From assembly GCA_028724545.1 (NCBI GenBank), contig JAQYCU010000004.1:1-64000 (forward strand): 64,000 nucleotides of DNA, written 5' to 3'. The translations under genes were made by a program, and so were the position numbers. The stretch comes from a bacterium (GTDB lineage Bacteria > Bacillota > Clostridia > Lachnospirales > Lachnospiraceae). The notes beneath the pieces were generated by a model. The model did not search any database. It saw only the letters and a program-made list of their open reading frames with translations, and had not been told where the DNA came from. This document shows, one piece after another, positions 1 through 64,000 of the stretch. The first letter of the stretch is position 1, and each line of letters begins with the position of its first letter.

Positions 1-114
1 GGTGTAGCGATGGAAAATGCGCAAAAACCTGTGAAAAAAGTGGCCGATTATATTACACGTTCCAATAATGAAGATGGAATAGCACATGTCATTCATAAGT
101 TTGTGCTGTCGTAA
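1..114 (+). CDS. HAD superfamily (Cof-type) phosphatase, C-terminal fragment
   Basis: Only the last 37 codons are in the window; the start lies upstream. The translation contains AMENAQKPVKKVADYITRSN followed by a short EDGIAHVI segment. This is the typical C-terminus of Cof-type HAD hydrolases: the motif-IV region with the helix that packs on the Rossmann core (usual form A-M-G-N-A, then A-D-Y-V-T, then E-D-G-V-A). Such cytosolic enzymes dephosphorylate small phosphorylated metabolites such as sugar phosphates; the substrate cannot be told from this piece. Canonical Gly of A-M-G-N-A is Glu here (A-M-E-N-A). A hairpin terminator follows 15 bases after the stop. Confidence 0.75.
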   Translation, partial: GVAMENAQKPVKKVADYITRSNNEDGIAHVIHKFVLS

Positions 115-129
115 AATAATGATATTCCA

Positions 130-160
130 AATGCTCTCCTTTTCAACGAGGGCATTTTGT
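130..160 (+). terminator. Rho-independent terminator after the HAD phosphatase
   Basis: A 9-bp stem AATGCTCTC/GAGGGCATT (one G-T pair) with a 9-nt loop is followed by TTGT. It sits 15 bases after the stop codon and separates this gene from the surface-protein gene at 266. Confidence 0.6.
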
Positions 161-265
161 GGTACTATTATTATTTGAATATGTATCCTGTGTGGAAAAA
201 CATATAAAAAACAAATAAATGACAATATTTTGTGATAATGCTATGCATATCAGAAGGAGGAAAAT

Positions 266-1084
266 ATGAGAAAAAGTAAAATGCAATGGTTGGGAATTTT
301 ATTATCCGGTCTTATGGTGGCAGGTCTTGTATTGCCGTCATCAGCACAGGCAGCAAAAGAAGAAGTAGATTTAGATGGTACATATCACGCAGCATTAGGT
401 GTTTCCACAGCTACGCAGAAGTGGATTAACCGGAATGCCTATTTCGACAAAAATGCCAATGAGTTTTTTGGAACAGAGAATGGTAACAAATTGATGTCAG
501 AAGATTCTGCTACAGGCGATAAAGTGGCACATGATGGAACATTTACTGATGTAGAAATCAAAGGTAACGGAACCTATACCGTGAAATTGGAGGGAGCCAA
601 CTTTGAAGGCGAAACAACGATTTGTATGCTTCACGTGCCAACAGATATTCCGGTCACCGACAAAATTAAATTTACAGACGTTTCTGCCAAGATTAACGGC
701 AAGACAGTTCTGGAATTTGATGAGGCATTTATGGAAGACGAAGAACCTTATCTGGGTGGTGGAATGGACGTTATTCTTTTGAATCACTGGCGTGAAGCAC
801 TTGTAAAACAGTTATCCGATAAGGGAATCAACGAAACAGGAACAAATGGTTATGATTTTCTGCTGGGAACCGGAAATGAATCGGTTGAAGTTACATTTAC
901 GGTCAGTGGTTTTAACTATGATAAAAAGCCGGACGCAACAAAGGCACCTGCAAAAGCAGATACACAGAAAGACCAAAAGAGCAACGGTACCAGTTCTGCA
1001 ATGGTTGCAGTTGTTCTCATAGTTGTTGCTGTTGTAGCAATTGCAGGAGCAGTAGTTATTGTTTTCAGAAAGCGTAAAAAATAA
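266..1084 (+). CDS. Secreted, C-terminally membrane-anchored surface protein of unknown function
   Basis: This 272-aa protein has an N-terminal signal peptide (basic MRKSK, hydrophobic stretch to about residue 28, probable cleavage after an A-Q-A motif). An extracellular domain of about 190 residues rich in Gly, Thr and Asn follows, then a Lys/Ala/Thr/Gln/Ser linker (about 215-240), a hydrophobic helix of Val/Ala/Ile (about 245-266) and a basic tail RKRKK. That makes it a type I membrane-anchored exoprotein, not a sortase substrate (no LPxTG). The alternating polar/apolar pattern suggests a beta-sandwich, perhaps carbohydrate-binding, but I do not recognise the family. The start is set by AGAAGGAGG eight bases upstream. 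It lies next to the glycan cassette, but about 170 bases separate it from the next gene. Confidence 0.7.
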   Translation: MRKSKMQWLGILLSGLMVAGLVLPSSAQAAKEEVDLDGTYHAALGVSTATQKWINRNAYFDKNANEFFGTENGNKLMSEDSATGDKVAHDGTFTDVEIKGNGTYTVKLEGANFEGETTICMLHVPTDIPVTDKIKFTDVSAKINGKTVLEFDEAFMEDEEPYLGGGMDVILLNHWREALVKQLSDKGINETGTNGYDFLLGTGNESVEVTFTVSGFNYDKKPDATKAPAKADTQKDQKSNGTSSAMVAVVLIVVAVVAIAGAVVIVFRKRKK

Positions 1085-1252
1085 AATACAGAGGAATTAG
1101 GATGGAAGCAGGCAGAAAAAAACGCATTGCCGGTAACATCCATAGAAAAGAAGGGGTTTACTTTATCTGAGTATTTTATATAATAAGGAATGGAAGATTT
1201 TTATAGAGGAAAAATCTGTAGATTCTGACAAAATATAGGGGAGAAAAAATTC

Positions 1253-2209
1253 ATGAAGAAAGTATCAATCGTTATTGGCTTGTATAATTCCGAAAAAACG
1301 ATAGGGGCAGTATTAAAAGAAATTGACGAGGCGTTTGTCGAAAGTGGAAAGTACAAATATGAAGTTGTGCTGGTAGATGATTACAGTCCTGACGGAGTGT
1401 ATGATGTCGTAAAGAAAATTGCACAGCAGGACAAGCGTATCAAAGTGCTGCACCTTTCTAAAAATGCCGGACAGACTAATGCTGTTATTGAAGGGTATCA
1501 TTATGCAGACGGCGATTATATCGTTGAGATGGATGATGATTTACAGATGCCGGCAAGAGAGATTATTCATATGCTTACCGTTTTGGAGGAAGGCGATTAT
1601 GATGTCGTATTTGCAAAATACCAGCAGCAAAAAGAAAGTGCTTTTCGCAGACTGGGCAGCAAATTTAACAATAAAATGGCAGAATGGATGATAGGAAAAC
1701 CGAAGGAGATTCGTGTAAACAGTTTCTTTATTATGCGCAAGTTTGTAAAGGATGAGTTTTTAAAATATTCCAATCACTATCCATATCTGTATGGTATTAT
1801 TTTCAGTATTACCAAAAACGTTGCAAATGTCGATGTTGAACATAGAGAGAGAACAAACGGCAAGTCCAACTATACGTTCAAAAAACTGTTTGGACTGTGG
1901 CTGAACGGCTTTCTGAATTTTTCGGTACAGCCCTTGCGCGTCGCAACCAAGTTGGGATTTTTGATTACGTTTTTAAGTTTTATTGTAATCATATTACTGA
2001 TTATCCAAAGAATGGTCGCACCGACACAGGCTATTGGATGGACGTCGATTATGATATCTGTTATTTTCTTCTCCGGAGTCCAGTTAATAGGAATCGGTCT
2101 TTTGGGAGAATATTTAGGAAGATTGTATCTTTCTACAAGTGGTCTGCCGAGAACAACGGTTAGGGAAACTATCAACTGCGAGAAGGAAGAAGAAACGAAG
2201 GAGGAATAA
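1253..2209 (+). CDS. Family 2 glycosyltransferase, GtrB/ArnC/DPM1-like, membrane-bound
   Basis: This 318-aa protein starts with the GT2 fold: S-I-V-I-G-L-Y-N at the N-terminus, V-L-V-D-D-Y-S-P-D at about residues 39-47, and the metal-binding E-M-D-D-D-L-Q-M-P at about 93-101. Two hydrophobic helices lie near the C-terminus (about 233-253 and 266-288). This architecture is known for enzymes that move a sugar from a nucleotide donor onto undecaprenyl phosphate at the cytoplasmic face (GtrB, ArnC, YfdH, DPM1). A GtrA protein encoded 1.8 kb downstream fits the GtrB/GtrA division of labour, in which the lipid-linked sugar is made and then flipped. The aminotransferase gene starts one base after the stop, so the two are translationally linked. 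Which sugar is transferred is unknown. Confidence 0.88.
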   Translation: MKKVSIVIGLYNSEKTIGAVLKEIDEAFVESGKYKYEVVLVDDYSPDGVYDVVKKIAQQDKRIKVLHLSKNAGQTNAVIEGYHYADGDYIVEMDDDLQMPAREIIHMLTVLEEGDYDVVFAKYQQQKESAFRRLGSKFNNKMAEWMIGKPKEIRVNSFFIMRKFVKDEFLKYSNHYPYLYGIIFSITKNVANVDVEHRERTNGKSNYTFKKLFGLWLNGFLNFSVQPLRVATKLGFLITFLSFIVIILLIIQRMVAPTQAIGWTSIMISVIFFSGVQLIGIGLLGEYLGRLYLSTSGLPRTTVRETINCEKEEETKEE

Positions 2210-2210
2210 A

Positions 2211-3323
2211 ATGGACAAGATATTAGTTACACGCTCTTCCATGCCACCAATGGAAGAATACATAGAAGAAATTGCACCGATTTGGGACAGTCATTGGCTG
2301 ACAAATATGGGACAGAAACATGAAGAACTGACACATGCATTAGAGGACTATCTGGATGTGCCACATATTTCCCTGTTTTCTAATGGACATATGGCATTGG
2401 AATTAGCATTGCAGGCGTTGAGTCTTCAGGGAGGCGAAGTGATTACGACGCCATTTACGTTTGCTTCGACAACACATGCCATTGTGCGTAATGGACTGAC
2501 ACCTGTATTTTGTGATATCCGGGAAGATGATTATACAATCGATGCTGACAAAATCGAAAGCCTGATTACAGACCGTACCGTAGCGATTGTTCCGGTACAC
2601 GTATATGGAAATGTCTGCCAGGTGGAAAAAATAGAAAAAATTGCAAAAAAATATGGCCTTAAAGTAATTTATGATGCTGCACATGCCTTTGGAGAAACAT
2701 ACAAAAACAAAGGTATCGGAAGCTTTGGTGATGCGTCAATGTTCAGTTTTCATGCCACAAAAGTATTTAATACAATAGAAGGTGGTGCTGTCTGCTTTCA
2801 GGATGAGGAATTCGGATTAAAATTATTCCGTTTAAAGAATTTCGGTATCCGGAATGAAGAAGTGGTAGACGGTGTTGGTGCAAATGCCAAAATGAACGAG
2901 TTTCAGGCAGCAATGGGTATCTGTAATTTAAGACATATTGATGAAGAAATTGCAAAAAGAGAAAAAGTTGTGATGCGATACCGTGAGAATTTAAAAGATG
3001 TTCCTGGTATCCGGTTAAATGTGCTACAGGAAGATGTTAAGTCAAATTATGCATATTTCCCGATTGTGATTGACGAAAAAGTATTTGGCGTTACCAGAAA
3101 TGAAGTGAGCGAAGCATTAGGAAAAGAAAATATTTTCTCCAGAAAGTATTTCTATCCGTTAACCAATACGTTTGCATGCTATAATGGTCAGTTTGATGTC
3201 AATGATACACCGGTTGCATTAAAGATTTCAAAGCGTGTTCTGACATTGCCATTGTATGCAGATTTGGATATGGAATCTGTTGATAAAATTTGTAATATTA
3301 TCCTTCAGTCAGGGAAAAACTAG
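2211..3323 (+). CDS. DegT/DnrJ/EryC1/StrS-family PLP-dependent sugar aminotransferase
   Basis: The start at 2211 follows GAAGGAGG closely and gives 370 aa, the usual size for the family; a longer frame upstream would overlap the glycosyltransferase. Family landmarks are T-T-P-F-T-F-A-S-T (cofactor phosphate pocket), Y-D-A-A-H-A-F-G with the PLP-binding Asp (about residue 160), and the Schiff-base Lys in S-F-H-A-T-K-V-F-N at about residue 186, followed by E-G-G. These enzymes transaminate 4-keto or 3-keto nucleotide sugars with glutamate or glutamine. Within this cassette it probably makes an amino-deoxysugar that the neighbouring acyltransferase modifies and the GT2 enzyme loads onto lipid. 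Exact regiochemistry cannot be read from sequence. Confidence 0.9.
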   Translation: MDKILVTRSSMPPMEEYIEEIAPIWDSHWLTNMGQKHEELTHALEDYLDVPHISLFSNGHMALELALQALSLQGGEVITTPFTFASTTHAIVRNGLTPVFCDIREDDYTIDADKIESLITDRTVAIVPVHVYGNVCQVEKIEKIAKKYGLKVIYDAAHAFGETYKNKGIGSFGDASMFSFHATKVFNTIEGGAVCFQDEEFGLKLFRLKNFGIRNEEVVDGVGANAKMNEFQAAMGICNLRHIDEEIAKREKVVMRYRENLKDVPGIRLNVLQEDVKSNYAYFPIVIDEKVFGVTRNEVSEALGKENIFSRKYFYPLTNTFACYNGQFDVNDTPVALKISKRVLTLPLYADLDMESVDKICNIILQSGKN

Positions 3324-3341
3324 GATACCGGAGGCAGAGGA

Positions 3342-3914
3342 ATGGGTACAACAAGTTTTTATACAGAGGAAGAATTAGCACAGTTAGGATTAAAGTCCTA
3401 TGGAAAAGATGTTATGATTAGCCGTAAATGTAGTATTTACGGAGCAGGAAATATCAGTCTGGGAAATCACGTCCGGATTGATGATTTCTGTATTCTGAGT
3501 GGAAATATAACGATTCACGATTATGTTCACATTTCTGCGTATGCTTCTATGTTTGCAGGGGAAAGCAGGATTGAAATTGGCGATTATGTTGCGATTTCTT
3601 CCAGAAATGCAATCTATGCAGAGAGTGATGACTATTCGGGAGAATCTATGGTTAATCCGCTCGTTCCGGAAAAATGCCGTAAAGTGCAAAAAGGTGATGT
3701 GTTTATTGGAAAGCACGTGATTATCGGTACAGGTGGTACGGTACTTCCGGGCGTCACTGTCGGAGAGGGCGCATCTGTCGGAGCGATGTCGCTGATTAAC
3801 AAAGATATTGAGCCGTGGACCGTCAATGTCGGGATTCCATGCAAAAAGGTAAAAGAGCGCAGCAGGAAACTGTTGGAGTATGAAAAATATATTCCCGACA
3901 AAAATATAGAATAA
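3342..3914 (+). CDS. Left-handed beta-helix (hexapeptide repeat) acyltransferase
   Basis: This 190-aa protein is built of repeated hexapeptides ([LIV]-G-x-x-x-x), for example S-L-G-N-H-V-R-I-D-D, I-E-I-G-D-Y-V-A-I and V-F-I-G-K-H-V-I-I-G-T-G. It ends with the xenobiotic/galactoside acetyltransferase signature V-G-I-P-C-K-K-V (usual form V-G-x-P-A-x-x-I). Members are trimeric and use acetyl-CoA to O- or N-acetylate sugars. The gene starts 18 bases after the aminotransferase, with GGAGGCAGAGGA upstream, so N-acetylation of the freshly made amino sugar is the most economical guess. O-acetylation of the glycan is the alternative. Confidence 0.85.
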   Translation: MGTTSFYTEEELAQLGLKSYGKDVMISRKCSIYGAGNISLGNHVRIDDFCILSGNITIHDYVHISAYASMFAGESRIEIGDYVAISSRNAIYAESDDYSGESMVNPLVPEKCRKVQKGDVFIGKHVIIGTGGTVLPGVTVGEGASVGAMSLINKDIEPWTVNVGIPCKKVKERSRKLLEYEKYIPDKNIE

Positions 3915-3994
3915 GATAGAGAACAAATAGGATAACCATATATTTCCAACAAAAATAGAAAGTAAGAAAAAAGATAGAAATAGAATAGAGAATA

Positions 3995-4492
3995 ATGGAT
4001 ACAATTAAGAAATTAACAGAACGAATTGCAAAAAGTATATTGCAAAAAATATTTGGTCTTTTTGGAAAAGAGTTAAGCGAGGCATTTTGGAATGTCTGCG
4101 TGCAGTTTATTGGATTTGCTGTGGTAGGAGTTGTAAACTTTCTGGTCAATTATGTGACATATGCCTTTTTCCTGTGGTTACATTGTAATTATCATGTAGC
4201 CAATATTGCAGCATTTATAGTCAGTGTGTTTAACTCTTTCTACTGGAATAATAAATATGTTTTTAAAGAGGGGGAAAACGGACAACGTTCCTGGTGGAAA
4301 ACATTGCTGAAAACATATGCTTCCTATGCGTTTTCAGGCCTATTCCTTACAGAGATTTTATTGTATGTGGAAATCCACATTTTTGGACTGCCGGAACTGG
4401 CAGGACCTGCTATTAATTTATTCATTACAACGCCAATTAATTTTGTTATGAATAAGTTCTGGGCCTTTCGGGTGGAAAATAAAGACGAATAG
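3995..4492 (+). CDS. GtrA-family membrane protein (putative lipid-linked sugar flippase)
   Basis: This 165-aa protein has four predicted membrane helices with a charged loop between the first and second pairs. It carries the GtrA features F-x-x-V-G-V-V-N-F-L-V-N-Y in helix 1, F-x-V-S-V-F-N-S-F-Y-W-N-N-K-Y-V-F near helix 2, and a C-terminal N-F-V-M-N-K-F-W-A-F. GtrA proteins are thought to flip undecaprenyl-phosphate-linked monosaccharides across the membrane. Paired with the GtrB-like enzyme at 1253 it completes a glycan-decoration cassette (wall teichoic acid, capsule or surface glycan). An 80-base AT-rich gap with a weak ribosome site precedes it. Confidence 0.88.
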   Translation: MDTIKKLTERIAKSILQKIFGLFGKELSEAFWNVCVQFIGFAVVGVVNFLVNYVTYAFFLWLHCNYHVANIAAFIVSVFNSFYWNNKYVFKEGENGQRSWWKTLLKTYASYAFSGLFLTEILLYVEIHIFGLPELAGPAINLFITTPINFVMNKFWAFRVENKDE

Positions 4493-4547
4493 ACGGGAGA
4501 AAAGCAGTCAGGCGATTAGATTCGATTGTTCTTTTCCTTGCAATCTG

Positions 4548-4593
4548 AAAAGAAGTTATATATACTATAGATATAGTATATATAACTTCTTTT
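4548..4593 (+). terminator. Perfect 22-bp palindrome, probable bidirectional terminator
   Basis: Positions 4548-4569 and 4572-4593 are exact inverted repeats (22 of 22), with A runs on the left and T runs on the right. The stem is very AT-rich (TATATATAC-type core with GAAGTT at the foot). It lies 55 bases after gtrA and can act as an intrinsic terminator on either strand. A smaller CCGGAT/ATCCGG hairpin sits at 4664-4683 in the same intergenic gap. Confidence 0.65.
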
Positions 4594-4737
4594 CGTTCAT
4601 ATATACAGAAAGAGAAGCGTATGTAAATTGTTGTTCTAGACTTCCCAGAGTGGCATTTGTATACCGGATACGGGAAAATCCGGCATATGGATAGGGGAAG
4701 ATGGATTTTAGGGTTTTTGTAAATGGGGGTGTGAAAA

Positions 4738-6111
4738 ATGAAGGCGAATCATATTGTAAGTGATATGGAGATTTCTTTCTCTGAAGATGCAACAGATGCT
4801 TTTGTTTCTTTGCACAATTCTTCCCGGGATTATTCAAGAACAGACATCTTAAATGCTCTTTCTGAAGTGGATGTTGTAACCGGAATTATCGAACAAAATA
4901 TTGACGAAATGCTGGAGAAGAAAGTGATAGACAAACCTGTGTTGGTGGCACAAAGCCAGAAGCCGGTAAATGGCAAAGACGGCTGGTTTGAATTTCTTTT
5001 CGATACCAATGTCAATACAAAACCACGCATATTGCATGATGGTTCTGTTGATTATTCCTCTTTTGGAAATGTTCCATCCGTGGAAGCGGGGCAGAAATTA
5101 GTCATCTATCATCCGTCTGTGAAAGGGCAGGATGGTGTGAATTTCCGTGGTGAAATCCTTCTTGCAACAAAAGGAAAAGATTTGGCCCGGTTAAAAGGGA
5201 AAGGGTTTACGATATCAGAAGATGACAGAGAATATTTTGCACAGTTTGCAGGACGAGCTGTTTATGAAAATGAACGTCTTGTTGTTGAAAATGAACTGGT
5301 CATTGACGGAGATGTGTCATTGTCAACGGGAGATATTAATTTCTCTAATGACATTCATATCAGAGGCAATGTGCTTACCGGTGTTGTCGTGGCTTCTGCC
5401 AAAGGAAGCATCGTGGTAGACGGTTATGTGGAAGCCTGCGAACTTTATGCCGGCAAAGATGTTGTATTAAAAAACGGTATGCAGGGTAATGGCAAAGGCA
5501 AAATTATTTCCGGTGGTTCTGTATCAGGAAAGTTTTTTGAACAGGTCACGATACAGGCAAAAGGTGATGTTTGTGCAAATGCAATTATGAACAGTCATAT
5601 TGCTGCCGGTCAGGATGTTGTCGTATCCGGACGGTTTGGCATTATTATTGGTGGTACGATTAGTGCAGAACGTTTTATCAGTGCAACCATTATCGGAAAT
5701 ATGGCAGAAGTAAAAACCAGATTATCTGCCGGATTGCAGGAAAGTCTGTTCCCACAGCTTACCAAAAAAGAGGAAGAGCAGAAGCAGTCAGAAGAAAAAC
5801 TCAAAAAGATTGCTGACGGACTGGAACAGATTACGGCCTTGCTTGCAAAAAATGAAAAAGAAGAGTGGAAACTGCAAAAGGTAAAGTTAATCCGTGCAAA
5901 AATTGCAGCCGAAAAAGAGATTAACGATATTATCCGTGAAAAGCAGTTATTGTTAGAAAGAATGGGACGTGCCAATCAGGCAAAAATCAGCGTGCAGAAA
6001 ACGGTTTATCCAAATACGCTTGTCAGTATAAATGGCGTAAATGCGACGATTACAGAAGAAACCGGGCATGTGGAAATTGTATCAAAGGGTTCTATGCTGG
6101 AAATTAAATAA
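4738..6111 (+). CDS. FapA family protein (DUF342, polymer-forming-like beta-helix with coiled coil)
   Basis: This 457-aa protein has the FapA/DUF342 layout. An N-terminal region (about 1-150) is followed by a long run of beta-helix repeats (about 170-330) of the type V-I-D-G-D-V-S, I-H-I-R-G-N-V and I-V-V-D-G-Y-V-E-A. A charged coiled coil (about 335-410, K/E-rich) and a small C-terminal beta domain complete it. DUF342 proteins are cytosolic. Some are linked to flagellar assembly and some to sporulation or polymer scaffolding in Clostridia. No flagellar genes adjoin it here apart from a FliB-like gene 9 kb away. A GGGGGTGTG ribosome site precedes the ATG. The next small gene begins 70 bases downstream. 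Confidence 0.8.
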   Translation: MKANHIVSDMEISFSEDATDAFVSLHNSSRDYSRTDILNALSEVDVVTGIIEQNIDEMLEKKVIDKPVLVAQSQKPVNGKDGWFEFLFDTNVNTKPRILHDGSVDYSSFGNVPSVEAGQKLVIYHPSVKGQDGVNFRGEILLATKGKDLARLKGKGFTISEDDREYFAQFAGRAVYENERLVVENELVIDGDVSLSTGDINFSNDIHIRGNVLTGVVVASAKGSIVVDGYVEACELYAGKDVVLKNGMQGNGKGKIISGGSVSGKFFEQVTIQAKGDVCANAIMNSHIAAGQDVVVSGRFGIIIGGTISAERFISATIIGNMAEVKTRLSAGLQESLFPQLTKKEEEQKQSEEKLKKIADGLEQITALLAKNEKEEWKLQKVKLIRAKIAAEKEINDIIREKQLLLERMGRANQAKISVQKTVYPNTLVSINGVNATITEETGHVEIVSKGSMLEIK

Positions 6112-6181
6112 AGAATCATAGGATATCGCGTCGAGAATTGCGTAAGAATAATAATTGATGATAAGATGGAGGTAGTGTAAG

Positions 6182-6355
6182 ATGGATTTTGAAGCAGAAT
6201 TAAAGAAGTTTCAGCCAAGTCTGGATATTGAACAGGCTGAGGATGCCATTTATGGCAACAATACAACGGATGTAACAGATTTATTGCAATCTATTCTGAC
6301 AGGAACAAAGGATAGCAGCAAAAATAATACAATAGAATGGGTGGAGGAATCATGA
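6182..6355 (+). CDS. Small acidic hypothetical protein (57 aa), coupled to the TPR gene
   Basis: This short frame starts at 6182 behind GATGGAGG and ends in an ATGA overlap with the next gene (6352-6355). The protein starts MDFEAELKKFQPSLDIEQAE and is acidic and soluble, with no membrane segment. I do not recognise a family. The good ribosome site, the 4-base overlap and the lack of any competing frame make it a credible gene. Translational coupling suggests it works with the TPR membrane protein, perhaps as a small cytosolic partner. Confidence 0.6.
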   Translation: MDFEAELKKFQPSLDIEQAEDAIYGNNTTDVTDLLQSILTGTKDSSKNNTIEWVEES

Positions 6356-7797
6356 ACTGTCCAAGATGTAATGCAAAAGTAGCTTTTATGAAAAATCAAT
6401 GTGATAATTGTGGACAGGACCTGAGAGATTACCGTAAGATTATCAGTCTGTCAAATATATATTACAACAAAGGGTTAGAGCAGGCGAAAGTCAGAGATTT
6501 ATCGGGAGCAATCCGTTCTCTCAGACAGAGCCTGGAGTTTAACAAATACAATACAAACGCACGCAACCTCTTAGGATTGATTTTCTTTGAGGAAGGCGAA
6601 GTGGTTTCTGCACTGAGTGAGTGGGTTATCAGTAAGCATTTTCAAGACCAGAACAATGATGCAGACAGATATATTAATGTTGTACAGGCCAATCCAAACA
6701 AACTGGAAATGTACAACCAGACGATAAAAAAGTACAATGCAGCGTTATATGCAGCACAGCACGGCGATGAAGATATGGCGATTATCCAGTTGAAAAAAGT
6801 AGTCAACCTAAATCCAAAGTTTGTCCGTGCACATCAGCTGCTTGCATTATTGTATATGATGAGTGGCAAGAGAGATAACCGTGTCAGGGCAAAACGTCTG
6901 TTAAAGAGCATTATAAAAGTAGATGTTACCAATACAACTACGATTCGCTATCTGAATGAACTTTCCGATATCCATCTGAAGGGAGAAAATACAGCGAAGA
7001 GTACAGGCAGTGAACCACAAAAGGAAGTCCGTAAAACATTGCCAAGAGTGGAAGCAGATGCATATAAGACGATTACTCCATACAAAGAGGAAAAACCGTC
7101 GGTACTTCCATTTATCAATGTGATTGTCGGTGTCGTGATAGGAATGGCATTGATGGGCTTTTTGATTATGCCACATATTAATGCAAACAAATCAAATGAT
7201 GCAAATTCTGAGTTTAAAAAATATAGTGAGCAAAAGGCTGCCAGTGAGAGTGACCTTTCCACATTGAAAAATGAAAACAAAGAATTGCAAAAAGAATTAG
7301 AAAAAGTAAAGAAGGAAAATGACGAGTTAAAGGGAGATACTTCCGGTACCGGAACGACAATGCAGGAATCATACGAATCCTTTATTGCAGCGATACAGTA
7401 TTACGAGGAAAAGGATAATGCCAATGCAGCAAAGAGTCTTCTGAAAGTAAACAAAGACTCCATAGAGGACGAAAACATGCTTGCGTTATATAAAGAAATC
7501 AAGAAAACAGCATTTCCGGAAGCGTCCAAAGAATATTTTGAACGGGGAAGAAATGCTTATAACGGTCAGGGAGAATATGCAGGCAAAAAGGATTATGACA
7601 AAGCCATTAAATTGCTTGAAAAGTCATTGGAATTTGATGCGACAAATACAGATGCCATGTATTTTATGGGACGCTGCTATCAGCAGAAGTCTGAGGCAGA
7701 GGAAGCAAAGAAGTACTATAATCAGATATTGGAAGAATATCCGGATTCCACGCGCGTTTCCGAAGCACAGAGCCGTCTGCGTGAATTAGGAGAATAA
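6352..7797 (+). CDS. Zinc-ribbon and TPR-repeat membrane protein with coiled coil
   Basis: The ATG at 6352 (behind GGGTGGAGG, overlapping the previous stop) gives 481 aa. It begins with a zinc ribbon C-P-R-C-N and C-D-N-C-G. TPR repeats follow (about 30-200; for example L-S-G-A-I-R-S-L-R-Q-S-L-E), then one membrane helix (about 247-268), a coiled coil of K/E/N heptads (about 275-325), and a second TPR block at the C-terminus (about 335-480; Y-D-K-A-I-K-L-L-E-K-S-L-E). Tandem TPRs on both sides of a membrane point to a scaffold role; the topology and partner are unknown. A strong terminator follows 30 bases after the stop. Confidence 0.75.
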   Translation: MNCPRCNAKVAFMKNQCDNCGQDLRDYRKIISLSNIYYNKGLEQAKVRDLSGAIRSLRQSLEFNKYNTNARNLLGLIFFEEGEVVSALSEWVISKHFQDQNNDADRYINVVQANPNKLEMYNQTIKKYNAALYAAQHGDEDMAIIQLKKVVNLNPKFVRAHQLLALLYMMSGKRDNRVRAKRLLKSIIKVDVTNTTTIRYLNELSDIHLKGENTAKSTGSEPQKEVRKTLPRVEADAYKTITPYKEEKPSVLPFINVIVGVVIGMALMGFLIMPHINANKSNDANSEFKKYSEQKAASESDLSTLKNENKELQKELEKVKKENDELKGDTSGTGTTMQESYESFIAAIQYYEEKDNANAAKSLLKVNKDSIEDENMLALYKEIKKTAFPEASKEYFERGRNAYNGQGEYAGKKDYDKAIKLLEKSLEFDATNTDAMYFMGRCYQQKSEAEEAKKYYNQILEEYPDSTRVSEAQSRLRELGE

Positions 7798-7826
7798 AAG
7801 ACGAAAAGCCTGATAAGATAATGGGA

Positions 7827-7872
7827 AAAACCTGTTAGAGTATACGAAATGTAATACTCTGACAGGTTTTTT
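7827..7872 (+). terminator. Intrinsic terminator after the TPR gene
   Basis: Stem AAAACCTGTTAGAGTAT pairs with ATACTCTGACAGGTTTT (one G-T pair) around a loop of about 10 nt and is followed by a T run. It separates the TPR gene from the spoIIA operon. Confidence 0.9.
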
Positions 7873-7912
7873 GCGTTATAAAACGGAAATAATAGAATAA
7901 GGAGGACATACT

Positions 7913-8269
7913 ATGCAGTATGAAGTGCAGAATCACTGTTTGATTTTTTATATTTCAGATGACCTGGACCATTATGCTGTTACCGGAATACGGGAGCAGT
8001 CAGATAAACTGATAGAAAGAGAACATATCAGACATATTATCTTTGATTTTTCGGGAGTTGGTTTTATGGACAGTTCCGGCATCGGTCTGATTATGGGACG
8101 ATACAAAAAAGTGATGTTTTTGGGTGGAAAAGCAGCCGTTACAAATGTGGGAAAGACGGTTGACCGTATTTTTCAATTGTCCGGATTATACAAGATTATT
8201 GAAAAGTATCCTACAATTCCGGAGGCAATCGAGGGATTACAGGGAAAAGAAAAGGAAGGAGAAGTATAA
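7913..8269 (+). CDS. spoIIAA: Anti-sigma F factor antagonist SpoIIAA
   Basis: This 118-aa STAS-domain protein contains the phosphorylation motif F-M-D-S-S-G-I-G-L-I-M-G-R-Y-K; the phosphoacceptor corresponds to Ser54 or Ser55. Unphosphorylated SpoIIAA binds SpoIIAB and frees sigma F in the forespore, and SpoIIAB phosphorylates it to switch it off. It is the first gene of the spoIIAA-spoIIAB-sigF operon (5- and 21-base gaps), the order found throughout endospore formers. AAGGAGG sits seven bases before the ATG. I could not find a convincing sigma-H promoter in the short space after the upstream terminator. Confidence 0.95.
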   Translation: MQYEVQNHCLIFYISDDLDHYAVTGIREQSDKLIEREHIRHIIFDFSGVGFMDSSGIGLIMGRYKKVMFLGGKAAVTNVGKTVDRIFQLSGLYKIIEKYPTIPEAIEGLQGKEKEGEV

Positions 8270-8274
8270 AAACT

Positions 8275-8694
8275 ATGAAATTAATTATGGAAAGTATTTC
8301 GGAAAATGAATCCTTTGCAAGAACAGTAGTGGCAGCATACATAACAAGGCTTGACCCGACACTGGAAGAACTGGCTGATGTAAAAACAGCTGTGTCAGAA
8401 GCTGTGACCAACAGCATTATTCACGGATATTGTGGGAAAAATGGCGAAATAGAAATCATCTGTGGCATCGAGGGAAAAGAGGTTACGATACAGGTTTCAG
8501 ATAAAGGTGTGGGCATTCCTGATATTGAAAAAGCGATGGAGCCGTTATATACAACAAAACCGGAGTGGGAACGTTCCGGGATGGGTTTTGCCTTTATGGA
8601 GGCCTTTATGGATGTGTTAGAAGTTATTTCAGAGGTGGGCAAAGGGACAACGGTTCTTATGCGAAAAGAGATTGGAAAGGAGCAGGCAGAATAG
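8275..8694 (+). CDS. spoIIAB: Anti-sigma F factor and serine kinase SpoIIAB
   Basis: This 139-aa protein has a GHKL/HATPase fold: N-box S-E-A-V-T-N-S-I-I-H-G-Y (about residues 42-53), G1 box D-K-G-V-G-I-P-D (about 78-85) and the lid/G2 region E-R-S-G-M-G-F-A-F-M-E (about 100-110). SpoIIAB holds sigma F inactive in an ATP-dependent complex and phosphorylates SpoIIAA. Length and motifs are those of a full, working protein. Its start is five bases after spoIIAA. Confidence 0.95.
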   Translation: MKLIMESISENESFARTVVAAYITRLDPTLEELADVKTAVSEAVTNSIIHGYCGKNGEIEIICGIEGKEVTIQVSDKGVGIPDIEKAMEPLYTTKPEWERSGMGFAFMEAFMDVLEVISEVGKGTTVLMRKEIGKEQAE

Positions 8695-8715
8695 GTCACG
8701 CGAAAGGTATGTGCA

Positions 8716-9528
8716 ATGGAAGTAATGGAATTATTAAAAAGAGCACGTGCAGGAGATAGAGAGGCCAGAAACCGGATGGTAGAAGAAAATGTTGGATTAG
8801 TCTGGAATATTGTGAAACGTTTTACGGGAAGGGGATATGACAAAGAAGATATTTTCCAGATTGGATGCATTGGATTGATTAAGGCGATAGACCATTTTGA
8901 TATGAATTACCAGGTTCGGTTTTCTACATACGCAGTACCTATGATAGCAGGCGAAATCAAACGTTTTTTACGGGATGACGGGATGATTAAGGTTAGCAGA
9001 ACCCTGAAAGAAAATGGATGGAAAGTAAAACGGGTGGCAGAAAATTTAAGCCAGGAATTAGGAAGAAATGCAACGATAGATGAAATTGCAGCAGCAACGG
9101 AACTGAGTACCGAAGAAATTGTGCTGGCAATGGAAGCAAACAGCGAGGTGGATTCAATTTATCGCCCGGTATATCAGTCAGAAGGAAAAGATGTTATGAT
9201 GGCCGACCAGGTCATTCGTCTGTCTGGCAGCAGTATCGGGTATGCCGGAACAAATCAGATGGAATATGGCAATATGATAAATCAAAATGGGGCACTGCTG
9301 GATACAGAGAAAGAAAAAGTGTTAGACCGGATGCTGTTAAAACAGCTGCTGGATGAATTGGGGGAAACAGAAAAAACATTGATTTCCTGCCGGTATTTTC
9401 AGGATATGACACAGACACAGGTTGCGAAACAACTTGGAATCAGTCAGGTGCAGGTCAGCCGTCTGGAAAAAAGGATATTACGGCAGATGAGGGAGAAAGC
9501 GCTAGGACAAAAGGAGGAGCAGCAATAG
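8716..9528 (+). CDS. sigF: RNA polymerase sporulation sigma factor F
   Basis: This 270-aa sigma-70-family protein contains region 2 (D-I-F-Q-I-G-C-I-G-L-I-K-A-I-D-H-F-D and F-S-T-Y-A-V-P-M-I-A-G-E-I-K-R-F-L-R-D-D-G), region 3 (V-S-R-T-L-K-E-N, E-L-G-R-N-A-T-I-D-E-I-A) and region 4 helix-turn-helix (T-Q-T-Q-V-A-K-Q-L-G-I-S-Q-V-Q-V-S-R-L-E). The R-D-D-G-x-I-K-V-S-R sequence and the operon position identify sigma F, the first forespore-specific sigma factor. It is somewhat longer than the Bacillus protein because of extra residues between regions 3 and 4 (about 155-200). A repeat-bearing gap and the sigma-G-type promoter of the spoVA genes follow. Confidence 0.96.
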   Translation: MEVMELLKRARAGDREARNRMVEENVGLVWNIVKRFTGRGYDKEDIFQIGCIGLIKAIDHFDMNYQVRFSTYAVPMIAGEIKRFLRDDGMIKVSRTLKENGWKVKRVAENLSQELGRNATIDEIAAATELSTEEIVLAMEANSEVDSIYRPVYQSEGKDVMMADQVIRLSGSSIGYAGTNQMEYGNMINQNGALLDTEKEKVLDRMLLKQLLDELGETEKTLISCRYFQDMTQTQVAKQLGISQVQVSRLEKRILRQMREKALGQKEEQQ

Positions 9529-9617
9529 AAAAATAACGTCTGTAGTAAGAAAAAATAACAGGTAGTAATAGGAAAATAGTGTCTGTAGTAAGAAAAAATG
9601 ACAGGCAGTATTAGAAA
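9529..9617 (+). repeat. Degenerate two-copy tandem repeat after sigF
   Basis: Two A-rich units of about 43 bp share GTCTGTAGTAAGAAAAAAT and a CAGG(T/C)AGTA(A/T)TAG end. They fill the gap between the sigF stop and the spoVA promoter. No pairing structure is obvious, and no protein frame of note spans them. Confidence 0.6.
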
Positions 9618-9630
9618 AAAATATTTTTTA

Positions 9631-9659
9631 GAATAAAACAAAGGGGAAAAGCCATACTA
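9631..9659 (+). promoter_or_regulatory. Sigma-G-type promoter for the spoVA operon
   Basis: GAATA (9631-9635), a 17-base spacer and CATACTA (9653-9659) fit the published forespore sigma-G consensus (GHATR, 17-18 bases, CATWHTA) at every position. It lies 50 bases upstream of the 60-aa gene that precedes spoVAA, as expected for spoVA genes, which are sigma-G dependent in Bacillus. Sigma F has overlapping recognition and cannot be excluded. Confidence 0.7.
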
Positions 9660-9710
9660 TTTTAAGGAGTAAAAATTGCAGATTCGTATGATGCCAAAGG
9701 AGGTAAGAAA

Positions 9711-9893
9711 ATGCAAATGGTAAAAAATAAAAAGGTATGGCTTTTTCTGGTACTCGGCGTAGCCGTTCTGACGGTTTTCTGTTTTATGACATCAGGAAAA
9801 AAGCAGAAGAAGACATATATGAATGGCAGAATTGTGGAAAATGAGCAGCAGGGCGAAAATACGATAGAAATCTGTTGGGGCGAAGAAAAATAA
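9711..9893 (+). CDS. Small single-pass membrane protein co-transcribed with spoVA
   Basis: This 60-aa protein starts behind AAAGGAGG. It has basic residues at the N-terminus (K-N-K-K), one hydrophobic helix (about residues 9-26), a K-K-Q-K-K stop-transfer cluster and a short acidic polar tail. Its stop codon overlaps the spoVAA start (TAATG at 9891-9895), so the two are translationally coupled. It is the first gene after a sigma-G-type promoter and so probably forespore-expressed. I know of no counterpart in the standard Bacillus spoVA operon. It may be a small accessory of the SpoVA dipicolinate channel, but that is inference from position only. Confidence 0.7.
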   Translation: MQMVKNKKVWLFLVLGVAVLTVFCFMTSGKKQKKTYMNGRIVENEQQGENTIEICWGEEK

Positions 9894-10519
9894 TGAAAAC
9901 AAATGTAGTATATGTCAAATTTCCACAAAGTGCGCAGGTCGTTAACAAAAATATTTATATTCAGGATGTAGCAGAAGTTTTTTCTTTTGACAGTATGATT
10001 GCAAAAGTGGTTGGAGAAATTCTTCTGTATAAAGTAAAAGGAGATAAAAACGAGAAAATTATTTTTTCTGTGATGAAAGTGATAAACCTGATACAGAAAG
10101 AATATCCGGGCATATGGGTAGAAGTGATAGGCGAAACGGATTTTGTGGTGGAATACAAAATGCCACTCAAGCCAAAAAAAATGACAGAGTATGTCAAACT
10201 TTTTTTTATGGCTCTTATTGTTTTTATCGGTGCAGCATTTACCATTATGACGTTCAATACGGATGTCAGTGTGGGCGAAGTTTTTCATAATTTGTATTTT
10301 CTGATTACCGGTTCCAAAAAAACAGACGGCTCCGTTCTGGAGGTGTTTTACAGCATCGGATTGCTGGTTGGTATTTTGGGATTTTATAATCATTTTAAGG
10401 GAAGCAAGCTGCATGATGACCCGACGCCGATTCATATAGAAATGAGCAATTATGAGGAAGAGATGAACAAGGCAATCATTAAAGACGCTGACAGAGAAGG
10501 AAAAACAATTAAGCAATAG
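9893..10519 (+). CDS. spoVAA: Stage V sporulation protein AA
   Basis: The start at 9893 (TAATG overlap) gives 208 aa, close to the family's usual length. The N-terminal half is a soluble domain that starts V-Y-V-K-F-P-Q and contains P-G-I-W-V-E-V-I-G-E-T-D-F-V-V-E. Two membrane helices follow (about 105-122 and 150-170), with the SpoVAA-like F-Y-S-I-G-L-L-V-G-I-L-G-F-Y-N-H-F segment and D-D-P-T-P-I near the end. SpoVA proteins move Ca-dipicolinate into the forespore and out again at germination. The next gene, spoVAB, starts 105 bases later. Confidence 0.88.
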   Translation: MKTNVVYVKFPQSAQVVNKNIYIQDVAEVFSFDSMIAKVVGEILLYKVKGDKNEKIIFSVMKVINLIQKEYPGIWVEVIGETDFVVEYKMPLKPKKMTEYVKLFFMALIVFIGAAFTIMTFNTDVSVGEVFHNLYFLITGSKKTDGSVLEVFYSIGLLVGILGFYNHFKGSKLHDDPTPIHIEMSNYEEEMNKAIIKDADREGKTIKQ

Positions 10520-10624
10520 CAATGAAGTAAAAATAATTCAGCAATAACCAGAAGAAGATGAAACAGACAGGAGAGAAAATGATTAAATAATAGGCAAAAA
10601 AAGAAACAGACGGGAGGCGAAAGG

Positions 10625-11053
10625 ATGTCAGGTTGGCTTCAGAATATTGTGCTGGCATTTATTGGATTTGCTGGAGGAATTAGTGTGGCAGGTGGTGTAT
10701 TTGCGTTTATTTCAATATTGGGAATTGTGCCGAGAATGGCAGACCGGCTGGGAATCGCCAGTCATATTTATCAGATGGAAACACTGATTGCTGTCGGTGG
10801 TGTAACCGGGTGCATTATTTCTGTTTTTGAGGTTCCTTTTGCTGTTGGCATTACCGGGATGATACTGATTGGCTTTTTTGCCGGCATTTTTGTTGGTACG
10901 CTTGCAATGGCTCTGGCAGAAACACTAAAAGTAATACCGGTGTTATGCCAGCGAACCAGTCTGCGTATGGGGCTGCCTGTTATTATCACGGCTATGGCTT
11001 TGGGAAAAGCACTGGGCAGTCTGTACCAGTTATGTTTTTGTGCAGGCAGATGA
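10625..11053 (+). CDS. spoVAB: Stage V sporulation protein AB
   Basis: This 142-aa protein consists almost entirely of four hydrophobic helices. It has the SpoVAB pattern G-F-A-G-G-I-S-V-A-G-G-V-F-A-F at the N-terminus, I-P-V-L-C-Q-R-T in the middle and M-A-L-G-K-A-L-G-S-L near the C-terminus. It is an inner-forespore membrane component of the SpoVA complex. GGGAGGCGAAAGG precedes the ATG. Confidence 0.88.
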   Translation: MSGWLQNIVLAFIGFAGGISVAGGVFAFISILGIVPRMADRLGIASHIYQMETLIAVGGVTGCIISVFEVPFAVGITGMILIGFFAGIFVGTLAMALAETLKVIPVLCQRTSLRMGLPVIITAMALGKALGSLYQLCFCAGR

Positions 11054-11186
11054 TTTTGCCATCATATCAGGCAACGCACATTTTGGCAGCATATATTTGG
11101 CAGCATACACTAGGCAACATATATTTGACAGTGCATAGGTAATGGCTTTGAAAAAGTGCAAGGACAGCACCGGAAAGGAAAGAAGT

Positions 11187-11690
11187 ATGAACGAAAAGAA
11201 TAGTATCGAACCATCATTGGAAGAAGTTTTGCAGGAAAAAGACGAACAGGAGAGAAAGGAAAAATATAACCGTTATGTAAAAAATATGACGCCAAAGAGC
11301 AACCCGGTATTAAACTGCCTGAAAGCATTTGTGACAGGTGGGGCAATCTGTGCATTGGGCGAAGCGTTTAGCAGTTTTTATCAGTATTTAGGAGTCGGGG
11401 AAGAACTGGCAGGGCTTTACGGCAGTATGTCTTTGATTGTGCTGAGCATTCTGCTGACAGGCCTTAATGTTTATCAAAAATTAGGGCAGTTTGGTGGTGC
11501 CGGAAGCATCGTGCCAATTACGGGATTTGCAAATTCTGTCGTTGCACCGGCAATAGAATTTCAGGCAGAGGGACAGGTTTTTGGTGTAGGGTGTAAGATT
11601 TTTACGATAGCTGGTCCGGTTATTTTGTATGGAATTGTTTCCAGCTGGTTTCTGGGAGTACTATACTGGTTGTGGGGAATTTTTTTCTGA
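11187..11690 (+). CDS. spoVAC: Stage V sporulation protein AC
   Basis: The start at 11187 has an AAAGGAAAG ribosome site; an in-frame ATG at 11142 has none. The 167-aa product begins with about 45 charged residues, then Y-V-K-N-M-T-P-K-S-N-P-V-L-N-C-L-K-A-F and G-G-A-I-C-A-L-G-E, typical of the SpoVAC/SpoVAE fold. The signature F-G-G-A-G-S-I-V-P-I-T-G-F-A-N-S-V follows. SpoVAC forms the mechanosensitive dipicolinate channel in Bacillus. Here the SpoVA run stops: a strong terminator lies 133 bases downstream, and spoVAD/spoVAE are 6.6 kb away. Confidence 0.93.
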   Translation: MNEKNSIEPSLEEVLQEKDEQERKEKYNRYVKNMTPKSNPVLNCLKAFVTGGAICALGEAFSSFYQYLGVGEELAGLYGSMSLIVLSILLTGLNVYQKLGQFGGAGSIVPITGFANSVVAPAIEFQAEGQVFGVGCKIFTIAGPVILYGIVSSWFLGVLYWLWGIFF

Positions 11691-11822
11691 CGGGAACTGG
11701 AAAAAGCATATGGCTATAACAGGCAAAATCTATTTTTACCCCGAAAAATGGGCACTTTCCTGCGAATAGCAGCATTGAATAATAACACAGAATATGGTAT
11801 CATATAGTTATTGAAGTGTGAT

Positions 11823-11861
11823 GCGTTTTGTGGTGTACCGACACTGCAAAACGCTTTTTTT
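11823..11861 (+). terminator. Intrinsic terminator ending the spoVAA-AB-AC unit
   Basis: GCGTTTTGTGGTGT pairs with ACACTGCAAAACGC (14 bp, two G-T pairs) around ACCG and is followed by seven T. It shows that the first spoVA block is a closed transcription unit. Confidence 0.92.
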
Positions 11862-11908
11862 ATAAAACAATAGTATAGTTTTGTTTTTTGTTTGGGAGAG
11901 TGAAGCCT

Positions 11909-14134
11909 GTGGAAAAGAAATGGATTACAAGAATCAGAATGTTAATTATTGCAGTAGCAATTCTCGTTACTTTTGTATCGATTATTATATTCACCAGAGC
12001 AATCGGGCGCGAAGTAAATAATCAGACAAAACAGACATTACGTGATGTGGGAAATCAGAATGCACTGACGGTAGAGAGGGAGATTACAGAACGTCAGAAT
12101 TTCCTGCAGGGTATGGCAAAAGAACTGCAGGAGCATGCCGGTGTTTCGGTAGAAGAAATGCTGAATATTTTTGAACCATATGTGGAAAAATATCATTTTA
12201 AGCGAATGGGCTATATTCATAAAGATGGTATTGCCTATACAACAGACGGCTATTGTCGTGATTTGTCATATCGTGACTTTTACATCAGGGGTATGAAAGG
12301 GGAATCTGTTATTACGGATGTTATGCAGGATGCATTAGGAGAACCGGAAAATATTAACGTTCTTAGTGTTCCTGTTTACCGGAAAAGTACGCAGAAAATT
12401 GCAGGCGTTCTCTTTGCAACATACAGAACCTCAAGCTTTGAGGAATTGTTAAATGTAGAATGCTTTGAGGGCGATGGCTACAGTATGATTATTAAACAGA
12501 ATGGCTCTATTGTGGCAGACTCGTCCAAGTCCATCTTTTATGGAAAAGACAACTATTTCAATGCTTTAATCGCACGAAATGGAAGCAAAAATAATAAAAA
12601 CGAAATCAAGGCAATGAAAGCTGCTATGAAAAAGGACAAGAGTGGCACGGCAGATTTTTCGTATAAGAGTGAGCAGTATTTATATTATACGCCGATAGAT
12701 AATAAGATGGAGGAACAGTGGTATATGATTACGATTGTTCCGGCAAAGACATTCCAGTCAAGAGTCAGTCCGCTGTTACATAATATCTGGGTATTGCTGG
12801 CTATCATTATCGTCGTATTGCTGTTAGTAACCATTATCTTTTCTTATTCCTACGGAAAAGATAAAAAGACACTGATTCGTTTAGCCTATATGGACCCTTT
12901 GACAGAAGGGGATAACTATGCATATTTTATTGAGAAGATGTATGCCAGAAATGAAACGGGAAAGCTGGAATTTATCGTAGCACTCGATTTTAACGAGTTT
13001 AAAGTTATCAATAGCACGTGTGGTATCGCAAAAGGCGATGAAACGCTGCAGGCTATCTGGCGTGTCATTGACAATAGTTTAAACCGGTATGAACTGGCTG
13101 CCCATATCAATGCAGACCACTATATCTTATATCTGCTGGCAGGCAGCAAAAAAGAAGTCACATACCGTATTGAAAAGCTTACAAGAGATTTTATGTCACT
13201 GCCGGAATCTTTGCAGATTCCTGACTTGTTGCCATATTATGGTATTTATCAGATTGAAGAGAATGACGGTGTAGAAAAAGGATATAATAAAGCAAATCAG
13301 GCAAAACATTTTGTCAAAGGAAGCCGTACAGATAATTTTGCTTTCTTTGAAGATGTTGATTATGCGCAGGAAGTGGAAAATAAAAGGCTGGCTGACGGTT
13401 TTGAGGAAGCGATTGCCAATCACCGTTTTGAAGTATGGTATCAGCCAAAATACAGCACAGACGGTACAAAAGCAGTGGGTGCAGAAGCTTTGGTTCGTTG
13501 GCGTGAGAAAGACGGTTCTTTGATTCCACCGTTCAAATTTATACCATTGTTTGAAAAGAATGGTATGATTGCCCGTTTGGATGAATATGTCTTTGAAGAA
13601 GTCTGCCGTCAGCAGAAAGAGTGGCTGGACACCAACAGAACAGTATTGCCGGTATCCATTAACATATCGCGTGCGAGTCTGTATTATTCCAGTATTGTTG
13701 AAAAATATGTCAAGATTGTAAAAGAACATAGTGTGCCGATTGAATATATCCAGTTAGAAATTACGGAAAGTGCAATGATAGAAAATTCGGAAGTGAAAGA
13801 ATTGCTGGACCGTTTTCATGCAGCAGGATTCCAGTTATTACTGGATGATTTTGGCAACGGTTATTCTTCTCTTGCCACCTTGAATACATTGCATTTTGAT
13901 GTGTTAAAAGTGGATAAGAGCCTGATTGATTATATCGGAAATGAAGATGGCGAGAAATTGTTAAAATGTATCGTGGAACTTGCTAAAAGTCTTGGACTCA
14001 GGACAACAGCAGAGGGTGTTGAATCCATTGAGCAGGTTCGCTTTTTACAGAATTTGCAATGTAATGATATTCAGGGATACTATTTCTCAAAGCCTCTTCC
14101 ATTAGCTGATTATGAAGAACTGATATCAAAATAA
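11909..14134 (+). CDS. Membrane sensor c-di-GMP phosphodiesterase: dCACHE, degenerate GGDEF, EAL
   Basis: A GTG at 11909 with GGGAG ten bases upstream gives 741 aa. One membrane helix near the N-terminus (about 10-30) and another at about 297-320 flank a 260-residue extracellular dCACHE-type sensor (landmark S-Y-R-D-F-Y-I-R-G). A GGDEF domain follows, but its signature reads H-I-N-A-D-H-Y-I instead of R-x-G-G-D-E-F, so it should not make c-di-GMP. The C-terminal EAL domain keeps the catalytic set: G-A-E-A-L-V-R-W, N-I-S-R-A-S-L, E-I-T-E-S-A, L-D-D-F-G-N-G-Y-S-S-L, V-D-K-S-L-I and A-E-G-V-E-S. It is therefore probably an active phosphodiesterase driven by an external ligand. An in-frame TTG at 11888 is a less likely start. 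Confidence 0.88.
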   Translation: MEKKWITRIRMLIIAVAILVTFVSIIIFTRAIGREVNNQTKQTLRDVGNQNALTVEREITERQNFLQGMAKELQEHAGVSVEEMLNIFEPYVEKYHFKRMGYIHKDGIAYTTDGYCRDLSYRDFYIRGMKGESVITDVMQDALGEPENINVLSVPVYRKSTQKIAGVLFATYRTSSFEELLNVECFEGDGYSMIIKQNGSIVADSSKSIFYGKDNYFNALIARNGSKNNKNEIKAMKAAMKKDKSGTADFSYKSEQYLYYTPIDNKMEEQWYMITIVPAKTFQSRVSPLLHNIWVLLAIIIVVLLLVTIIFSYSYGKDKKTLIRLAYMDPLTEGDNYAYFIEKMYARNETGKLEFIVALDFNEFKVINSTCGIAKGDETLQAIWRVIDNSLNRYELAAHINADHYILYLLAGSKKEVTYRIEKLTRDFMSLPESLQIPDLLPYYGIYQIEENDGVEKGYNKANQAKHFVKGSRTDNFAFFEDVDYAQEVENKRLADGFEEAIANHRFEVWYQPKYSTDGTKAVGAEALVRWREKDGSLIPPFKFIPLFEKNGMIARLDEYVFEEVCRQQKEWLDTNRTVLPVSINISRASLYYSSIVEKYVKIVKEHSVPIEYIQLEITESAMIENSEVKELLDRFHAAGFQLLLDDFGNGYSSLATLNTLHFDVLKVDKSLIDYIGNEDGEKLLKCIVELAKSLGLRTTAEGVESIEQVRFLQNLQCNDIQGYYFSKPLPLADYEELISK

Positions 14135-14226
14135 TAGTGAAAAAACTGCATACTGCTGCTTTTTTGCAGTACGGTATCAAGAACGATGCCGGAATAAATA
14201 GTTTGCAATAAGATAAGGAGATTGTT

Positions 14227-15429
14227 ATGATACTGCGTTATCCGGAATATTATGAACAGTTTTCCTGCATCGCTGACAAATGCGAAGATACCTGTTGCGC
14301 AGGCTGGGAGATTGATATTGACGACGAGAGTTATGCCTATTATATGGGCATTGAAGGAGAATATGGCGATTTGATACGAAGCCGGATTAAGGAATATGAC
14401 CTTGATGAGGAAGATGGCTACGAATCACACGGATTTATTTTAAAAGAGGGAAAAAGGTGTCCTTTCTTAAATAAAAATAATCTTTGTGATATGATTCTGA
14501 CGTTGGGAGAAGATGCGATTTGTGATGTATGTACTTATACGCCACGCAACTTTCTGGAGTATGGTAATGCAAGAGAAATCGCAATCAGTCCAAGTTGTGC
14601 CGAGGCTGGCAGACTGATTTTTGGGAACCGGGAAAAGGTAAAATTTATTGAAAAAGAAATAGAGGAATCACTTGATTTTGAAGAGAGTCAGGAAGACTTG
14701 GAACTGGCAGAAATCATACTGGCTGCCAGAAATTTTGCGATTGCAATATTGCAGAACAGAGAGCAGGATATTTACCAGAGAATGTGTGAGTTTCTGGATT
14801 TTGCAAAAGAAGTGCAACAGTGTCTGAATGAAAATGCGTTTTGCAAAGTTTATGAACGAATCAATGCGTGGGAATCCCCAAAAAGCGAAACAAAACAGAA
14901 TAAAAATGCGATGGATGCCGGTTCAGTGCAAGACTCTGAACGCTATTTTTATTTTCAGAAGAGAATGGAGTCTTTTTTGGGGATGGAAAGTATTAATGAA
15001 GAATGGCATCACTATATGGAACAGATGAAAAATCATTTTCTGACAAACGGCACCCCTTTAGAATATGCTGGAACGTTACAGAGATTTACGCAATATCTCA
15101 AAGAAAATGACAGGGAATATGAATATGAACAGCTGGCAGTATATTATGCTTTTCTTATGTTGTCGCGTTGTGTGGATGACTTGAATTTCTGGGGAAAAGC
15201 ACAATTTGTTGCTGTTAATTTTCTGATGATACGGGATATGGATATGGAACGTTTTGCACAAAATCAGGAAATCTTTACGCCGGAAGACAGGGTGGATATT
15301 GCCAGAATTTATGCGAAGGAAGTAGAGCATTCCGAAGAAAATCTGGAATATCTGGAAGATGAGTTTTTATTTGAAACGATATATCAAAAAGAAGATTTAG
15401 TTAAGCAAATTATGACAGACAGACTGTAA
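14227..15429 (+). CDS. FliB-family protein (flagellin lysine-N-methylase-like)
   Basis: This 400-aa protein has the FliB cysteine pattern: [14 protein letters not shown] at residues 14-27, [10 protein letters not shown] at about 79-88, and [11 protein letters not shown] at about 100-110. The pattern recalls YkgJ-type metal clusters. FliB methylates lysines of flagellin in Salmonella, and homologs occur widely in motile Clostridia. No flagellin or flagellar gene is nearby, so its target in this strain is unknown. ATAAGGAG precedes the ATG. It is followed 65 bases later by nfo in what looks like a repair/hydrolase operon. Confidence 0.8.
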
Positions 15430-15494
15430 GGACGGCAGACGCAAGTCGGATAGCTGTACCATTTTTATACAGACTGCTTAGAAAAGAGGAGAAT

Positions 15495-16331
15495 ATGTTT
15501 TATATTGGAAATCATTTATCAGCATCAAAAGGATATGAAGCGATGGGAAAACAGGCAATTACTCTGGGAGGTAACGTGTTTGCATTTTTCACACGAAACC
15601 CACGTGGAGGAAAGGCAAAAGAAATCAATCCGGAGGATGTGGCAAAGTTTTTGAAAATTGCAAAAGAAAATTCTTTTGGAAAATTAGTCGCACATGCGCC
15701 ATATACAATGAATCTTTGCGCAGCAAAAGAAAGTATCCGTGATTTTTCACGGGAAATGGTAGCAGATGATATGAAACGCATGGAATATACGCCGGATAAT
15801 TATTATAATTTTCATCCAGGTTCCCATGTCGGTCAGGGAGCAGAAGCAGGCATAGAGATGATTGCTGATGCATTAAATGCGATTTTAACAAAGGAGCAGA
15901 CGACAACTGTTTTACTGGAAACGATGGCAGGCAAAGGAAGCGAAGTCGGAAGAAGTTTTGAAGAACTTCGTGAAATCATTGACCGTGTTACCCTGAAAGA
16001 AAAACTGGGTGTCTGTTTTGATACCTGTCATGTATGGGATGCCGGATATGATATTGTAAATGATTTGGATGGCGTCCTGACACAGTTTGACAAAGTAATC
16101 GGATTAGAGCGTCTTTGCGCAGTTCATTTCAATGACAGTATGAATGTGTGTGGCTCTCACAAAGATCGTCACCAGAAGATTGGACAGGGTGAGATTGGTC
16201 TGGAGGCTATGAAGCGTGTGGCACTTCATCCGGTACTGGCAGGCAAGCCATTTATTCTGGAAACGCCGAATGATGATGAAGGCTATGCTGCAGAAATTGC
16301 GATGATTAAGGAGTGGACAAAGGAGATATAA
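15495..16331 (+). CDS. nfo: Endonuclease IV (apurinic/apyrimidinic endonuclease)
   Basis: This 278-aa TIM-barrel enzyme carries the three-zinc ligand set: [39 protein letters not shown] and [12 protein letters not shown]. It cuts 5' of abasic sites and trims blocked 3' ends in base-excision repair. Length and motifs are complete. GAGGAG precedes the ATG. The YkgJ-like gene starts one base after its stop. Confidence 0.96.
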
Positions 16332-16332
16332 G

Positions 16333-16992
16333 ATGCAGCGTCATGTAGATATCAATGAAATCAGCGATGGAAAAAAGTATCGCAGTAATGATATGGTAAG
16401 ATTGGGATGTAATGACTGTGAAGGATGCAGTGAATGTTGCAGGAATACAGGAAACAGCATTATTCTGGACCCGTGGGATGTATATATGCTGACAACGAAT
16501 TTAAAATGCAGTTTTGAAGCGATGATGGGAACATATGTGGAATTGAATGTGATAGACGGATTGATTCTGCCCAACTTAAAAATCGAAGAAAACCATGCAG
16601 GATGTCATTTCCTGAATCAAGAAGGAAAATGCAGTATCCATTCTTTTCGCCCGGGACTGTGCAGACTGTTTCCACTGGGACGTTTGTATGAAGATGATTC
16701 CTTTACTTATTTTTTGCAGACACAGGAGTGCAAAAAAGAACGCCGTACAAAAATGAAAATCAGCAAATGGCTGGGAATACCAGACCTTGCAAGATATGAA
16801 AAATATATTAATGAATGGCATTATTTTATCAAGGACCTTCAGCAAAGATATCAGGAGGTATCGGAAGAAGAATTGAAAAAATGGAATTTGCTCCTGTTAC
16901 AGACATTTTTTATGAATGCGTATCAGGAAGGAAATTTTTATGAACAGTTTGAGCAGAGATTAGAACAGTGTAAGAAAGGAATTGGCGTATGA
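16333..16992 (+). CDS. YkgJ-family cysteine-cluster (CxxCxxCC) protein
   Basis: This 219-aa protein contains C-N-D-C-E-G-C-S-E-C-C-R at about residues 27-38 and C-H-F-L-N-Q-E-G-K-C-S-I-H plus P-G-L-C-R-L-F-P-L-G-R further on. This is the UPF0153/YkgJ arrangement, thought to bind iron-sulfur or zinc. Molecular function is unknown. It starts one base after nfo and overlaps the LdcA-like gene by four bases (ATGA at 16989), so the three are one translational unit. Confidence 0.85.
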   Translation: MQRHVDINEISDGKKYRSNDMVRLGCNDCEGCSECCRNTGNSIILDPWDVYMLTTNLKCSFEAMMGTYVELNVIDGLILPNLKIEENHAGCHFLNQEGKCSIHSFRPGLCRLFPLGRLYEDDSFTYFLQTQECKKERRTKMKISKWLGIPDLARYEKYINEWHYFIKDLQQRYQEVSEEELKKWNLLLLQTFFMNAYQEGNFYEQFEQRLEQCKKGIGV

Positions 16993-18017
16993 GAATACCA
17001 GAATTTTTGCAGGAAAAAGATTGTCTTGGCTTTATCGCTCCTTCCTATGGCTGCAATATAGAGCCTTACCGAAGTGGTTTTATCAATGCGCAGAAAAAAT
17101 TCAGTCAGATGGGATTTGCCTGTGATATCGGACCGAACTGTTACGAAGGCAAAGGAATTGGCATTAGCAATACGCCGCAAAAATGTGGAGAAGAAGTAAA
17201 CCAGTATTTTTCTAAAAAAGAAGTAAGTGCGATTATCTCCTGTGGTGGTGGCGAATTGATGTGTGAAATTTTGGATGACATTGATTTCGATTTGCTGGCA
17301 GCCCAAAAGCCGAAGTGGTATATGGGTTTTTCAGATAATACCAACCTGACGTATTTGCTGGCAACGATTTGTGATACAGCATCTGTTTACGGACCTTGTG
17401 CAGCAGCATTTGGTATGGAGCCGTGGCATGAGTCACTTTCGGATGCTATGCTTTTGCTACAGGGAAAGAAGACAACAATAACGGGGTATCCTTTGTGGGA
17501 AAAAGAATCCAAAAAAGATGAGGAACATCCGTTAGAGCCATACAATGTAACAGAACAGAGAAGGATGAAACGGTATCCGGATGAGGACAGTGTGATAACA
17601 GGACGTTTGCTTGGAGGATGCCTGGATTGTCTGGGACGCCTGGTGGGCACAAAATATGACCAGACCAGACAATTTATAGAAAAGTACCAGAATGATGGAA
17701 TTATCTGGTATCTGGAAGCGTGTGATTTGAATGTGATGGATATCAGGCGCGCACTCTGGCAGTTAGACCATGCCGGCTGGTTTCAGTATACAAAAGGTTT
17801 TCTGATAGGCCGTCCACTCTGTTTCGGAGAGGAAATGTTCGGACTGAATCACTATCAGGCAGTTGCGGATGTTTTGGCAAAATATCAGGTTCCGATTCTG
17901 ATGGATTTGGATATTGGACATATTCCACCAATGATGCCGATGGTCAATGGCGCATTGGCTACGGTCACAGCAAACGGCAATGATATTATGATAGCGTATG
18001 ATTTTAGTGAAAAATAG
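16989..18017 (+). CDS. S66-family LD-carboxypeptidase (LdcA/MccF-like)
   Basis: This 342-aa protein opens with C-L-G-F-I-A-P-S-Y-G. It contains the nucleophile elbow M-G-F-S-D-N-T-N-L (Ser at about residue 117), the glutamate region W-Y-L-E-A-C-D-L-N (about residue 240) and the histidine region D-I-G-H-I-P-P-M-M-P-M-V-N-G-A near the C-terminus, giving the Ser-Glu-His triad of family S66. Members either trim D-Ala from muropeptide tetrapeptides in wall recycling (LdcA) or cleave aminoacyl nucleotides for microcin C resistance (MccF). No secretion signal is present, so the enzyme is cytosolic. A hairpin terminator follows. Confidence 0.88.
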   Translation: MRIPEFLQEKDCLGFIAPSYGCNIEPYRSGFINAQKKFSQMGFACDIGPNCYEGKGIGISNTPQKCGEEVNQYFSKKEVSAIISCGGGELMCEILDDIDFDLLAAQKPKWYMGFSDNTNLTYLLATICDTASVYGPCAAAFGMEPWHESLSDAMLLLQGKKTTITGYPLWEKESKKDEEHPLEPYNVTEQRRMKRYPDEDSVITGRLLGGCLDCLGRLVGTKYDQTRQFIEKYQNDGIIWYLEACDLNVMDIRRALWQLDHAGWFQYTKGFLIGRPLCFGEEMFGLNHYQAVADVLAKYQVPILMDLDIGHIPPMMPMVNGALATVTANGNDIMIAYDFSEK

Positions 18018-18057
18018 TAATGTTATAAGGCATTAATAGTGCATAAGTTAGCAAAAT

Positions 18058-18105
18058 ACGCCACAGAAAAGGCGATAGAATCGTTATTTTCTGTGGTGTT
18101 TTTTT
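18058..18105 (+). terminator. Intrinsic terminator after the LD-carboxypeptidase
   Basis: ACGCCACAGAAAA pairs with TTTTCTGTGGTGT (G-T pairs allowed) around a 16-nt loop, then a T run to 18105. It ends the fliB-nfo-ykgJ-ldcA unit and abuts the next promoter. Confidence 0.9.
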
Positions 18106-18135
18106 GCATAAAATGGAAAATGGAAAGCCATAATA
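18106..18135 (+). promoter_or_regulatory. Sigma-G-type promoter for spoVAD
   Basis: GCATA (18106-18110), 18 bases and CATAATA (18129-18135) match the sigma-G consensus (GHATR, 17-18, CATWHTA) at every position. It starts on the base after the previous terminator's T run, about 147 bases before the spoVAD start. This gives the displaced half of the spoVA set its own forespore promoter. Confidence 0.7.
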
Positions 18136-18281
18136 AATGTGAAATAGAGATGTTATTATGTCATGCAGATTTATTGTAAGTTGTAAATTTATCGTAGATT
18201 GTAGATTTTTATATGATAGCAGACAGTGATTGATACCGGCAATTTGCAAAAACAGCAAAACGCCGGAGAAATGGAGTGATT

Positions 18282-19358
18282 ATGGCAAACAGACAAATGG
18301 GAAAACAAAGTATTCGTTTTGAGAACCCACCCATTATTAGTGGTGCTGCTTCGGTGGTGGGAGAAAAGGAAGGACAGGGACCGTATGGAGAGTATTTTGA
18401 CGTGATAGAAAAAGACCCAAAAGTAGGTGCAGACAGCTGGGAAGAGGCAGAAGGAAAATTGCAGGAAAAAGCAGCGATGCTCGCCATTCGTCATGCTAAA
18501 TTAACCAAAAAAGATATTCGTTATATGGTAGCAGGTGATTTGTTAGGACAGTTGATGGCTTCTTCCTTTGGACTTATTTCTATGGATATTCCTCTGTTCG
18601 GAATTTATGGTGCCTGCTCAACGATGGGCGAGTCGTTGGGAATCGCAGCTATGATTGTGGACGGTGGTTTTGCCGAGCACGCAATAGCCATTACATCCAG
18701 TCATTTTGCCAGTGCAGAAAAGCAGTTTCGTTTTCCTCTTGGTTATGGAAATCAGCGGCCAAAAGCAGCAACCTGGACCGTGACGGGAAGTGGTGCTGTT
18801 GTTTTGACAAAATCTGTCCGGAAAGAAGAAATGCAGCAAAAGGGAGAATGGGAAGAAATCTCTAAACGGGCGAAAGAAGAGAAAGGGAAAGTCAAAGTAA
18901 AAGGAATTACAACAGGGAAAATTGTAGATTATGGTGTAAAAGATTCTATGAATATGGGCGCATGTATGGCTCCGGCAGCAGGAGAGGTGATAGTCCAGAA
19001 TTTTATCGATTTTGGTTATCAGCCGGAGCATTATGACAAAATTATTACCGGCGATTTGGGAAAGGTCGGAAAAGACATTGTCATTGATTATGTCAAGGCA
19101 AAAGGTTATGACATAACAAAACAATATATGGATTGTGGAATTGAAATTTATGGCGAAGAACAGAATACACAGGCAGGTGGAAGTGGCTGTGGCTGTAGTG
19201 CCGTTATGCTGGCAGGTTATATTTTGAAACAACTGGAAAACGGAGATTGGAAACGTGTGCTATTTGTTCCGACAGGAGCATTGTTATCGCAGGTAAGTTT
19301 TAATGAAGGGAACAGTGTGCCCGGCATAGCGCATGGTGTTATTCTGGAGAAAATGTAA
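18282..19358 (+). CDS. spoVAD: Stage V sporulation protein AD
   Basis: The ATG at 18282 has GGAG six bases upstream; an in-frame GTG at 18276 is less likely. The 358-aa product has the thiolase-like fold of SpoVAD: I-R-F-E-N-P-P-I-I-S-G-A-A-S-V-V-G at the N-terminus, G-I-Y-G-A-C-S-T-M-G-E-S at about 108-119 and G-G-S-G-C-G-C-S-A-V-M near the C-terminus. SpoVAD binds dipicolinic acid on the forespore side of the SpoVA channel. The gene is separated from spoVAC by 6.6 kb of unrelated genes. Its stop codon lies inside the first unit of the A-rich repeat that follows. Confidence 0.95.
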   Translation: MANRQMGKQSIRFENPPIISGAASVVGEKEGQGPYGEYFDVIEKDPKVGADSWEEAEGKLQEKAAMLAIRHAKLTKKDIRYMVAGDLLGQLMASSFGLISMDIPLFGIYGACSTMGESLGIAAMIVDGGFAEHAIAITSSHFASAEKQFRFPLGYGNQRPKAATWTVTGSGAVVLTKSVRKEEMQQKGEWEEISKRAKEEKGKVKVKGITTGKIVDYGVKDSMNMGACMAPAAGEVIVQNFIDFGYQPEHYDKIITGDLGKVGKDIVIDYVKAKGYDITKQYMDCGIEIYGEEQNTQAGGSGCGCSAVMLAGYILKQLENGDWKRVLFVPTGALLSQVSFNEGNSVPGIAHGVILEKM

Positions 19359-19640
19359 GCAAAAAATAAACAGAAAATGTAAGCAAAAAATAAACAGAAA
19401 AGTAAGTGAAAAATATGCGGAAAAACGAGTCGGAAAATAAGTAGAAAAGTAAGCGAAAAATAAGCAGAAAAAACAAGCGAAAATAGAACAAAAACCAGTA
19501 GAAAAAGGCAAGCAAAAAATAAGACCAAAATTACCAGAAAAAGTAAATCAAAACAGAACAAATAAATATCGAAAAAGCAAAATAAAAAAATGTAGAAAAA
19601 TACAGGCGAAAATAATGTGAAAAATAAATTAAAAAGACAG
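19348..19640 (+). repeat. A-rich degenerate tandem repeat between spoVAD and spoVAE
   Basis: Units of about 22-24 bp of the form AGAAAATGTAAGCAAAAAAT plus AAAC fill the gap. The first two (19348-19371 and 19372-19395) are identical, and later units decay. The first includes the last codons and stop of spoVAD. The strand is almost free of T clusters and strongly purine-biased. No credible gene lies in it; the opposite strand gives only long Phe/Leu/Ala-rich frames. Confidence 0.8.
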
Positions 19641-19670
19641 AAACAGAATGCAAAAAAGGAGGTCTGAAAA

Positions 19671-20024
19671 ATGAATTATTTGATTGCTTTTTTAGTGGGA
19701 GGATTTATCTGTGTTCTGGTGCAGATTTTGATGGACAATACAAAATTACTGCCAGGACGAATTATGGTAATTCTGGTATGCACCGGTGCATTGCTGGGCG
19801 CACTGGGAGTTTATGAGCCATTTGAAAAATGGGCTGGTGCAGGAGCAACCGTCCCATTGCTTGGTTTCGGAAACACGCTTTTTGAAGGAGTAAAAAAAGC
19901 GATAGACAGTGAAGGATTTATTGGACTCTATAAGGGAGGTTTTTCTGCCTGTGCAGTAGGAGTATCGACAGCATTAATATTTGGATATCTTGCCTCCTTA
20001 ATTTTTAAACCAAAAATGAAATAA
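19671..20024 (+). CDS. spoVAE: Stage V sporulation protein AE (SpoVAEb type)
   Basis: This 117-aa protein has three to four hydrophobic helices. It shows the SpoVAC/AE signature in the order F-L-V-G-G-F-I-C-V-L-V-Q-I, then W-A-G-A-G-A-T-V-P-L-L-G-F-G-N and G-L-Y-K-G-G-F-S-A. It is a channel component of the SpoVA complex in the inner forespore membrane. AAAAAGGAGG precedes the ATG. It is probably transcribed with spoVAD through the repeat region. No separate spoVAEa or spoVAF is present. Confidence 0.92.
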   Translation: MNYLIAFLVGGFICVLVQILMDNTKLLPGRIMVILVCTGALLGALGVYEPFEKWAGAGATVPLLGFGNTLFEGVKKAIDSEGFIGLYKGGFSACAVGVSTALIFGYLASLIFKPKMK

Positions 20025-20244
20025 AAAAACGGAAATTAAAACAATAAACAAAAACAATAAATTTGCTGTTTTTTGAAAAATTGTATGGCAATTTTAATAA
20101 TTTTTTTTGAAATGAGAAGATGAAGTGTACAATTTTTACAAAATTGTTTTTACCCTCTTGAAAGTTTTAGGATTACGCTATACACTTGCAATAGTAGTAA
20201 ATGTAGTTTTTTTATATTTTATGGTGGGTAAAGGAGAAAAAATT

Positions 20245-20772
20245 ATGGCAAATTTAAAAAACAAAAAAACAGCAGTAAAACCTGTAGCAACAACGGCAAA
20301 GACAACTCCGGTTGCAACAGCACAGTCAGCAGTTGCAGCAGCAAAGACAGCGAAGCCTGTAGCAAAAGAAGAACCTGTAGCAAAAGAAGAACCTGTAGCA
20401 GCAAAAACTCCTGTTAAAGCAGAAGTAAAAGAAACACCTGCAGCAGCAAAGACACCTGCTAAAGCAGAAGGAAAAGAAACAGCAAAAGCAGTTGCACCTA
20501 AGGCAGCAGCAAAGAAAGCTCCGGCAAAAAAAGCAGCAAAGAAACCGGCAGCAAAGAAGGTTGTAAAAGAAGCAGTAGAAGAAGTATTTTTCGAGTACAA
20601 TGGAGAGCAGCTTCTTACGAAAGAAATTGTAGAACGTGTAAAAGAAGCATACAAGAACGAAGGTCATCGTGTTGGTGCAATTAAGTCTTTACGCATTTAC
20701 ATCAATCCGGATGAGAGAAAAGCATACTATGTAATTAACGATAAAGCAGAGGGAAAATTCGTAGAATTTTAA
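20245..20772 (+). CDS. Histone-H1-like Ala/Lys/Pro-rich protein with C-terminal DUF6465 domain
   Basis: The start at 20245 behind AAAGGAG gives 175 aa; an upstream in-frame ATG at 20125 would add a hydrophobic stretch without a ribosome site. Residues 1 to about 110 are low complexity: K-P-V-A-K-E-E-P, A-A-K-T-P and finally A-P-A-K-K-A-A-K-K-P-A-A-K-K, like bacterial histone-H1-type tails. The last 60 residues form a compact domain (F-F-E-Y-N-G-E-Q-L, I-K-S-L-R-I-Y-I-N-P-D-E-R-K-A-Y-Y-V-I-N) that I place in DUF6465, common in Lachnospiraceae. The basic tail suggests DNA or RNA binding. It sits between spoVAE and a SASP gene, but whether it is spore-related is unknown. Confidence 0.75.
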   Translation: MANLKNKKTAVKPVATTAKTTPVATAQSAVAAAKTAKPVAKEEPVAKEEPVAAKTPVKAEVKETPAAAKTPAKAEGKETAKAVAPKAAAKKAPAKKAAKKPAAKKVVKEAVEEVFFEYNGEQLLTKEIVERVKEAYKNEGHRVGAIKSLRIYINPDERKAYYVINDKAEGKFVEF

Positions 20773-20877
20773 GAAGCAACGAAAAGAAAAGTGAAGCAGT
20801 ATGATAAAAGCATCATATGGTAACAATATGGCAGGATATGATTACTGCAAAATAATTACATAAAAAGAATATAAAAT

Positions 20878-20912
20878 AAGGGCAGTTTTCTGATAATCAG
20901 GATACTGCCCTT
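20878..20912 (-). terminator. Hairpin terminator between convergent DUF6465 and SASP genes
   Basis: AAGGGCAGT/ACTGCCCTT form a 9-bp stem around 17 nt. On the minus strand the stem runs into a T-rich tract, so it mainly terminates the SASP transcript, but it can also mark the end of the plus-strand unit. Confidence 0.75.
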
Positions 20913-20945
20913 ACTGCATTACCGAAACCGGTAATTGGTTAATGC

Positions 20946-21155
20946 CTATCTGCCAGACATTTCTTCTTCCTGACGCTTAATCATCTGACGAACCATTTCG
21001 CCACCGATAGAACCAGCCTGGGAAGATGTTAAGTCACCATTGTAACCCTTGTTTTTAAGAGGTACACCAAGTTCGCTTGCTACCTCCATTTTGAATTTGT
21101 CCATAGCTTCTTTCGCCTGTGGAACTTCCATTTTTGAAGTCTGATTGCTAGTCAT
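20946..21155 (-). CDS. Alpha/beta-type small acid-soluble spore protein
   Basis: This 69-aa protein starts at 21155 behind AAAAGGAGG. It has both SASP signatures: K-M-E-V-A-S-E-L-G-V-P-L (the E-x-A-x-E-L-G germination-protease site) and N-G-D-L-T-S-S-Q-A-G-S-I-G-G-E-M-V-R-Q-M-I. Alpha/beta SASPs coat spore DNA in an A-like form, protect it from UV and heat, and supply amino acids at germination. It lies opposite in strand to the spoVAD-spoVAE unit; forespore sigma-G control is expected. Confidence 0.96.
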   Translation of the reverse strand: MTSNQTSKMEVPQAKEAMDKFKMEVASELGVPLKNKGYNGDLTSSQAGSIGGEMVRQMIKRQEEEMSGR

Positions 21156-21266
21156 AATTTTTTCCTCCTTTTTTGTTTTACGGTTTGATTTTATTCTCAA
21201 CATATAGACCATGAAAGAGATTGATATCAATTCCGTGTAAAGATAAGCAATTACTTATCGTGTTAT

Positions 21267-21295
21267 TAGTATGTGAAGGAATCTGGAAAATATGT
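21267..21295 (-). promoter_or_regulatory. Possible sigma-G-type promoter for the SASP gene
   Basis: On the minus strand, ACATA (21295-21291), 17 bases and CATACTA (21273-21267) match the sigma-G consensus except for the first base of the -35. The -10 is identical to that of the spoVAA promoter. It would give an untranslated leader of about 105 bases, longer than usual for SASP genes, so this is a candidate only. Confidence 0.4.
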
Positions 21296-21341
21296 TGGTA
21301 GTTTTTGGACACATTGCAATTTATTGTGGCTCCGAAAAAAA

Positions 21342-21406
21342 GAAAATTATTCTTTGACAGAGTGTCGAAAATCATTCTTTACCATATTGAAAACAATTCT
21401 TTGCCA
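21342..21406 (+). repeat. Three direct repeats upstream of the SCIFF gene
   Basis: GAAAATTATTCTTTGACA (21342), GAAAATCATTCTTTACCA (21367) and GAAAACAATTCTTTGCCA (21389) are near-identical 18-mers spaced 25 and 22 bases apart. They lie just upstream of the predicted scfA promoter, a usual place for binding sites of a regulator acting on one face of the helix. The protein that might bind is unknown. Confidence 0.55.
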
Positions 21407-21413
21407 GAAAAGG

Positions 21414-21441
21414 TTGTAATTTTTGAAAAGTGTGGTAAAAT
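21414..21441 (+). promoter_or_regulatory. Possible housekeeping promoter for scfA
   Basis: TTGTAA (21414-21419), a 16-base spacer and TAAAAT (21436-21441) resemble a sigma-A promoter about 85 bases upstream of scfA. The -10 is followed by a second TATA-type sequence, so the exact start site is uncertain. Confidence 0.45.
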
Positions 21442-21526
21442 ATAGAATATTAGAGATAAAAGAGTTTGCGTCGTGCAGATTCCTTTTGTTTCAAAAGCAG
21501 TGATTAAAACAATGGAGGAAAATAAA

Positions 21527-21676
21527 ATGAAACATATCAAAACAATAAACAAAGCAAATTTAAGTGCAACAGCAAAAAAAGGTGGATGTGGTAAATGTCA
21601 GGCTTCTTGTCAGTCTGCATGCAAGACTTCTTGTACAGTAGGTAACCAGAAGTGTGCAAATGAAGAGAATAAATAA
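21527..21676 (+). CDS. scfA: SCIFF ranthipeptide precursor (six cysteines in forty-five residues)
   Basis: This 49-aa peptide starts MKHIKTINKANL behind AATGGAGG and carries six cysteines at positions 21, 24, 28, 32, 36 and 43. The family-defining core contains C-Q-S-A-C-K-T-S-C-T-V-G-N-Q. SCIFF is the almost universal clostridial ranthipeptide: a radical-SAM enzyme links Cys sulfurs to non-alpha carbons of acceptor residues (Thr in the Clostridium thermocellum system). The leader (about residues 1-18) is recognised by the maturase. The maturase gene follows directly. The final biological role of SCIFF peptides is unsettled, with quorum-sensing-like signalling proposed in some Clostridia. Confidence 0.96.
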   Translation: MKHIKTINKANLSATAKKGGCGKCQASCQSACKTSCTVGNQKCANEENK

Positions 21677-21700
21677 TTGACATTTCATAAAAAAATAAGT

Positions 21701-21732
21701 ATGGCTGTTATGTGTGTTCTCATAGCAGCCAT
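21701..21732 (+). promoter_or_regulatory. Stem-loop between scfA and scfB
   Basis: ATGGCTGTTATG pairs with CATAGCAGCCAT (12 bp, one G-T pair) around 8 nt. No T run follows, so it is more likely a stability or processing element that keeps peptide mRNA in excess over maturase mRNA than a full terminator. A TTGACA at 21677, 17 bases before TATGGC, could also drive scfB separately. Confidence 0.6.
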
Positions 21733-21816
21733 TCCTATGTAAAAAAGAATGTAAAAATGTGCCTTTTGTGCATGGAGTAATATCTGCCCGACAGGCAGAA
21801 AGAAATGAGGATAGCG

Positions 21817-23181
21817 ATGATACACAAATTTAAAGCGAAAGATATGAATATTCTGCTGGACGTTAACAGTGGTGGCGTGCATATTGTAGACGATATCACA
21901 TATGACTTATTAGATGAAGTGAAACCACCATTTGCAAAAGAATGTCCTAAGGAAGCAGTGGAAAAACTTTCCCCAAAATATAAAACAGAAGACATTGAGG
22001 AATCCTATGAAGAGATTCTCACATTATATGAAGAAAAGACACTTTACAGTGAAGATATTTACAGAGGTTTTGCAAATACAGCAGTAGAATCTCCTATTAA
22101 AGCGATGTGTCTTCATATTGCGCACGACTGTAACCTGCGTTGTAAATATTGTTTTGCTTCTACCGGAGATTTCGGAACAGGACGTAAATTAATGCCTTTT
22201 GAAATCGGAAAAGCAGCGATTGATTTTTTACTTGAAAAATCAGTGGGCCGTGAAAATTTAGAGGTGGACTTTTTTGGTGGAGAGCCATTGATGAATTTTG
22301 AAGTTGTCAAGCAGATTGTTGCTTATGCCAGAAGCAAGGAAGAAGAGTACGGCAAACACTTCAGTTTTACCATTACAACAAATGGCATGCTGTTAAATGA
22401 TGATAATATTGATTTCATCAACAAAGAAATGCATAATGTTGTCCTTTCCATTGATGGACGCCGTGAAGTAAATGACCGGATGCGTGTGCGTGCAGACGGT
22501 ACGGGATGTTATGATAAAATCGTGCCGAATTTCCAGAAATTAGTAGAGAAACGTGGCGATAAAGAATATTATGTAAGAGGAACTTATACAAAATATAATC
22601 TTGATTTTTCGGAAGATGTGATGCATCTGTACGAAGCAGGTTTCGATGAGATTTCCGTAGAGCCTGTAATGGAAGACCCGTCTGTTGAGTATGCGATAAC
22701 GGAAGAAGATTTGGATACAATTTATGCAGAATATGACAGATTAGTGGAACGCATAGAAGAAGTGAAGAAAAGTGGAAAACATATCAATTTCTTCCATTTT
22801 ATGATTGATTTGAATCAGGGACCTTGTGTGGTAAAACGTCTTCGTGGATGTGGCAGTGGAAATGAATATGTTTCAATTACACCGGATGGAGATATTTATC
22901 CTTGTCATCAGTTTGTCGGACATGAAGAATACAAAATGGGAAATCTTTGCGAAGGTACTTTCAATGAGAAAATCAAGAAAGAATTTGCAGGAGCACATGT
23001 CTATTCCAAACCTGCCTGTCAGGATTGCTGGGCGAAATTCTATTGCAGTGGTGGATGTAATGCAAACAATTATATTTATAATGGCGATATTCACAAGGCA
23101 TATGAATTGTCTTGCAAAATCCAGAGAAAACGTCTGGAGTGCGCTATCTTAATGAAGGTATGTGAAATGTTAGAGGAGTGA
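21817..23181 (+). CDS. scfB: SCIFF radical-SAM maturase (thioether-forming, SPASM domain)
   Basis: The start at 21817, with GAGG six bases upstream, gives 454 aa beginning MIHKFKAKDMNILLDVNSGG, the typical start of the family. An N-terminal RiPP-recognition-like region (about 1-95) precedes the radical-SAM core with C-N-L-R-C-K-Y-C at about residues 104-111 (the C-x3-C-x2-C cluster site) and F-F-G-G-E-P-L-M-N-F. The C-terminal SPASM/Twitch region has C-G-S-G-N-E-Y-V-S-I, Y-P-C-H-Q-F and C-Q-D-C-W-A-K-F-Y-C-S-G-G-C for auxiliary Fe-S clusters. It uses S-adenosylmethionine to install Cys thioether crosslinks in ScfA. The metal exporter gene starts six bases after its stop. Confidence 0.95.
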   Translation: MIHKFKAKDMNILLDVNSGGVHIVDDITYDLLDEVKPPFAKECPKEAVEKLSPKYKTEDIEESYEEILTLYEEKTLYSEDIYRGFANTAVESPIKAMCLHIAHDCNLRCKYCFASTGDFGTGRKLMPFEIGKAAIDFLLEKSVGRENLEVDFFGGEPLMNFEVVKQIVAYARSKEEEYGKHFSFTITTNGMLLNDDNIDFINKEMHNVVLSIDGRREVNDRMRVRADGTGCYDKIVPNFQKLVEKRGDKEYYVRGTYTKYNLDFSEDVMHLYEAGFDEISVEPVMEDPSVEYAITEEDLDTIYAEYDRLVERIEEVKKSGKHINFFHFMIDLNQGPCVVKRLRGCGSGNEYVSITPDGDIYPCHQFVGHEEYKMGNLCEGTFNEKIKKEFAGAHVYSKPACQDCWAKFYCSGGCNANNYIYNGDIHKAYELSCKIQRKRLECAILMKVCEMLEE

Positions 23182-23187
23182 TAAAAG

Positions 23188-24354
23188 ATGGTGACATTAT
23201 TAAGCAAAATTTTCATCAAAGATGCAACGGATTATCACAAGCCGGAAGTGCACAAAATGTATGGTATTGTGTGTAGTGTCTTTGGAATTTTCTTAAATGT
23301 TGTTCTTTTTGGAATAAAATTATTTGCCGGTGCCCTTACGGGTTCTGTGGCGATTACGGCAGATGCGTTTAATAACCTTTCTGATGCAGGCTCATCGCTG
23401 ATTACGCTGGTGGGATTTAAGTTTGCAGATATGAAGCCGGATAAGGAGCATCCTTTCGGACATGGCAGGATAGAATATATCGCAGGTCTTCTGGTATCTA
23501 TCCTGATTATTCTGATGGGTGTGGAACTGGCGCAGTCTTCTATCCAGAAAATTATTCATCCGGAAGAGATAGCAGTCAGCACGGTGGCAGTTGTAATATT
23601 AGTCATATCGATTCTGGTAAAATTATATATGGCATTATACAACTACCGGATTGGCAATAAGATTGATTCTACAACAATGAAAGCAACAGCAACTGACAGT
23701 TTGAGTGATTCTGTTGCAACAACCGTTGTTTTGATTGCAATGGGCGTTATGAAACTGACAAATGTTAATATCGATGGTTATTGTGGTATTTTAGTATCCG
23801 TATTCATTCTGTTTGCCGGATGCAGCGCAGCGAAAGAAACCGTTAGTCCGTTGCTGGGAAGCACGCCGAAGCCGGAATTTATTGACAAAATTCATGAGAT
23901 AGTAATGGCACATAATGAAATTGTCGGAATGCATGATGTAATTGTGCATGATTATGGTCCTGGGCGGGTGATGATTTCGCTTCACGCAGAAGTGCCGGGA
24001 GATGAGGACATCTTCTTACTTCATGACTTGATAGATAATATAGAGGCAGAGCTGGATACAGCGTTGCATTGCGAAAGTGTAATACATATGGACCCGGTAG
24101 AGTCCAACAATGAAGTTGTAATGAAAATGAAAGACAATGTGGCAGAGTTGGTAAAAGAAATAGACAGCTGCCTGACTATTCATGATTTCAGAATGGTAAC
24201 GGGAAATACACATACAAATCTGATTTTTGACGTTGTGATTCCACAGGAGTTTCATATGACAGAAGCGCAGGTCAAAGCAGAGATACAAAAACGTGTGCTG
24301 GAACGCTATCCGAATCATTATTCGGTAATAAAAGTAGATAAAGCATATGTATAA
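23188..24354 (+). CDS. Cation diffusion facilitator family metal exporter
   Basis: This 388-aa protein has six membrane helices (about 25-210). The metal sites in helices 2 and 5 read D-A-F-N-N-L-S-D and T-D-S-L-S-D-S-V, and H-P-F-G-H-G-R is the usual helix 2-3 loop. The cytosolic domain at about 215-300 has the H-x-H-type sequence V-H-D-Y-G-P-G-R and L-H-A-E-V. The family exports Zn, Mn, Fe or Cd by proton antiport; the D-S-L-S-D-S pattern does not settle the ion. An unusual C-terminal extension (about residues 305-388) resembles a second regulatory ferredoxin-like domain. It begins six bases after scfB and is probably in that operon. Confidence 0.88.
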   Translation: MVTLLSKIFIKDATDYHKPEVHKMYGIVCSVFGIFLNVVLFGIKLFAGALTGSVAITADAFNNLSDAGSSLITLVGFKFADMKPDKEHPFGHGRIEYIAGLLVSILIILMGVELAQSSIQKIIHPEEIAVSTVAVVILVISILVKLYMALYNYRIGNKIDSTTMKATATDSLSDSVATTVVLIAMGVMKLTNVNIDGYCGILVSVFILFAGCSAAKETVSPLLGSTPKPEFIDKIHEIVMAHNEIVGMHDVIVHDYGPGRVMISLHAEVPGDEDIFLLHDLIDNIEAELDTALHCESVIHMDPVESNNEVVMKMKDNVAELVKEIDSCLTIHDFRMVTGNTHTNLIFDVVIPQEFHMTEAQVKAEIQKRVLERYPNHYSVIKVDKAYV

Positions 24355-24392
24355 AGAAAATCTGATAAAATAAAGCAGATAAACATATCAGG

Positions 24393-24425
24393 AAAATCCG
24401 GTTGTAGAAGCAGCCGGATTTTTTC
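24393..24425 (+). terminator. Intrinsic terminator after the CDF transporter
   Basis: AAATCCGG (from 24394) and CCGGATT (24414-24420) pair around a loop of about 12 nt and run into T residues. It closes the scfA-scfB-transporter unit. Confidence 0.85.
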
Positions 24426-24454
24426 TATATCGCAACAGAGTGTCCCTGTTTTTG

Positions 24455-24613
24455 GTGTTCCTGCCGTCACCGGCTACCTTTTCTATCGATGGCACGCTCT
24501 CGCTGCGCAAACTACGCAGCAGTACATAGTATCCTGTAAAACAGGATACAAGTACTGGCGAGTTTGTAAGCACCATCTTATAGAAAAGGTAGCCGGTGAC
24601 GGCAGGCAATTCA
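24455..24613 (-). repeat. Structured intergenic repeat, family 1, copy A (159 bp)
   Basis: Perfect 27-bp inverted repeats (24460-24486 and 24580-24606; outer ends CCTGCCG, inner ends CTAT) enclose 93 nt. Inside are a second short stem (GATGG/CCATC), a CTCGC/GCGAG stem, and two side hairpins: CAGTAC-GTATCCTGT with its complement, and GCTGCG-CGCAGC. Copy D at 57133-57291 has the same length, a nearly identical core in the opposite orientation, and arms that differ in sequence but still pair. The outer flanks CAATTCA and GTGTTC are also shared. The element lies between the CDF terminator and the DUF1653 gene. No protein is supported here; frames through it on either strand are by-products of the repeat. 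The gap 24614-24804 holds nothing I recognise. Confidence 0.85.
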
Positions 24614-24804
24614 GGGTGTTGGAGAACTATTTGTCTAAGTGTATGGAAACAATTAACAGAACAGTTGGTTTGTAAGAAGAGTGTGCTGTCAGGCAATTTG
24701 GATTATGGATTTTAAGAATTGTAATTATTATGGCTTCGGATAATTAAGTCAGCATATAAACTTTGCATTTAAATATATAGTGATAAGTAATCACTGAGTG
24801 AAAC

Positions 24805-24819
24805 TTTTATCACATGCCC
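24805..24819 (+). repeat. Isolated copy of the TTTTATCACATGCCC motif
   Basis: This 15-mer also ends the family-2 palindromes at 28591-28606 and 57043-57057 and occurs after element D at 57307-57321. Here it stands alone without a matching arm, about 97 bases before the DUF1653 gene, perhaps a decayed element end. Confidence 0.55.
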
Positions 24820-24915
24820 TTTCTACAAGCCTGCTGCAAAAAAAAGCGTGACAAAAGCAGTGAAAAATAGGATAATAAATGAGAGAATAAAGTGACAAGA
24901 AAGGAAGAAGGAAGT

Positions 24916-25518
24916 ATGGCAGACAGGGAAAAACCAGTCAGTGGAGAATTTTACAGACATTTCAAAGGAAATCTGTATCAGATAAAAATGCTGGCATATG
25001 ACAGCGAAAATTGCAATCCTGTCGTTGTTTATCAGGCGATGTATCCACCATATCAATGCTGGGTAAGAGAATTGGAAGAGTTTATGTCAGTCGTAGATTC
25101 GGACAAATATCCGGATGCCGGACAGAAATATCGTTTTGAAAAAGTAGAAATAGAATGCTTGGGGCAGGAAACAATATTCCCAAAAGAAGTAATATCAGAA
25201 AAAGAAGAGGTATCCTCAAAAGAAGTCACCTGTCCTGAAAAAGGGACAGCAACATCGGATAAGAAAGACAATCAGACGAAAGAGCCGGCATCTGAAATTG
25301 CAATGAAAGGTTTTCTTAAACTTCTGGACGCGCCTACCTTTCACGAAAAACGTCAGATTTTCGTTGGATTGCGTCAGTATTTAGACAAACATATGCTGAG
25401 TAATATTGCCGTGGCACTGGATATTGCATTAGAAGAAGGAACGCAGGAACAACAATACGATTCTATTCTGAAATGTCTGGAAACATTTGAACATTATGAA
25501 GGAGGGAGGCTTCGGTAG
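24916..25518 (+). CDS. DUF1653 domain protein with C-terminal extension
   Basis: The ATG at 24916, behind AGGAAGAAGGAAG, gives 200 aa. Residues 9-75 match DUF1653: G-E-F-Y-R-H-F-K-G-N-L-Y-Q-I, V-V-Y-Q-A-M-Y, W-V-R-E-L-E-E-F-M-S-V-V-D and K-Y-R-F-E-K. A Lys/Glu/Ser-rich linker (about 85-125) follows, then a helical C-terminal part (about 130-200; F-L-K-L-L-D-A-P-T-F-H-E-K) that single-domain DUF1653 proteins lack. Function is unknown. Its stop overlaps the GTG start of the next gene (TAGTG), so the two are coupled. Confidence 0.7.
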   Translation: MADREKPVSGEFYRHFKGNLYQIKMLAYDSENCNPVVVYQAMYPPYQCWVRELEEFMSVVDSDKYPDAGQKYRFEKVEIECLGQETIFPKEVISEKEEVSSKEVTCPEKGTATSDKKDNQTKEPASEIAMKGFLKLLDAPTFHEKRQIFVGLRQYLDKHMLSNIAVALDIALEEGTQEQQYDSILKCLETFEHYEGGRLR

Positions 25519-26585
25519 TGATAGAAAAAATCATCAATAGTTTTTTCTACGGGAATCTAAAAACAAAATTGTTTTTATGGACCGTGCTGCTATTTGCATT
25601 AGGTGCCATCTTTCTACTGCTGGCAGGCATCGTTCTCGGACTTCCGGTTTTGGGGGCTTCCGGCATTGCAGTGGGGCTGGTTGGATTTGTGATTTCACAG
25701 TCCGTATCGCTAAATGATTTGCAAAAAGAAAAGAAACAAAAAAATGAAAAAAAACGGAAAAAAGACAGTGCTGTAGGACAATATGCCTCTGGCAAAGGCA
25801 AAGAAACAGAAGAGGAACAGAATGCAACGAAGAATACAAAAAAAGAAAAAGAGAAAGCAAAGGCACAGTATCTGGCCTCAATGGATGAGAAAAAGTTAAA
25901 AAAGACAATGAAAGAGCACAAAGTCAATCAGATTCACGTTAAAGTAATGATTGATTCCTATCCGGAGAAACAAATTGAGCAGGCACCTGCGTTTATGTGG
26001 AGAACGGACACAATGCTGCATTTTATGGTACTTTCGGATGGTGCTTATGAATTTGAAGTTCCCCTCAATGAAATCACGGGATTTCTGCTGGTAAAAAATG
26101 TACCGGCAGACAAAGAGAGAGATTATGCTTCTTTCAAAATTTCTAATTATATTACAAAAATGTTCCAACCGTATCTGCCGGAATATTTTGAAAGTACAAA
26201 AGATGGACAGCTGCAAATCAGCAAAAACACATTCCGGATTGAACCGGGGATTTATCTGACGAATGCATCTGTTTCAAATCTGAGAAAAGTTTTGCTTCCG
26301 GGAGTTGCATTTTTGGTTGATGACCAGGTTATTGCATCTAGGCGTTTTAACGAATATTTCAAGGAACTGTATCGTGAAAGCCTGTTGTGCAAAAATATGG
26401 TCATAACTCTGGAGGAATACAAAAAAGAAGTAGAAAAAACATTAGACGCTCTTGTTGTGGCACCGATTCCCGGCTCGGAATTTGTAAATACATTATATGA
26501 CCTGAGCCATTATCATTTGATTACAAAGGAGTATGTGGCTGTGTATACACAGAAATACCGGGAGTTGCATTTAGACAAAAAGTAG
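25518..26585 (+). CDS. Hypothetical membrane protein with cytosolic domain
   Basis: This 355-aa protein starts with GTG at 25518, overlapping the previous stop and preceded by GGAGGGAGG. Two adjacent hydrophobic helices (about 15-62) form a hairpin with a short G-L-P-V-L-G-A-S loop. A strongly charged K/E/N stretch (about 70-125) and a folded domain of about 220 residues without recognisable motifs follow. I do not recognise the family. Coupling to the DUF1653 gene suggests a joint role. The gap of about 200 bases after it leads into the recA promoter. Confidence 0.65.
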   Translation: MIEKIINSFFYGNLKTKLFLWTVLLFALGAIFLLLAGIVLGLPVLGASGIAVGLVGFVISQSVSLNDLQKEKKQKNEKKRKKDSAVGQYASGKGKETEEEQNATKNTKKEKEKAKAQYLASMDEKKLKKTMKEHKVNQIHVKVMIDSYPEKQIEQAPAFMWRTDTMLHFMVLSDGAYEFEVPLNEITGFLLVKNVPADKERDYASFKISNYITKMFQPYLPEYFESTKDGQLQISKNTFRIEPGIYLTNASVSNLRKVLLPGVAFLVDDQVIASRRFNEYFKELYRESLLCKNMVITLEEYKKEVEKTLDALVVAPIPGSEFVNTLYDLSHYHLITKEYVAVYTQKYRELHLDKK

Positions 26586-26782
26586 CATCAAAAATTGTGC
26601 AATATTCACATTGACATATGTAACGTAAAATGATACCGTTTAGGTATCATTTTTGGCCTTTGCAATTTTGTCATACGCGATGGTTGGTGTATGGCAGAAA
26701 TCACTGATTTGGATATGGATGGTCTGGGATGGGAGAGAGTACCAGGTCTTCATCAGATACAGGAGCACAGGAAAAAATAGTG

Positions 26783-26830
26783 TTGACAGACAGGAAAAAG
26801 TAGTTTATGATACATTTAGAACATTTGTTC
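26783..26830 (+). promoter_or_regulatory. recA promoter with LexA (SOS) operator
   Basis: TTGACA (26783-26788), exactly 17 bases and TATGAT (26806-26811) form a near-consensus sigma-A promoter. The perfect palindrome GAACATTTGTTC (26819-26830) fits the Gram-positive SOS box (GAAC, four bases, GTTC) and covers the expected transcription start. LexA bound there would block recA until DNA damage. Confidence 0.9.
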
Positions 26831-26880
26831 GTGATAAGGTAAGATATCAGAACACAGGAATGAGCAGAAAGGAAAAGATT

Positions 26881-27954
26881 ATGGCAAAAGAAATCAAGAT
26901 GGATGAAAATAAGAAAAAAGCATTAGAAGCTGCTATGGCACAGATAGAGAAGCAATATGGTAAAGGTTCTATTATGAAACTGGGAGATAATGCACATCTG
27001 AGTGTGGAAACGGTGCCTTCCGGTTCTCTCGGACTTGACCTTGCACTTGGAGTAGGTGGTATTCCGAAGGGAAGAATTATCGAAATTTATGGACCAGAGT
27101 CAGGTGGTAAGACAACAGTTGCACTTCATATGGTGGCAGAAGTCCAGAAACAGGGTGGCATTGCCGGATTTATTGATGCTGAGCATGCGTTAGACCCGGT
27201 TTATGCAAAGGCAATCGGTGTTGATATTGACAACTTATATATTTCACAGCCGGATACAGGAGAGCAGGCATTAGAGATTGCTGAAACAATGGTTCGCTCT
27301 ACGGCGATTGACATCGTTATTGTGGATTCGGTTGCTGCCTTAGTACCAAAAGCAGAAATCGAGGGAGATATGGGAGACAGCCATGTTGGTCTGCAGGCAA
27401 GACTGATGTCTCAGGCATTGCGTAAACTGACTGGCATCATAGGAAAGACCAGTTGTAGCGTTGTATTTATTAACCAGTTGCGTGAAAAAGTAGGCGTTAT
27501 GTTTGGTAATCCGGAAACAACAACGGGTGGCCGTGCATTGAAATATTATTCATCTGTTCGCCTGGAAGTTCGTCGTGGAGAGCAAATCAAAAAAGATGGT
27601 GAGGCAATCGGTAACCGAACAAAGATTAAAGTTGTAAAGAATAAAGTGGCACCACCATTCCGTTCTGCCGAAGTGGATATTATTTATGGCGAAGGAATTT
27701 CGACAGAAGGCGAGATACTGGATTTGGCAGCTGAAGAGGGCATTATTGTAAAGAGTGGTGCATGGTATGCTTATGAAGGAAATAAGATTGGTCAGGGAAG
27801 AGAAAATGCAAAAACGTATCTGAAGGAACATCCGGAAGTATTAGAAGAAGTAGAACAAAAAGTCCGTGACAAATATTTTAATAAACCAGAAGAGGAAAGC
27901 ACACAAGAAGAGGCTGGAGAAACTCCGGCAAAAGAAAAGGAAGCAGATGAGTAA
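26881..27954 (+). CDS. recA: Recombinase RecA
   Basis: The start at 26881, behind AAAGGAAAAG, gives 357 aa beginning [10 protein letters not shown]. Walker A is G-P-E-S-G-G-K-T-T at about residue 70; further marks are Y-G-K-G-S-I-M and [23 protein letters not shown]. The C-terminus is acidic. RecA forms filaments on single-stranded DNA for strand exchange and triggers LexA cleavage. recX starts in a TAATG overlap, the usual pairing of recombinase and modulator. Confidence 0.98.
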
Positions 27955-28439
27955 TGATGTCAGCAGAAAAGCAGGAGCAGACTGAGGAACGTTTTCTGGC
28001 AGGACGAAAAAAAGCAATGGCATTGCTGAATCATAATGACCGTACCGAGTGGGAACTACGTGACCGTATGAAACGGAGTGGTTATGAAGAAGATGTTATT
28101 GAAGATGCGATAGCTTACGTAGAAAGTTTTCATTATATTGATGATAAACGATATGCGATGCGGTTTGCCGAAATTTATTGCGAAAGCAGAAGCATTCAAC
28201 GGATTCGTCAGGATTTACAAAAACGCCACGTAAGTGAAGAGTATATTACACTGGCACTTGAAAACATTAACTGGGATGACTCGGCAGCACTGCAAAAGGA
28301 AATTCATAAATTAGTAAAAAAAGAAATGACAGCAGATGATTCCATTTCCTATGAAGAAAAGCAAAAAATAGCAGCAAAACTATATCGCAAAGGGTTCCGG
28401 ACAGAAGACATATTTCGTGAATTGGATAGCCTGTCCTGA
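27954..28439 (+). CDS. recX: RecA regulator RecX
   Basis: This 161-aa all-helical protein carries the RecX repeats: A-L-L-N-H-N-D-R-T-E-W-E-L-R-D-R-M-K-R-S-G-Y near the N-terminus, Y-I-D-D-K-R-Y-A-M-R-F-A-E-I-Y, and R-K-G-F-R-T-E-D-I-F-R-E at the end. RecX binds the groove of RecA filaments and limits recombination. Start codon and recA stop overlap (TAATG at 27952); a second in-frame ATG follows immediately at 27957. Confidence 0.92.
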   Translation: MMSAEKQEQTEERFLAGRKKAMALLNHNDRTEWELRDRMKRSGYEEDVIEDAIAYVESFHYIDDKRYAMRFAEIYCESRSIQRIRQDLQKRHVSEEYITLALENINWDDSAALQKEIHKLVKKEMTADDSISYEEKQKIAAKLYRKGFRTEDIFRELDSLS

Positions 28440-28524
28440 AAAATAGCAGGACAACCAACCTGTAACCTGTGGTGTTCAGTTTAGAACGAATATCTGAAAA
28501 TAGCAGAACAGCCAACCTGTAAAT

Positions 28525-28606
28525 GGGCTGTGAGATAGACAGATTTCCTAAAAGCAGCAAAGCGCGAGCGTGCTGCTATAGGAAATCTGTTTTTATCACA
28601 TACCCC
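28525..28606 (+). repeat. Palindromic intergenic element, family 2, copy B
   Basis: A 12-bp perfect stem (28539-28550 ACAGATTTCCTA with 28579-28590) continues inward with AGCAGCA/TGCTGCT around an AAGCGCGAGCG loop, and outward imperfectly to a TTTTATCACATACCCC end (28591-28606). Copy C at 56911-57057 has the same arms and the AGCAGCACGCTC core plus a 60-base insertion. It stands between recX and the rny promoter, and may terminate recX although no long T run follows the inner stem. Confidence 0.75.
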
Positions 28607-28643
28607 TTAAAAGTCTACAGCGAAAATGATTCTAGTGGTTTAC

Positions 28644-28672
28644 TTGACAGATTCGTATATAAAGTATAAAAT
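28644..28672 (+). promoter_or_regulatory. Sigma-A promoter of rny
   Basis: TTGACA (28644-28649), 17 bases and TAAAAT (28667-28672) give a strong housekeeping promoter about 45 bases upstream of the rny ribosome site. Confidence 0.8.
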
Positions 28673-28724
28673 TATAGTGTTGTATTTGTGCAATGAATAT
28701 AATATAAGGAGGTGCTCCTGTTCG

Positions 28725-30293
28725 ATGTTACCAGTGGCTATTAAAATTATATTGGCCATTGTGGTTATGCTTGTTGTTATTGTTGTAACAGCTCTGATTG
28801 CGAAAAAAGTTTCCATTCAGAACTATAAAGAGCGCGAAGAATCAAAACTTGGCGATGCTGAAACAAAAGCAAGAGTTATTATTGATGAAGCTTTAAAAAC
28901 AGCAGAAACAAAGAAGCGTGAAGCACTGCTCGAAGCAAAAGAAGAAGCAATCAAAAACAAAAAAGAAATTGAGCGCGAATCAAAAGAGCGAAGAGCAGAA
29001 TTACAGCAGTATGAAAAACGAGTATTATCGAAAGAGGAAGCTCTGGATAAGAAATCGGAAGTATTAGAAAAGAGAGAATCCAAGTTAAATGAAAAGAATG
29101 CTGATTTGGACAAACAAAAACAAGAGTTGGCAAAGATTAAAGAAAGTCATTTAAGAGAACTTGAGAAAATTTCTGGACTGACTACCGAGGAAGCAAAGGA
29201 ATATCTGTTAAGATCTGTTGAAGAAGATGTAAAGCATGAAAAAGCAGTTCTGATTAAAGAACTGGAAAGACAAGCAAAAGAAGAAGCTGATAAGAAAGCA
29301 AAAGATTATGTAGTTACAGCCATTCAGCGTTGTGCTGCAGACCATGTGGCTGAAACAACGATTACTGTTGTACAGTTACCAAATGATGAAATGAAGGGAA
29401 GAATTATCGGACGTGAAGGTCGAAATATTCGTACCCTGGAAACTATGACAGGTGTCAATCTTATTATAGATGACACACCGGAAGCAGTCGTTTTGTCAAG
29501 TTTTGACGGTGTTCGACGAGAAGTAGCGAGAATCGCGCTTGAAAAACTTATTGTAGATGGAAGAATTCATCCGGCGAGAATAGAGGAAACGGTAGAGAAG
29601 GCTCAGAAAGAAGTTGAGTCGATGATTCGTGAGGAGGGTGAAGCTGCTACGTTAGAAGTTGGCGTACATGGCATCAACCCAGAACTTATTCGTTTGTTAG
29701 GAAGAATGAAATTTAGAACCAGTTACGGTCAGAATGCATTAAAGCATTCTATTGAAGTGGCACATTTATCTGGTTTGCTGGCAGGTGAAATCGGTGCTGA
29801 TGTGCGACTGGCAAAAAGAGCTGGTTTATTGCATGATATAGGTAAGTCTATCGATCAGGATATGGAAGGTACTCATGTTCAGATTGGTGCAGAACTTTGT
29901 CGAAAGTACAAGGAATCTGCTACTGTAATCAATGCAGTTGAAGCTCATCATGGCGATGTAGAACCGGAAACGATGATTGCTTGTATTGTACAGGCAGCAG
30001 ATACCATTTCTGCGGCACGTCCAGGTGCACGTAGAGAAACATTAGAAACATATACAAACAGATTGAAACAATTAGAAGACATTTCAAATGGTTTTCAGGG
30101 AGTTGAGAAATCATTTGCAATTCAGGCAGGCCGTGAACTTCGTGTTATGGTTGTTCCTGAAAAGATTTCAGATGATGAAATGGTTCTTCTGGCAAGAGAT
30201 ATTTCAAAACAGATTGAAAGCGAATTAAAATATCCGGGACAGATTAAGGTTAATGTAATTCGTGAATCCAGAGTAACTGATTATGCGAAATAA
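28725..30293 (+). CDS. rny: Ribonuclease Y
   Basis: The start at 28725 follows AAGGAGG (a rather long 12-base spacing) and gives 522 aa, the normal length. An N-terminal membrane helix (about 5-25) is followed by a long K/E/A coiled coil (about 30-200), a KH domain with [12 protein letters not shown] at about 225, and an HD domain with [10 protein letters not shown] at about 370. RNase Y is the membrane-bound endonuclease that starts bulk mRNA decay in Gram-positives. Single-gene unit: own promoter upstream and terminator downstream. Confidence 0.97.
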
Positions 30294-30318
30294 TCACAAT
30301 GTCTTAACATGAGCAAAG

Positions 30319-30346
30319 GGAGTTGTCGGATGACAACTCCTTTTTT
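30319..30346 (+). terminator. Intrinsic terminator of rny
   Basis: GGAGTTGTC pairs perfectly with GACAACTCC around GGAT and is followed by six T. Confidence 0.95.
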
Positions 30347-30401
30347 GTACCATAGATTTTGGATGGCAGGGCAGAAAATGAATGGAGCAAAGGGGATTTA
30401 A

Positions 30402-31772
30402 ATGGTTATTTTACGCAGACAAGAGAATCAAAATACAACGAAAAAAAGTTTTATAGAAGAGTTTTCACAAAAAAACATATATGGCAGTGAGTATTCTGTC
30501 GGATTTGCTGTCGATATCGGAACAACTACAATTGCAATTTATGCGATAGATTTCGCGAAGGGAACAATGATTGGCAGCTTATCGGAGATAAATCAGCAGA
30601 CCACTTTGGGAGCTGATGTTATGATGCGGATTATGCATGCTGTTTCTGGAAAAGCAGAGCAATTGCATCAGATGGTAGTTGCCCAGGTAGAGCAAATGGC
30701 AGCTGAGATTTTGTCATCACGGCAAATCAATCTGTCGGATAGCAGCAAGGTATGTTTTTGTGTGGTTGGAAATACAACGATGTGCCACCTGTTTTTAGGA
30801 AAAGATGTAACAGGACTGGCCGGATATCCATTTTCACCGGCATATCAGGGAAGTGAGGAATGCCACGGAAAAGAACTGGGAATGAAACGGTTTAGAGATT
30901 CCAAAGTAAAAGTTCTGGCAGGAATTGCAGGACACGTTGGGAGTGATGCATTGGCAGTGATTGGTGCAAAGTCGCTATTTCAGGCAGGAAAAATACAGTT
31001 AGCAATAGATTTGGGTACCAACGCTGAAATTATATTAAACAAAAAAGGAAAGGTTTTTGTCTGTTCAACAGCAGCCGGACCGGCTTTTGAAGGGAAAGGA
31101 ATATGCTGTGGTATGGCAGCAAAAACGGGTGCCGTGAATGGTGTCCGTATTTTGAAAAATGGTAATATTGTTCTGGATGTGATAGACAGCGTTGAACCGT
31201 CGGGGATTTGTGGTTCGGGTTTGGTTGATTTGTTAGCACAACTGGCTGGCTGTGGCATCATACAAAAGGATGGCTACTTGCTGTCAAAAGAAGAGGCACA
31301 GGAGGCAGGTGTTTTGCCGGAACTTTGCAGTCAACTGGCAAAAAGAGATGAAAAAAATGCTTTTGTACTATATTCTGGGGGAAAAGGAAAAAAAGAAGTC
31401 TTTCTGACACAGCAGGATATTCGTAATCTGCAATTGGCAAAGAGTGCCATCCAGGCAGGAGTACAGTGTCTGTTGCAGACTGGAGGGGTAACTTTGGAAG
31501 AAACAGATGAAATAATCATAGCAGGCGTGCTTGGCAGCTGCCTGCATCCGGCAAACGCTGTTCAAATCGGATTACTGCCCAAGGCAGACGGGGATAAAAT
31601 GTGCTTTGCAGGAAATGCAGCAGGACAGGGAGCAGTAGCAGTCATGCTGGATGAAAAGTTTGCAGAAAAGCTGGAAAAACTTGCAAGAAAAATACAACAT
31701 ATCGAATTAGCACAGGAACCGGATTTCCAAGAGAAATTATTGAATGCCATGAATTTTGAGGGTTGGTTCTAA
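30402..31772 (+). CDS. ASKHA-fold ATPase like the C-terminal part of corrinoid activator RACo (DUF4445), without a ferredoxin domain
   Basis: This 456-aa protein shows the ASKHA pattern of reductive activators of corrinoid proteins: G-F-A-V-D-I-G-T-T-T-I-A at about residue 35, C-F-C-V-V-G-N-T-T-M-C-H-L-F at about 117, L-A-I-D-L-G-T-N-A-E at about 200, C-S-T-A-A-G-P-A-F-E-G and S-G-I-C-G-S-G-L-V-D. RACo enzymes reduce Co(II)-corrinoids with ATP and carry a [2Fe-2S] ferredoxin domain at the N-terminus. Here only about 30 poorly conserved residues precede the ASKHA core and no CxxxxCxxC-type cluster site is present. No methyltransferase or corrinoid protein is adjacent. It may act with a separate electron donor, or have another role. 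Confidence 0.8.
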   Translation: MVILRRQENQNTTKKSFIEEFSQKNIYGSEYSVGFAVDIGTTTIAIYAIDFAKGTMIGSLSEINQQTTLGADVMMRIMHAVSGKAEQLHQMVVAQVEQMAAEILSSRQINLSDSSKVCFCVVGNTTMCHLFLGKDVTGLAGYPFSPAYQGSEECHGKELGMKRFRDSKVKVLAGIAGHVGSDALAVIGAKSLFQAGKIQLAIDLGTNAEIILNKKGKVFVCSTAAGPAFEGKGICCGMAAKTGAVNGVRILKNGNIVLDVIDSVEPSGICGSGLVDLLAQLAGCGIIQKDGYLLSKEEAQEAGVLPELCSQLAKRDEKNAFVLYSGGKGKKEVFLTQQDIRNLQLAKSAIQAGVQCLLQTGGVTLEETDEIIIAGVLGSCLHPANAVQIGLLPKADGDKMCFAGNAAGQGAVAVMLDEKFAEKLEKLARKIQHIELAQEPDFQEKLLNAMNFEGWF

Positions 31773-31835
31773 AACGGAAAAGTGGTAAGATTACTATAGA
31801 TTATATGCATAAAAATGACAACAGGAGGCAGACAG

Positions 31836-32627
31836 ATGCAATTAGGATTTATTGGTGCAGGAAATATGGCACAGGCTATGATAGGTGGGGTGCTGGAATC
31901 AGGATTGATTGGTGCAGATAACATCATAGCATCAGCAGCTACAAAAGCGACCACGGAACGTGTGAAAGAGCAGTTTCACATTCATACGACATTGGACAAT
32001 CGGGAAGTTGCACAGGCAGATATTATTGTGCTTGCAGTAAAACCGGTATATTGCGAACAGGTGCTGGAAGAAATCAAATCAGAAGTCAGTGATAAACAGA
32101 TTGTGATTTCGATTGCTGCAGGTAAGAGTATGTCATGGCTGGAAGATATGCTTGGTGTGGACAAAAAAATTGTCAGAACGATGCCAAATACACCGGCATT
32201 AGTAGGCGAAGGTATTACTGCTGTTTGTCCAAACCGGAACATTACAGAGGACGATTTGAAAAAAGTCTGCGATATATTAGAGAGTTTTGGTAAAGCAGAA
32301 GTGATTTCAGAATCTATGATGGATGCTGTTATTGCTGTCAGTGGCAGCTCGCCGGCCTATGTTTTTATGTTTATAGAAGCGATGGCAGATGCTGCAGTCG
32401 CTGAAGGTATGCCAAGAGCGCAGGCCTACCGTTTTGCTGCACAGTCTGTTTTGGGCAGTGCCAGGATGGTATTGGAAACGCAGAAACATCCGGGTGAATT
32501 AAAAGATATGGTATGCTCACCGGCAGGTACAACAATAGAGGCTGTCCGTGCTTTGGAAGAAACAGGGTTCCGGGGAAGCGTAATGACAGCGATGAAAGCA
32601 TGCGCAGACAAATCAAGAAATATGTAG
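31836..32627 (+). CDS. proC: Pyrroline-5-carboxylate reductase
   Basis: The start at 31836, behind ACAGGAGGCAG, gives 263 aa opening with the Rossmann motif L-G-F-I-G-A-G-N-M-A-Q-A-M-I. Other ProC marks are A-V-K-P, R-T-M-P-N-T-P-A-L-V-G-E-G-I-T and the C-terminal signature H-P-G-E-L-K-D-M-V-C-S-P-A-G-T-T-I. It reduces pyrroline-5-carboxylate to proline with NAD(P)H, the last step of proline synthesis. proA/proB are not in the window. Confidence 0.96.
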   Translation: MQLGFIGAGNMAQAMIGGVLESGLIGADNIIASAATKATTERVKEQFHIHTTLDNREVAQADIIVLAVKPVYCEQVLEEIKSEVSDKQIVISIAAGKSMSWLEDMLGVDKKIVRTMPNTPALVGEGITAVCPNRNITEDDLKKVCDILESFGKAEVISESMMDAVIAVSGSSPAYVFMFIEAMADAAVAEGMPRAQAYRFAAQSVLGSARMVLETQKHPGELKDMVCSPAGTTIEAVRALEETGFRGSVMTAMKACADKSRNM

Positions 32628-32714
32628 CGATATCAGGAAAACAGACATTTTTTGAATGGATGAAAGAATCAATACATAAGATAAAGCAAACAGAAAAAGC
32701 GAATGGAAAGAAAA

Positions 32715-33401
32715 ATGATTTCTGTCAAAGATTTTTTGCAAAAATGGTTTGTTTCATATGATAAAAAGAAGCAAAAACATATTCGGAATAGTATTTATGG
32801 CATATTCTGCTTTTTTGTTTTTGGCAGTGTTATGATGCAGATAGAACTGGTACGCACGATGCAGATGCAGGTGCAGGTTTGTGAAAAAATGCAAAAAGAC
32901 TGCACAGGACAGGAGATACGTGTGCTGCTGCAGGAGATAACGTGTTTTCCGGTTCGTCAGGATGCAATGGGAGAAGAAACGTATTTTTATGAAAATAGTT
33001 ATGGGCAGGCAAGGACATATGGAGGCAAACGCCGGCATGAAGGAATCGATATTATGACATCAAATAATCAGCCCGGGTATTTTCAGATTCAGACTGTTTG
33101 TGACGGTGTTGTAGAAAAAACAGGGTGGCTTCCCCTGGGTGGATACCGTGTTGGTATCAGAAGCAAAGCCGGGTATTATTACTACTATGCACATCTGGAC
33201 AGATATGCAAAGGGAATTGTTCCCGGAAAAAAGGTTTCGGCAGGAGAATTAATAGGGTATATGGGGAATACAGGATATGGCGCAGAAGGAACAAAAGGGA
33301 AGTTTGCTGTACATCTTCATTTTGGAATTTATGCTCCGGGAGAAAAATCCATAAATCCTTATTATATGTTACAATATATTACGAAAATGCAGAATAGTTA
33401 A
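32715..33401 (+). CDS. Membrane-anchored M23 (LytM) family metallopeptidase
   Basis: The 228-aa product from 32715 has GGAAAG just upstream; an ATG at 32703 in frame adds four residues and cannot be excluded. One membrane helix (about residues 25-45) leaves the rest outside. The LytM domain shows R-R-H-E-G-I-D-I (zinc His and Asp), Y-Y-Y-Y-A-H-L-D and the H-x-H motif in V-H-L-H-F-G-I-Y, so all zinc ligands are present. M23 enzymes cut peptide cross-links of peptidoglycan. Size and anchor resemble SpoIIQ/SpoIVFA-like or general wall hydrolases. It lies between proC and the alarmone synthetase gene. Confidence 0.85.
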   Translation: MISVKDFLQKWFVSYDKKKQKHIRNSIYGIFCFFVFGSVMMQIELVRTMQMQVQVCEKMQKDCTGQEIRVLLQEITCFPVRQDAMGEETYFYENSYGQARTYGGKRRHEGIDIMTSNNQPGYFQIQTVCDGVVEKTGWLPLGGYRVGIRSKAGYYYYYAHLDRYAKGIVPGKKVSAGELIGYMGNTGYGAEGTKGKFAVHLHFGIYAPGEKSINPYYMLQYITKMQNS

Positions 33402-33434
33402 AAGAAAAGAGCCATTGCAGGATTGGAGGTTTCT

Positions 33435-34253
33435 ATGGAAATACAGCTTTGGAGAGAATTGCTGGCACCCTATCAGCTGGCAGTAGACGAATTAGTTGTT
33501 AAATTTAATCACATAAAACAGGAATACTATGACGGAAGAATGTATTCGCCAATTGAAGAAGTGAGTGGAAGAGTGAAACGGGTATCCAGTATTCTGGAAA
33601 AGATGCAGCGAAAAGGTGTTGCATTTGAAGAATTGGAAGAAAAAATCGAGGATATTGCCGGGATTCGCCTGATATGCCAGTTTGTAGAAGATATTGATAC
33701 AGTAGTGGAGATTATCCGGAACCGTCAGGATTTGGAAGTGAAACTGGAAAAAGATTATATCAGCCAGAGCAAGCCGAGTGGTTACCGGAGTTACCATATT
33801 ATTGCATATTATACGGTGCATACCATCAATGGTCCTAAAAAACTGGAAGTGGAAATTCAGATTCGGACACTGGCAATGAACTTCTGGTCAACGATTGAAC
33901 ATTCTTTACAATATAAATATAAGGAGCATATGCCGGAAGAACTCCGTCTGCGCCTGCTTCGTGCAGCAGATGCCGTTGACGCATTGGATAATGAAATGGC
34001 ATCCGTGCGTGATGAAATTATGGACGCACAAAATTCCAACCGTCAGAAGGCAAATATTATTTCTGATATTTTAAGCAATATTGAGAATTTGTATTATGTT
34101 GCAAATGAGAGGGAAGTAGAAAAAATACAGAATGAATTTTTCAAAATATACCAGAAGGATGATATGGAAATTCTGATGCGTTTCAACAAGCAGTTAGATA
34201 TTATGGCAGAAACATATCGCGCGCAGAGTGTGCTAAACCGTAAAGGAATGTAG
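33435..34253 (+). CDS. Small alarmone synthetase (RelA/SpoT-domain GTP pyrophosphokinase, RelQ-like)
   Basis: The ATG at 33435, five bases after TTGGAGG, gives 272 aa. The synthetase domain carries I-E-D-I-A-G-I-R-L-I-C, K-P-S-G-Y-R-S-Y-H and V-E-I-Q-I-R-T-L-A-M-N-F-W-S-T-I-E-H, with no HD hydrolase or TGS/ACT domains. It makes (p)ppGpp from ATP and GTP/GDP, as RelP/RelQ do. A helical C-terminal tail (about 190-272) is the part used for tetramer formation in RelQ. Confidence 0.92.
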   Translation: MEIQLWRELLAPYQLAVDELVVKFNHIKQEYYDGRMYSPIEEVSGRVKRVSSILEKMQRKGVAFEELEEKIEDIAGIRLICQFVEDIDTVVEIIRNRQDLEVKLEKDYISQSKPSGYRSYHIIAYYTVHTINGPKKLEVEIQIRTLAMNFWSTIEHSLQYKYKEHMPEELRLRLLRAADAVDALDNEMASVRDEIMDAQNSNRQKANIISDILSNIENLYYVANEREVEKIQNEFFKIYQKDDMEILMRFNKQLDIMAETYRAQSVLNRKGM

Positions 34254-34365
34254 AAAAAATATAAAAAATACAGTAAAAGAGTAATAGAAAACGGGTAGTG
34301 ACACAAGAAACGCAGAAAAAACGCTGTGCGTCTGGTCAGAAAATGGTACAGGAGAGAATAAAAAT

Positions 34366-35892
34366 ATGTTGCCAAAGCGTTATTGCGAAAGTATGAAGGA
34401 ACTTCTGGGAGAAGAATATAGCGATTATATCGACAGTTTCTCACAAAGTTCCCATACGGCATTTCGCGTCAATACAGGAAAAATATCTTTAGAAGAATGG
34501 GAAGCTATCAATCCTTTTGAAACAGAAAAGGTTTTCTGGACGGAAAAAGGGTATTATTATGATGCAAAAAAGACAGTTCCGGCTAAGCATCCGTATTATT
34601 ATGCCGGACTTTATTATATTCAGGAAGCCAGTGCAATGATTCCGGCAAGCATTTTGCCAATAGAAGCCGGTGACAAAGTGCTGGATTTATGTGCGGCACC
34701 GGGAGGAAAAGCAACAGAACTTGGTGCAAAACTGGGACAGACAGGTGTGCTGATAGCAAATGATATCAGTGTTTCAAGAGCAGCTATTTTGGCGAAAAAT
34801 CTGCAATTTGCCGGTATAACGAATGCAATTGTAACAGCAGAAACACCACAGAGGCTGTGGGAGCATTTTGGACAGTTCTTCGATAAAATACTGATTGATG
34901 CTCCGTGCTCAGGAGAAGGAATGTTCCGGCGTGAACCACGTATGATAAAAGACTGGGAAGAAAAAGGACCGGAATATTATGCACCGATACAGAAAGAAAT
35001 TCTGCAAAATGCCTATGAAATGCTAAAGCCGGGAGGAATGATGGTATATTCTACCTGCACATTTTCACCAAAGGAAGATGAAGAAACCGTGCAATGGCTG
35101 TTGGATACCTATCCGGATATGCAGATTTGTGAAGTGCAGCAGAAAGAAGGTTTTTCACAGGGAAGACCAAATTGGATTGACAATGGTAGCGAAAGTTTGA
35201 AAAAATGTATTCGCATTTTTCCGCATCGTGCGAAAGGGGAAGGTCATTTTGCTGTTCTTATGCAAAAAAAGGATATGGCAAAAACAGATAGCAGAGAAGT
35301 TGTTGAAGCAGAGAAAAGCAGTGTAACAGACAGCAAGGAAGTTGTTAAAACAGAGAAAAGCAGTGTAACAGACAGTAAAATTAGTATTGAAACAGAAAAA
35401 AACAGCAAAAAGAAAAATGGCAAAAAAGGCAGAGGTGGTAAAAATGCAAAAAATGTCTGTGGTGGCAAGGGGCAGGAAGATGTAAAAAATATGTCTGAAG
35501 AAGTTCTGGCACATTTGCCATTAAAAGAGTGGGATGAATCACGCAAGATAACAGACGAAAAAGGAAAAATAATCTGGGAACCACCGGTGGCAGCTGACAG
35601 GGCATTGCGTACACTTTACCGGGGACTTCCGGTTTGTGAATATCGTCATAAGATAAGTATGGCACCTCAGATGGCACTTGCATTAACGAAAAAAGATTAT
35701 GCACAGGTGCTGGATTTGTCGGCAGCAGATGACAGGGTGATTCGTTATTTGAAAGGGGAAACAATACAGTCAGACGAACCTTTTAAGGGCAACGTCTTAA
35801 TTTGTGTTGACGGATATGGATTAGGATGGTGCCAGGGAAATGGACAGGGTATGTTAAAAAACAAGTATTATCCGGGATGGCGTTACCAATAG
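34366..35892 (+). CDS. RsmF/RsmB-type 16S rRNA m5C methyltransferase with repeat-bearing linker
   Basis: This 508-aa NOL1/NOP2/Sun-family enzyme has the SAM site C-A-A-P-G-G-K-A-T-E-L-G at about 108-119 and the two family cysteines in D-A-P-C-S-G-E-G-M-F and Y-S-T-C-T-F-S-P-K-E-D-E. The C-terminal part has the RsmF-like RNA-binding domain (about 395-508; L-Y-R-G-L-P-V-C-E-Y). Between them lies a hydrophilic linker (about 305-375) made of a 42-bp/14-aa tandem repeat: three units at 35287-35412, for example S-S-V-T-D-S-K-E-V-V-K-T-E-K, then a Lys/Gly-rich stretch. RsmF in E. coli modifies C1407 of 16S rRNA. The linker is probably not catalytic. Confidence 0.88.
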   Translation: MLPKRYCESMKELLGEEYSDYIDSFSQSSHTAFRVNTGKISLEEWEAINPFETEKVFWTEKGYYYDAKKTVPAKHPYYYAGLYYIQEASAMIPASILPIEAGDKVLDLCAAPGGKATELGAKLGQTGVLIANDISVSRAAILAKNLQFAGITNAIVTAETPQRLWEHFGQFFDKILIDAPCSGEGMFRREPRMIKDWEEKGPEYYAPIQKEILQNAYEMLKPGGMMVYSTCTFSPKEDEETVQWLLDTYPDMQICEVQQKEGFSQGRPNWIDNGSESLKKCIRIFPHRAKGEGHFAVLMQKKDMAKTDSREVVEAEKSSVTDSKEVVKTEKSSVTDSKISIETEKNSKKKNGKKGRGGKNAKNVCGGKGQEDVKNMSEEVLAHLPLKEWDESRKITDEKGKIIWEPPVAADRALRTLYRGLPVCEYRHKISMAPQMALALTKKDYAQVLDLSAADDRVIRYLKGETIQSDEPFKGNVLICVDGYGLGWCQGNGQGMLKNKYYPGWRYQ

Positions 35893-35971
35893 ACAAAAAA
35901 AAACAGCCAGATACAGCAAAGACATCCCATGGCAGTGAAAACAAAATCGCAGAGGAAGAGAGGAAAAAAGT

Positions 35972-36535
35972 ATGAAAGCAAAACGTGGAGAGTTTGGTTA
36001 TATTAAAAGAAAAAAGAAATCAGCATTACTGACAACACTTCTTATGGTATTATTAGGAATTATAGTATTTGTAACAGGACTTTTGCTGAACAAAATGTCA
36101 AACCGGAATATTTTTACTGTAATAGCAGTATTGTTTGTATTACCGGGAGCAAAGTCATTAGTTGCCTATATCGTGACATTCCCATACCAGTCTGTTTCAA
36201 AAGAGCGTTATGACAGAGTGCGCGAAGTATTGCCGGAACAGACAGAATTGTATGCTGATATGGTTATTACATCAGCTGAAAAAGTGATGCATCTGGATTT
36301 TGCCGTTGTAGGAAACGGACAGGTGATAGGCCTTCTTGGAAATGGCAAACAGGAAATTTCCTATGTGCGCAAATATCTGACAGATGGTGTCCACAATTGG
36401 GGACCGGATTACAAAGTAAAAATCGTAGACAGCGAAAAGACATTTTTAAATGAAGTAAAGAATATCACACCACAGGAAGTAGATGAAAAAGAAGAAGAAC
36501 AGGTAAAATCCTATCTGCTTGCCCTGATTGTCTGA
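35972..36535 (+). CDS. Hypothetical membrane protein, two N-terminal helices
   Basis: This 187-aa protein has a basic start (G-Y-I-K-R-K-K-K), two hydrophobic helices (about 18-40 and 48-68) and a cytosolic domain (about 75-187) with the strand-helix pattern H-L-D-F-A-V-V-G-N-G-Q-V-I-G-L-L-G-N-G. It may be a small alpha/beta nuclease-like or substrate-binding fold; I do not recognise the family. It lies in a run of RNA- and DNA-modifying genes (rsmF-like, rluA-like, recU) on the same strand with short gaps. Confidence 0.6.
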   Translation: MKAKRGEFGYIKRKKKSALLTTLLMVLLGIIVFVTGLLLNKMSNRNIFTVIAVLFVLPGAKSLVAYIVTFPYQSVSKERYDRVREVLPEQTELYADMVITSAEKVMHLDFAVVGNGQVIGLLGNGKQEISYVRKYLTDGVHNWGPDYKVKIVDSEKTFLNEVKNITPQEVDEKEEEQVKSYLLALIV

Positions 36536-36602
36536 GAAGAACAGGATGAAGACGCACTTTATGCTATAGGGCGATGCTATAAAACAAAAACAGGAGAACA
36601 GA

Positions 36603-37691
36603 ATGCAGGTTATTAGAGTCACAAAACAGGAAGAGGGACAGAGGTTAGACCGTTATCTGGGAAAATATCTCAGTCAGGCACCGATGAGTTTTTTCTATAA
36701 AATGCTGCGCAAGAAAAATATTACGCTGAATGGGAAAAAGGCAGCAGGAAAAGAAAAACTTCAGGAAGGAGATGAGATTACATTCTTCTTATCTGATGAT
36801 ACCATTCAGAAATTCCGTGGAGTCGAAAATATAGGACAAAGGGCAGATAACAGGACTGCATCATCGGGTCAGCCCACTGTGAAAAAGCAAAAGGACACAT
36901 CACCAGAAAGAAAGAAACAAAAAGATACCGTAACGTCAGGACAGCAGATTACATTGGATGTTGTTTATGAAGATGAAGAAATCCTGGTGATTAATAAACC
37001 GGTTGGTATGTTGTCGCAAAAAGCAGGCAAAGAGGACATTTCTCTGGTAGAATATGTAACGGATTATCTGATGACGCGCGAAGAGCAAAATAATACAACA
37101 TTTCGCCCCGGTATCTGCAATCGTCTGGACAGGAACACGACAGGCCTGATAGTAGCAGGAAAAACGATAAAGAGTTTGCAATATATGAACCGTCTTTTTC
37201 GGGAACGGGCACTTCAGAAGTATTATCTTTGTCTGGTAAAGGGCAGGGTTGCAGGGAGTGCTTATATTGACGGTTATCTCAAAAAAGATGAAAAACATAA
37301 CAGAGTGACCGTTACCCGTCAGAAACAGCCGGGAGCCGTGCGAATTGTTACGGCATACGAACCACTTTCCGTTGCCGGCTGGAAAGGTGAAGAGTATACT
37401 TTGCTAAAAGTGCATCTGATTACTGGAAAATCGCATCAGATTCGTGCCCATTTAAAGAGCATTGGGCATCCGATAGTTGGTGATACCAAATATGGTGAGA
37501 AAAGTTTATACCATTTGTTTAAAAAAGAGTTTGGTGTACGTTACCAGTTACTGCATGCGTGGAAATTGTGTCTGGATGCTGCAGATTATCTTCCGGAAAA
37601 GTATCATGGAAAGGTATTTACGGCTCCGTTGCCGGAATGTTTTTACCGTGTCATTCAGGAATTGGGTTTAACAACAGAGGAAGAAAAATAG
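36603..37691 (+). CDS. RluA-family pseudouridine synthase with S4 domain
   Basis: This 362-aa enzyme has an N-terminal S4 RNA-binding domain (Q-R-L-D-R-Y-L-G-K-Y-L; I-T-L-N-G-K-K) and a pseudouridine synthase domain. Its catalytic segment reads C-N-R-L-D-R-N-T-T-G-L-I-V: the usual H-R-L-D is N-R-L-D with the catalytic Asp kept. I-T-G-K-S-H-Q-I-R-A-H and G-D-T-K-Y-G follow. A polar insert of about 40 residues (about 80-120, K/Q/T/D-rich) lies between the domains. It isomerises uridines in 23S rRNA (RluC/RluD group); the exact position is unknown. Confidence 0.92.
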   Translation: MQVIRVTKQEEGQRLDRYLGKYLSQAPMSFFYKMLRKKNITLNGKKAAGKEKLQEGDEITFFLSDDTIQKFRGVENIGQRADNRTASSGQPTVKKQKDTSPERKKQKDTVTSGQQITLDVVYEDEEILVINKPVGMLSQKAGKEDISLVEYVTDYLMTREEQNNTTFRPGICNRLDRNTTGLIVAGKTIKSLQYMNRLFRERALQKYYLCLVKGRVAGSAYIDGYLKKDEKHNRVTVTRQKQPGAVRIVTAYEPLSVAGWKGEEYTLLKVHLITGKSHQIRAHLKSIGHPIVGDTKYGEKSLYHLFKKEFGVRYQLLHAWKLCLDAADYLPEKYHGKVFTAPLPECFYRVIQELGLTTEEEK

Positions 37692-37710
37692 GATAAGAGG
37701 GAGTGAGAAA

Positions 37711-38247
37711 ATGCCGTCATGGAACTCACGGGGCCTTCGTGGTTCCGTATTGGAAGAAATGCTAAATGTGACAAATGAAAAATACCGTCAGGAGAAACTG
37801 GCACTGGTGCAGAAAATTCCAACGCCAATTACACCGATGGAAATAGACAGAGAGAAGCATCACATAACATTGGCATATTTTGAACAGAAAAGTACAGTAG
37901 ATTACATAGGAAATGTACAGGGAGTTCCCGTCTGCTTTGATGCAAAGGAATGTGCGACAGATACTTTTCCGTTACAGAACATTCACGAACATCAGATGAA
38001 ATTTATGTCTGAGTTTGAGCAGCAGCAGGGAATCGCTTTTTTGATTATTTATTTTTCAAGTGCAGATGAATATTATTATGTGCCATACAAAGATGTGTCC
38101 TTTTTTTGGGACAGGGCCGAAAAGGGTGGCAGAAAGAGTTTTCGTCGGGAAGAACTGGATATGTCTTATCGGATTCGCTTTAGCAACCAGACATACATTC
38201 ACTATTTGGAAATGCTTTCAAAAGATTTACAGAGCAGAGAGGAGTAA
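37711..38247 (+). CDS. recU: Holliday junction resolvase RecU
   Basis: This 178-aa protein has the RecU nuclease core: S-T-V-D-Y-I-G-N-V-Q-G-V-P-V-C-F-D-A-K-E-C (split Asp, Asp and Glu-x-Lys-type ligands), then H-E-H-Q-M and A-F-L-I-I-Y-F. RecU cuts four-way junctions in Firmicutes in place of RuvC. GAGGGAGTGAG precedes the ATG. It starts 19 bases after the pseudouridine synthase and 9 bases before the next gene. Confidence 0.92.
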   Translation: MPSWNSRGLRGSVLEEMLNVTNEKYRQEKLALVQKIPTPITPMEIDREKHHITLAYFEQKSTVDYIGNVQGVPVCFDAKECATDTFPLQNIHEHQMKFMSEFEQQQGIAFLIIYFSSADEYYYVPYKDVSFFWDRAEKGGRKSFRREELDMSYRIRFSNQTYIHYLEMLSKDLQSREE

Positions 38248-38256
38248 AGAGAAAAA

Positions 38257-39192
38257 ATGATTTTAGGTGTTCCAATAGATTATGTTTTAATGGATTTTTT
38301 CTTATTTAGTTTCGCCGGCTGGATTTATGAATCGGCATTTGTATCCATCCGAAACCGTAAATTAGTCAACAGAGGATTTTTCGTAGGTCCGGTCATTCCA
38401 TTATATGGATTTGGCGCAGTCAGTGTCTATCTTTTACTGCGTCCGTTTGCAGACATACCGAGTCTTCTGTATGTTATGGGAATGATTGTGGCAACAATAT
38501 TAGAATATGTCACTTCACTTGCGCTGGAAAAAATATTTCATACGAGATGGTGGGATTACTCTGATGAGCAATATAATTTTCAAGGAAGAATTGCTTTGAT
38601 TCCGTCGATGTTCTGGGGAATTTTGTCCCTGTTTATGTTTGATTTTCTGCAACCGGCAGCAGACTTTGTTATTCAGGCGATTCCAGAGAAAGCAGGTCAT
38701 ATTGGTCTGATGATTGCACTGGTTCTTTTTGGAATGGATGCCGGTTACAGTATTATTGCAGCAACGAACTTCCGGAAACAGCTGGAAAATCTTTATGAAT
38801 TTAAAAAAGAACTGGAAAATCTGTTCGCAGATATCCGTCAGTTATCCCTGAGCGATTTGCTGTCTGTCAATGTGAAAGGAAAGTCAGGACGTTCGATTTT
38901 AAATGCTTATAATGAAATGAAGGAATCATTCTATGAGAAGTTAAGCAGCTGGCGTCAGGAGATGGAAGCGAAGGGAAGCAATTCATCATGGCAGACGACA
39001 GAGGAACGCTTAAAATCCTATTGGGAAAACAGAAGCAGGATTTTAAAGAAAAATCCACTTTTTGGCAATCAGCGTCTGTTTGATGCATTCCCGACAATGA
39101 AACTGACTTCCAAAAAACATTCTGCCGTAGATATTAAAGAGTTATTGCTCAATGGCAAGCAAAGTGCAAAGAATAGTAAAAAGGACAAATAA
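38257..39192 (+). CDS. PF06541-type putative ABC-transporter permease-like membrane protein
   Basis: This 311-aa protein has five to six hydrophobic helices in residues 8-180. It carries the family sequences S-F-A-G-W-I-Y-E-S, N-R-G-F-F-V-G-P-V-I-P-L-Y-G-F-G, L-E-Y-V-T-S and R-W-W-D-Y-S-D. The C-terminal 120 residues are helical and charged. Although the family carries an ABC-transporter name, no ATPase is adjacent and the function is unproven. A terminator follows at once. Confidence 0.8.
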   Translation: MILGVPIDYVLMDFFLFSFAGWIYESAFVSIRNRKLVNRGFFVGPVIPLYGFGAVSVYLLLRPFADIPSLLYVMGMIVATILEYVTSLALEKIFHTRWWDYSDEQYNFQGRIALIPSMFWGILSLFMFDFLQPAADFVIQAIPEKAGHIGLMIALVLFGMDAGYSIIAATNFRKQLENLYEFKKELENLFADIRQLSLSDLLSVNVKGKSGRSILNAYNEMKESFYEKLSSWRQEMEAKGSNSSWQTTEERLKSYWENRSRILKKNPLFGNQRLFDAFPTMKLTSKKHSAVDIKELLLNGKQSAKNSKKDK

Positions 39193-39209
39193 AAAAGTTC
39201 ACAATATTT

Positions 39210-39256
39210 AGTACCATATCTTGAAAATAAATACAAGATATGGTACTATTGTTTTT
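39210..39256 (+). terminator. Intrinsic terminator after the PF06541 gene
   Basis: AGTACCATATCTTG pairs perfectly with CAAGATATGGTACT around about 10 nt and is followed by a T-rich tract. It ends the long plus-strand run that begins upstream of rsmF. Confidence 0.92.
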
Positions 39257-39306
39257 GCACAGACAAAAACGGAGTCTTTCTGTAACAGAGAAATCATTTC
39301 TCTGCC

Positions 39307-39386
39307 AGAAAAGCAGACTATTTGCAACAGGCAGTTTCTTTGTCGGAAAAGCAGACTATTTGCAACAGACAAGCAGTTTCTTTATT
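39307..39386 (+). repeat. Two-copy direct repeat in the nrdD leader
   Basis: The 23-mer GAAAAGCAGACTATTTGCAA plus CAG occurs at 39308-39330 and 39346-39368, each followed by GCAGTTTCTTT after 0 or 4 bases. The units are 38 and 42 bp. They lie 45-125 bases before the nrdD start and could be operator-like or simple duplications. No classical NrdR box is visible to me. Confidence 0.7.
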
Positions 39387-39432
39387 AGAAAAACAGAAAA
39401 ACTCCATCACAATAAAAGAAAGCTGGTATGGT

Positions 39433-41595
39433 ATGAAAATTATTAAACGAAGTGGTTCTGAAGTGAATTTTGACGAAAACAAAATTTCAGCAGCAATTAC
39501 AAAGGCAAATTACGAGGTGCCGGTCAAGGAGCGTCTGTCAAAAGAGCAGATTGCTGATATTACGGCATCCGTTGTCAATATTTGTCTGGACATCAACCGT
39601 TCCCTGAGCGTGGAAGAAATCCAGGATTTGGTTGAGGAACAGATTATGGATAAGCGTGCGTTCAGCGTAGCCAGAAAATATATTACCTATCGCTATAACC
39701 GTGCGCTTGTGCGTAAATCCAACTCTACAGACAAGCAGATTCTGAGTCTTCTGGAATGTAATAATGAGGAAGTAAAGCAGGAAAATTCTAACAAAAATCC
39801 TACGGTAAACAGTGTACAGCGTGATTATATGGCAGGTGAGGTCAGCAAAGATATCACAAAGCGTTTCCTTTTGCCTAGCGAAGTAATCAGGGCACATGAG
39901 CAGGGAATTATTCATTTTCACGATTCCGATTATTTTGCCCAGCATATGCATAACTGCTGTCTGGTCAATCTGGAAGATATGTTGCAGAATGGTACGGTTA
40001 TCAGTGAAACTATGATTGAGCCGCCAAAGAGTTTTTCAACGGCTTGTAATATCGCAACACAAAGCATCGCACAGATTGCAAGTTCGCAGTATGGAGGACA
40101 GAGCATTACCCTGACACATCTGGCACCGTTTGTTGATGTCAGCCGTCAGAAATATCGTAAACAGGTAGAGGAAGAGTTTAAGGATGCCGGAATGGAATAC
40201 ACCAGTGAGCAGGTTGATAAAGTTGCCGAACTTCGTGTGAGGGACGAAATTAAACGTGGTGTGCAGATGATTCAGTATCAGGTTATTACTCTGATGACCA
40301 CCAACGGGCAGGCACCATTTGTCAGTGTATTTATGTATCTGAATGAAGCACCGGAGGGAAGACTGCGGGATGACCTGGCATTGATTATGGAGGAAGTGCT
40401 GCGCCAGAGAATACAGGGCGTCAAAAATGAAAAGGGTGTTTATATTACACCGGCATTTCCAAAACTTCTCTATGTGCTGGAAGAAAATAATATTCACGAA
40501 GACAGCAAATACTGGTATCTGACAGAACTTGCAGCAAAATGTACAGCGAAGAGAATGGTACCGGATTATATTTCCGAAAAAATTATGAAAGAGTTAAAGC
40601 AGGGAAACTGCTATCCGTGTATGGGATGCCGTTCCTTCTTAACAGTATACAATGACGAAAATGACCGTCCAAAGTTCTACGGCAGATTTAATCAGGGCGT
40701 TGTAACACTGAATCTGGTAGATGTAGCATGTTCTTCAGATGGAGATGAAGAGGTTTTCTGGAAGATTCTGGATAAGCGTTTGGAACTTTGCAAGGAAGCA
40801 TTAATGTGCCGTCATAACCGTCTGAAAGGAACACCGTCTGATGTAGCACCGATTTTGTGGCAGCACGGTGCACTGGCACGTCTGAAGAAAGGAGAAACAA
40901 TTGACAAACTCCTTTATGGTGGATATTCTACGATTTCACTCGGCTATGCCGGACTTTGTGAATGTACACGTTATATGACGGGCAAATCGCATACTAATCC
41001 GGAGGCAACACCGTTTGCATTGAAAGTGATGCAGCGCCTGAATGATGCCTGCAACAGATGGAGAGAAGAGGAAAATATCGACTTTAGTCTGTATGGAACG
41101 CCTCTGGAATCCACGACTTACAAATTTGCAAAATGTCTGCAAAAACGTTTTGGCATTATAGAAGGCGTGACGGATAAAAATTATATTACGAACAGTTATC
41201 ATGTGCACGTAACGGAAGAAATCAATGCATTTGACAAGTTGAAATTCGAGGCACAGTTCCAAAATCTATCGCCGGGTGGTGCTGTCAGCTATGTAGAAGT
41301 GCCAAATATGGAAAATAATATAGATGCCGTTCTGGAAGTCATCAAATTTATTTATGACAATATTATGTATGCAGAATTAAATACAAAAAGTGATTATTGT
41401 CAGGTCTGCAGTTACAGTGGACAGATTCAGATTGAAACAGATGAGGATGGAAAATTAATCTGGAAGTGCCCGAACTGTGGCAATACAGACCAGAATAAGA
41501 TGAATGTGGCAAGAAGAACCTGTGGTTATATTGGTACACAGTTCTGGAATCAGGGAAGAACGCAGGAAATCAAAGAAAGAGTTCTACATTTGTAG
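39433..41595 (+). CDS. nrdD: Anaerobic (class III) ribonucleoside-triphosphate reductase
   Basis: The start at 39433 gives 720 aa beginning M-K-I-I-K-R-S-G-S-E-V, the first strand of the ATP-cone (residues 1-90); the ribosome site is weak. The catalytic barrel has conserved cysteines (for example C-Y-P-C-M-G-C-R-S-F), a C-terminal zinc site C-Q-V-C and C-P-N-C, and the glycyl-radical loop R-T-C-G-Y-I-G-T-Q-F-W-N-Q-G-R-T-Q-E-I. It makes deoxynucleotides without oxygen. The activase gene nrdG, usually adjacent, is missing here: the next gene is leuA with its own T-box. Confidence 0.96.
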   Translation: MKIIKRSGSEVNFDENKISAAITKANYEVPVKERLSKEQIADITASVVNICLDINRSLSVEEIQDLVEEQIMDKRAFSVARKYITYRYNRALVRKSNSTDKQILSLLECNNEEVKQENSNKNPTVNSVQRDYMAGEVSKDITKRFLLPSEVIRAHEQGIIHFHDSDYFAQHMHNCCLVNLEDMLQNGTVISETMIEPPKSFSTACNIATQSIAQIASSQYGGQSITLTHLAPFVDVSRQKYRKQVEEEFKDAGMEYTSEQVDKVAELRVRDEIKRGVQMIQYQVITLMTTNGQAPFVSVFMYLNEAPEGRLRDDLALIMEEVLRQRIQGVKNEKGVYITPAFPKLLYVLEENNIHEDSKYWYLTELAAKCTAKRMVPDYISEKIMKELKQGNCYPCMGCRSFLTVYNDENDRPKFYGRFNQGVVTLNLVDVACSSDGDEEVFWKILDKRLELCKEALMCRHNRLKGTPSDVAPILWQHGALARLKKGETIDKLLYGGYSTISLGYAGLCECTRYMTGKSHTNPEATPFALKVMQRLNDACNRWREEENIDFSLYGTPLESTTYKFAKCLQKRFGIIEGVTDKNYITNSYHVHVTEEINAFDKLKFEAQFQNLSPGGAVSYVEVPNMENNIDAVLEVIKFIYDNIMYAELNTKSDYCQVCSYSGQIQIETDEDGKLIWKCPNCGNTDQNKMNVARRTCGYIGTQFWNQGRTQEIKERVLHL

Positions 41596-41630
41596 AATAT
41601 TAGGATTTCAGGGGAAATTCAAAAAAGGTC

Positions 41631-41659
41631 TTTTCAAATGAGATAAAATGTGTTATAGT
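41631..41659 (+). promoter_or_regulatory. Probable promoter of the leuA T-box leader
   Basis: TTTTCA (41631-41636), 17 bases and TATAGT (41654-41659) precede the T-box leader by about 15 bases. The -35 is weak, the -10 good. Confidence 0.5.
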
Positions 41660-41673
41660 CTGTTTTAGAAAAA

Positions 41674-41934
41674 CGAAGAAGAGGAATAGTAGTTGCAGCG
41701 TGGAACACAGAAAGCTGTTGGTTGATGCGAAACAGCAGAAGCAAAGCAATGAACTCGCCTTGGAGTTGCCGGTTGAAAGAAAGAGTAGACTTGGACGGAG
41801 TCCCACCGTTATTCGGGAAGGGTATTGATAGGAATTGATGTACCTGTGAGAGCATGATGATTCATGAATTAGAGTGGTACCGCGTAAGAATATATTACGT
41901 CTCTATAGTTATCTATAGGGACGTTTTCTTTTTC
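41674..41934 (+). promoter_or_regulatory. T-box riboswitch controlling leuA (probably leucine tRNA)
   Basis: The leader starts with the purine-rich GAAGAAGAGGAATAGTA and has the stem I distal sequence AGAAAGCTGTTGGTTGATGC. It ends in the T-box itself, AGAGTGGTACCGCG (41871-41884), whose TGGTACC binds the free NCCA end of uncharged tRNA. The terminator ACGTCTCTATAG/CTATAGGGACGT with a T-rich tail is at 41897-41934. A CTC (Leu) triplet at 41754-41756 in GAACTCGCC is the best candidate specifier and fits the downstream gene. Uncharged tRNA-Leu would favour the antiterminator and switch leuA on. Confidence 0.92.
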
Positions 41935-42001
41935 GGATAGACGCAAGTTGTTCTCAAGGGCATGAAAAGTAAGAAAGAGTTTGAAGAATGGAGGTTACAT
42001 A

Positions 42002-43681
42002 ATGAAAGGATTTGACAAGTATCAAAAGAGTTATTTTATGCCACCGGTTCCGTGTTATGACTGGGTAAAGAAGGATTGTATTACAAAGGCACCCGTATGG
42101 TGCAGTGTAGACCTTCGTGATGGCAATCAGGCTTTGATTGAGCCAATGAGTCTGGAGGAGAAAGTTGAATATTTTCAGATGCTTGTAAAGATTGGTTTTA
42201 AGGAAATTGAAGTCGGTTTTCCGGCAGCATCCGAAACAGAATACAATTTTCTGCGTACATTGATTGAGAGAAATCTGATTCCGGAAGATGTAACGGTTCA
42301 GGTTCTGACACAGGCAAGAGAACATATTATCCGTAAGACATTTGAGGCAGTGGATGGCGCGCCAAATGCAATTGTCCACGTCTACAATTCAACATCTGTT
42401 GCACAGCGTGAGCAGGTGTTTAGAAAATCAAAAGAAGAGATTAAGCAGATTGCCGTTGATGGTGCAAAACTGTTAAAAACATTAGCAAGTGAAGTAAAAG
42501 GAAATATTCGTTTTGAATACAGTCCGGAAAGTTTCCACGGAACAGAAGTTGACTATGCCGTGGAAGTCTGCAATGCCGTATTGGATGTATGGCAGCCGAC
42601 AGCAGAGGCAAAAGCCATTATTAATATTCCTTCTACTGTTGAAAATGCAATGCCTCACGTATTTGCAAGCCAGGTAGAATATGTCAGCAAAAACTTAAAA
42701 TATCGTGATAATGTAGTATTATCGCTTCATCCTCACAATGACCGTGGTTGTGGTGTGGCAACAGCAGAACTGGGAGTTCTTGCAGGCGCAGACCGTCTGG
42801 AAGGAACTTTATTTGGAAATGGCGAGCGTACCGGTAACCTTGATATTGTAACGGTTGCAATGAATCTGCACGCACACGGTGTTGATTCGGAACTGAATTT
42901 TGAGAATATGCAGGAAATTAAAGAAACATATGAAAGATTGACGGATATGCAGGTATCTATGCGTGAGCCATATGCAGGCGAGTTAGTATTTACGGCATTC
43001 TCCGGCTCACATCAGGATGCGATTTCAAAAGGAATGACGCATAGAGAGAATACGGGCGAATATACCTGGACGGTTCCTTATCTGCCAATTGACCCGAAAG
43101 ATGTCGGCAGAACGTATGATTCGGATGTAATCCGTATTAACAGCCAGTCCGGCAAGGGTGGAGTTGCCTATGTATTAAAGCAGAACTTTGGCATTGTACT
43201 TCCGGATAAGATGCGTGAAGAGGTAGGTTATCTGATGAAAGGTGTATCGGACCATGCGCATGCAGAATTAAGTCCTGAGCAGATGCTGGATGTATTCAAA
43301 AAAGAGTATGCCGAACCGAAGAGAACATTCCAGATTGTGGAATGTCATTTCGTACAGGACGACGGCATTATTGCAAAAGTAACGATTTCACAGGATGGCG
43401 AAACAGAAACCGTAGAAGCCAGAGGAAATGGACGTTTGAATGCAGTAAACAATGCAGTTAAGAAATATTTTGATATTAGTTACACGTTGGATGAATATGA
43501 GGAGCATGCATTGTCAAGAAATTCATCGGCAAGAGCTATGGCCTATGTCGGCATTACACAGGATGAAAAGAAATTATATTGGGGTATTGGCAGTGATGAG
43601 GATATCATCAAGGCATCCATTGAAGCGTTAGAAAATGCAGTTAATCATATGATAGAAGTAAAGAAGGATAAGATTCGCTAA
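42002..43681 (+). CDS. leuA: 2-isopropylmalate synthase
   Basis: The start at 42002, behind GGAGG, gives 559 aa, the length of the long LeuA form. The catalytic entry is S-V-D-L-R-D-G-N-Q-A-L, the metal histidines lie in L-S-L-H-P-H-N-D-R-G-C-G-V-A, and G-N-G-E-R-T-G-N is present. The C-terminal domain (about 430-559) is the leucine-feedback domain. It condenses acetyl-CoA with 2-oxoisovalerate, the first committed step to leucine. Two layers of control are visible: the T-box leader, and feedback inhibition expected from the family. leuB/C/D are not in the window. Confidence 0.95.
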   Translation: MKGFDKYQKSYFMPPVPCYDWVKKDCITKAPVWCSVDLRDGNQALIEPMSLEEKVEYFQMLVKIGFKEIEVGFPAASETEYNFLRTLIERNLIPEDVTVQVLTQAREHIIRKTFEAVDGAPNAIVHVYNSTSVAQREQVFRKSKEEIKQIAVDGAKLLKTLASEVKGNIRFEYSPESFHGTEVDYAVEVCNAVLDVWQPTAEAKAIINIPSTVENAMPHVFASQVEYVSKNLKYRDNVVLSLHPHNDRGCGVATAELGVLAGADRLEGTLFGNGERTGNLDIVTVAMNLHAHGVDSELNFENMQEIKETYERLTDMQVSMREPYAGELVFTAFSGSHQDAISKGMTHRENTGEYTWTVPYLPIDPKDVGRTYDSDVIRINSQSGKGGVAYVLKQNFGIVLPDKMREEVGYLMKGVSDHAHAELSPEQMLDVFKKEYAEPKRTFQIVECHFVQDDGIIAKVTISQDGETETVEARGNGRLNAVNNAVKKYFDISYTLDEYEEHALSRNSSARAMAYVGITQDEKKLYWGIGSDEDIIKASIEALENAVNHMIEVKKDKIR

Positions 43682-43695
43682 AAAGGAGAACTGTT

Positions 43696-45192
43696 ATGCA
43701 GAAAATTGGAAATTTAATTACGCAGCTGGTTCGTTATGGAGAAAAAACGGGACTTGTGGCAGCAGAAGACAGGATATACACAATTAACCGTCTGTTAGAA
43801 ATTTTCCACCTGGATGAATATACAGAAGAAGTGCCAGAGGAGGAAATGGAATTAGAAGATATTTTAGACGGTATGCTTGACTGGGCATATGAAAACGGTG
43901 TCACAGAGGAAAACAGCATTGTTTACCGTGACCTGTTTGATACCAGAATTATGAGTGCATTAGTGCCTGCGCCAAGTGTTGTAATTCAGAAATTCCGTGA
44001 GCTGTATCAGGAATCTCCGGAAAAGGCAACGGCATATTATTACAAATTTAGCTGTGACACAAACTATATCAGAAGATATCGTATCAAAAAGGACAAAAAA
44101 TGGACGGCAGATACAGAGTATGGAACGCTGGATATTACTATCAATCTGTCAAAGCCGGAGAAAGACCCGAAGGCGATAGCAGCAGCGAAAAATGCAAAGC
44201 AGAGTGCGTATCCAAAATGCCTTTTGTGCAAAGAAAATGAAGGATATGCCGGAAGAGTTAACCATCCTGCCAGACAGACGCATCGTATTATTCCGGTAAC
44301 GATAGACGGAAAGCAGTGGGGATTCCAGTATTCTCCATATGTATATTATAATGAGCATTGTATCCTTTTTAATAGTGAACATACGCCAATGAAAATTGAT
44401 GAATCAGCATTTCGTAAACTCTTAGATTTTATTAAGCAGTTTCCACATTATTTTATTGGTTCCAATGCAGACCTGCCAATCGTAGGAGGTTCTATACTGG
44501 CACATGAACATTTTCAGGGTGGCCATTATGAATTTGCTATGGAGCGTGCCGGCATTCGCAAAGAAATTACGATTCCGGGATTTGAACAGATTCAGGCAGG
44601 CATTGTAAACTGGCCGATGTCGGTGATTCGTATTCGTCACGAGGATGCAGACCTGCTTGTTAAGGCAGCAGCACACATTTTGGAAAGCTGGCGCAAATAC
44701 ACGGATGAAGAAGCTTTCATTTTCGCCGAAACAGATGGGGAACCACATAATACCATTACGCCTATTGCCAGAATGCGTGATGGAAAATATGAATTTGATT
44801 TGGTACTTCGTAATAACATTACAACGAAGGAGCATCCACTGGGTGTTTATCATCCACATCAGGAATTGCACCATATTAAAAAAGAAAATATTGGCTTGAT
44901 TGAAGTTATGGGGCTTGCTGTACTTCCGGCACGCCTGAAAGATGAAATGGCAAAACTGGGCGAGTATATTGTAGAAGGCAAAGATATCCGTAGCGATGAA
45001 ACGCTGGAAAAACACGCAGACTGGGTAGATGAGTTTATAGGAAAATATGATGTTGTTACAGCAGAAAATGTAGAAGAAATTTTACAGAAAGAAATCGGTA
45101 TTGTGTTTAAAAAAGTCCTGGAGCATGCAGGTGTTTACAAAAATACAGAAGAAGGTATGAAGGGATTTATGCGCTTTATCGAAAGCCTGTAA
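43696..45192 (+). CDS. galT: UDP-glucose--hexose-1-phosphate uridylyltransferase
   Basis: This 498-aa enzyme has the Firmicutes-type (GalT2) length. Marks are C-L-L-C-K-E-N-E-G-Y-A-G-R, H-P-A-R-Q-T-H-R-I-I-P-V, G-S-I-L-A-H-E-H-F-Q-G-G-H-Y (the histidine-triad-like active site) and Y-H-P-H-Q-E-L-H-H-I-K-K-E-N-I. It exchanges UMP between UDP-glucose and galactose-1-phosphate in the Leloir pathway. It starts 14 bases after leuA and probably shares its T-box transcript, an unusual partnership. galK and galE are not present. Confidence 0.95.
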   Translation: MQKIGNLITQLVRYGEKTGLVAAEDRIYTINRLLEIFHLDEYTEEVPEEEMELEDILDGMLDWAYENGVTEENSIVYRDLFDTRIMSALVPAPSVVIQKFRELYQESPEKATAYYYKFSCDTNYIRRYRIKKDKKWTADTEYGTLDITINLSKPEKDPKAIAAAKNAKQSAYPKCLLCKENEGYAGRVNHPARQTHRIIPVTIDGKQWGFQYSPYVYYNEHCILFNSEHTPMKIDESAFRKLLDFIKQFPHYFIGSNADLPIVGGSILAHEHFQGGHYEFAMERAGIRKEITIPGFEQIQAGIVNWPMSVIRIRHEDADLLVKAAAHILESWRKYTDEEAFIFAETDGEPHNTITPIARMRDGKYEFDLVLRNNITTKEHPLGVYHPHQELHHIKKENIGLIEVMGLAVLPARLKDEMAKLGEYIVEGKDIRSDETLEKHADWVDEFIGKYDVVTAENVEEILQKEIGIVFKKVLEHAGVYKNTEEGMKGFMRFIESL

Positions 45193-45248
45193 TAAATTAC
45201 GGCAGATGATAACCGGCATAGGTATAAAATCGAATAGAAAAAGGAAAG

Positions 45249-45284
45249 GGTGTCCTGACAATGATAACGTCGGGACACCTTTTT
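45249..45284 (+). terminator. Intrinsic terminator of leuA-galT
   Basis: GGTGTCCTGAC pairs with GTCGGGACACC around nine bases and is followed by five T. Confidence 0.92.
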
Positions 45285-45374
45285 GCGTCATACCCTTAAT
45301 TTACGCTGTTTTTTGTTCTGTGCCATTTCTTTACAGCAGTTCATCAAAATGAAAATTTGTATGAAAAATCCGTA

Positions 45375-45638
45375 TTACTGGAAACTGGACTGAAATTTTT
45401 GTCTGGTTTCCATCACTTTTTTTTCTTCTGCAGCAGGAGTAGGATAGTATCCTTTTGCTGATGTCATATGAAAAATGTCGTCCTGAATGTCGTGTTCTTC
45501 TGCAAGAATGTGCAGCATTGCGTTGCGCACGTTTTCGTGTGTGCATTCATTTGAAAATGTATTATAATGTTCCGTGCTGTGCTTGGCTGTTTCTAAACCG
45601 TCACGTAAAATCTCTTTTTCTGTAAATGAAGTATCCAT
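45375..45638 (-). CDS. CotF-family spore coat-like protein
   Basis: This 87-aa helical protein, encoded behind TTAGGAGG, carries the coat-protein-F pattern: F-T-E-K-E-I-L-R-D-G-L-E-T-A-K-H, Y-N-T-F-S-N-E-C-T-H, and A-E-E-H-D-I-Q-D-D-I-F-H-M-T-S-A-K-G-Y-Y-P near the end. Such ferritin-like helical proteins are found in the spore coat of Bacilli and Clostridia. It is the second gene of a two-gene minus-strand unit, 11 bases after its partner. Confidence 0.85.
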   Translation of the reverse strand: MDTSFTEKEILRDGLETAKHSTEHYNTFSNECTHENVRNAMLHILAEEHDIQDDIFHMTSAKGYYPTPAAEEKKVMETRQKFQSSFQ

Positions 45639-45649
45639 GCAATTGCCTC

Positions 45650-45835
45650 CTAACCTAATAATGCATACAATTCGTTAAAATGTTTCTGATGTCTGTCAGC
45701 GACTTCTTTAAATTTGGCAGTCACTTCGCTGTCCTGAGACTGGCTGGAAAGCATCTGGTATTTTTTGACGAGAAGTTCTTCTTCGGCCAGTGATTCATTA
45801 ATACAGGAAAGTTCTTTTTCAGATAACTGTGACAT
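45650..45835 (-). CDS. Small CotF-like coat protein partner
   Basis: The start at 45835, with AAAGGAG upstream, gives 61 aa. It is a single helical hairpin (L-S-E-K-E-L-S-C-I-N-E-S-L and A-D-R-H-Q-K-H-F-N-E-L-Y-A-L-L-G) resembling half of the CotF/ferritin-like fold. Together the two small proteins look like the N- and C-terminal halves of a coat protein pair. Late mother-cell (sigma-K) control is expected; I did not find a convincing promoter. Confidence 0.75.
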   Translation of the reverse strand: MSQLSEKELSCINESLAEEELLVKKYQMLSSQSQDSEVTAKFKEVADRHQKHFNELYALLG

Positions 45836-45887
45836 ATTTTCTCCTTTCCGGTGCCGTAAACCGTGCATCTGCTTTTAATTTGCCGGC

Positions 45888-45990
45888 AGAGTTTCCTAAA
45901 GTCATTGCTGAAATAGCAAGAGAGTTCCTAAAAAACGCTAATGCGATAGCAATGGAGTTTCTGGAAAAATCCACCACGGCATACAGTTAG
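45888..45990 (+). repeat. 33-bp degenerate repeat with a peptide-like frame
   Basis: Three units of about 33 bp share GAGTTTCCTAAA-type and GCTRAWRYRATAGCA-type parts: 45893-45924, 45925-45957 and 45958 onward. In one plus-strand frame they translate into a regular 11-residue pattern (E-F-P-K-V-I-A-E-I-A-R, E-F-L-K-N-A-N-A-I-A-M, E-F-L-E-K-S) ending at a TAG at 45988-45990. No ribosome site or ATG opens this frame, so it is either a relic of a coding repeat or a structured upstream region of the coat genes. Confidence 0.5.
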
Positions 45991-46029
45991 TATGGTTTTG
46001 TTTAGAAAAAATATACTGTTTTTGTTTTT

Positions 46030-46059
46030 TTGACAAAAATGCTTAAGATGGCGTAGTAT
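46030..46059 (+). promoter_or_regulatory. Sigma-A promoter of rhaD
   Basis: TTGACA (46030-46035), 18 bases and TAGTAT (46054-46059) lie about 40 bases before the rhaD start. Confidence 0.65.
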
Positions 46060-46101
46060 AGAAAGGAAAGTTCAGACGACAGAAGAGATAGGAGAAGCAG
46101 A

Positions 46102-46926
46102 ATGAAATTTTTAGAAGCAGAATTTGTAAAAGGGTTTATCCGGATGGCAAATGACGGATGGGAGCAGGGCTGGCACGAAAGAAACGGGGGAAATCTGTCC
46201 TACCGTGTGAAAGAAGAGGAAGTGCAGCTGGTGCGTGAAAATTTTGCGCCGGGAGAATGGCAGGAAATTGGTACGACAGTGAAAGGGCTTGCAGGAGAAT
46301 ATTTTCTGGTAACCGGCAGTGGAAAATATTTTCGTAATGTGGCAATTGCTCCGGAAGAGTCTATCTGTATGATTGAATTAGACGAGAGTGGCGAAAAATA
46401 CAGAATTGTATGGGGCTTGATAAATGGTGGGCGTCCGACTTCTGAACTGCCGTCCCATCTGATGAATCTGGAAGTGGTCAAGAAGAAATCAGACGGCAGA
46501 TATCGCGTGGTATACCATGCGCATACAACCAATATCATTGCATTAACATTTGTATTGCCGTTATCAGATGAAGTCTTTACAAGAGAATTGTGGGAAATGG
46601 CAACAGAATGTCCGGTAGTTTTCCCGGATGGCATTGGAGTTATTCCGTGGATGGTGCCGGGAGGCAAAGAAATTGCTGTGGCTACCAGTGAAAAAATGAA
46701 GCAATATGATGTGGCAGTCTGGGCACATCACGGAATGTTTGCCACAGGAGAAGATTTTGACCTTACTTTCGGTCTGATGCATACCGTAGAAAAGGCAGCC
46801 GAGATACTGGTAAAAATGCTGTCTATGCGTTCCGATAAATTGCAGACGATTACACCGGATAATTTCCGTGACCTGGCAAAAGACTTCGGGGTAACATTGC
46901 CGGAGAGATTTTTACAGGAAAAATAA
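46102..46926 (+). CDS. rhaD: Rhamnulose-1-phosphate aldolase
   Basis: This 274-aa class II aldolase contains H-E-R-N-G-G-N-L-S-Y-R (phosphate pocket), F-L-V-T-G-S-G-K-Y-F, the zinc motif Y-H-A-H-T-T-N (H-x-H) and W-A-H-H-G-M-F-A-T-G for the third His. The catalytic Glu lies between N-G-G-R-P-T-S-E and P-S-H. It cleaves rhamnulose-1-phosphate to DHAP and lactaldehyde. rhaA, rhaB and regulators are not in the window, so it stands alone with its own promoter. Confidence 0.93.
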   Translation: MKFLEAEFVKGFIRMANDGWEQGWHERNGGNLSYRVKEEEVQLVRENFAPGEWQEIGTTVKGLAGEYFLVTGSGKYFRNVAIAPEESICMIELDESGEKYRIVWGLINGGRPTSELPSHLMNLEVVKKKSDGRYRVVYHAHTTNIIALTFVLPLSDEVFTRELWEMATECPVVFPDGIGVIPWMVPGGKEIAVATSEKMKQYDVAVWAHHGMFATGEDFDLTFGLMHTVEKAAEILVKMLSMRSDKLQTITPDNFRDLAKDFGVTLPERFLQEK

Positions 46927-47039
46927 AGCATTGTAATTTCCATATAGGGCTTGCAGGAAATGTATTGTAGCGTCCATATGGCAGAAGTTTTCATCAAAAA
47001 AAGCATCTGTAAGAGTTCACAAAATCTTCACAAAAATTA

Positions 47040-47081
47040 TTAGCACTCACTATTGACGAGTGCTAATAAAAGTGATATAAC
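47040..47081 (+). promoter_or_regulatory. CIRCE operator (HrcA site) and promoter of hsp20
   Basis: TTAGCACTC, nine bases and GAGTGCTAA (47040-47066) form the textbook CIRCE inverted repeat bound by HrcA. A promoter TTGACG (47053-47058), 17 bases, TATAAC (47076-47081) overlaps it, so HrcA would shield the -35. The remaining gap to hsp20 shows nothing further. Confidence 0.95.
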
Positions 47082-47209
47082 AGTATTTAGAAACAAAGAA
47101 GAGGAAATGATAAGGAACCAGCATTTCCAGAATGTTTCAAAAAATAATATTTGAATGATGATATGCAGTAAGCATAAATCAAAATGAATAATAAAAGGAG
47201 AGATGCTTT

Positions 47210-47638
47210 ATGATGACACCTAGTATTTTTGGAAATGATTTGTTTGATGACTTTTTTGGATATCCGTTTGGCAATGTAAAACATTCTACAAGCGAAGTTA
47301 TGAAGACAGATATCAAGGATACCGACCAGGGCTATGAGATTATTATGAACCTGCCGGGTGTGAAGAAAGAAGATGTCAAAGCTGAATTGAAAGACGGCTA
47401 CATGACAATTCATGCAACCTCCAGTTCAAGTAATGACGAAAAGGATGATAACGGGAAATATATCCGTAAAGAACGTTATAGTGGTTCCTGCCGCCGTAGC
47501 TTTTATGTTGGCGAGGATTTGACGGAAGAAGATATCAAAGCGAAGTTTGAGAACGGAACAGTGAAACTCTTTGTACCAAAGAAAGAAGCACTGCCGAAAA
47601 ATGACAATAAGAGATATATTGCTATTGAGGGCTGCTAA
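47210..47638 (+). CDS. Hsp20/alpha-crystallin family small heat-shock protein
   Basis: This 142-aa protein starts behind AAAAGGAGAG; two adjacent ATGs are possible. The alpha-crystallin domain (about 30-130) shows D-Q-G-Y-E-I-I-M-N-L-P-G-V-K-K-E-D-V and F-E-N-G-T-V-K-L-F-V-P-K-K, with the C-terminal I-A-I motif. It is an ATP-independent holdase for unfolding proteins. The CIRCE operator upstream puts it in the HrcA regulon, which is usual for groESL/dnaK and less usual for a small Hsp. Confidence 0.93.
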   Translation: MMTPSIFGNDLFDDFFGYPFGNVKHSTSEVMKTDIKDTDQGYEIIMNLPGVKKEDVKAELKDGYMTIHATSSSSNDEKDDNGKYIRKERYSGSCRRSFYVGEDLTEEDIKAKFENGTVKLFVPKKEALPKNDNKRYIAIEGC

Positions 47639-47640
47639 AT

Positions 47641-47762
47641 TTGCATAAAGAAAGCTGTTTATGTTATAATGCCAAAAAGGGAATGAAGTTCTCCCGTGGC
47701 ATAACCAGAACCGCTATTTAGCTGATGACTTCTGTTTTTACGCAGAAGTTGTCAGCTTTTTT
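47641..47762 (+). promoter_or_regulatory. Fluoride riboswitch with promoter and overlapping terminator
   Basis: A promoter TTGCAT (47641-47646), 18 bases, TATAAT (47665-47670) starts an RNA with the crcB-motif aptamer. GGGAATGAAGTTCTCCC (47679-47695) is followed by AACCGCTATTTAGC and GATGACTTC (to 47732). The three pairings expected are present: GGGA/TCCC, GCT/AGC and GAAGTT with GACTTC. The 3' part of the aptamer (47721-47734) is also the left arm of a perfect-looking terminator with CAGAAGTTGTCAGC (47743-47756) and six T. Fluoride binding would hold that strand and stop terminator formation, switching on the antiporter gene. Confidence 0.92.
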
Positions 47763-47909
47763 CTTGTATAAAAAGCAGAAAAAAGTCTGCCAGTCAGAAA
47801 ACAGCGATGGGGATGCAAAAAAAGCCTGCCTGTCAGAAAGTAAAGTCTGATATGCAAAAAAAATAAAGCAAAGTCTGGTATGAAAAATTACAGTAGGAGG
47901 AATGAATTT

Positions 47910-49115
47910 ATGTTAACAAGTATTGCTTTGATTTTTTTGATGGGTTTATTGCTGTCAGGAATATTTCAGAAAATAAAACTGCCCGGACTTCTGGGAATGA
48001 TTCTGACAGGGATGATTTTAAGTCCCCATGCCCTGAATCTGCTGGACGATTCGCTTCTGAATATTTCTGCTGATTTACGGCAGATTGCATTAGTTATCAT
48101 TCTGACGAGGGCAGGTCTTTCTCTGGATATTTCATCCCTCAAAAAAGTGGGAAGACCGGCTGTTCTGATGTGTTTTGTCCCGGCGTGTGCTGAAATAGCT
48201 GGCACAGTTCTGTTGGCACCACCACTTCTGGGGGTGTCCGTGCTGGAAGCAGCTGTAATCGGAAGTGTTATTGCAGCTGTGTCGCCGGCAGTTATTGTGC
48301 CACGAATGATAAAACTGATAGAGGAAGGATATGGACAGGAGCACAGCATTCCACAGTTGATACTGGCAGGAGCATCCGTAGATGATGTATTCGTTATTGT
48401 TGTATTTACGGCATTCGTATCGCTTTTATCAACCGGCAACATCGCCGTGTCCGGTTTTTTGCAGATACCGGTTTCTATTGTTTTAGGGATTCTTCTGGGC
48501 GTTGTAACAGGGATGGTACTCATTTTTCTGTTTCAGAAAATCCATATGCGTGATTCTGTCAAGCTGCTGATTCTGCTCAGTATTTCTTTTCTGTTGCTGG
48601 CAGCAGAAGATGCTTTGGAAAATATAGTGCCTGTTTCCGGCTTGCTGGCTATTATGAGCCTCGGAATTGTTATCAGACAGAAATATGAAATTCTGGCAGT
48701 GCGTTTATCATCAAAATATAACAAATTGTGGGTGGCAGCAGAAATTATGCTGTTTGTCCTGGTAGGAGCAACGGTAGATTTGCAATATGCAGTTTCTGCC
48801 GGCATTGCCGTTGTTGTGTTGGTCTGTCTGGCAATGGTTTTTCGTATGGCAGGTGTTTTCCTGTGTCTGCTCAAGACAAAATTCTCCAAAAAAGAAAAGG
48901 TTTTTTGCATGCTTGCATATACACCAAAGGCAACGGTTCAGGCAGCGATAGGTGCCGTACCTCTGACGATGGGACTTGCATGTGGACAGACGGTATTAAC
49001 GGTAGCTGTACTGGCGATTTTGGTGACGGCACCATTTGGAGCAATCTGTATTGACAAAACATATGCAAAACTTCTGGAAAAAAGCAGTAGCAGAAAAGAA
49101 AGAGAAAAAGAGTAA
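47910..49115 (+). CDS. Cation/proton antiporter (NhaP/CPA type) under fluoride riboswitch control
   Basis: The start at 47910, behind AGGAGG, gives 401 aa with about 12 hydrophobic helices. Family marks are L-P-G-L-L-G-M-I-L-T-G, L-R-Q-I-A-L-V-I-I-L-T-R-A-G-L in helix 3, and A-S-V-D-D-V-F at the ion-binding helix (adjacent Asp-Asp). Na+/H+ antiporter genes are among those reported behind fluoride riboswitches, besides crcB/fluC and CLC-F. The product probably supports fluoride tolerance by ion or pH balance, or exports fluoride-linked cations. No fluC or CLC gene is next to it. Confidence 0.9.
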   Translation: MLTSIALIFLMGLLLSGIFQKIKLPGLLGMILTGMILSPHALNLLDDSLLNISADLRQIALVIILTRAGLSLDISSLKKVGRPAVLMCFVPACAEIAGTVLLAPPLLGVSVLEAAVIGSVIAAVSPAVIVPRMIKLIEEGYGQEHSIPQLILAGASVDDVFVIVVFTAFVSLLSTGNIAVSGFLQIPVSIVLGILLGVVTGMVLIFLFQKIHMRDSVKLLILLSISFLLLAAEDALENIVPVSGLLAIMSLGIVIRQKYEILAVRLSSKYNKLWVAAEIMLFVLVGATVDLQYAVSAGIAVVVLVCLAMVFRMAGVFLCLLKTKFSKKEKVFCMLAYTPKATVQAAIGAVPLTMGLACGQTVLTVAVLAILVTAPFGAICIDKTYAKLLEKSSSRKEREKE

Positions 49116-49211
49116 TTTAGAAATAATAATTCAGAAAGAGTCAAAGAGTAATTCAGCAGTGATTTTTTCACGGAAACATCAAAATAGTGTTAAAAAATGC
49201 CTTGATTGTTC

Positions 49212-49240
49212 TTGAACTATCAAGTTGGGTAGTGTATGAT
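49212..49240 (+). promoter_or_regulatory. Promoter of the GH94 phosphorylase gene
   Basis: TTGAAC (49212-49217), exactly 17 bases and TATGAT (49235-49240) give a good sigma-A promoter. CTTGAT/ATCAAG flank the -35 as a 6-bp inverted repeat (49201-49224), a possible operator. Confidence 0.7.
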
Positions 49241-49323
49241 AGAATTTGTGGAAAGAATGGCAGTATGCTCAGTGAGAGCCAGACTGCTTTGAGTATATTT
49301 TTATTAAGAGGAGGATATTATTC

Positions 49324-51726
49324 ATGAATTATGGTTACTTTGATGAAGAAAACAGAGAGTATGTCATCACAAAACCTAACACACCGGCACCGTGGTGTAA
49401 CTATTTAGGTTCACCGGAGTATGGAGCAATTATTTCTAATAATGCAGGTGGATACAGTTTTGTTAAGAGTGGTGCGAACGGACGTATTCTTCGTTATCAT
49501 TTCAACAGCGATGACACACCGGGACGCTATATCTATTTAAGAGATGATGAGAATGGCGATTTCTGGTCAGCATCATGGCAGCCTGTAGGCAAAGACTTAA
49601 ATGAGTACAAAAGCGAAGTACATCACGGTACTGCTTACACAAAGATGTTTGCAGAATATGCAGGTATCAAATCAGAGGCAATGTACTATGTTCCTTTAAA
49701 TAAGGTTTATGAAGTATGGTGCTGTAAGGTAACAAATATGTCTGACAAGCCTAGAAAGATTTCTGTATTTGGTTATGCAGAGCTTTCTAATGATGATAAT
49801 TACAATCAGGACCAGGTAAATTTACAGTATTCTCTTTGCACAACGAATACAAGTTTCCGTAAGAATAAGATTTACCAGCAGATTAACTTAAACTGGTACA
49901 AAGGTCCGGACGGAAGCAATGGAAAAGAGCGTTTCTTCGGATTGGCAGGACAGCCTGTTACTTCTTATAATGGTGATAAGGAAGCATTTATTGGTATGTA
50001 TCATGACTATGGCAATCCAATTGCCGTAGAGCGTGGTAAATGTGACGGCGTATGCAACTACAATGAAAACAGTTGTGGTGCGTTACATACAGCTTTGGAA
50101 CTTGCTCCGGGCGAAACAAAGACAATGGCATTTGTACTTGGTAAATATAAAGAGTCTGATGCAGATAAAATTCTTGCTGCTTACGAGGACGTTTCCGTAT
50201 GTGACAAGGAAATCGAAGAGTTAAAGAATTACTGGCATGCAAAGTTAGAAAACTTCAACATCCAGACGCCAAGTGCTGCATTTAACAGTATGGTAAATAC
50301 ATGGAATGCTTATCAGTGTTTCCTGACATTCACATGGTCAAGAGCAGCTTCTTTCATTTACTGTGGTGAACGTAATGGTTATGGATACCGTGATACCGTT
50401 CAGGATATCCAGGGTGTTATTCATACAGACCCAGAAGCAGCATTAGAGAAGATTCGTTTTATGTTATCTGCACAGGTAGACAATGGTGGCGGACTTCCAT
50501 TGGTTCGTTTTGACCATGATGAGCGTGCCGGTCACGAAGGAACACCAGATGACCCGGATTATGTTCGTGAAACAGGCCATCCGGCATACCGTGCTGATGA
50601 TGCATTATGGTTATTCCCAACTGTTTATAAATATATTGCAGAAACAGGTAATCTTGATTTTATTGATGAAGAAATTACATGGTCAAACAAGCCGGAGAAA
50701 GCAACGGTATATGAGCATTTACAGAGAGCAATCAATTTCTCTATGGAGCATCTAGGACCTCACGGACTTCCTGCAGGACTTCACGCTGACTGGAATGATT
50801 GTCTGCGTCTTGGTAAAGATGGTGAGTCTTCCTTCGTGGCATTGCAGTTATATTATGCATTTACGATTATGCGTAAATTTGCAGAGAAAAAGAATGACAC
50901 AGAATATATTGCATACTTAGACAAGACTCAGAAAGAAGTTGGCGATAAAATCAACGAACTCTGGTGGGAGGGTGACCGTTTCAACCGTGGTTTCAAAGAA
51001 ACTGGAGAATTAATCGGTTCTAAAAATGACCCAGAAGCAAGTATGTGGTTAAATCCTCAGACATGGGCTGTTATTTCCGGACTTGCTACACCAGAGCAGG
51101 CAGAACTTGCTATGGGTTCTGTAGAAAGAGAATTGAATACAGCATATGGTGCTAAAGTAATGGCTCCATCTTATGTAGACCATTATTTCGATGGCGCATT
51201 AGCTGGTTTGTTCCCACCTTCAACAAAAGAAAATGGTGGTATCTTCTCTCAGACACAGGGCTGGCTGATTCTTGCAGAAGCACTGATGGGACATGGAAAC
51301 AAAGCCTTTATGTATTTTGAGGAAAGTTCACCATCTTCACAGAATGACAAGGCAGAAATCCGTAAACTGGAGCCGTATGTACACGGTCAGTATACAGAAG
51401 GTGATGAAAGCCCATTCCACGGACGTTCTCATGTACATTGGCTGACAGGTACAGCATCTACCTGTATGGTAGGCTGTGTAGAGGGTATCTGTGGTATCCG
51501 TCCTGACTTAGACGGCCTTCGTGTTGCACCGGCTGTTCCAAGTGATTGGAAAGCGTTTAAGATGGAAAAGAATTTCCGTGGCAAGAAGGTTATCATCAAT
51601 GTAGAAAATCCAAATGGTGCTGAGTCTGGTTTCAAAGAGTTTTATATCAACGGCGAGAAGCAGGATGACAATTACATTCCGGCAGAAAAACTTACCGATG
51701 TAACAGAAGTCAGAATGGTAATGTAA
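49324..51726 (+). CDS. GH94 family phosphorylase, probably cellobiose phosphorylase
   Basis: This 800-aa enzyme has the GH94 layout: an N-terminal beta-sandwich with Y-G-Y-F-D-E-E-N-R-E-Y-V-I-T, Y-L-G-S-P-E-Y-G and S-N-N-A-G-G-Y-S-F, and an (alpha/alpha)6 barrel with G-Y-G-Y-R-D-T-V-Q-D and the catalytic Asp in H-A-D-W-N-D-C-L-R (about residue 489). It phosphorolyses a beta-glucoside in the cytosol to glucose-1-phosphate plus a free sugar, saving ATP. Cellobiose phosphorylases and N,N'-diacetylchitobiose phosphorylases are close in sequence. The GH5 glucanase in the window favours cellobiose, but this is inference. Own promoter and terminator. Confidence 0.88.
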   Translation: MNYGYFDEENREYVITKPNTPAPWCNYLGSPEYGAIISNNAGGYSFVKSGANGRILRYHFNSDDTPGRYIYLRDDENGDFWSASWQPVGKDLNEYKSEVHHGTAYTKMFAEYAGIKSEAMYYVPLNKVYEVWCCKVTNMSDKPRKISVFGYAELSNDDNYNQDQVNLQYSLCTTNTSFRKNKIYQQINLNWYKGPDGSNGKERFFGLAGQPVTSYNGDKEAFIGMYHDYGNPIAVERGKCDGVCNYNENSCGALHTALELAPGETKTMAFVLGKYKESDADKILAAYEDVSVCDKEIEELKNYWHAKLENFNIQTPSAAFNSMVNTWNAYQCFLTFTWSRAASFIYCGERNGYGYRDTVQDIQGVIHTDPEAALEKIRFMLSAQVDNGGGLPLVRFDHDERAGHEGTPDDPDYVRETGHPAYRADDALWLFPTVYKYIAETGNLDFIDEEITWSNKPEKATVYEHLQRAINFSMEHLGPHGLPAGLHADWNDCLRLGKDGESSFVALQLYYAFTIMRKFAEKKNDTEYIAYLDKTQKEVGDKINELWWEGDRFNRGFKETGELIGSKNDPEASMWLNPQTWAVISGLATPEQAELAMGSVERELNTAYGAKVMAPSYVDHYFDGALAGLFPPSTKENGGIFSQTQGWLILAEALMGHGNKAFMYFEESSPSSQNDKAEIRKLEPYVHGQYTEGDESPFHGRSHVHWLTGTASTCMVGCVEGICGIRPDLDGLRVAPAVPSDWKAFKMEKNFRGKKVIINVENPNGAESGFKEFYINGEKQDDNYIPAEKLTDVTEVRMVM

Positions 51727-51838
51727 TCTGCGCCAAATGAGAAACATAATAATAAATGTATTACTTATAATGTCCTGACACAAAAGGTTCTTCCTGATGC
51801 GAAGGCATGCTATCGTAAAAATATTACATTGTTTTCTT

Positions 51839-51874
51839 TACGTTCCATGCATTTTGCGTGGAACGTATTTTTTT
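51839..51874 (+). terminator. Intrinsic terminator of the GH94 gene
   Basis: TACGTTCCA pairs with TGGAACGTA, extended by GC/GC across a short TTTT loop, and is followed by a T run. Confidence 0.92.
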
Positions 51875-51935
51875 GCGAAATACAAAGCAGGGCAGTCTGT
51901 ATGGCTGCAAATCAGAGGATGAAAATGGAGGCATT

Positions 51936-52181
51936 ATGGAAAAAAGAATTGCTATTCTGGGAATTATAATAGAAGAGATGGAAAGTGCACCGGCTGTCAA
52001 TGACTTGCTGCATGAATACCGGGATTTTATCATAGGGCGTATGGGAATGCCTTACAAGGAAAAGCAGATTTCGGTAATCAGTGTTGTGTTGGATGCACCG
52101 AATGAGATTATCAGTGCATTGTCCGGAAAACTGGGGATGCTTTCCGGTGTCAGTGCAAAAGCTGTATACTCTAAGAAGTAA
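51936..52181 (+). CDS. TM1266-type iron-only hydrogenase system regulator (ACT-like fold)
   Basis: The start at 51936, behind AATGGAGG, gives 81 aa beginning M-E-K-R-I-A-I-L-G-I-I-I. It contains N-D-L-L-H-E-Y-R-D-F-I-I-G-R-M-G-M-P-Y and V-L-D-A-P-N-E-I-I-S-A-L-S-G-K-L-G, the pattern of the small putative regulators that accompany hydE/hydF/hydG. The fold is NikR/ACT-like, and no DNA-binding part is present. It is the first gene of the hydG unit. The 111-base gap to hydG holds repeats of AGAAGTATATTCTAAG. Confidence 0.85.
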   Translation: MEKRIAILGIIIEEMESAPAVNDLLHEYRDFIIGRMGMPYKEKQISVISVVLDAPNEIISALSGKLGMLSGVSAKAVYSKK

Positions 52182-52292
52182 GGGTGGCAGTATTCCAGGC
52201 AGTAAGAGAAGAAGTATATTCTAAGCAGTAAAGACAGAAGTATATTCTAAGAATAAAAGTAAGAATAGAAGTGAGGAAAGGAGAAAAAGAAA

Positions 52293-53711
52293 ATGGGTTA
52301 TAATCCAAAATCGTTAAAGGCAGAAGAGTTTATTAATCATGAGGAAATTATGGATTCTCTGGCTTATGCCGAAAAAAATAAGAATAACCGTAAAGTTGTT
52401 TTTGATATTTTAAACAAAGCCAAGGAAGCAAAAGGTATTTCACACAGGGAGGCAGCTGTTTTGCTGGAATGTGAGATTCCGGAAGCAAATGAAGAAATCA
52501 AAAAACTTGCTATGGAGATTAAGGAAAAATTTTATGGCAAGAGAATTGTTATGTTTGCACCACTGTATTTGTCAAATTATTGTGTAAATGGCTGCACCTA
52601 TTGCCCATATCATCACAAAAACAAGCATATCCGCCGTATTAAACTGACACAGGAGGAAATACGCAAAGAAGTAATTGCATTGCAGGATATGGGACATAAG
52701 CGTCTGGCGATAGAGGCAGGTGAAGACCCGGTAAACAACCCGTTAGAATATATTTTGGAGAGTATTGATACGATTTACAGTATCAAACACAAAAACGGTG
52801 CCATCCGTCGTGTTAACGTAAATATTGCAGCCACTACAGTAGAGAATTATGCAAAGTTAAAAGACGCAGGAATCGGAACCTATATCTTGTTTCAGGAAAC
52901 ATATAATAAGGAATCTTATGAAAAACTGCATCCAACAGGACCAAAGCATGATTATGCTTATCATACAGAAGCAATGGACCGTGCTATGCAGGGTGGCATT
53001 GATGACGTAGGACTTGGTGTTTTGTTTGGTCTGGAAATGTACCGTTATGAACTGGTGGGTATCTTAATGCACGCAGAGCATCTTGAGGCAGCACAGGGAG
53101 TTGGTCCACATACCATCAGCGTGCCACGTATCTGTCCGGCAGATGACATTGATACGGCAGATTTCTCAAATGCCGTTCCGGATGAAATATTTGAAAAAAT
53201 CATTTCCATTATCCGTATCGCCGTACCATACACAGGTATGATTATTTCTACACGTGAATCACAGAAAACAAGAGAAAAAGTATTGCAATTGGGAATTTCC
53301 CAGATTAGTGGTGGTTCCAGAACAAGTGTAGGTGGCTATACAGAACCGGTCAGAGATGACAGTTCAGCCCAGTTTGATGTCAGTGATACCCGTTCCCTGG
53401 ATGAAGTTGTAAACTGGCTGATGCGCCTGGGATATATTCCAAGTTTTTGTACAGCGTGCTATCGTGCCGGCAGAACGGGAGACCGTTTTATGACATTATT
53501 AAAGTCCGGTCAGATTGTAAACTGCTGTCAGCCGAATGCGCTGATGACATTAAAAGAGTATCTGGAAGATTATGCTTCAGAAGATACGAAAAAGATAGGC
53601 GAGGAGTTAATTGCAAAAGAAATCTTAAATGTGCCGGATGAAAAGGTACGCAAAAAAGCAATGGAATATTTGCAGGAATTAAATGACGGAAAACGGGATT
53701 TTAGATTCTAG
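52293..53711 (+). CDS. hydG: [FeFe]-hydrogenase H-cluster radical-SAM maturase HydG
   Basis: This 472-aa protein has the radical-SAM cluster C-V-N-G-C-T-Y-C-P-Y (C-x3-C-x2-C at about residue 91). Its C-terminal auxiliary cluster signature is C-T-A-C, 22 residues, C (in I-P-S-F-C-T-A-C-Y-R-A-G-R and Q-I-V-N-C-C-Q-P-N), the site of the dangler-iron [5Fe] cluster. HydG splits tyrosine into p-cresol, CO and cyanide to build the Fe(CO)2(CN) synthon of the H-cluster. hydE, hydF and the hydrogenase are not adjacent, so the maturation genes are scattered. Triplicated terminators follow. Confidence 0.97.
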   Translation: MGYNPKSLKAEEFINHEEIMDSLAYAEKNKNNRKVVFDILNKAKEAKGISHREAAVLLECEIPEANEEIKKLAMEIKEKFYGKRIVMFAPLYLSNYCVNGCTYCPYHHKNKHIRRIKLTQEEIRKEVIALQDMGHKRLAIEAGEDPVNNPLEYILESIDTIYSIKHKNGAIRRVNVNIAATTVENYAKLKDAGIGTYILFQETYNKESYEKLHPTGPKHDYAYHTEAMDRAMQGGIDDVGLGVLFGLEMYRYELVGILMHAEHLEAAQGVGPHTISVPRICPADDIDTADFSNAVPDEIFEKIISIIRIAVPYTGMIISTRESQKTREKVLQLGISQISGGSRTSVGGYTEPVRDDSSAQFDVSDTRSLDEVVNWLMRLGYIPSFCTACYRAGRTGDRFMTLLKSGQIVNCCQPNALMTLKEYLEDYASEDTKKIGEELIAKEILNVPDEKVRKKAMEYLQELNDGKRDFRF

Positions 53712-53735
53712 AACGAAAGGGCAAAACAGCAAAAA

Positions 53736-53951
53736 GGGCAAAACGCTGGTTTTGCCCTTTTTAAGACAGAAAATTAAATGCCAATAAATAACAGAACGAA
53801 AGCAAGAATTTTCGGAGAAAATTCTTGTAGGGCAAAACGCTGGTTTTGCCCTTTTTAAGACAGAAAATTAAATGCCAATAAGTAACAGAACGAAAGCAAG
53901 AATTTTCGGAGAAAATTCTTGTAGGGCAAAACGCTGGTTTTGCCCTTTTTT
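53736..53951 (+). repeat. Tandem terminator array: 94-bp unit in two copies plus a third hairpin
   Basis: The hairpin GGGCAAAAC-GCTG-GTTTTGCCC followed by T5 occurs at 53736, 53830 and 53924, exactly 94 bases apart. Each full unit also holds a second palindrome, CAAGAATTTTC-GGA-GAAAATTCTTG. The two full units differ at one base. A truncated GGGCAAAACAGC lies just before at 53719. The array sits 25 bases after the hydG stop and acts as three terminators in series. The following gene's true start is well downstream. Confidence 0.95.
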
Positions 53952-54072
53952 ACAAAAATTTTACGAAGAATTGATAGTGGATTTTACAGTGATGTTGTAT
54001 CTTCTAAATATAGAAAAGAGTAAGATTATGTATTGTGGCAGAAAAAGGACTCTGCCTGTTTTGGAGGATAAA

Positions 54073-55848
54073 ATGTCAGCAGAAAAAGATGAAAAAAGAA
54101 TCAAAGAACAGTTATTCAAAATTATCGCAGAAAAAAGAATCAAACCAGTATATCAGCCGATTGTTTCTTTGCGTGATGGCGAAGTCATAGGATACGAGGC
54201 ACTTTCCAGAATTGAATTGGATGACTGTGTCTTTTCCGTAGAAGAGATGTTTGAATATGCCACAAAATACGAATGTCTGTGGACGTTAGAATATATCTGC
54301 CGTAAGAAAGCGATAAAGGAAGCAAGAGCAGAACTTGGCCATAAAAAATTATTTCTCAATGTAGAGCCATACATTTTTAATGATGAAAGATTCAAAGCCG
54401 GTATGACCAAAAATTATTTGAAACGATATGGCATTTCTCCAGATAATATTGTATTTGAAATATCAGAAAGAACGGATATCACGGAGGTAGAGTCCTTTCA
54501 GCAGACGGTTAAGCATTACGAAGAGCAGGAGTATGAAATTGCGATTGATGATTTTGGAAAAGGGTACGCCGGCTTTAACCGGATTTTTTTCCTGCAGCCC
54601 AGATTTGTAAAAATTGATATTTCCCTGATAAAAGATATTGATAAGGATTCTGTAAAAGCATCTATGGTAGCTGGATTTGCAAAATATTGCAAAGATGATG
54701 GCATTTTTTTGATAGCAGAAGGTGTAGAAACAAAAGCAGAGTTAGAAAAATTAGTACAGATTGGCGTAGATTATGCACAGGGATATTTTTTAGGAAAGCC
54801 TAAGGCAAACATGCAGAAAATTCCACGAAAAATACAGGAAATCATTATCAATGAAAACCGTGCGACAACCAGAATCCAAAGCGCACCGTCATTTTTTGGC
54901 AATATTGGTGCAATTTGTCATAGGGTTGGAACAACAACCTGCGACACAAAAGCCATTGCTGTGTTTGAATATATGCAGAAAAATCCCGAAGTAACAGAGA
55001 TTTGTGTTGTGGATAATGAAAAGAAAGTGCATGGACTTTTGACAAAGCAGTATATTGATGAGTGTTTCGGTGGCAGGTATGGCTACAATTTATATAGCAG
55101 AAAAAAGGTAATAGAAATGCTGGAGCCGAATTTTCTGGAAGTTGACAGCCGTATGCCGATTGAAAAAGTGGCAAAACTCGCATTAATCCGTCCACGGCAT
55201 ATGCTGTATGATGCCATTGTTGTTTCGGACAATGGCAGATATGATGGACTGGTAACGGTAAAAGATTTGCTGGAGGCGTCCATTACCATTCAGGTAGAGC
55301 GGGCGATGGATACGAACCCTCTGACGCATTTGCCGGGAAATTTGCAGATAGAAAAGCAGATTGAAAGCCATCTCTTTACCAAAAAGAAATATTCGATTAT
55401 GTATCTGGATTTGGACAATTTCAAAGCATATAATGATGCCTACGGTTTTGAAAATGGGGATTTAATGCTCAAAGCAGTAGCCAGATGTATGAAAGAGGCG
55501 TGCAAGGGCAATGAATTTATGGGACATATCGGTGGCGATGATTTTGTTATCATTTCAGAAGAATATAATTTAAGTGATATATTTCAAAAAGTAATTGAAA
55601 GCTTTCATCTTTGTCTGGAAGAATTGTATTCCAAAGAAGATTATGCCAAAAAAGAAATTTATTCTAAAAACCGTCACGGTGAGGCAGAAGTATTTCCTCT
55701 GGCATCGATTTCCGGAGCATTATTGACAAATGAAAAGGCAGTCGTGCAGAGTATGGAAGACTTTTCTGCCAAAATAGCAAGAACCAAAAAAGCAAGTAAA
55801 CAGGTGTCGGGTGACAGCCTTATGATTTATGGTGAGGATGTCAGTTAA
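54073..55848 (+). CDS. EAL-CBS-GGDEF c-di-GMP signalling protein
   Basis: The start at 54073, six bases after GGAGG, gives 591 aa; longer in-frame starts run back into the terminator array. Residues about 20-255 are an EAL domain with Y-E-A-L-S-R-I, E-I-S-E-R-T, I-D-D-F-G-K-G-Y-A-G-F, K-I-D-I-S-L-I and A-E-G-V-E-T, all catalytic positions present. About 280-420 is a CBS pair (I-A-V-F-E-Y-M, D-A-I-V-V-S-D-N-G-R-Y-D-G-L-V-T-V). About 430-585 is GGDEF-like with H-I-G-G-D-D-F-V-I, Asp for Glu in the signature. No membrane helix, so it is cytosolic. CBS domains bind adenine nucleotides, so the enzyme may link energy state to c-di-GMP. Confidence 0.88.
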   Translation: MSAEKDEKRIKEQLFKIIAEKRIKPVYQPIVSLRDGEVIGYEALSRIELDDCVFSVEEMFEYATKYECLWTLEYICRKKAIKEARAELGHKKLFLNVEPYIFNDERFKAGMTKNYLKRYGISPDNIVFEISERTDITEVESFQQTVKHYEEQEYEIAIDDFGKGYAGFNRIFFLQPRFVKIDISLIKDIDKDSVKASMVAGFAKYCKDDGIFLIAEGVETKAELEKLVQIGVDYAQGYFLGKPKANMQKIPRKIQEIIINENRATTRIQSAPSFFGNIGAICHRVGTTTCDTKAIAVFEYMQKNPEVTEICVVDNEKKVHGLLTKQYIDECFGGRYGYNLYSRKKVIEMLEPNFLEVDSRMPIEKVAKLALIRPRHMLYDAIVVSDNGRYDGLVTVKDLLEASITIQVERAMDTNPLTHLPGNLQIEKQIESHLFTKKKYSIMYLDLDNFKAYNDAYGFENGDLMLKAVARCMKEACKGNEFMGHIGGDDFVIISEEYNLSDIFQKVIESFHLCLEELYSKEDYAKKEIYSKNRHGEAEVFPLASISGALLTNEKAVVQSMEDFSAKIARTKKASKQVSGDSLMIYGEDVS

Positions 55849-55955
55849 AAAAAGAAAAGGCTGCCAGAATTACGGTTTCCTTTGCCTTACAGACAGAACC
55901 GAAATTTTTAGCAGTCTTTTCTTTTAACATTATGTAAGTTATTTTATTAAATTGT

Positions 55956-56756
55956 CTATTCGCTCTCTTTTTGCGATTCATCAAACAACGCAGTAAGGCG
56001 TTCGATAGACTTTGTAACTTCATCAACTGATTTTTCAATATCGCCGTAAATAGCAGCAGACTGTGAAGATAAATCTCCCATACTCTTAGCAACTACGGCA
56101 AATCCAACACCCGCTTCGCCACTTCTTGCAGCTTCAATAGAAGCGTTTAAGGAAAGCATTTTCTGCTTGTTGGCAATTGATTTCAAAGAATGTGTATTGT
56201 TATTGATTGTGTCGATGATTTCGGTAGCGTGTGTAATTTCCTGACTCAGACTGTCTAACTTGCCGGAACTGAGAGAACGAGAATATTCCAGATTCACTAA
56301 CTGGTTTACAATAAGTCCCAGTAAGGAAGCAGACGCACGAATGGTTTTTTCGTCGCTGACAGGAACTTTTCTAACAGCCTGTACATAAGCGTCCGGATTG
56401 ATACCCAGTTCCTCGGCAGTAGCACGGAATTTTTCTTCGTCCGGCTTTTCCGGAAGAACCTGTCCACCAATGATGGCACCAAGTTTTTCACCATTTACAA
56501 TAATATCGTATGAAAAATCCATCAGACCGGCATGGCAAAAATAAGTACCGGTGCATTCGGTATCACATTTGACACAACGCTTATTTCCTTCAGCCGAACC
56601 ACGTGTATATTTCATACAAAAATCCGTAAAATTACTTCCTTCTGTTAAGTATTCTCCCTTGTTATCCACAGCAATAGCAGCTAACCCCGTTGCATTAGAA
56701 AAACTGTCCTGAATTTCCTGCAATTTGCTAAGGTCCATAAAATCCCTAATATCCAT
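55956..56756 (-). CDS. PocR sensory domain plus short methyl-accepting signalling domain
   Basis: The start at 56756, behind GAGGAGG, gives 266 aa. The N-terminal part (about 1-165) is a PocR domain: L-S-K-L-Q-E-I-Q-D-S-F-S-N-A-T-G, C-V-K-C-D-T-E-C-T-G-T-Y-F-C-H-A-G-L-M-D-F, and I-I-G-G-Q-V-L-P. A truncated chemoreceptor signalling helix follows with M-L-S-L-N-A-S-I-E-A-A-R-S-G-E-A-G-V-G-F-A-V-V-A, the conserved tip region. No membrane segment is present, so it is a soluble chemoreceptor-like protein. The cysteine cluster may bind a metal or a small ligand. No CheA/CheW nearby. Confidence 0.9.
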   Translation of the reverse strand: MDIRDFMDLSKLQEIQDSFSNATGLAAIAVDNKGEYLTEGSNFTDFCMKYTRGSAEGNKRCVKCDTECTGTYFCHAGLMDFSYDIIVNGEKLGAIIGGQVLPEKPDEEKFRATAEELGINPDAYVQAVRKVPVSDEKTIRASASLLGLIVNQLVNLEYSRSLSSGKLDSLSQEITHATEIIDTINNNTHSLKSIANKQKMLSLNASIEAARSGEAGVGFAVVAKSMGDLSSQSAAIYGDIEKSVDEVTKSIERLTALFDESQKESE

Positions 56757-56910
56757 AAATACCTCCTCGAAAACTACGTTTTCCAACTATTATTCTCTAA
56801 TTAAATATTATACAATAACACAGGTGAAAAAGCAAGCATGGAATGGGGTAGCAGCAACATATTGTACCTGCCAGCATAGGCTTCCTTTTTGTCAAGGACA
56901 CACTTTTTAA

Positions 56911-57057
56911 GGGCATGTGATAAAGGCAGACTTCCTACAGCAGCACGCTCTCGCTTGGAAAAAAGCACAGTGGTGCATAAGTTGACAAAAAACGTCAACT
57001 AAGCACCCGTGCTTTTTTAACAGCTGCCTTTAGGAAATCTGCCTTTATCACATGCCC
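56911..57057 (+). repeat. Palindromic intergenic element, family 2, copy C, with inserted hairpin
   Basis: 27-bp arms (56911-56937 and 57031-57057; outer end GGGCATGTGATAAAGG) are inverted repeats with one mismatch. Inside is AGCAGCACGCTCTCGC, as in copy B, then an extra nested hairpin: AAAAAAGCAC/GTGCTTTTTT, GGTGC/GCACC and AGTTGAC/GTCAACT around AAAAAAC. Outside that insertion, B and C align closely. The right end CTTTATCACATGCCC matches the recurring end motif. The 56757-56910 stretch before it holds only the PocR upstream region. Confidence 0.85.
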
Positions 57058-57132
57058 ATTTATAGACTGGCTGTTGTACTGCTTATTCAAGTTTATGGCT
57101 GTTAAGAAAGTTTTTTACAGAGAACCAAAAAA

Positions 57133-57291
57133 TGAATTGCCTGCCGGCATAGCTGCTCTCCTCTATACAAGGGTGCTTTCAAACTCGCCAGTACTTGTAT
57201 CCTGTTTTTTAGGATACTATGTACTGCTGCGTAGTTTGTGCAGCGAGAGCGTGCCCTTAATAGAGGAGAGCAGCTATGTCGGCAGGTACAC
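57133..57291 (+). repeat. Structured intergenic repeat, family 1, copy D (159 bp)
   Basis: 27-bp arms (57140-57166 and 57260-57286; one G-T pair) enclose 93 nt almost identical to the core of copy A (24455-24613, opposite strand). Inside are AAGGG/CCCTT, CTCGC/GCGAG, the hairpin CAGTAC..GTATCCT with its complement, and CTGCG..TGCAG. Relative to copy A, ten arm positions differ. Nine are full double substitutions that keep Watson-Crick pairing and one becomes G-T; the inner AAGGG/CCCTT stem adds two more compensated pairs. Flanks TGAATTG and GGCAGGWACAC are also shared. It lies just upstream of the nadB promoter. Confidence 0.88.
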
Positions 57292-57339
57292 TTTCAAGAG
57301 GTTCGCCTTTATCATATGCCCTTCAAAACCGTGCAGTGC

Positions 57340-57368
57340 TTGTAATAAAAGGGAGAGTATGCTATAAT
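57340..57368 (+). promoter_or_regulatory. Sigma-A promoter of nadB-nadC
   Basis: TTGTAA (57340-57345), exactly 17 bases and a perfect TATAAT (57363-57368) lie about 40 bases before the nadB start. Confidence 0.85.
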
Positions 57369-57416
57369 CGTTTCATTATGGGCAGTTTGTGCCTTTTATA
57401 GAAAATGGGTGTAACT

Positions 57417-58715
57417 ATGATGAAGAAGACAGATGTAGTGATTGTTGGAACAGGGGCAGCAGGTTTGTTTTGCGCCCTGCACTTTCCAAAAGAAACACAG
57501 ATATTAATGATTTCAAAATCAGATGTAGATGAAAGCGATTCTTTCCTGGCACAGGGAGGCATGTGTATGCTTCGTGGCATGGAAGATTATGATGGTTACT
57601 TTGAAGATACGATGCGTGCCGGTCATTATGAAAACCGTAAAGAATCTGTTGATGTTATGATTCGTTCTTCGGCAGAAATAGCGCAGGAACTTGTCGGTTT
57701 TGGCGTTGATTTTGAACGGGATGGGGACGATTTTGCATTTACCAGAGAGGGTGGACACGGCAGACCCCGTATTTTATTTCATGAAGATACAACAGGAAAA
57801 GAGATAACCAGCAAATTATTAGAAAATGTACAGCAGCGTGAGAATATTACGATTTTAGAGCATACAGAAATGCTGGATATTATTACAGATACAGAAAATC
57901 AGTTGTGTTATGGTATTGTGATGCGTGATTCAACAGGAAATATTCAGCTGGTACAGGCAAAGTACACAGTGCTGGCTTGTGGTGGATTAGGTGGTTTATA
58001 TCAGCATTCGACCAATTTCCGTCATATTACGGGCGACGCACTTGCAATTGCAAAACGTCATAATGTGACATTGGAACATATTGATTACATACAGATTCAT
58101 CCGACTACGCTTTATTCAGAAAAGCCGGGCAGACGTTTCCTGATTTCTGAATCCGTGCGTGGCGAGGGAGCAATTTTATTAAATAAAAACAAAGAACGTT
58201 TTTGTGACGAACTGCTTCCACGTGATGTTGTGACGGCAGCGATTAAAAAGCAGATGGAAATAGATGATATGCCATATGTATGGCTGTCGATGGAAAAGAT
58301 TCCAAAAGAAGAAATCACATCGCATTTTCCGAACATTCTGCGTCAGTGCCTGGAAGAAGGCTATGACCCGACAAAAGAGTGCATTCCGGTAGTGCCGGCT
58401 CAGCATTATTTTATGGGTGGTATTCAGGTGGATTTGTCCAGCAAAACATCAATGGAATGTCTTTATGCAGTTGGCGAAACGTCCTGCAACGGTGTACACG
58501 GGAAAAACCGTCTGGCAAGTAATTCCCTGCTGGAGTCTATGGTATTTGCCAAAAGAGCTGCCCTGGCAATTACAGAGCAGTTGCCGAAAGCAGAATTTTC
58601 GGATATTACCGGTATGGTTGATATGACATTATATGAAGATGTGGACAAGCTAAAAGAAAACTATAAGAAAATCATATTAGATGAAATAGAAAAGGAGCGA
58701 AAAAGTCATGAATGA
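57417..58715 (+). CDS. nadB: L-aspartate oxidase
   Basis: The 432-aa product from 57417 opens with the FAD dinucleotide fold D-V-V-I-V-G-T-G-A-A-G-L-F; an ATG at 57405 would add four residues. S-F-L-A-Q-G-G-M-C, R-E-G-G-H-G-R-P-R-I-L-F, L-A-C-G-G-L-G-G-L-Y-Q-H-S-T and the C-terminal G-V-H-G-K-N-R-L-A-S-N-S-L-L-E are the family's FAD and dicarboxylate sites. It oxidises aspartate to iminoaspartate for quinolinate synthesis, with fumarate as acceptor in anaerobes. nadA is not adjacent; nadC overlaps the end by eight bases. Confidence 0.95.
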   Translation: MMKKTDVVIVGTGAAGLFCALHFPKETQILMISKSDVDESDSFLAQGGMCMLRGMEDYDGYFEDTMRAGHYENRKESVDVMIRSSAEIAQELVGFGVDFERDGDDFAFTREGGHGRPRILFHEDTTGKEITSKLLENVQQRENITILEHTEMLDIITDTENQLCYGIVMRDSTGNIQLVQAKYTVLACGGLGGLYQHSTNFRHITGDALAIAKRHNVTLEHIDYIQIHPTTLYSEKPGRRFLISESVRGEGAILLNKNKERFCDELLPRDVVTAAIKKQMEIDDMPYVWLSMEKIPKEEITSHFPNILRQCLEEGYDPTKECIPVVPAQHYFMGGIQVDLSSKTSMECLYAVGETSCNGVHGKNRLASNSLLESMVFAKRAALAITEQLPKAEFSDITGMVDMTLYEDVDKLKENYKKIILDEIEKERKSHE

Positions 58716-59562
58716 CCCGATTACGTTAAAAGTCAATGTTGATAAACTCATTATGCAGGCATTGGAAGAAGATATTACCAGTGAAGATATTTCTACAAAT
58801 GCAGTGATGCCGGAGTATCAAAAAGGGCAGGTTGAACTGATTTGCAAGCAGGATGGCATTATTGCCGGACTTCCTGTATTTAAAAGAGTCTTTGAACTGC
58901 TGGATGATACCGTGACTTTTCAGATGTACGCAAATGACGGTGATGCCGTAAAAAAAGGAGATTTGATGGCAGTGGTAACAGGCGACATCCGTGCACTGCT
59001 TTCCGGAGAAAGAACGGCACTGAACTATTTGCAGCGTATGAGTGGTATTGCAACTTATACCAATTCGATTGTGAAATTGTTAGAGGGCAGCAAGACCACA
59101 CTGTTAGATACAAGAAAAACAACACCGAATATGCGTGTGTTTGAAAAATACGCTGTCAAAGTTGGTGGAGGCAGCAATCACCGCTTTAATTTGTCAGACG
59201 GGGTTATGTTAAAGGACAATCATATTGGTGCAGCAGGCAGCATTACAAAGGCCGTGAAAATGGCAAAAGAGTATGCTTCTTTCGTACATAAAATCGAAGT
59301 GGAAGTTGAAAATCTGGATATGGTGAAGGAAGCAGTTGAAGCAGGGGCAGACATTATAATGCTGGATAATATGTCACAGGAAGAAATGAAAGAGGCTGTT
59401 GCCCTTATCGATGGACGTGCCCTGACAGAATGCTCCGGTAATGTAACAAAAGAAAATATCCAGAATATTCTGGACGTTGGTGTAGATTATGTTTCCAGTG
59501 GAGCACTGACACATTCAGCTCCGATTATGGATATTTCTTTGAAAAACCTGCATACCATTTAA
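58708..59562 (+). CDS. nadC: Nicotinate-nucleotide diphosphorylase (quinolinate phosphoribosyltransferase)
   Basis: This 284-aa enzyme starts inside the last codons of nadB behind AAAAGGAG. Family marks are A-L-E-E-D-I-T-S-E-D-I-S-T, S-G-E-R-T-A-L-N-Y-L-Q-R-M-S-G-I-A-T, L-L-D-T-R-K-T-T-P-N-M-R, K-V-G-G-G-S-N-H-R and L-K-D-N-H-I. It joins quinolinate and PRPP to nicotinate mononucleotide with loss of CO2. Together with NadB it gives two of the three de novo NAD steps. Confidence 0.96.
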   Translation: MNDPITLKVNVDKLIMQALEEDITSEDISTNAVMPEYQKGQVELICKQDGIIAGLPVFKRVFELLDDTVTFQMYANDGDAVKKGDLMAVVTGDIRALLSGERTALNYLQRMSGIATYTNSIVKLLEGSKTTLLDTRKTTPNMRVFEKYAVKVGGGSNHRFNLSDGVMLKDNHIGAAGSITKAVKMAKEYASFVHKIEVEVENLDMVKEAVEAGADIIMLDNMSQEEMKEAVALIDGRALTECSGNVTKENIQNILDVGVDYVSSGALTHSAPIMDISLKNLHTI

Positions 59563-59604
59563 GAGGACGCAAGAAAGTGTGTAAATAAGTGGGGAGGAGA
59601 AGAA

Positions 59605-60603
59605 ATGAAAAATAGAAAAAAGATTACTTTATGGAAAATAGCAAGTGCCTTATGTATTCTCTTTATTGTCTGCGTGGGGGCAAAAACAACCGTGAAGGCA
59701 TCACCTGTTTCGGCAAATGGACAGTTACAGGTAAAAGGCTCTAAGATTGTGAACCAGAAGGGAAAAACTTTTGTGATAAAGGGCGTTTCGACGCATGGTA
59801 TTGCCTGGTATCCACAATATGTACAAAAAAAGAGTTTTGCATCTTTGAAGAAACAGGGCGTGAATACAATCCGTCTTGCAATGTACACAGAAGAATATGG
59901 CGGATATTGCAGTGGTGGAGATAAAAAACAACTCAAAAAGACGCTGGACAAAGGCGTAAAAGCAGCAACTGAGTTAGGAATGTATGTTATCATTGACTGG
60001 CACATTCTGCAGGACGGAAATCCCTTGCAGCACAAGAATCAGGCCAAGAAGTTTTTTAAAGAGATTGCTAAAAAATATGCAAAACATAATAATGTACTCT
60101 TTGAAATCTGCAACGAGCCAAATGGCAACGGTGGCAGTCTGAAAAATATCCGGAAATATGCAAATGCAGTTATCAAGACAATCCGGAGTGTCAATAAAAA
60201 AGCGATTATTATTGTGGGAACGCCAACCTGGAGCCAGGATGTTGATTTGGCTGCCAAAAATCCAATCAAAGGCAAGAATATCGCATATGCCTTTCATTTT
60301 TATGCAGCAACACACAAGCAGTACCTGCGTGATAAGCTAAAGACAGCAGTTAAGGCAGGACTTCCTGTTATTGTTACCGAATTTGGAATCACAGAAGCCA
60401 GTGGCAGTGGCAAAGTAGATACCAAGGAAGGAAACAAGTGGATGAAATTGCTGAACCAGTACAAAATCGGAAGAGTCTGTTGGAATTTATCCAATAAAGC
60501 AGAGAAAAGTTCTTTGTTGAAACCATCCTGCAAGAAGACGAGTGGATGGAAAAAGAGTGACTGGAGCAAGCAGGGAAAATGGCTGTTAAAAGCATATTCC
60601 TAG
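59605..60603 (+). CDS. Secreted GH5 family endo-beta-glucanase (cellulase)
   Basis: This 332-aa protein has a signal peptide (basic start, hydrophobic helix to about residue 25, cleavage near V-K-A-S). The single GH5 (subfamily 2-like) catalytic domain follows: I-K-G-V-S-T-H-G-I-A-W-Y, I-I-D-W-H-I-L, the acid/base Glu in L-F-E-I-C-N-E-P-N-G (about residue 172), A-F-H-F-Y-A-A-T-H and the nucleophile Glu in V-T-E-F-G-I (about 260). No carbohydrate-binding, dockerin or anchor domain is present, so it is a small free enzyme. It likely cuts cellulose or beta-glucan outside and feeds the GH94 phosphorylase with short cello-oligosaccharides. Confidence 0.93.
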   Translation: MKNRKKITLWKIASALCILFIVCVGAKTTVKASPVSANGQLQVKGSKIVNQKGKTFVIKGVSTHGIAWYPQYVQKKSFASLKKQGVNTIRLAMYTEEYGGYCSGGDKKQLKKTLDKGVKAATELGMYVIIDWHILQDGNPLQHKNQAKKFFKEIAKKYAKHNNVLFEICNEPNGNGGSLKNIRKYANAVIKTIRSVNKKAIIIVGTPTWSQDVDLAAKNPIKGKNIAYAFHFYAATHKQYLRDKLKTAVKAGLPVIVTEFGITEASGSGKVDTKEGNKWMKLLNQYKIGRVCWNLSNKAEKSSLLKPSCKKTSGWKKSDWSKQGKWLLKAYS

Positions 60604-60700
60604 AAAAATCTTATGCTGACAGGCAGGAAGCAAATACGGACAGATAGAAAGAATATAGATGAAATAAATACTGATAAAAATAAATATCGATAACGTTAAT

Positions 60701-60771
60701 AAAAAGCAACTGCCGTCCGGCTTATCAGTGAAATATCTGATAAGAAACGAACGGCAGTTGCTTTTTGTTTT
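60701..60771 (+). terminator. Long bidirectional terminator between the GH5 gene and xylB
   Basis: AAAAAGCAACTGCCGT pairs with ACGGCAGTTGCTTTTT (16 bp, perfect), with an inner CTTATCAG/CTGATAAG hairpin. A and T runs flank both sides, so it serves the two convergent genes. Confidence 0.95.
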
Positions 60772-60811
60772 TGTATATTTTCCCAACTGAAAAAATATCA
60801 GTTTTTCAGTT

Positions 60812-62341
60812 TTATAATTCAGCCATTGCCTTATACTGGTCTTTTAATGCACCATAAAGGTTTTTGTAAATCTGGTGGAATTTGTCATATTCCTTTGTAT
60901 GTTCTGGGATTGGCTTACATTCTTTTGCAGGATCCTTGTGAATCATCTTACGGCAGGCATCTTCTACGCTGTCATAAAGACCGGCACCAACACCGGCAAG
61001 GATTGCAACACCAAGTGCAGGTCCTTCGGTTGCAGTAACCGTATTGACATCACAGTTATACATATCGGCCATCATCTGACGCTGTACTGCATTGGTTGCT
61101 CCACCACCACATGCCATCATATCATCTACTTCTACACCCATTTCTGATAAGATGTCTTTACAGTCTGTCAGAGAATAACTGATTCCTTCCAGTACGGCAC
61201 GTGCCAGGTCGTTTTTGGTATGCATGCTGGAAAGTCCGAAGAAGACACCACGGCAGTTTGCATCCAAATGAGGAGTACGCTCTCCGTTCAGGTATGGAAG
61301 ATAAATCAGACGATTTGCACCGATAGGAGTTGCTTCTACGGCTTCGTTAATCAACTGGTATACGCTGCATCCTTTTTCTTTTGCTTCCTGACGGAACGCA
61401 GCTCCCATATTGTCAAGATACCAGGCAAGAGAATAACCGGCAGCCTGTGTAACGCCCATTACATGCCATGCGCCGGGTACGGCACAGCAGAAAGTATGTA
61501 CACGGCCTTTTGGGTCGATGGAAATTTTGCTGGAATGTGCAAATACAACACCACTGGTACCAATGGTAGTAAATGCCTTACCATCTTCAACAACGCCGGT
61601 ACCTACGGCAGCTGCTGCATTATCGCCGGCACCACCGACAACGACAGTAGAAGTAGAAAGTCCGGTTTTTTCGGCAATTTCCGGTAAAATTGTTCCTGTT
61701 ACTTCTGGTGACTCATAAACTTTAGCAAGAAGACTCTTGTCGATATCTAATTTTTCTAAGATTTCATCAGACCACTGACGTTTTGGAACATCTAACAGCT
61801 GCATACCGGAAGCATCCGATACTTCCGTAGCAAATTCGCCGGTTAAGATATAACGGACATAATCCTTTGGAAGAAGGATATGCTTACATTTTGCATAATT
61901 CTCCGGCTCGTTATTGCGTACCCAGAGAATTTTAGAAGCAGTAAATCCTGTTAAAGCAGGGTTTGCTGTGATTTCAATCAGACGCTCTGCGCCGACTTTT
62001 TCTGTGATTTCTTCACATTCTTTTTCCGTACGCTGGTCACACCAGATGATGGAAGGACGGATAACTTCGCCTGCTTCATCCAGCATAACAAGGCCGTGCA
62101 TCTGGCCGGAGATACCAAGACCTTTGATATCTTCTTTGTCAACGCCAGACTCTTTTACTACTTTGGCAATGGTTTCCAAAGCAGCATCGCGCCAGTCTTC
62201 CGGTTTCTGTTCTGCCCATCCGTTGTTTGGTGTATACAGTGGATAGTCTTTGCTGGCAGAAGTAATAACTTCGCCATTTTCGTCGAAGAGAACTGTCTTT
62301 GTAGAAGAAGTTCCTAAATCAATACCAATTAAATAATTCAT
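60812..62341 (-). CDS. xylB: Xylulokinase (FGGY family)
   Basis: This 509-aa kinase begins with the phosphate-1 motif L-I-G-I-D-L-G-T-S-S-T-K behind AGGAGG. XylB marks include I-S-G-Q-M-H-G-L-V, G-G-A-G-D-N-A-A-A-A-V-G-T-G, the F-T-T-I-G-T-S-G-V region and G-G-G-A-T-N-A near the C-terminus. It phosphorylates D-xylulose to D-xylulose-5-phosphate for the pentose phosphate pathway. It follows the fucose-isomerase-like gene, which suggests that enzyme produces its ketose. No XylA is seen in the window. Confidence 0.93.
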   Translation of the reverse strand: MNYLIGIDLGTSSTKTVLFDENGEVITSASKDYPLYTPNNGWAEQKPEDWRDAALETIAKVVKESGVDKEDIKGLGISGQMHGLVMLDEAGEVIRPSIIWCDQRTEKECEEITEKVGAERLIEITANPALTGFTASKILWVRNNEPENYAKCKHILLPKDYVRYILTGEFATEVSDASGMQLLDVPKRQWSDEILEKLDIDKSLLAKVYESPEVTGTILPEIAEKTGLSTSTVVVGGAGDNAAAAVGTGVVEDGKAFTTIGTSGVVFAHSSKISIDPKGRVHTFCCAVPGAWHVMGVTQAAGYSLAWYLDNMGAAFRQEAKEKGCSVYQLINEAVEATPIGANRLIYLPYLNGERTPHLDANCRGVFFGLSSMHTKNDLARAVLEGISYSLTDCKDILSEMGVEVDDMMACGGGATNAVQRQMMADMYNCDVNTVTATEGPALGVAILAGVGAGLYDSVEDACRKMIHKDPAKECKPIPEHTKEYDKFHQIYKNLYGALKDQYKAMAEL

Positions 62342-62403
62342 TTTAATCCTCCTGATTTTTTGATAAAGGATAACCGGTATAAGAAAAACAGTTTCCTTTT
62401 CGT

Positions 62404-62435
62404 TAAAAAGGGCAATGGCGCCTGCGCCATCGCCC
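62404..62435 (-). terminator. GC-rich hairpin between the isomerase gene and xylB
   Basis: On the minus strand GGGCGATGGCGC pairs with GCGCCATTGCCC (12 bp, one G-T pair), then T5. It can cause partial termination, so less xylB than isomerase message would be made from a common promoter. Confidence 0.85.
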
Positions 62436-62454
62436 GTAAAATGCTTTTTTAAAA

Positions 62455-63945
62455 TTAAGCAAATGGATTTTCTGTCTTGTAGAGCATTCCCTTTGGCTGG
62501 TTGAAGCCGATTTCCTCTACATCAACACCGATGTATTTGAATACTTCGTAAATTGCTTTTCCATAATGACCGAATGCAACAGCACCGTGATGAGGATAGT
62601 TGCCCTCGATTAATACATGGCGATAGAAACGTCCCATTTCTGGAATAGCAAAGATTCCGATAGCACCGAAGGAACGTGTTGCAACAGGAAGAACTTCACC
62701 CTGTGCAATGTATCCGCGAAGTTTTGCATCTGATGTGCTCTGCAGACGGAAGAATGTGATATCTCCAGGGATGATATCGCCTTCGAGCGTTCCGTTTGTA
62801 ACTTCGATAGGAAGGGAACGTGCCATAATCATCTGGTATTTCATTTCGCAGAATGACAGCTTGTTAGAAGCTGTATTTCCACAATGGAATCCCATAAAAG
62901 TATCCTTTAATGTGTAATCGAATTTGCCCTTGATATCTTCTTCGTAGATATCAGGAGTAACTGTGTTGTTGATGTCAAGAAGTGTAACAGTATCCTGGCT
63001 GACAACAGTTCCGATAAATTCACTTAAGCATCCGTAAATATCTACCTCACAGGAAACAGGAATACCCATCTTTGTAAGACGGCTGTTTACATAGCAAGGA
63101 ACAAATCCAAACTGTGTCTGGAATGCAGGCCAGCACTTGCCGGCGATTGCAACAAATTCACGATATCCTCTGTGTTCTTCTACCCAGTCTAAAAGTGTTA
63201 ATTCGTACTGGGCAAGTTTTTCAAGGATTTCAGGTTTCTTATTTCCGGCACCCAGTTCATTTTCCATATCTTTTACGACATCAGGGATTCTCTTATCACC
63301 GGCATGTTTGTTGAATGCTTCAAATAAGTCAAGCTCTGAGTTTTCCTCGATTTCAACACCTAAGTTGTAAAGCTGCTTGATAGGAGCATTACAAGCAAGG
63401 AAGTTTAATGGGCGAGGACCGAAACTAATAATCTTTAAATGATTCAATCCATATACGGCACGTGCGACAGGAAGAAATTCGTGAATCATATCAGCACATT
63501 CCTCAGCAGAACCAACAGGATACTCTGGGATATATGCTTTGATATTACGAAGCTTTAAGTTATAGCTTGCGTTCAGCATACCACAGTATGCATCACCACG
63601 TCCCTGAATCAGACCACCGTCTTTTGAAGTTTCTTCTGCAGCTGCAACGAACATTTTTGGTCCGTCGAAATGCTTAGCAAGAAGTGTTTCTGAAATTTCA
63701 GGACCGAAGTTTCCTAAGTATACGCAAAGTGCGTTACAACCTGCTTTCTTGATATCCTCTAAAGCCTGTACCATGTGGATTTCACTTTCCACGATACAAA
63801 CAGGACATTCATAAATGTCATTGGCATCATATTTGTCTGTATATGCCTTCACTAAATTTTGTCTGCGTGTTACAGAAAGAGATTCTGGGAAACAGTCCCT
63901 GCTTACTGCAACAATACCGATTTTGATCTTTGGCATGTTTTCCAT
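62455..63945 (-). CDS. L-fucose/L-arabinose isomerase-family protein
   Basis: This 496-aa protein begins P-K-I-K-I-G-I-V-A-V-S-R-D-C-F-P and has the fucose-isomerase fold features I-S-F-G-P-R-P, C-W-P-A-F-Q-T-Q-F-G-F-V-P-C, E-V-D-I-Y-G and G-F-H-C-G-N. The metal-binding Glu/Asp/His set of FucI/AraA-type isomerases is expected within W-P-x-F, E-V-D and F-H-C-G-N. It is the first gene of the minus-strand unit with xylB (an AAAGGA-type ribosome site precedes the ATG). Whether it converts L-fucose, D-arabinose or another pentose to a ketose is not clear. The 55 bases beyond its start are its partial promoter region. Confidence 0.8.
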   Translation of the reverse strand: MENMPKIKIGIVAVSRDCFPESLSVTRRQNLVKAYTDKYDANDIYECPVCIVESEIHMVQALEDIKKAGCNALCVYLGNFGPEISETLLAKHFDGPKMFVAAAEETSKDGGLIQGRGDAYCGMLNASYNLKLRNIKAYIPEYPVGSAEECADMIHEFLPVARAVYGLNHLKIISFGPRPLNFLACNAPIKQLYNLGVEIEENSELDLFEAFNKHAGDKRIPDVVKDMENELGAGNKKPEILEKLAQYELTLLDWVEEHRGYREFVAIAGKCWPAFQTQFGFVPCYVNSRLTKMGIPVSCEVDIYGCLSEFIGTVVSQDTVTLLDINNTVTPDIYEEDIKGKFDYTLKDTFMGFHCGNTASNKLSFCEMKYQMIMARSLPIEVTNGTLEGDIIPGDITFFRLQSTSDAKLRGYIAQGEVLPVATRSFGAIGIFAIPEMGRFYRHVLIEGNYPHHGAVAFGHYGKAIYEVFKYIGVDVEEIGFNQPKGMLYKTENPFA

Positions 63946-64000
63946 GATTTGACCGTCCTTTCTTTTTAAAAATATTAATTCTTATTTTTACCAGAAATGC

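Follow-up and report, generated by a model that had tools for sequence, protein, structure and literature searches.

Loading with dipicolinic acid (DPA) sets the heat resistance of spores, and a 2026 paper has added an outer cap, NJ2, to one Bacillus system for this task (PMC13059800). As presented in sections of that paper, NJ2 is the fourth subunit of B. anthracis SpoVA2; it is predicted to cap the outer face, co-purifies and matters for DPA import, and a fourth, extracytoplasmic subunit is there an established principle for SpoVA2. When the operon was expressed with and without NJ2 in B. subtilis deprived of its own spoVA, NJ2 proved essential (PMC13059800). The same sections state that C. 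difficile spoVA functions in B. subtilis without a cap, and the Discussion argues for several systems, the SpoVAs of C. difficile and B. subtilis among them, that they work cap-free (PMC13059800). Other small products of spoVA clusters come and go: spoVAA and spoVAB are variably present across surveys, whose relevant excerpts make no mention of a small gene such as the one described here (PMC3533761, PMC3416734). Epulopiscium is described as retaining forespore genes after the loss of spoVAA-spoVAEB (PMC3416734). Nor is it among the seven B. subtilis spoVA genes named in the pertinent part of a review (PMC11841064). A search of titles and abstracts, which is no proof of absence from print, returned no paper describing a small gene beside spoVAA or spoVAC. 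We rate this gene, which we call X, as a new, undescribed protein family attached to the known SpoVA system.

X lies in the window, the whole 64,000-nucleotide stretch of Lachnospiraceae DNA that was analysed. It encodes a 60-aa single-pass membrane protein on the forward strand at 9711..9893, as judged from its open reading frame, conservation, substitution counts and an AlphaFold2 model, with its ATG at 9711 and its TAA at 9891-9893. The earlier note had read the same frame with a strong ribosome-binding site; its coordinates, frame and length all held, and the site, AAAGGAGG, is found at 9696..9703 (+), 7 nt before the ATG. The TAATG overlap with spoVAA that it described is likewise present in the sequence, the spoVAA ATG at 9893 sharing one base with the stop codon of X. 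Ahead of the start codon by 80 nt is a SigG-type promoter, GAATA-N17-CATACTA (9631..9659, +), which fits what we take to be the SigG consensus, GHATR-N16..18-CATNHTA. X is the first gene behind this type of promoter, and in many loci it overlaps or abuts the next spoVA gene.

The gene upstream of X is a sigF-like sporulation sigma factor (8716..9528, +) with Sigma70 regions 2, 3 and 4, and this gene order is the same in relatives. It is preceded in the list of open reading frames by a gene that we presume to be spoIIAA-like from its similarity and its position ahead of spoIIAB-sigF (7913..8269, +) and by one to which we give the presumptive name spoIIAB-like (8275..8694, +). Downstream, all on the forward strand, follow spoVAA (9893..10519; PF12164, 3.4e-24), spoVAB (10625..11053; PF13782, 3e-34), spoVAC (11187..11690; PF03862, 2.4e-40), whose start codon is uncertain in that the open frame begins earlier, spoVAD (18276..19358; PF07451, 3.7e-142) and spoVAEb (19671..20024; PF03862, 2.7e-36). 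X thus sits in the spoVA cluster as a member of the operon would, on the same strand and immediately ahead of a spoVA gene; across our loci the exceptions adjoin sigF only. In the window, about 6.6 kb lies between spoVAC and spoVAD and is filled by genes that look unrelated to them (11888-18017). Their products are a dCache-GGDEF-EAL protein, a 400-aa protein that Pfam does not match, a TIM barrel of the AP-endonuclease type, a CxxCxxCC protein and an LD-carboxypeptidase.

Length alone is no evidence that X is a gene, because 74 open reading frames of at least 50 aa overlap window positions 5-20 kb. The shortness of X among so many chance frames would suit a chance frame, as would its overlap with a 286-aa mechanical frame (TTG start, 9662-10522, minus strand) that runs opposite X and spoVAA and is itself probably a by-product of the coding sequence on the other strand. 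Conservation argues strongly otherwise. X is matched in 27 of 28 genomes of the genus by protein search, Butyribacter intestini TF01-11 included, and the sole genome without a match also lacks one to SpoVAA. The earlier note had proposed to check whether the frame persists where spoVAA synteny is conserved, and all 27 genus loci have it directly ahead of spoVAA. Comparison of the window gene with that of one other genome (G012) gives a pS of 0.75 and a pN of 0.14 over 59 codons; pN is below pS in all 26 X pairs, and omega is 0.02-0.40 where dS is computable, dN being far below dS. With the motif and promoter counts given below, which stand far above their controls, these results rule out a chance origin, to which we leave a vanishingly small probability. 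X is a real gene, conserved above chance and under strong purifying selection. A second, weaker match of the A1 alignment model in its own genome (L177, G000:C51:22111-22248) sits in a frame some 289 aa long that contains a helix and a GHFIE stretch; this match is probably due to chance.

AlphaFold2, run on a 40-row alignment of relatives (mean pLDDT 64.9), models X as a single helix, residues 7-34 (9729..9812, +), followed by an ill-defined, low-confidence tail, which bears out the one membrane helix proposed earlier; hydropathy reaches 2.76 in a 17-residue window. Just behind the helix is a motif, YMNGRIVE in residues 36-43 (9816..9839, +), of the general form [GA]-x-[LIFYV]-V, with NGRIV as the window version. 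Residues G39 and V42 are at least 90% conserved in alignment A1, and V42 is so in the wider alignment A2. The motif was tested with candidates picked by place and hydropathy only, leaving it out of the selection, and with the pattern [GA]-x-[LIFYV]-[VI]. Of 84 sigF-adjacent SpoVAA loci, 79 have this pattern behind the helix (shuffled mean 12.5, maximum 26), as do all 18 membrane frames between sigF and spoVAC at loci without SpoVAA (shuffled mean 2.4, maximum 7). Loci without sigF upstream have it in 22 of 28 and 9 of 16 cases, the failures including frames that are not X. Outside Lachnospiraceae-type loci, the motif is often preceded by P-x-[KR].

Behind the motif, conservation is poor and both length and sequence vary. 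Some proteins end at it (GRII in L054 and L055, GVLI in L088, GLLV in L116, GLFI in L182). Long amphipathic C-terminal tails are seen on the X proteins of L122 and L099, that of L122 with a weak apolipoprotein-type match (E 4e-4, below the cut-off), and L127 has a long tail with repeated EAVNAYN units. Over the whole set (n=133, median length 55 aa), the net charge is +2.2 before the helix and +0.5 after it, the N-terminal flank is the more positive in 103 proteins and the less positive in 13, and the motif starts about 13 residues beyond the 17-residue hydrophobic core. The flank charges and the motif position therefore argue for a single-pass protein with its N-terminus inside and its motif outside; the topology of the window protein itself is ambiguous, because both of its flanks are basic.

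No Pfam or NCBIfam family exceeded its curated cut-off in searches with the window protein, with 51 A1 members and 10 wider members against Pfam, or with 10 members against NCBIfam, and the Pfam matches seen among A1 members were dismissed as scattered single-helix noise. One of these was to YhaL (PF14147), a small single-helix sporulation protein, which 2 of the 51 A1 members match with a best E of 0.042; this is at noise level, the same as for the unrelated single-helix families listed with it. SpoVAA and SpoVAB (PF12164, PF13782) resemble X as small, membrane-associated products of the SpoVA cluster outside the C/D/Eb core, encoded in a SigG-type operon, but we found no sequence relation to them, and each occurs without the other. 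NJ2 also resembles X, as an extra protein of the spoVA locus that is attached to the membrane and predicted to be extracytoplasmic, for X by charge only. However, NJ2 belongs to the YhcN/YlaJ family, whose members are treated as lipoproteins in the sections noted above (PMC13059800), whereas X is a single helix with a short tail in 45-65 aa; the Pfam profile for that family, PF09580 (Spore_YhcN_YlaJ), exceeds its cut-off in none of the 28 genus genomes, and X itself does not match it. The role of NJ2 is backed by experiment, whereas that of X is a prediction.

The placement of X as first gene after a full-consensus SigG site, as claimed for the window, recurs well beyond it. A search for the strict SigG pattern in the 160 nt upstream of X found it at 46 of the 106 loci of SpoVAA type, whereas 100 Markov-resampled controls gave 0.27 on average and never more than 2. 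At SpoVAC-type loci, it stands ahead of X in 2 of 27 cases in strict form and, once the pattern is relaxed, in 7 of 42 (against 1.1 expected). None was found between X and spoVAC in the 28 loci searched for one there, or in six class genomes, discussed below, in which X adjoins sigF only. The strict and loose counts together make SigG control of X well supported in Lachnospiraceae-type loci and merely hinted at elsewhere.

The distribution of X is far wider than the earlier note supposed. With a strict filter of hydropathy, place and motif, X was found ahead of spoVAA in 52 of 90 family loci examined besides the genus set (102 family genomes have SpoVAA). This filter misses X in L072, L083, L087 and L127 and in the divergent L093 and L099, and wrongly accepts L375; L080, L142 and L162 were wrongly accepted and then removed. 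Among order genomes outside the family, 131 have SpoVAA; 35 loci from these were examined, and X precedes spoVAA in 19 of them. Elsewhere in the class, all 7 SpoVAA loci read (L199-L205) have X in this position. At phylum level, six SpoVAA loci divide into two (L210, L211) whose single-helix frame has an imperfect motif and four with none; the class and phylum loci are a subset, made up of best-scoring or hand-chosen matches. X is carried by 68 of 80 named loci, such as those of Butyribacter intestini, Mobilisporobacter senegalensis, Anaerocolumna sedimenticola, Konateibacter massiliensis and Lachnotalea glycerini, and metagenome assemblies that bear the labels Roseburia and Eubacterium are among the 12 lacking it. 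In 15 of the 16 sigF-adjacent family loci without X (leaving out the X-bearing L127), sigF and spoVAA are 44-168 nt apart. A locus of Bacillus type (L206, with the genus inferred) also lacks X, in agreement with the earlier statement that the standard Bacillus spoVA operon has no such gene.

X is also found where SpoVAA is absent. One genome of the same family (G162, loci L178/L464) has the consecutive genes sigF, X, spoVAC, spoVAD and spoVAEb, with no match to SpoVAA. Among class genomes, SpoVAC is present in 114 of 147 and SpoVAA in 10 of 147. Five of 90 class SpoVAC loci also have SpoVAA; 32 of the other 85 have sigF upstream, and in 18 of these 32 a membrane frame lies between sigF and spoVAC, to which a relaxed reading adds three further X loci (L335, L357, L373). 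About 8 of the 53 class SpoVAC loci without sigF upstream have a clear X (L321, L325, L329, L341, L344, L345, L353, L370), in several cases behind a gene that we take to be clpC-like. At phylum level, 70 SpoVAC loci include nine clear X genes (L384, L385, L387, L389, L390, L393, L394, L416, L429) and one doubtful one (L383).

A search of the 147 class genomes with the wide A2 model, keeping matches with E<1e-3 in frames of at most 120 aa, gave 46 matches: 38 beside spoVAA or spoVAC, many of which are rows of the model, 6 elsewhere beside sigF and 2 unrelated. In the six (L454, L455, L456, L459, L460, L462), the genes ahead of X are spoIIAA-spoIIAB-sigF, and spoVAC lies elsewhere; behind X, L459 has spoVAEa (PF14097), and the contig of L460 soon ends. 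We therefore dropped the claim that X travels with spoVA and not with sigF: X is tied to the forespore gene neighbourhood, mostly yet not always to spoVA. A SpoVAC tree was built for 87 loci, of which 47 have X and 40 are sigF-adjacent ones without it; the X label needs 6 changes on this tree against 29 in shuffles. This fits inheritance with a few gains or losses, with the reservation that the tree rests on a small number of columns and that its deep forks are weak. In many spore formers, spoVA occurs without X. By eye, a dodecin gene lies between sigF and spoVAC in 22 of 29 listed loci of X-less lineages (for example L452, L446 and L432 at phylum level, and L350); Pfam Dodecin was confirmed for the L452 and L350 proteins, and a literature search for dodecin together with spoVA found no paper. 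At two SpoVAC loci away from sigF (L314, L331), the preceding membrane protein resembles what we presume to be YetF/2Duf; a Pfam search with the first 106 aa of the L331 protein gave no match.

These distributions bear on what X might do. The narrower reading of the earlier note, that X is a dedicated partner of SpoVAA, has the TAATG overlap of the window in its favour, together with the position of X ahead of SpoVAA, seen at all 27 genus loci, at 52 of the 90 family loci, at 19 of the 35 order loci outside the family and at each of the 7 from the wider class. However, X occurs without SpoVAA in G162 and in 18 of the 32 sigF-adjacent class spoVAC loci, and SpoVAA without X in many family and order loci. 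A strict dependency is thereby contradicted, X is no dedicated SpoVAA partner, and we consider this reading highly improbable. What stands of that proposal is an uncharacterised small membrane gene heading a spoVA cluster behind a SigG-type promoter; the special tie to SpoVAA fell to G162 and at least 18 SpoVAA-less loci. The overlapping stop and start codons, and the poor conservation behind the motif, would also suit a leader frame whose translation serves mainly to couple or adjust that of the spoVA gene behind it, with the peptide as a by-product. The strong purifying selection on the amino-acid sequence and the conserved post-helix motif speak against it, as do other loci in which X is far from the next gene or has no spoVA gene behind it, and we find such a leader very unlikely, if a shade less so than the SpoVAA partner.

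A more serious competitor is that X acts outside SpoVA, as a forespore membrane factor of the intermembrane space whose motif is a beta-strand-type ligand of another late forespore protein. X would then owe its place between sigF and spoVA to the fact that the genes on either side are forespore genes, and candidate targets of the motif are the PDZ-bearing protease SpoIVB and SpoIIQ/SpoIIIAH. The variable residues behind the motif and the several proteins that end at it are as expected of a C-terminal hydrophobic ligand, and in six class genomes X stays by sigF while spoVAC is elsewhere; because of these six, this reading is nearly as good as that of a transporter part. Against it, X also stays with spoVA where sigF is elsewhere, and it is found by spoVAA or spoVAC far more often than alone (38 versus 6). 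We regard a role outside SpoVA as doubtful, though well worth keeping in view.

Our own tentative reading, to which we give somewhat less than an even chance, is that X is a SigG-controlled membrane protein of the forespore, most likely an accessory subunit of the SpoVA DPA transporter whose motif would dock on the channel or gate it. X would be made in the forespore under SigG and inserted into the inner forespore membrane with its N-terminus held inside, and the motif, about 13 residues beyond the membrane, would lie in the space between the two forespore membranes. There it could dock on SpoVAC/SpoVAEb from the extracytoplasmic side, and the docked protein might stabilise or gate that channel, as the unrelated lipoprotein NJ2 caps B. 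anthracis SpoVA2. For a transporter role we count that X follows spoVAC rather than SpoVAA class-wide, and that in the roughly 8 class loci without sigF upstream it still precedes spoVAC. Its place behind a SigG-type promoter, the 38 of 46 matches beside spoVAA or spoVAC, spoVAEa behind X in L459, the charge pattern, the agreement with the SpoVAC tree, the NJ2 precedent and the absence of PF09580 matches over cut-off in the genus also count in its favour. Counted against it are the six sigF-only genomes, the few SigG sites outside Lachnospiraceae-type loci, the spore formers with spoVA but no X, the function of C. difficile spoVA in B. subtilis without a cap (PMC13059800) and the low confidence of the modelled tail. 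The suggestion that X is a partner of the dipicolinate channel, already made in the earlier note, is accordingly plausible, with the placement of X by sigF and away from spoVAC in six genomes standing against it. X need not be universal, because the SpoVAs of C. difficile and B. subtilis are held to be cap-free in the Discussion of the NJ2 paper (PMC13059800). That SpoVA transporters would work through a membrane-tethered X peptide capping or gating SpoVAC/SpoVAEb from outside, as a new type of subunit widespread in clostridia, goes further, and we think it unlikely though far from fanciful.

If it were true, an outer cap would be general to many SpoVA transporters, provided by unrelated proteins, NJ2 in the B. 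cereus group and X in clostridia, and other transporters would have lost it. X is conserved, has a fixed motif behind its helix and comes first in many spoVA clusters of clostridia, those of gut Lachnospiraceae among them. It is thus a concrete candidate for asking whether outer SpoVA subunits are general, and possibly an unnoticed component of the apparatus that fills spores with dipicolinic acid.

Follow-up and report, generated by a model that had tools for sequence, protein, structure and literature searches.

The two 159-nt palindromes found in the 64,000-nt stretch of DNA analysed here (the window), copies A and D, appear on balance to be members of a mobile, non-autonomous family of DNA elements in Lachnospiraceae, whose apex carries a conserved, strand-specific fold that is probably needed for propagation and which would be moved in trans. 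Such an element is probably MITE/REPIN-like, with an apex fold that is selected, strand-specific and of RNA type. The preliminary description had offered a mobile palindrome and a structured RNA as alternatives; the analysis finds both at once, a mobile palindrome that carries a structured, RNA-type core.

Copies A and D

Copy A, a family-1 type element of the source genome, occupies positions 24455-24613 on the minus strand (covariance-model match at 24476-24590, minus, 128.8 bits), and copy D occupies positions 57133-57291 on the plus strand (match at 57156-57270, plus, 129 bits). Their identical total length (159 nt) and arm length (27 bp) proved exact on re-measurement. The arms lie at positions 8-34 and 128-154 of the element, corresponding to 24580-24606 (5′ arm) and 24460-24486 (3′ arm) on the minus strand for copy A and to 57140-57166 (5′ arm) and 57260-57286 (3′ arm) on the plus strand for copy D (inverted pair I3). 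All 27 arm pairs of copy A are Watson-Crick, and copy D has 26 Watson-Crick pairs and one G-T. The ten arm pairs said to differ between the two copies are indeed all changed on both sides, nine to Watson-Crick pairs and one to G-T, with no single-sided arm change. The 93-nt inner parts differ at 10 positions, and several of these changes are paired.

The minus strand of copy A has a computed RNA folding energy of -97.4 kcal/mol (z = -13 against shuffles); folded as DNA, it gives -60.3 (z = -14). Of the fold first drawn, a long stem with two side hairpins, the long stem stands, while the side hairpins have to be corrected: at the apex, a junction bears one long, irregular hairpin and a very small one, of 2 bp, that is closed by a GNRA tetraloop. 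This loop is GAGA in both copies, on its 2-bp stem at 24498-24501 (minus) in copy A and at 57245-57248 (plus) in copy D, and it obeys the GNRA rule of copies outside the source genome. No promoter-like excess or terminator was found in or beside copies A and D.

Copy Number and Taxonomic Spread

A DNA search of the source assembly (G000, 2.27 Mb, Butyribacter) returned 47 places, and the covariance model R1, built from 18 copies, found about 77 copies of the fold in this genome, A and D being two of them. The model matched 25 of the 28 genomes of the genus, with up to 128 copies in one; Butyribacter intestini TF01-11 is one genome of the genus that was sampled. With a threshold of E ≤ 1e-5, the same fold was matched in 99 of the 250 Lachnospiraceae genomes sampled, representing 98 of 249 genera. 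Among 391 Clostridia genomes there were 11 positives, all of them Lachnospiraceae and none outside the family. A structural DNA pattern was searched over 84,980 species, and among the matches listed nearly all titles name Lachnospiraceae or its genera. One match titled Gammaproteobacteria (L326) was set aside, as the covariance model did not confirm it. It is noted that some contigs titled Gastranaerophilales, Muribaculaceae or Clostridiaceae carry the element, the bins of which may be mislabelled; many copies are present in L289, L316, L318, L319, L327 and L343, whose Gastranaerophilales or Muribaculaceae titles are probably wrong.

A 21-mer pattern taken from the core of the source genome had no match in genome contigs or viral contigs, because the variable helix differs elsewhere. 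The element was also without a match in 2.9 million viral contigs and in plasmids. Carriage by phage was rejected, since all four phage-collection scaffolds that were read hold chromosomal housekeeping genes. The faecal-virome records L455-L458 (MT838426.1, MT839508.1, MT836394.1 and MT837545.1), titled 'UNVERIFIED: Bacteriophage sp.', are probably chromosomal fragments.

Covariation and Fold of the Apex

The claim that the secondary structure is selected survived the refuting check set out in the preliminary description, being supported by the further copies, by their covariation and by the conservation of the core. In an alignment fitted to the model, and hence leaning towards the structure, of 96 distinct copies from named contigs that took no part in model building, double changes occur in 40 of 41 pairs and 90.9% of the paired cells pair. 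The covariation score of this set is 0.652, versus 0.172 when shuffled and at most 0.10 with slid partners. The 96 copies were retrieved by a pattern that fixes part of helix 4, so that the other five helices constitute the independent evidence. Helix 3, at the base of the irregular hairpin, pairs in only 67% of cells and is therefore either variable or partly misaligned.

In the apex fold of about 90 nt, the irregular hairpin carries a GUNUUUU loop and an asymmetric internal loop that does not vary (CUU / UAUG); the fold further includes the 2-bp stem capped by the GNRA tetraloop and followed by CGUGYC. The tetraloop is GNRA in 93 of the 96 independent copies and in 153 of 160 copies outside the source genome. 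The variants GAGA, GAAA, GCAA, GGAA, GCGA, GGGA, GTAA and GTGA are all present, N and R being free, and the 2-bp stem closing the loop covaries as well (GC/GC, GT/AC, AC/GT, AT/AT). An alternative hairpin, GCTRCG/CGYAGC, taken from single-sequence folds, was rejected because its pairing is at chance except at one position.

At paired positions, G-U combinations outnumber A-C (257 versus 70 in one set and 147 versus 52 in the other), which identifies the strand of the model as the folding strand. This excess fits RNA and single-stranded DNA alike, since the latter tolerates G-T too and may be what folds. The free N and the purine rule of the loop, as well as the change of the closing pair to U-A, favour RNA.

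The fold had been thought to match no named RNA family, in agreement with the Rfam scan (release 15), which gave nothing relevant at the gathering threshold over the window; at permissive E-values, copy D and seven homologues yielded chance microRNA-precursor matches only. Elsewhere in the window there are an ordinary T-box leader (121 bits) at 41667-41907 (+) and an ordinary fluoride riboswitch (47.5 bits) at 47670-47741 (+).

Conserved Core and Drifting Arms

The contrast between a nearly unchanged core and rewritten arms, described at first from copies A and D, recurs across the source genome. In its 31 ungapped copies the mean difference is 5.4% in the 76-nt core against 33% and 45% in the two arms, a six- to eightfold better conservation of the core within the same copies. 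Pairing of the arms is 82% Watson-Crick within copies versus 60% when arms are swapped between copies. On the simplest reading, an intact core and paired arms are both required for a copy to breed, and the need for pairing would make the arms drift in compensated steps. A copy would propagate only if the apex module folds on one of its strands, more likely in a transcript than in single-stranded DNA, and the population would drift with arms that change freely while still pairing around a fixed apex module.

In B. intestini, every exact target duplication lies beside a core-bearing copy, in a small sample. The core-less copies of 52-100 bp in this genome (L181, L187, L188, L191, L193 and L194) are deletion products with decayed, older duplications. 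A view of these short copies as the empty sites of core insertion was rejected; their junctions vary and sit at microhomologies. The comparison of core-bearing with core-less copies involves few copies, which we count against the mobile-element explanation.

Palindrome correction can produce double changes without selection. Two copies alone cannot separate selection on pairing from self-correction of a palindrome, whereas the GNRA loop and the unpaired invariant positions do. A plain MITE, with its hairpin complementarity kept by template-switch correction and its structure unselected, would explain double changes in this manner, and the short core-less derivatives indicate that hairpin instability is at work. 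It is nevertheless contradicted by the GNRA rule in the loop, by the invariant unpaired positions and by the conservation of the core over the arms, and we give it very little credence.

Insertion Sites, Ends and Target Duplications

The mobile-palindrome option is borne out by an empty site, by target duplications and by inverted repeats. The gap in which copy D lies is flanked by a nadB-like gene and by a sensor-like gene transcribed divergently from it. With the covariance model, no copy was detected near the nadB-like gene in 26 of the 26 relatives found, so the D site is empty in them. In G022 (protein 81% identical), this gap measures 168 bp, versus 619 bp in the source genome, and promoter-like motifs are intact on both sides of it. 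Aligned with Butyribacter relatives in which the site is empty, the locus shows a lineage-specific insertion between the two divergent promoters, with an approximate extent of 56838-57335.

The inserted sequence is composite. Directly to the left of copy D is its divergent partner, a family-2 member with the palindrome GGGCATGTGATAAA ... TTTATCACATGCCC at 56911-57057 on the minus strand (covariance-model match at 56927-57041, minus, 85.1 bits, E 3.6e-24; inverted pair I2). The left side of the composite also holds an end remnant of a family-1 3′ arm at 56863-56887 (minus), forming inverted pair I4 with 57274-57290, and the right outer repeat at 57298-57333 (plus) is inverted to 56899-56934 (inverted pair I1). 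Beside copy A, a family-2 end remnant (TTTTATCACATGCCC) at 24800-24819 (plus) has an exact 13-mer in common with the ends of the 56911-57057 element. In the orthologous D gap of G006, a different hairpin element (GTTACTATTCACGG ... GTGAATAGTAAC) is present upstream of the nadB-like gene (L406).

Recent copies in B. intestini are 211-215 bp long, with ends running from TAGG to CCTA, and are abutted by exact duplications of 10, 11, 11, 11, 12 and 14 bp (ATTGATTTATAAAA, ATCATTGTCTA, ATAAAAAGAT, TGAAATACTTTA, AATACACTACA and TTAAAATTATG). The pooled flank alignment of this genome gives an identity of ~0.46 versus 0.34 in controls, a signal weakened by dilution with old copies. In G193, about 20 copies of ~263 bp have other ends (GGGTGTCAAAAGCCCTTA) and direct repeats of ~8-11 bp. 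Duplication-like repeats were found at 22 of 177 copies, compared with 2-6 when partners were shuffled. Terminal inverted repeats and target duplication are thus clear in the recent copies of B. intestini and G193, and are not resolvable at A and D. Two findings are weighed on the other side: most copies are missing a clean duplication, which counts against the mobile-element explanation, and the terminal repeats differ between genomes, so that a single transposase may not serve them all.

The copies are non-coding and intergenic, as had been stated for A and D, and an element that is multi-copy and devoid of coding capacity conforms to a MITE in this respect. The gaps holding copies are co-directional in 88 cases, divergent in 25 and convergent in 14. 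Within the co-directional gaps, 37 copies have the same orientation as the genes and 51 the opposite one, indicating no preference. A replication-oriented or 3′-UTR role was rejected on the ground that orientation to the flanking genes is unbiased.

These data bear also on a different function, in which the copies are transcribed as a trans-acting small RNA or RNA regulator that is useful to the host or the element, binds a protein or ligand through its fold, and was dispersed by transposition. The complexity of the fold, which has a GNRA loop, a U-rich loop and a conserved internal loop, would suit such an RNA, as would the retention of the core in nearly every copy. We think it unlikely, in view of the missing promoter-like excess and terminator in and beside A and D, the use of either orientation to co-directional genes, the 60% of sampled family genomes in which the element was not found, and the D locus, which is not conserved between species.

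Candidate Mobilising Enzymes

The ends and duplications of the recent copies suggest a DDE transposase acting in trans. For the preferred mobile element, an enzyme encoded elsewhere, most likely of DDE type, would act on the inverted repeats to move it. Searches beside copies at 18 low-copy loci, at ~85 loci with 1.5-kb flanks and at 98 loci with mostly 8-14 kb revealed neither an autonomous partner nor an enzyme that could mobilise them; proteins common to the copy neighbourhoods belong to widespread families only, for example ABC ATPases and response regulators. The search of B. intestini and G193 for an autonomous element bounded by the ends of their copies was likewise negative, and both results tell against the mobile-element explanation.

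The Y1 transposase (PF01797) is absent from twelve high-copy genomes (G001, G006, G064, G069, G084, G087, G114, G121, G123, G193, G207 and G113); B. intestini is among the high-copy genomes that lack it. The sole Y1 gene of the source genome (L171, G000 C37:52655-53011), located near a contig end, is an ordinary IS200-type gene. The PF00078 reverse transcriptase is absent from the source genome with its 77 copies and from G004, G035, G069, G087, G114, G121, G123, G193 and G215. Both enzymes are missing in G069, G087, G114, G121, G123 and G193. Neither is needed, and both were rejected as movers because each is absent from many high-copy genomes.

To our knowledge, Y1 transposition makes no target duplications. 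A giant REP/REPIN that a Y1 (RAYT-type) transposase would move in the form of single-stranded DNA is accordingly at odds with the duplications observed here, as well as with the twelve many-copy genomes lacking a Y1 match and with the ordinary nature of the only Y1 gene in the source genome. Features described for REPINs (PMC3116915) would agree with it, namely doublets that are inverted, stems with compensatory changes, intergenic placement at random and a population-like drift; overall we consider it highly improbable. A SINE-like retroelement, for which a reverse transcriptase would copy the folded transcript into DNA and thereby generate variable-length duplications and self-templated arms, could account for duplications that vary from 10 to 14 bp within one element family and for the strand asymmetry with an RNA-type loop. 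The absence of PF00078 from the source genome and nine element-bearing genomes, among them G193 with its recent-looking copies, argues against it, as do the terminal inverted repeats, which suggest a DNA transposase, and this route seems improbable to us. Finally, the apex may be a genuine RNA, folding within a transcript to which a protein binds and driving the mobility of its own element. This would amount to RNA-dependent transposition without a PF00078 reverse transcriptase or a Y1 enzyme across a whole bacterial family, and we regard it as rather unlikely.

Comparison with Known Repeats

By its anatomy the element is of the MITE class and REPIN-like. REPINs are REP doublets that form hairpins, inverted and with compensatory stem changes, and they persist as a population within a genome (PMC3116915). 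The present element is like them in being non-coding, intergenic, of high copy number and randomly placed, with inverted doublets, compensatory stem changes and a persistent population (PMC3116915). Unlike the short REPs, its unit measures ~150-260 nt and has a complex apex fold with a GNRA loop; it also differs in having target duplications and in not requiring Y1/RAYT. No common foot of the GTAG/CGTC tetranucleotide type known from REP was visible by eye in the alignments.

The closest analogue in kind, judged by likeness of description, is bcr1 of the Bacillus cereus group, a repeat of ~150 nt with 39 copies on average and up to 130, the mobility of bcr repeats being linked to TTTAT motifs (PMC6542083, PMC2267715). 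Both are ~150 nt long, occur in tens of copies, and have mobile features and a predicted common secondary structure within one taxonomic group; bcr1 belongs to another taxon, and with the comparison made by description alone an unrelated origin is assumed. Bacterial MITEs (PMC2229807) share the lack of a gene, the terminal inverted repeats, the target duplication and the deletion derivatives. In MITEs it is usually the ends that are conserved, the inside being free, whereas here it is the inside that is conserved, in at least 98 genera, and the ends vary from genome to genome. A comparative survey of gut microbiomes produced 3161 candidate structured RNAs, some of them palindromic (PMC8040213). 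The present family resembles these candidates in having been found by comparison and in its habitat; the text of that survey describes no mobile Lachnospiraceae-wide family, a distinction by text only, so that overlap with an unnamed candidate is possible. The element is outside REP/REPIN as defined with RAYT, outside Rfam, and not a SINE by the reverse-transcriptase test.

Mobile repeats usually keep their ends, which are enzyme sites. Here the inside is kept across nearly 100 genera with a tetraloop rule typical of RNA, and the ends vary, which raises the question of whether a bacterial element has its movement controlled by a folded single strand, RNA or DNA, and by which protein that strand would be read. 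With the covariance model, one can annotate a repeat of gut Lachnospiraceae that is very common and apparently without a name, and that may serve as a marker of strain history; the recent copies in the cultured Butyribacter intestini make experiments possible.

Divergent Doublets

The element is found as single copies or in divergent doublets. Two cores within ~500 bp of each other are nearly always divergent, with their 5′ ends facing. This holds for 13 of 13 close pairs in the named-contig set, which was not selected for pairing. The source genome has 11 such pairs, and further ones are present in G014, G052, G084, G005, G258 and G386; in the single-contig genome G258, one divergent pair is the whole complement. 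One convergent pair was seen among all sets (G207), along with a few tandem copies. A REPIN-style conservation test of doublets versus singlets gave no clear difference.

The spacers of divergent pairs in two different genera hold minisatellite-like repeats of ~54-60 bp (e.g. TTTACAANTTGGCTGTTCTGC units). Such spacers lie between the two hairpins at L018, L004 and L019 (G000 contigs C15 and C4), and at L099 (1668-1756). Some spacers between divergent cores contain a third, core-less palindrome (L338, L323 and L295), which suggests that the doublet may be a three-hairpin unit.
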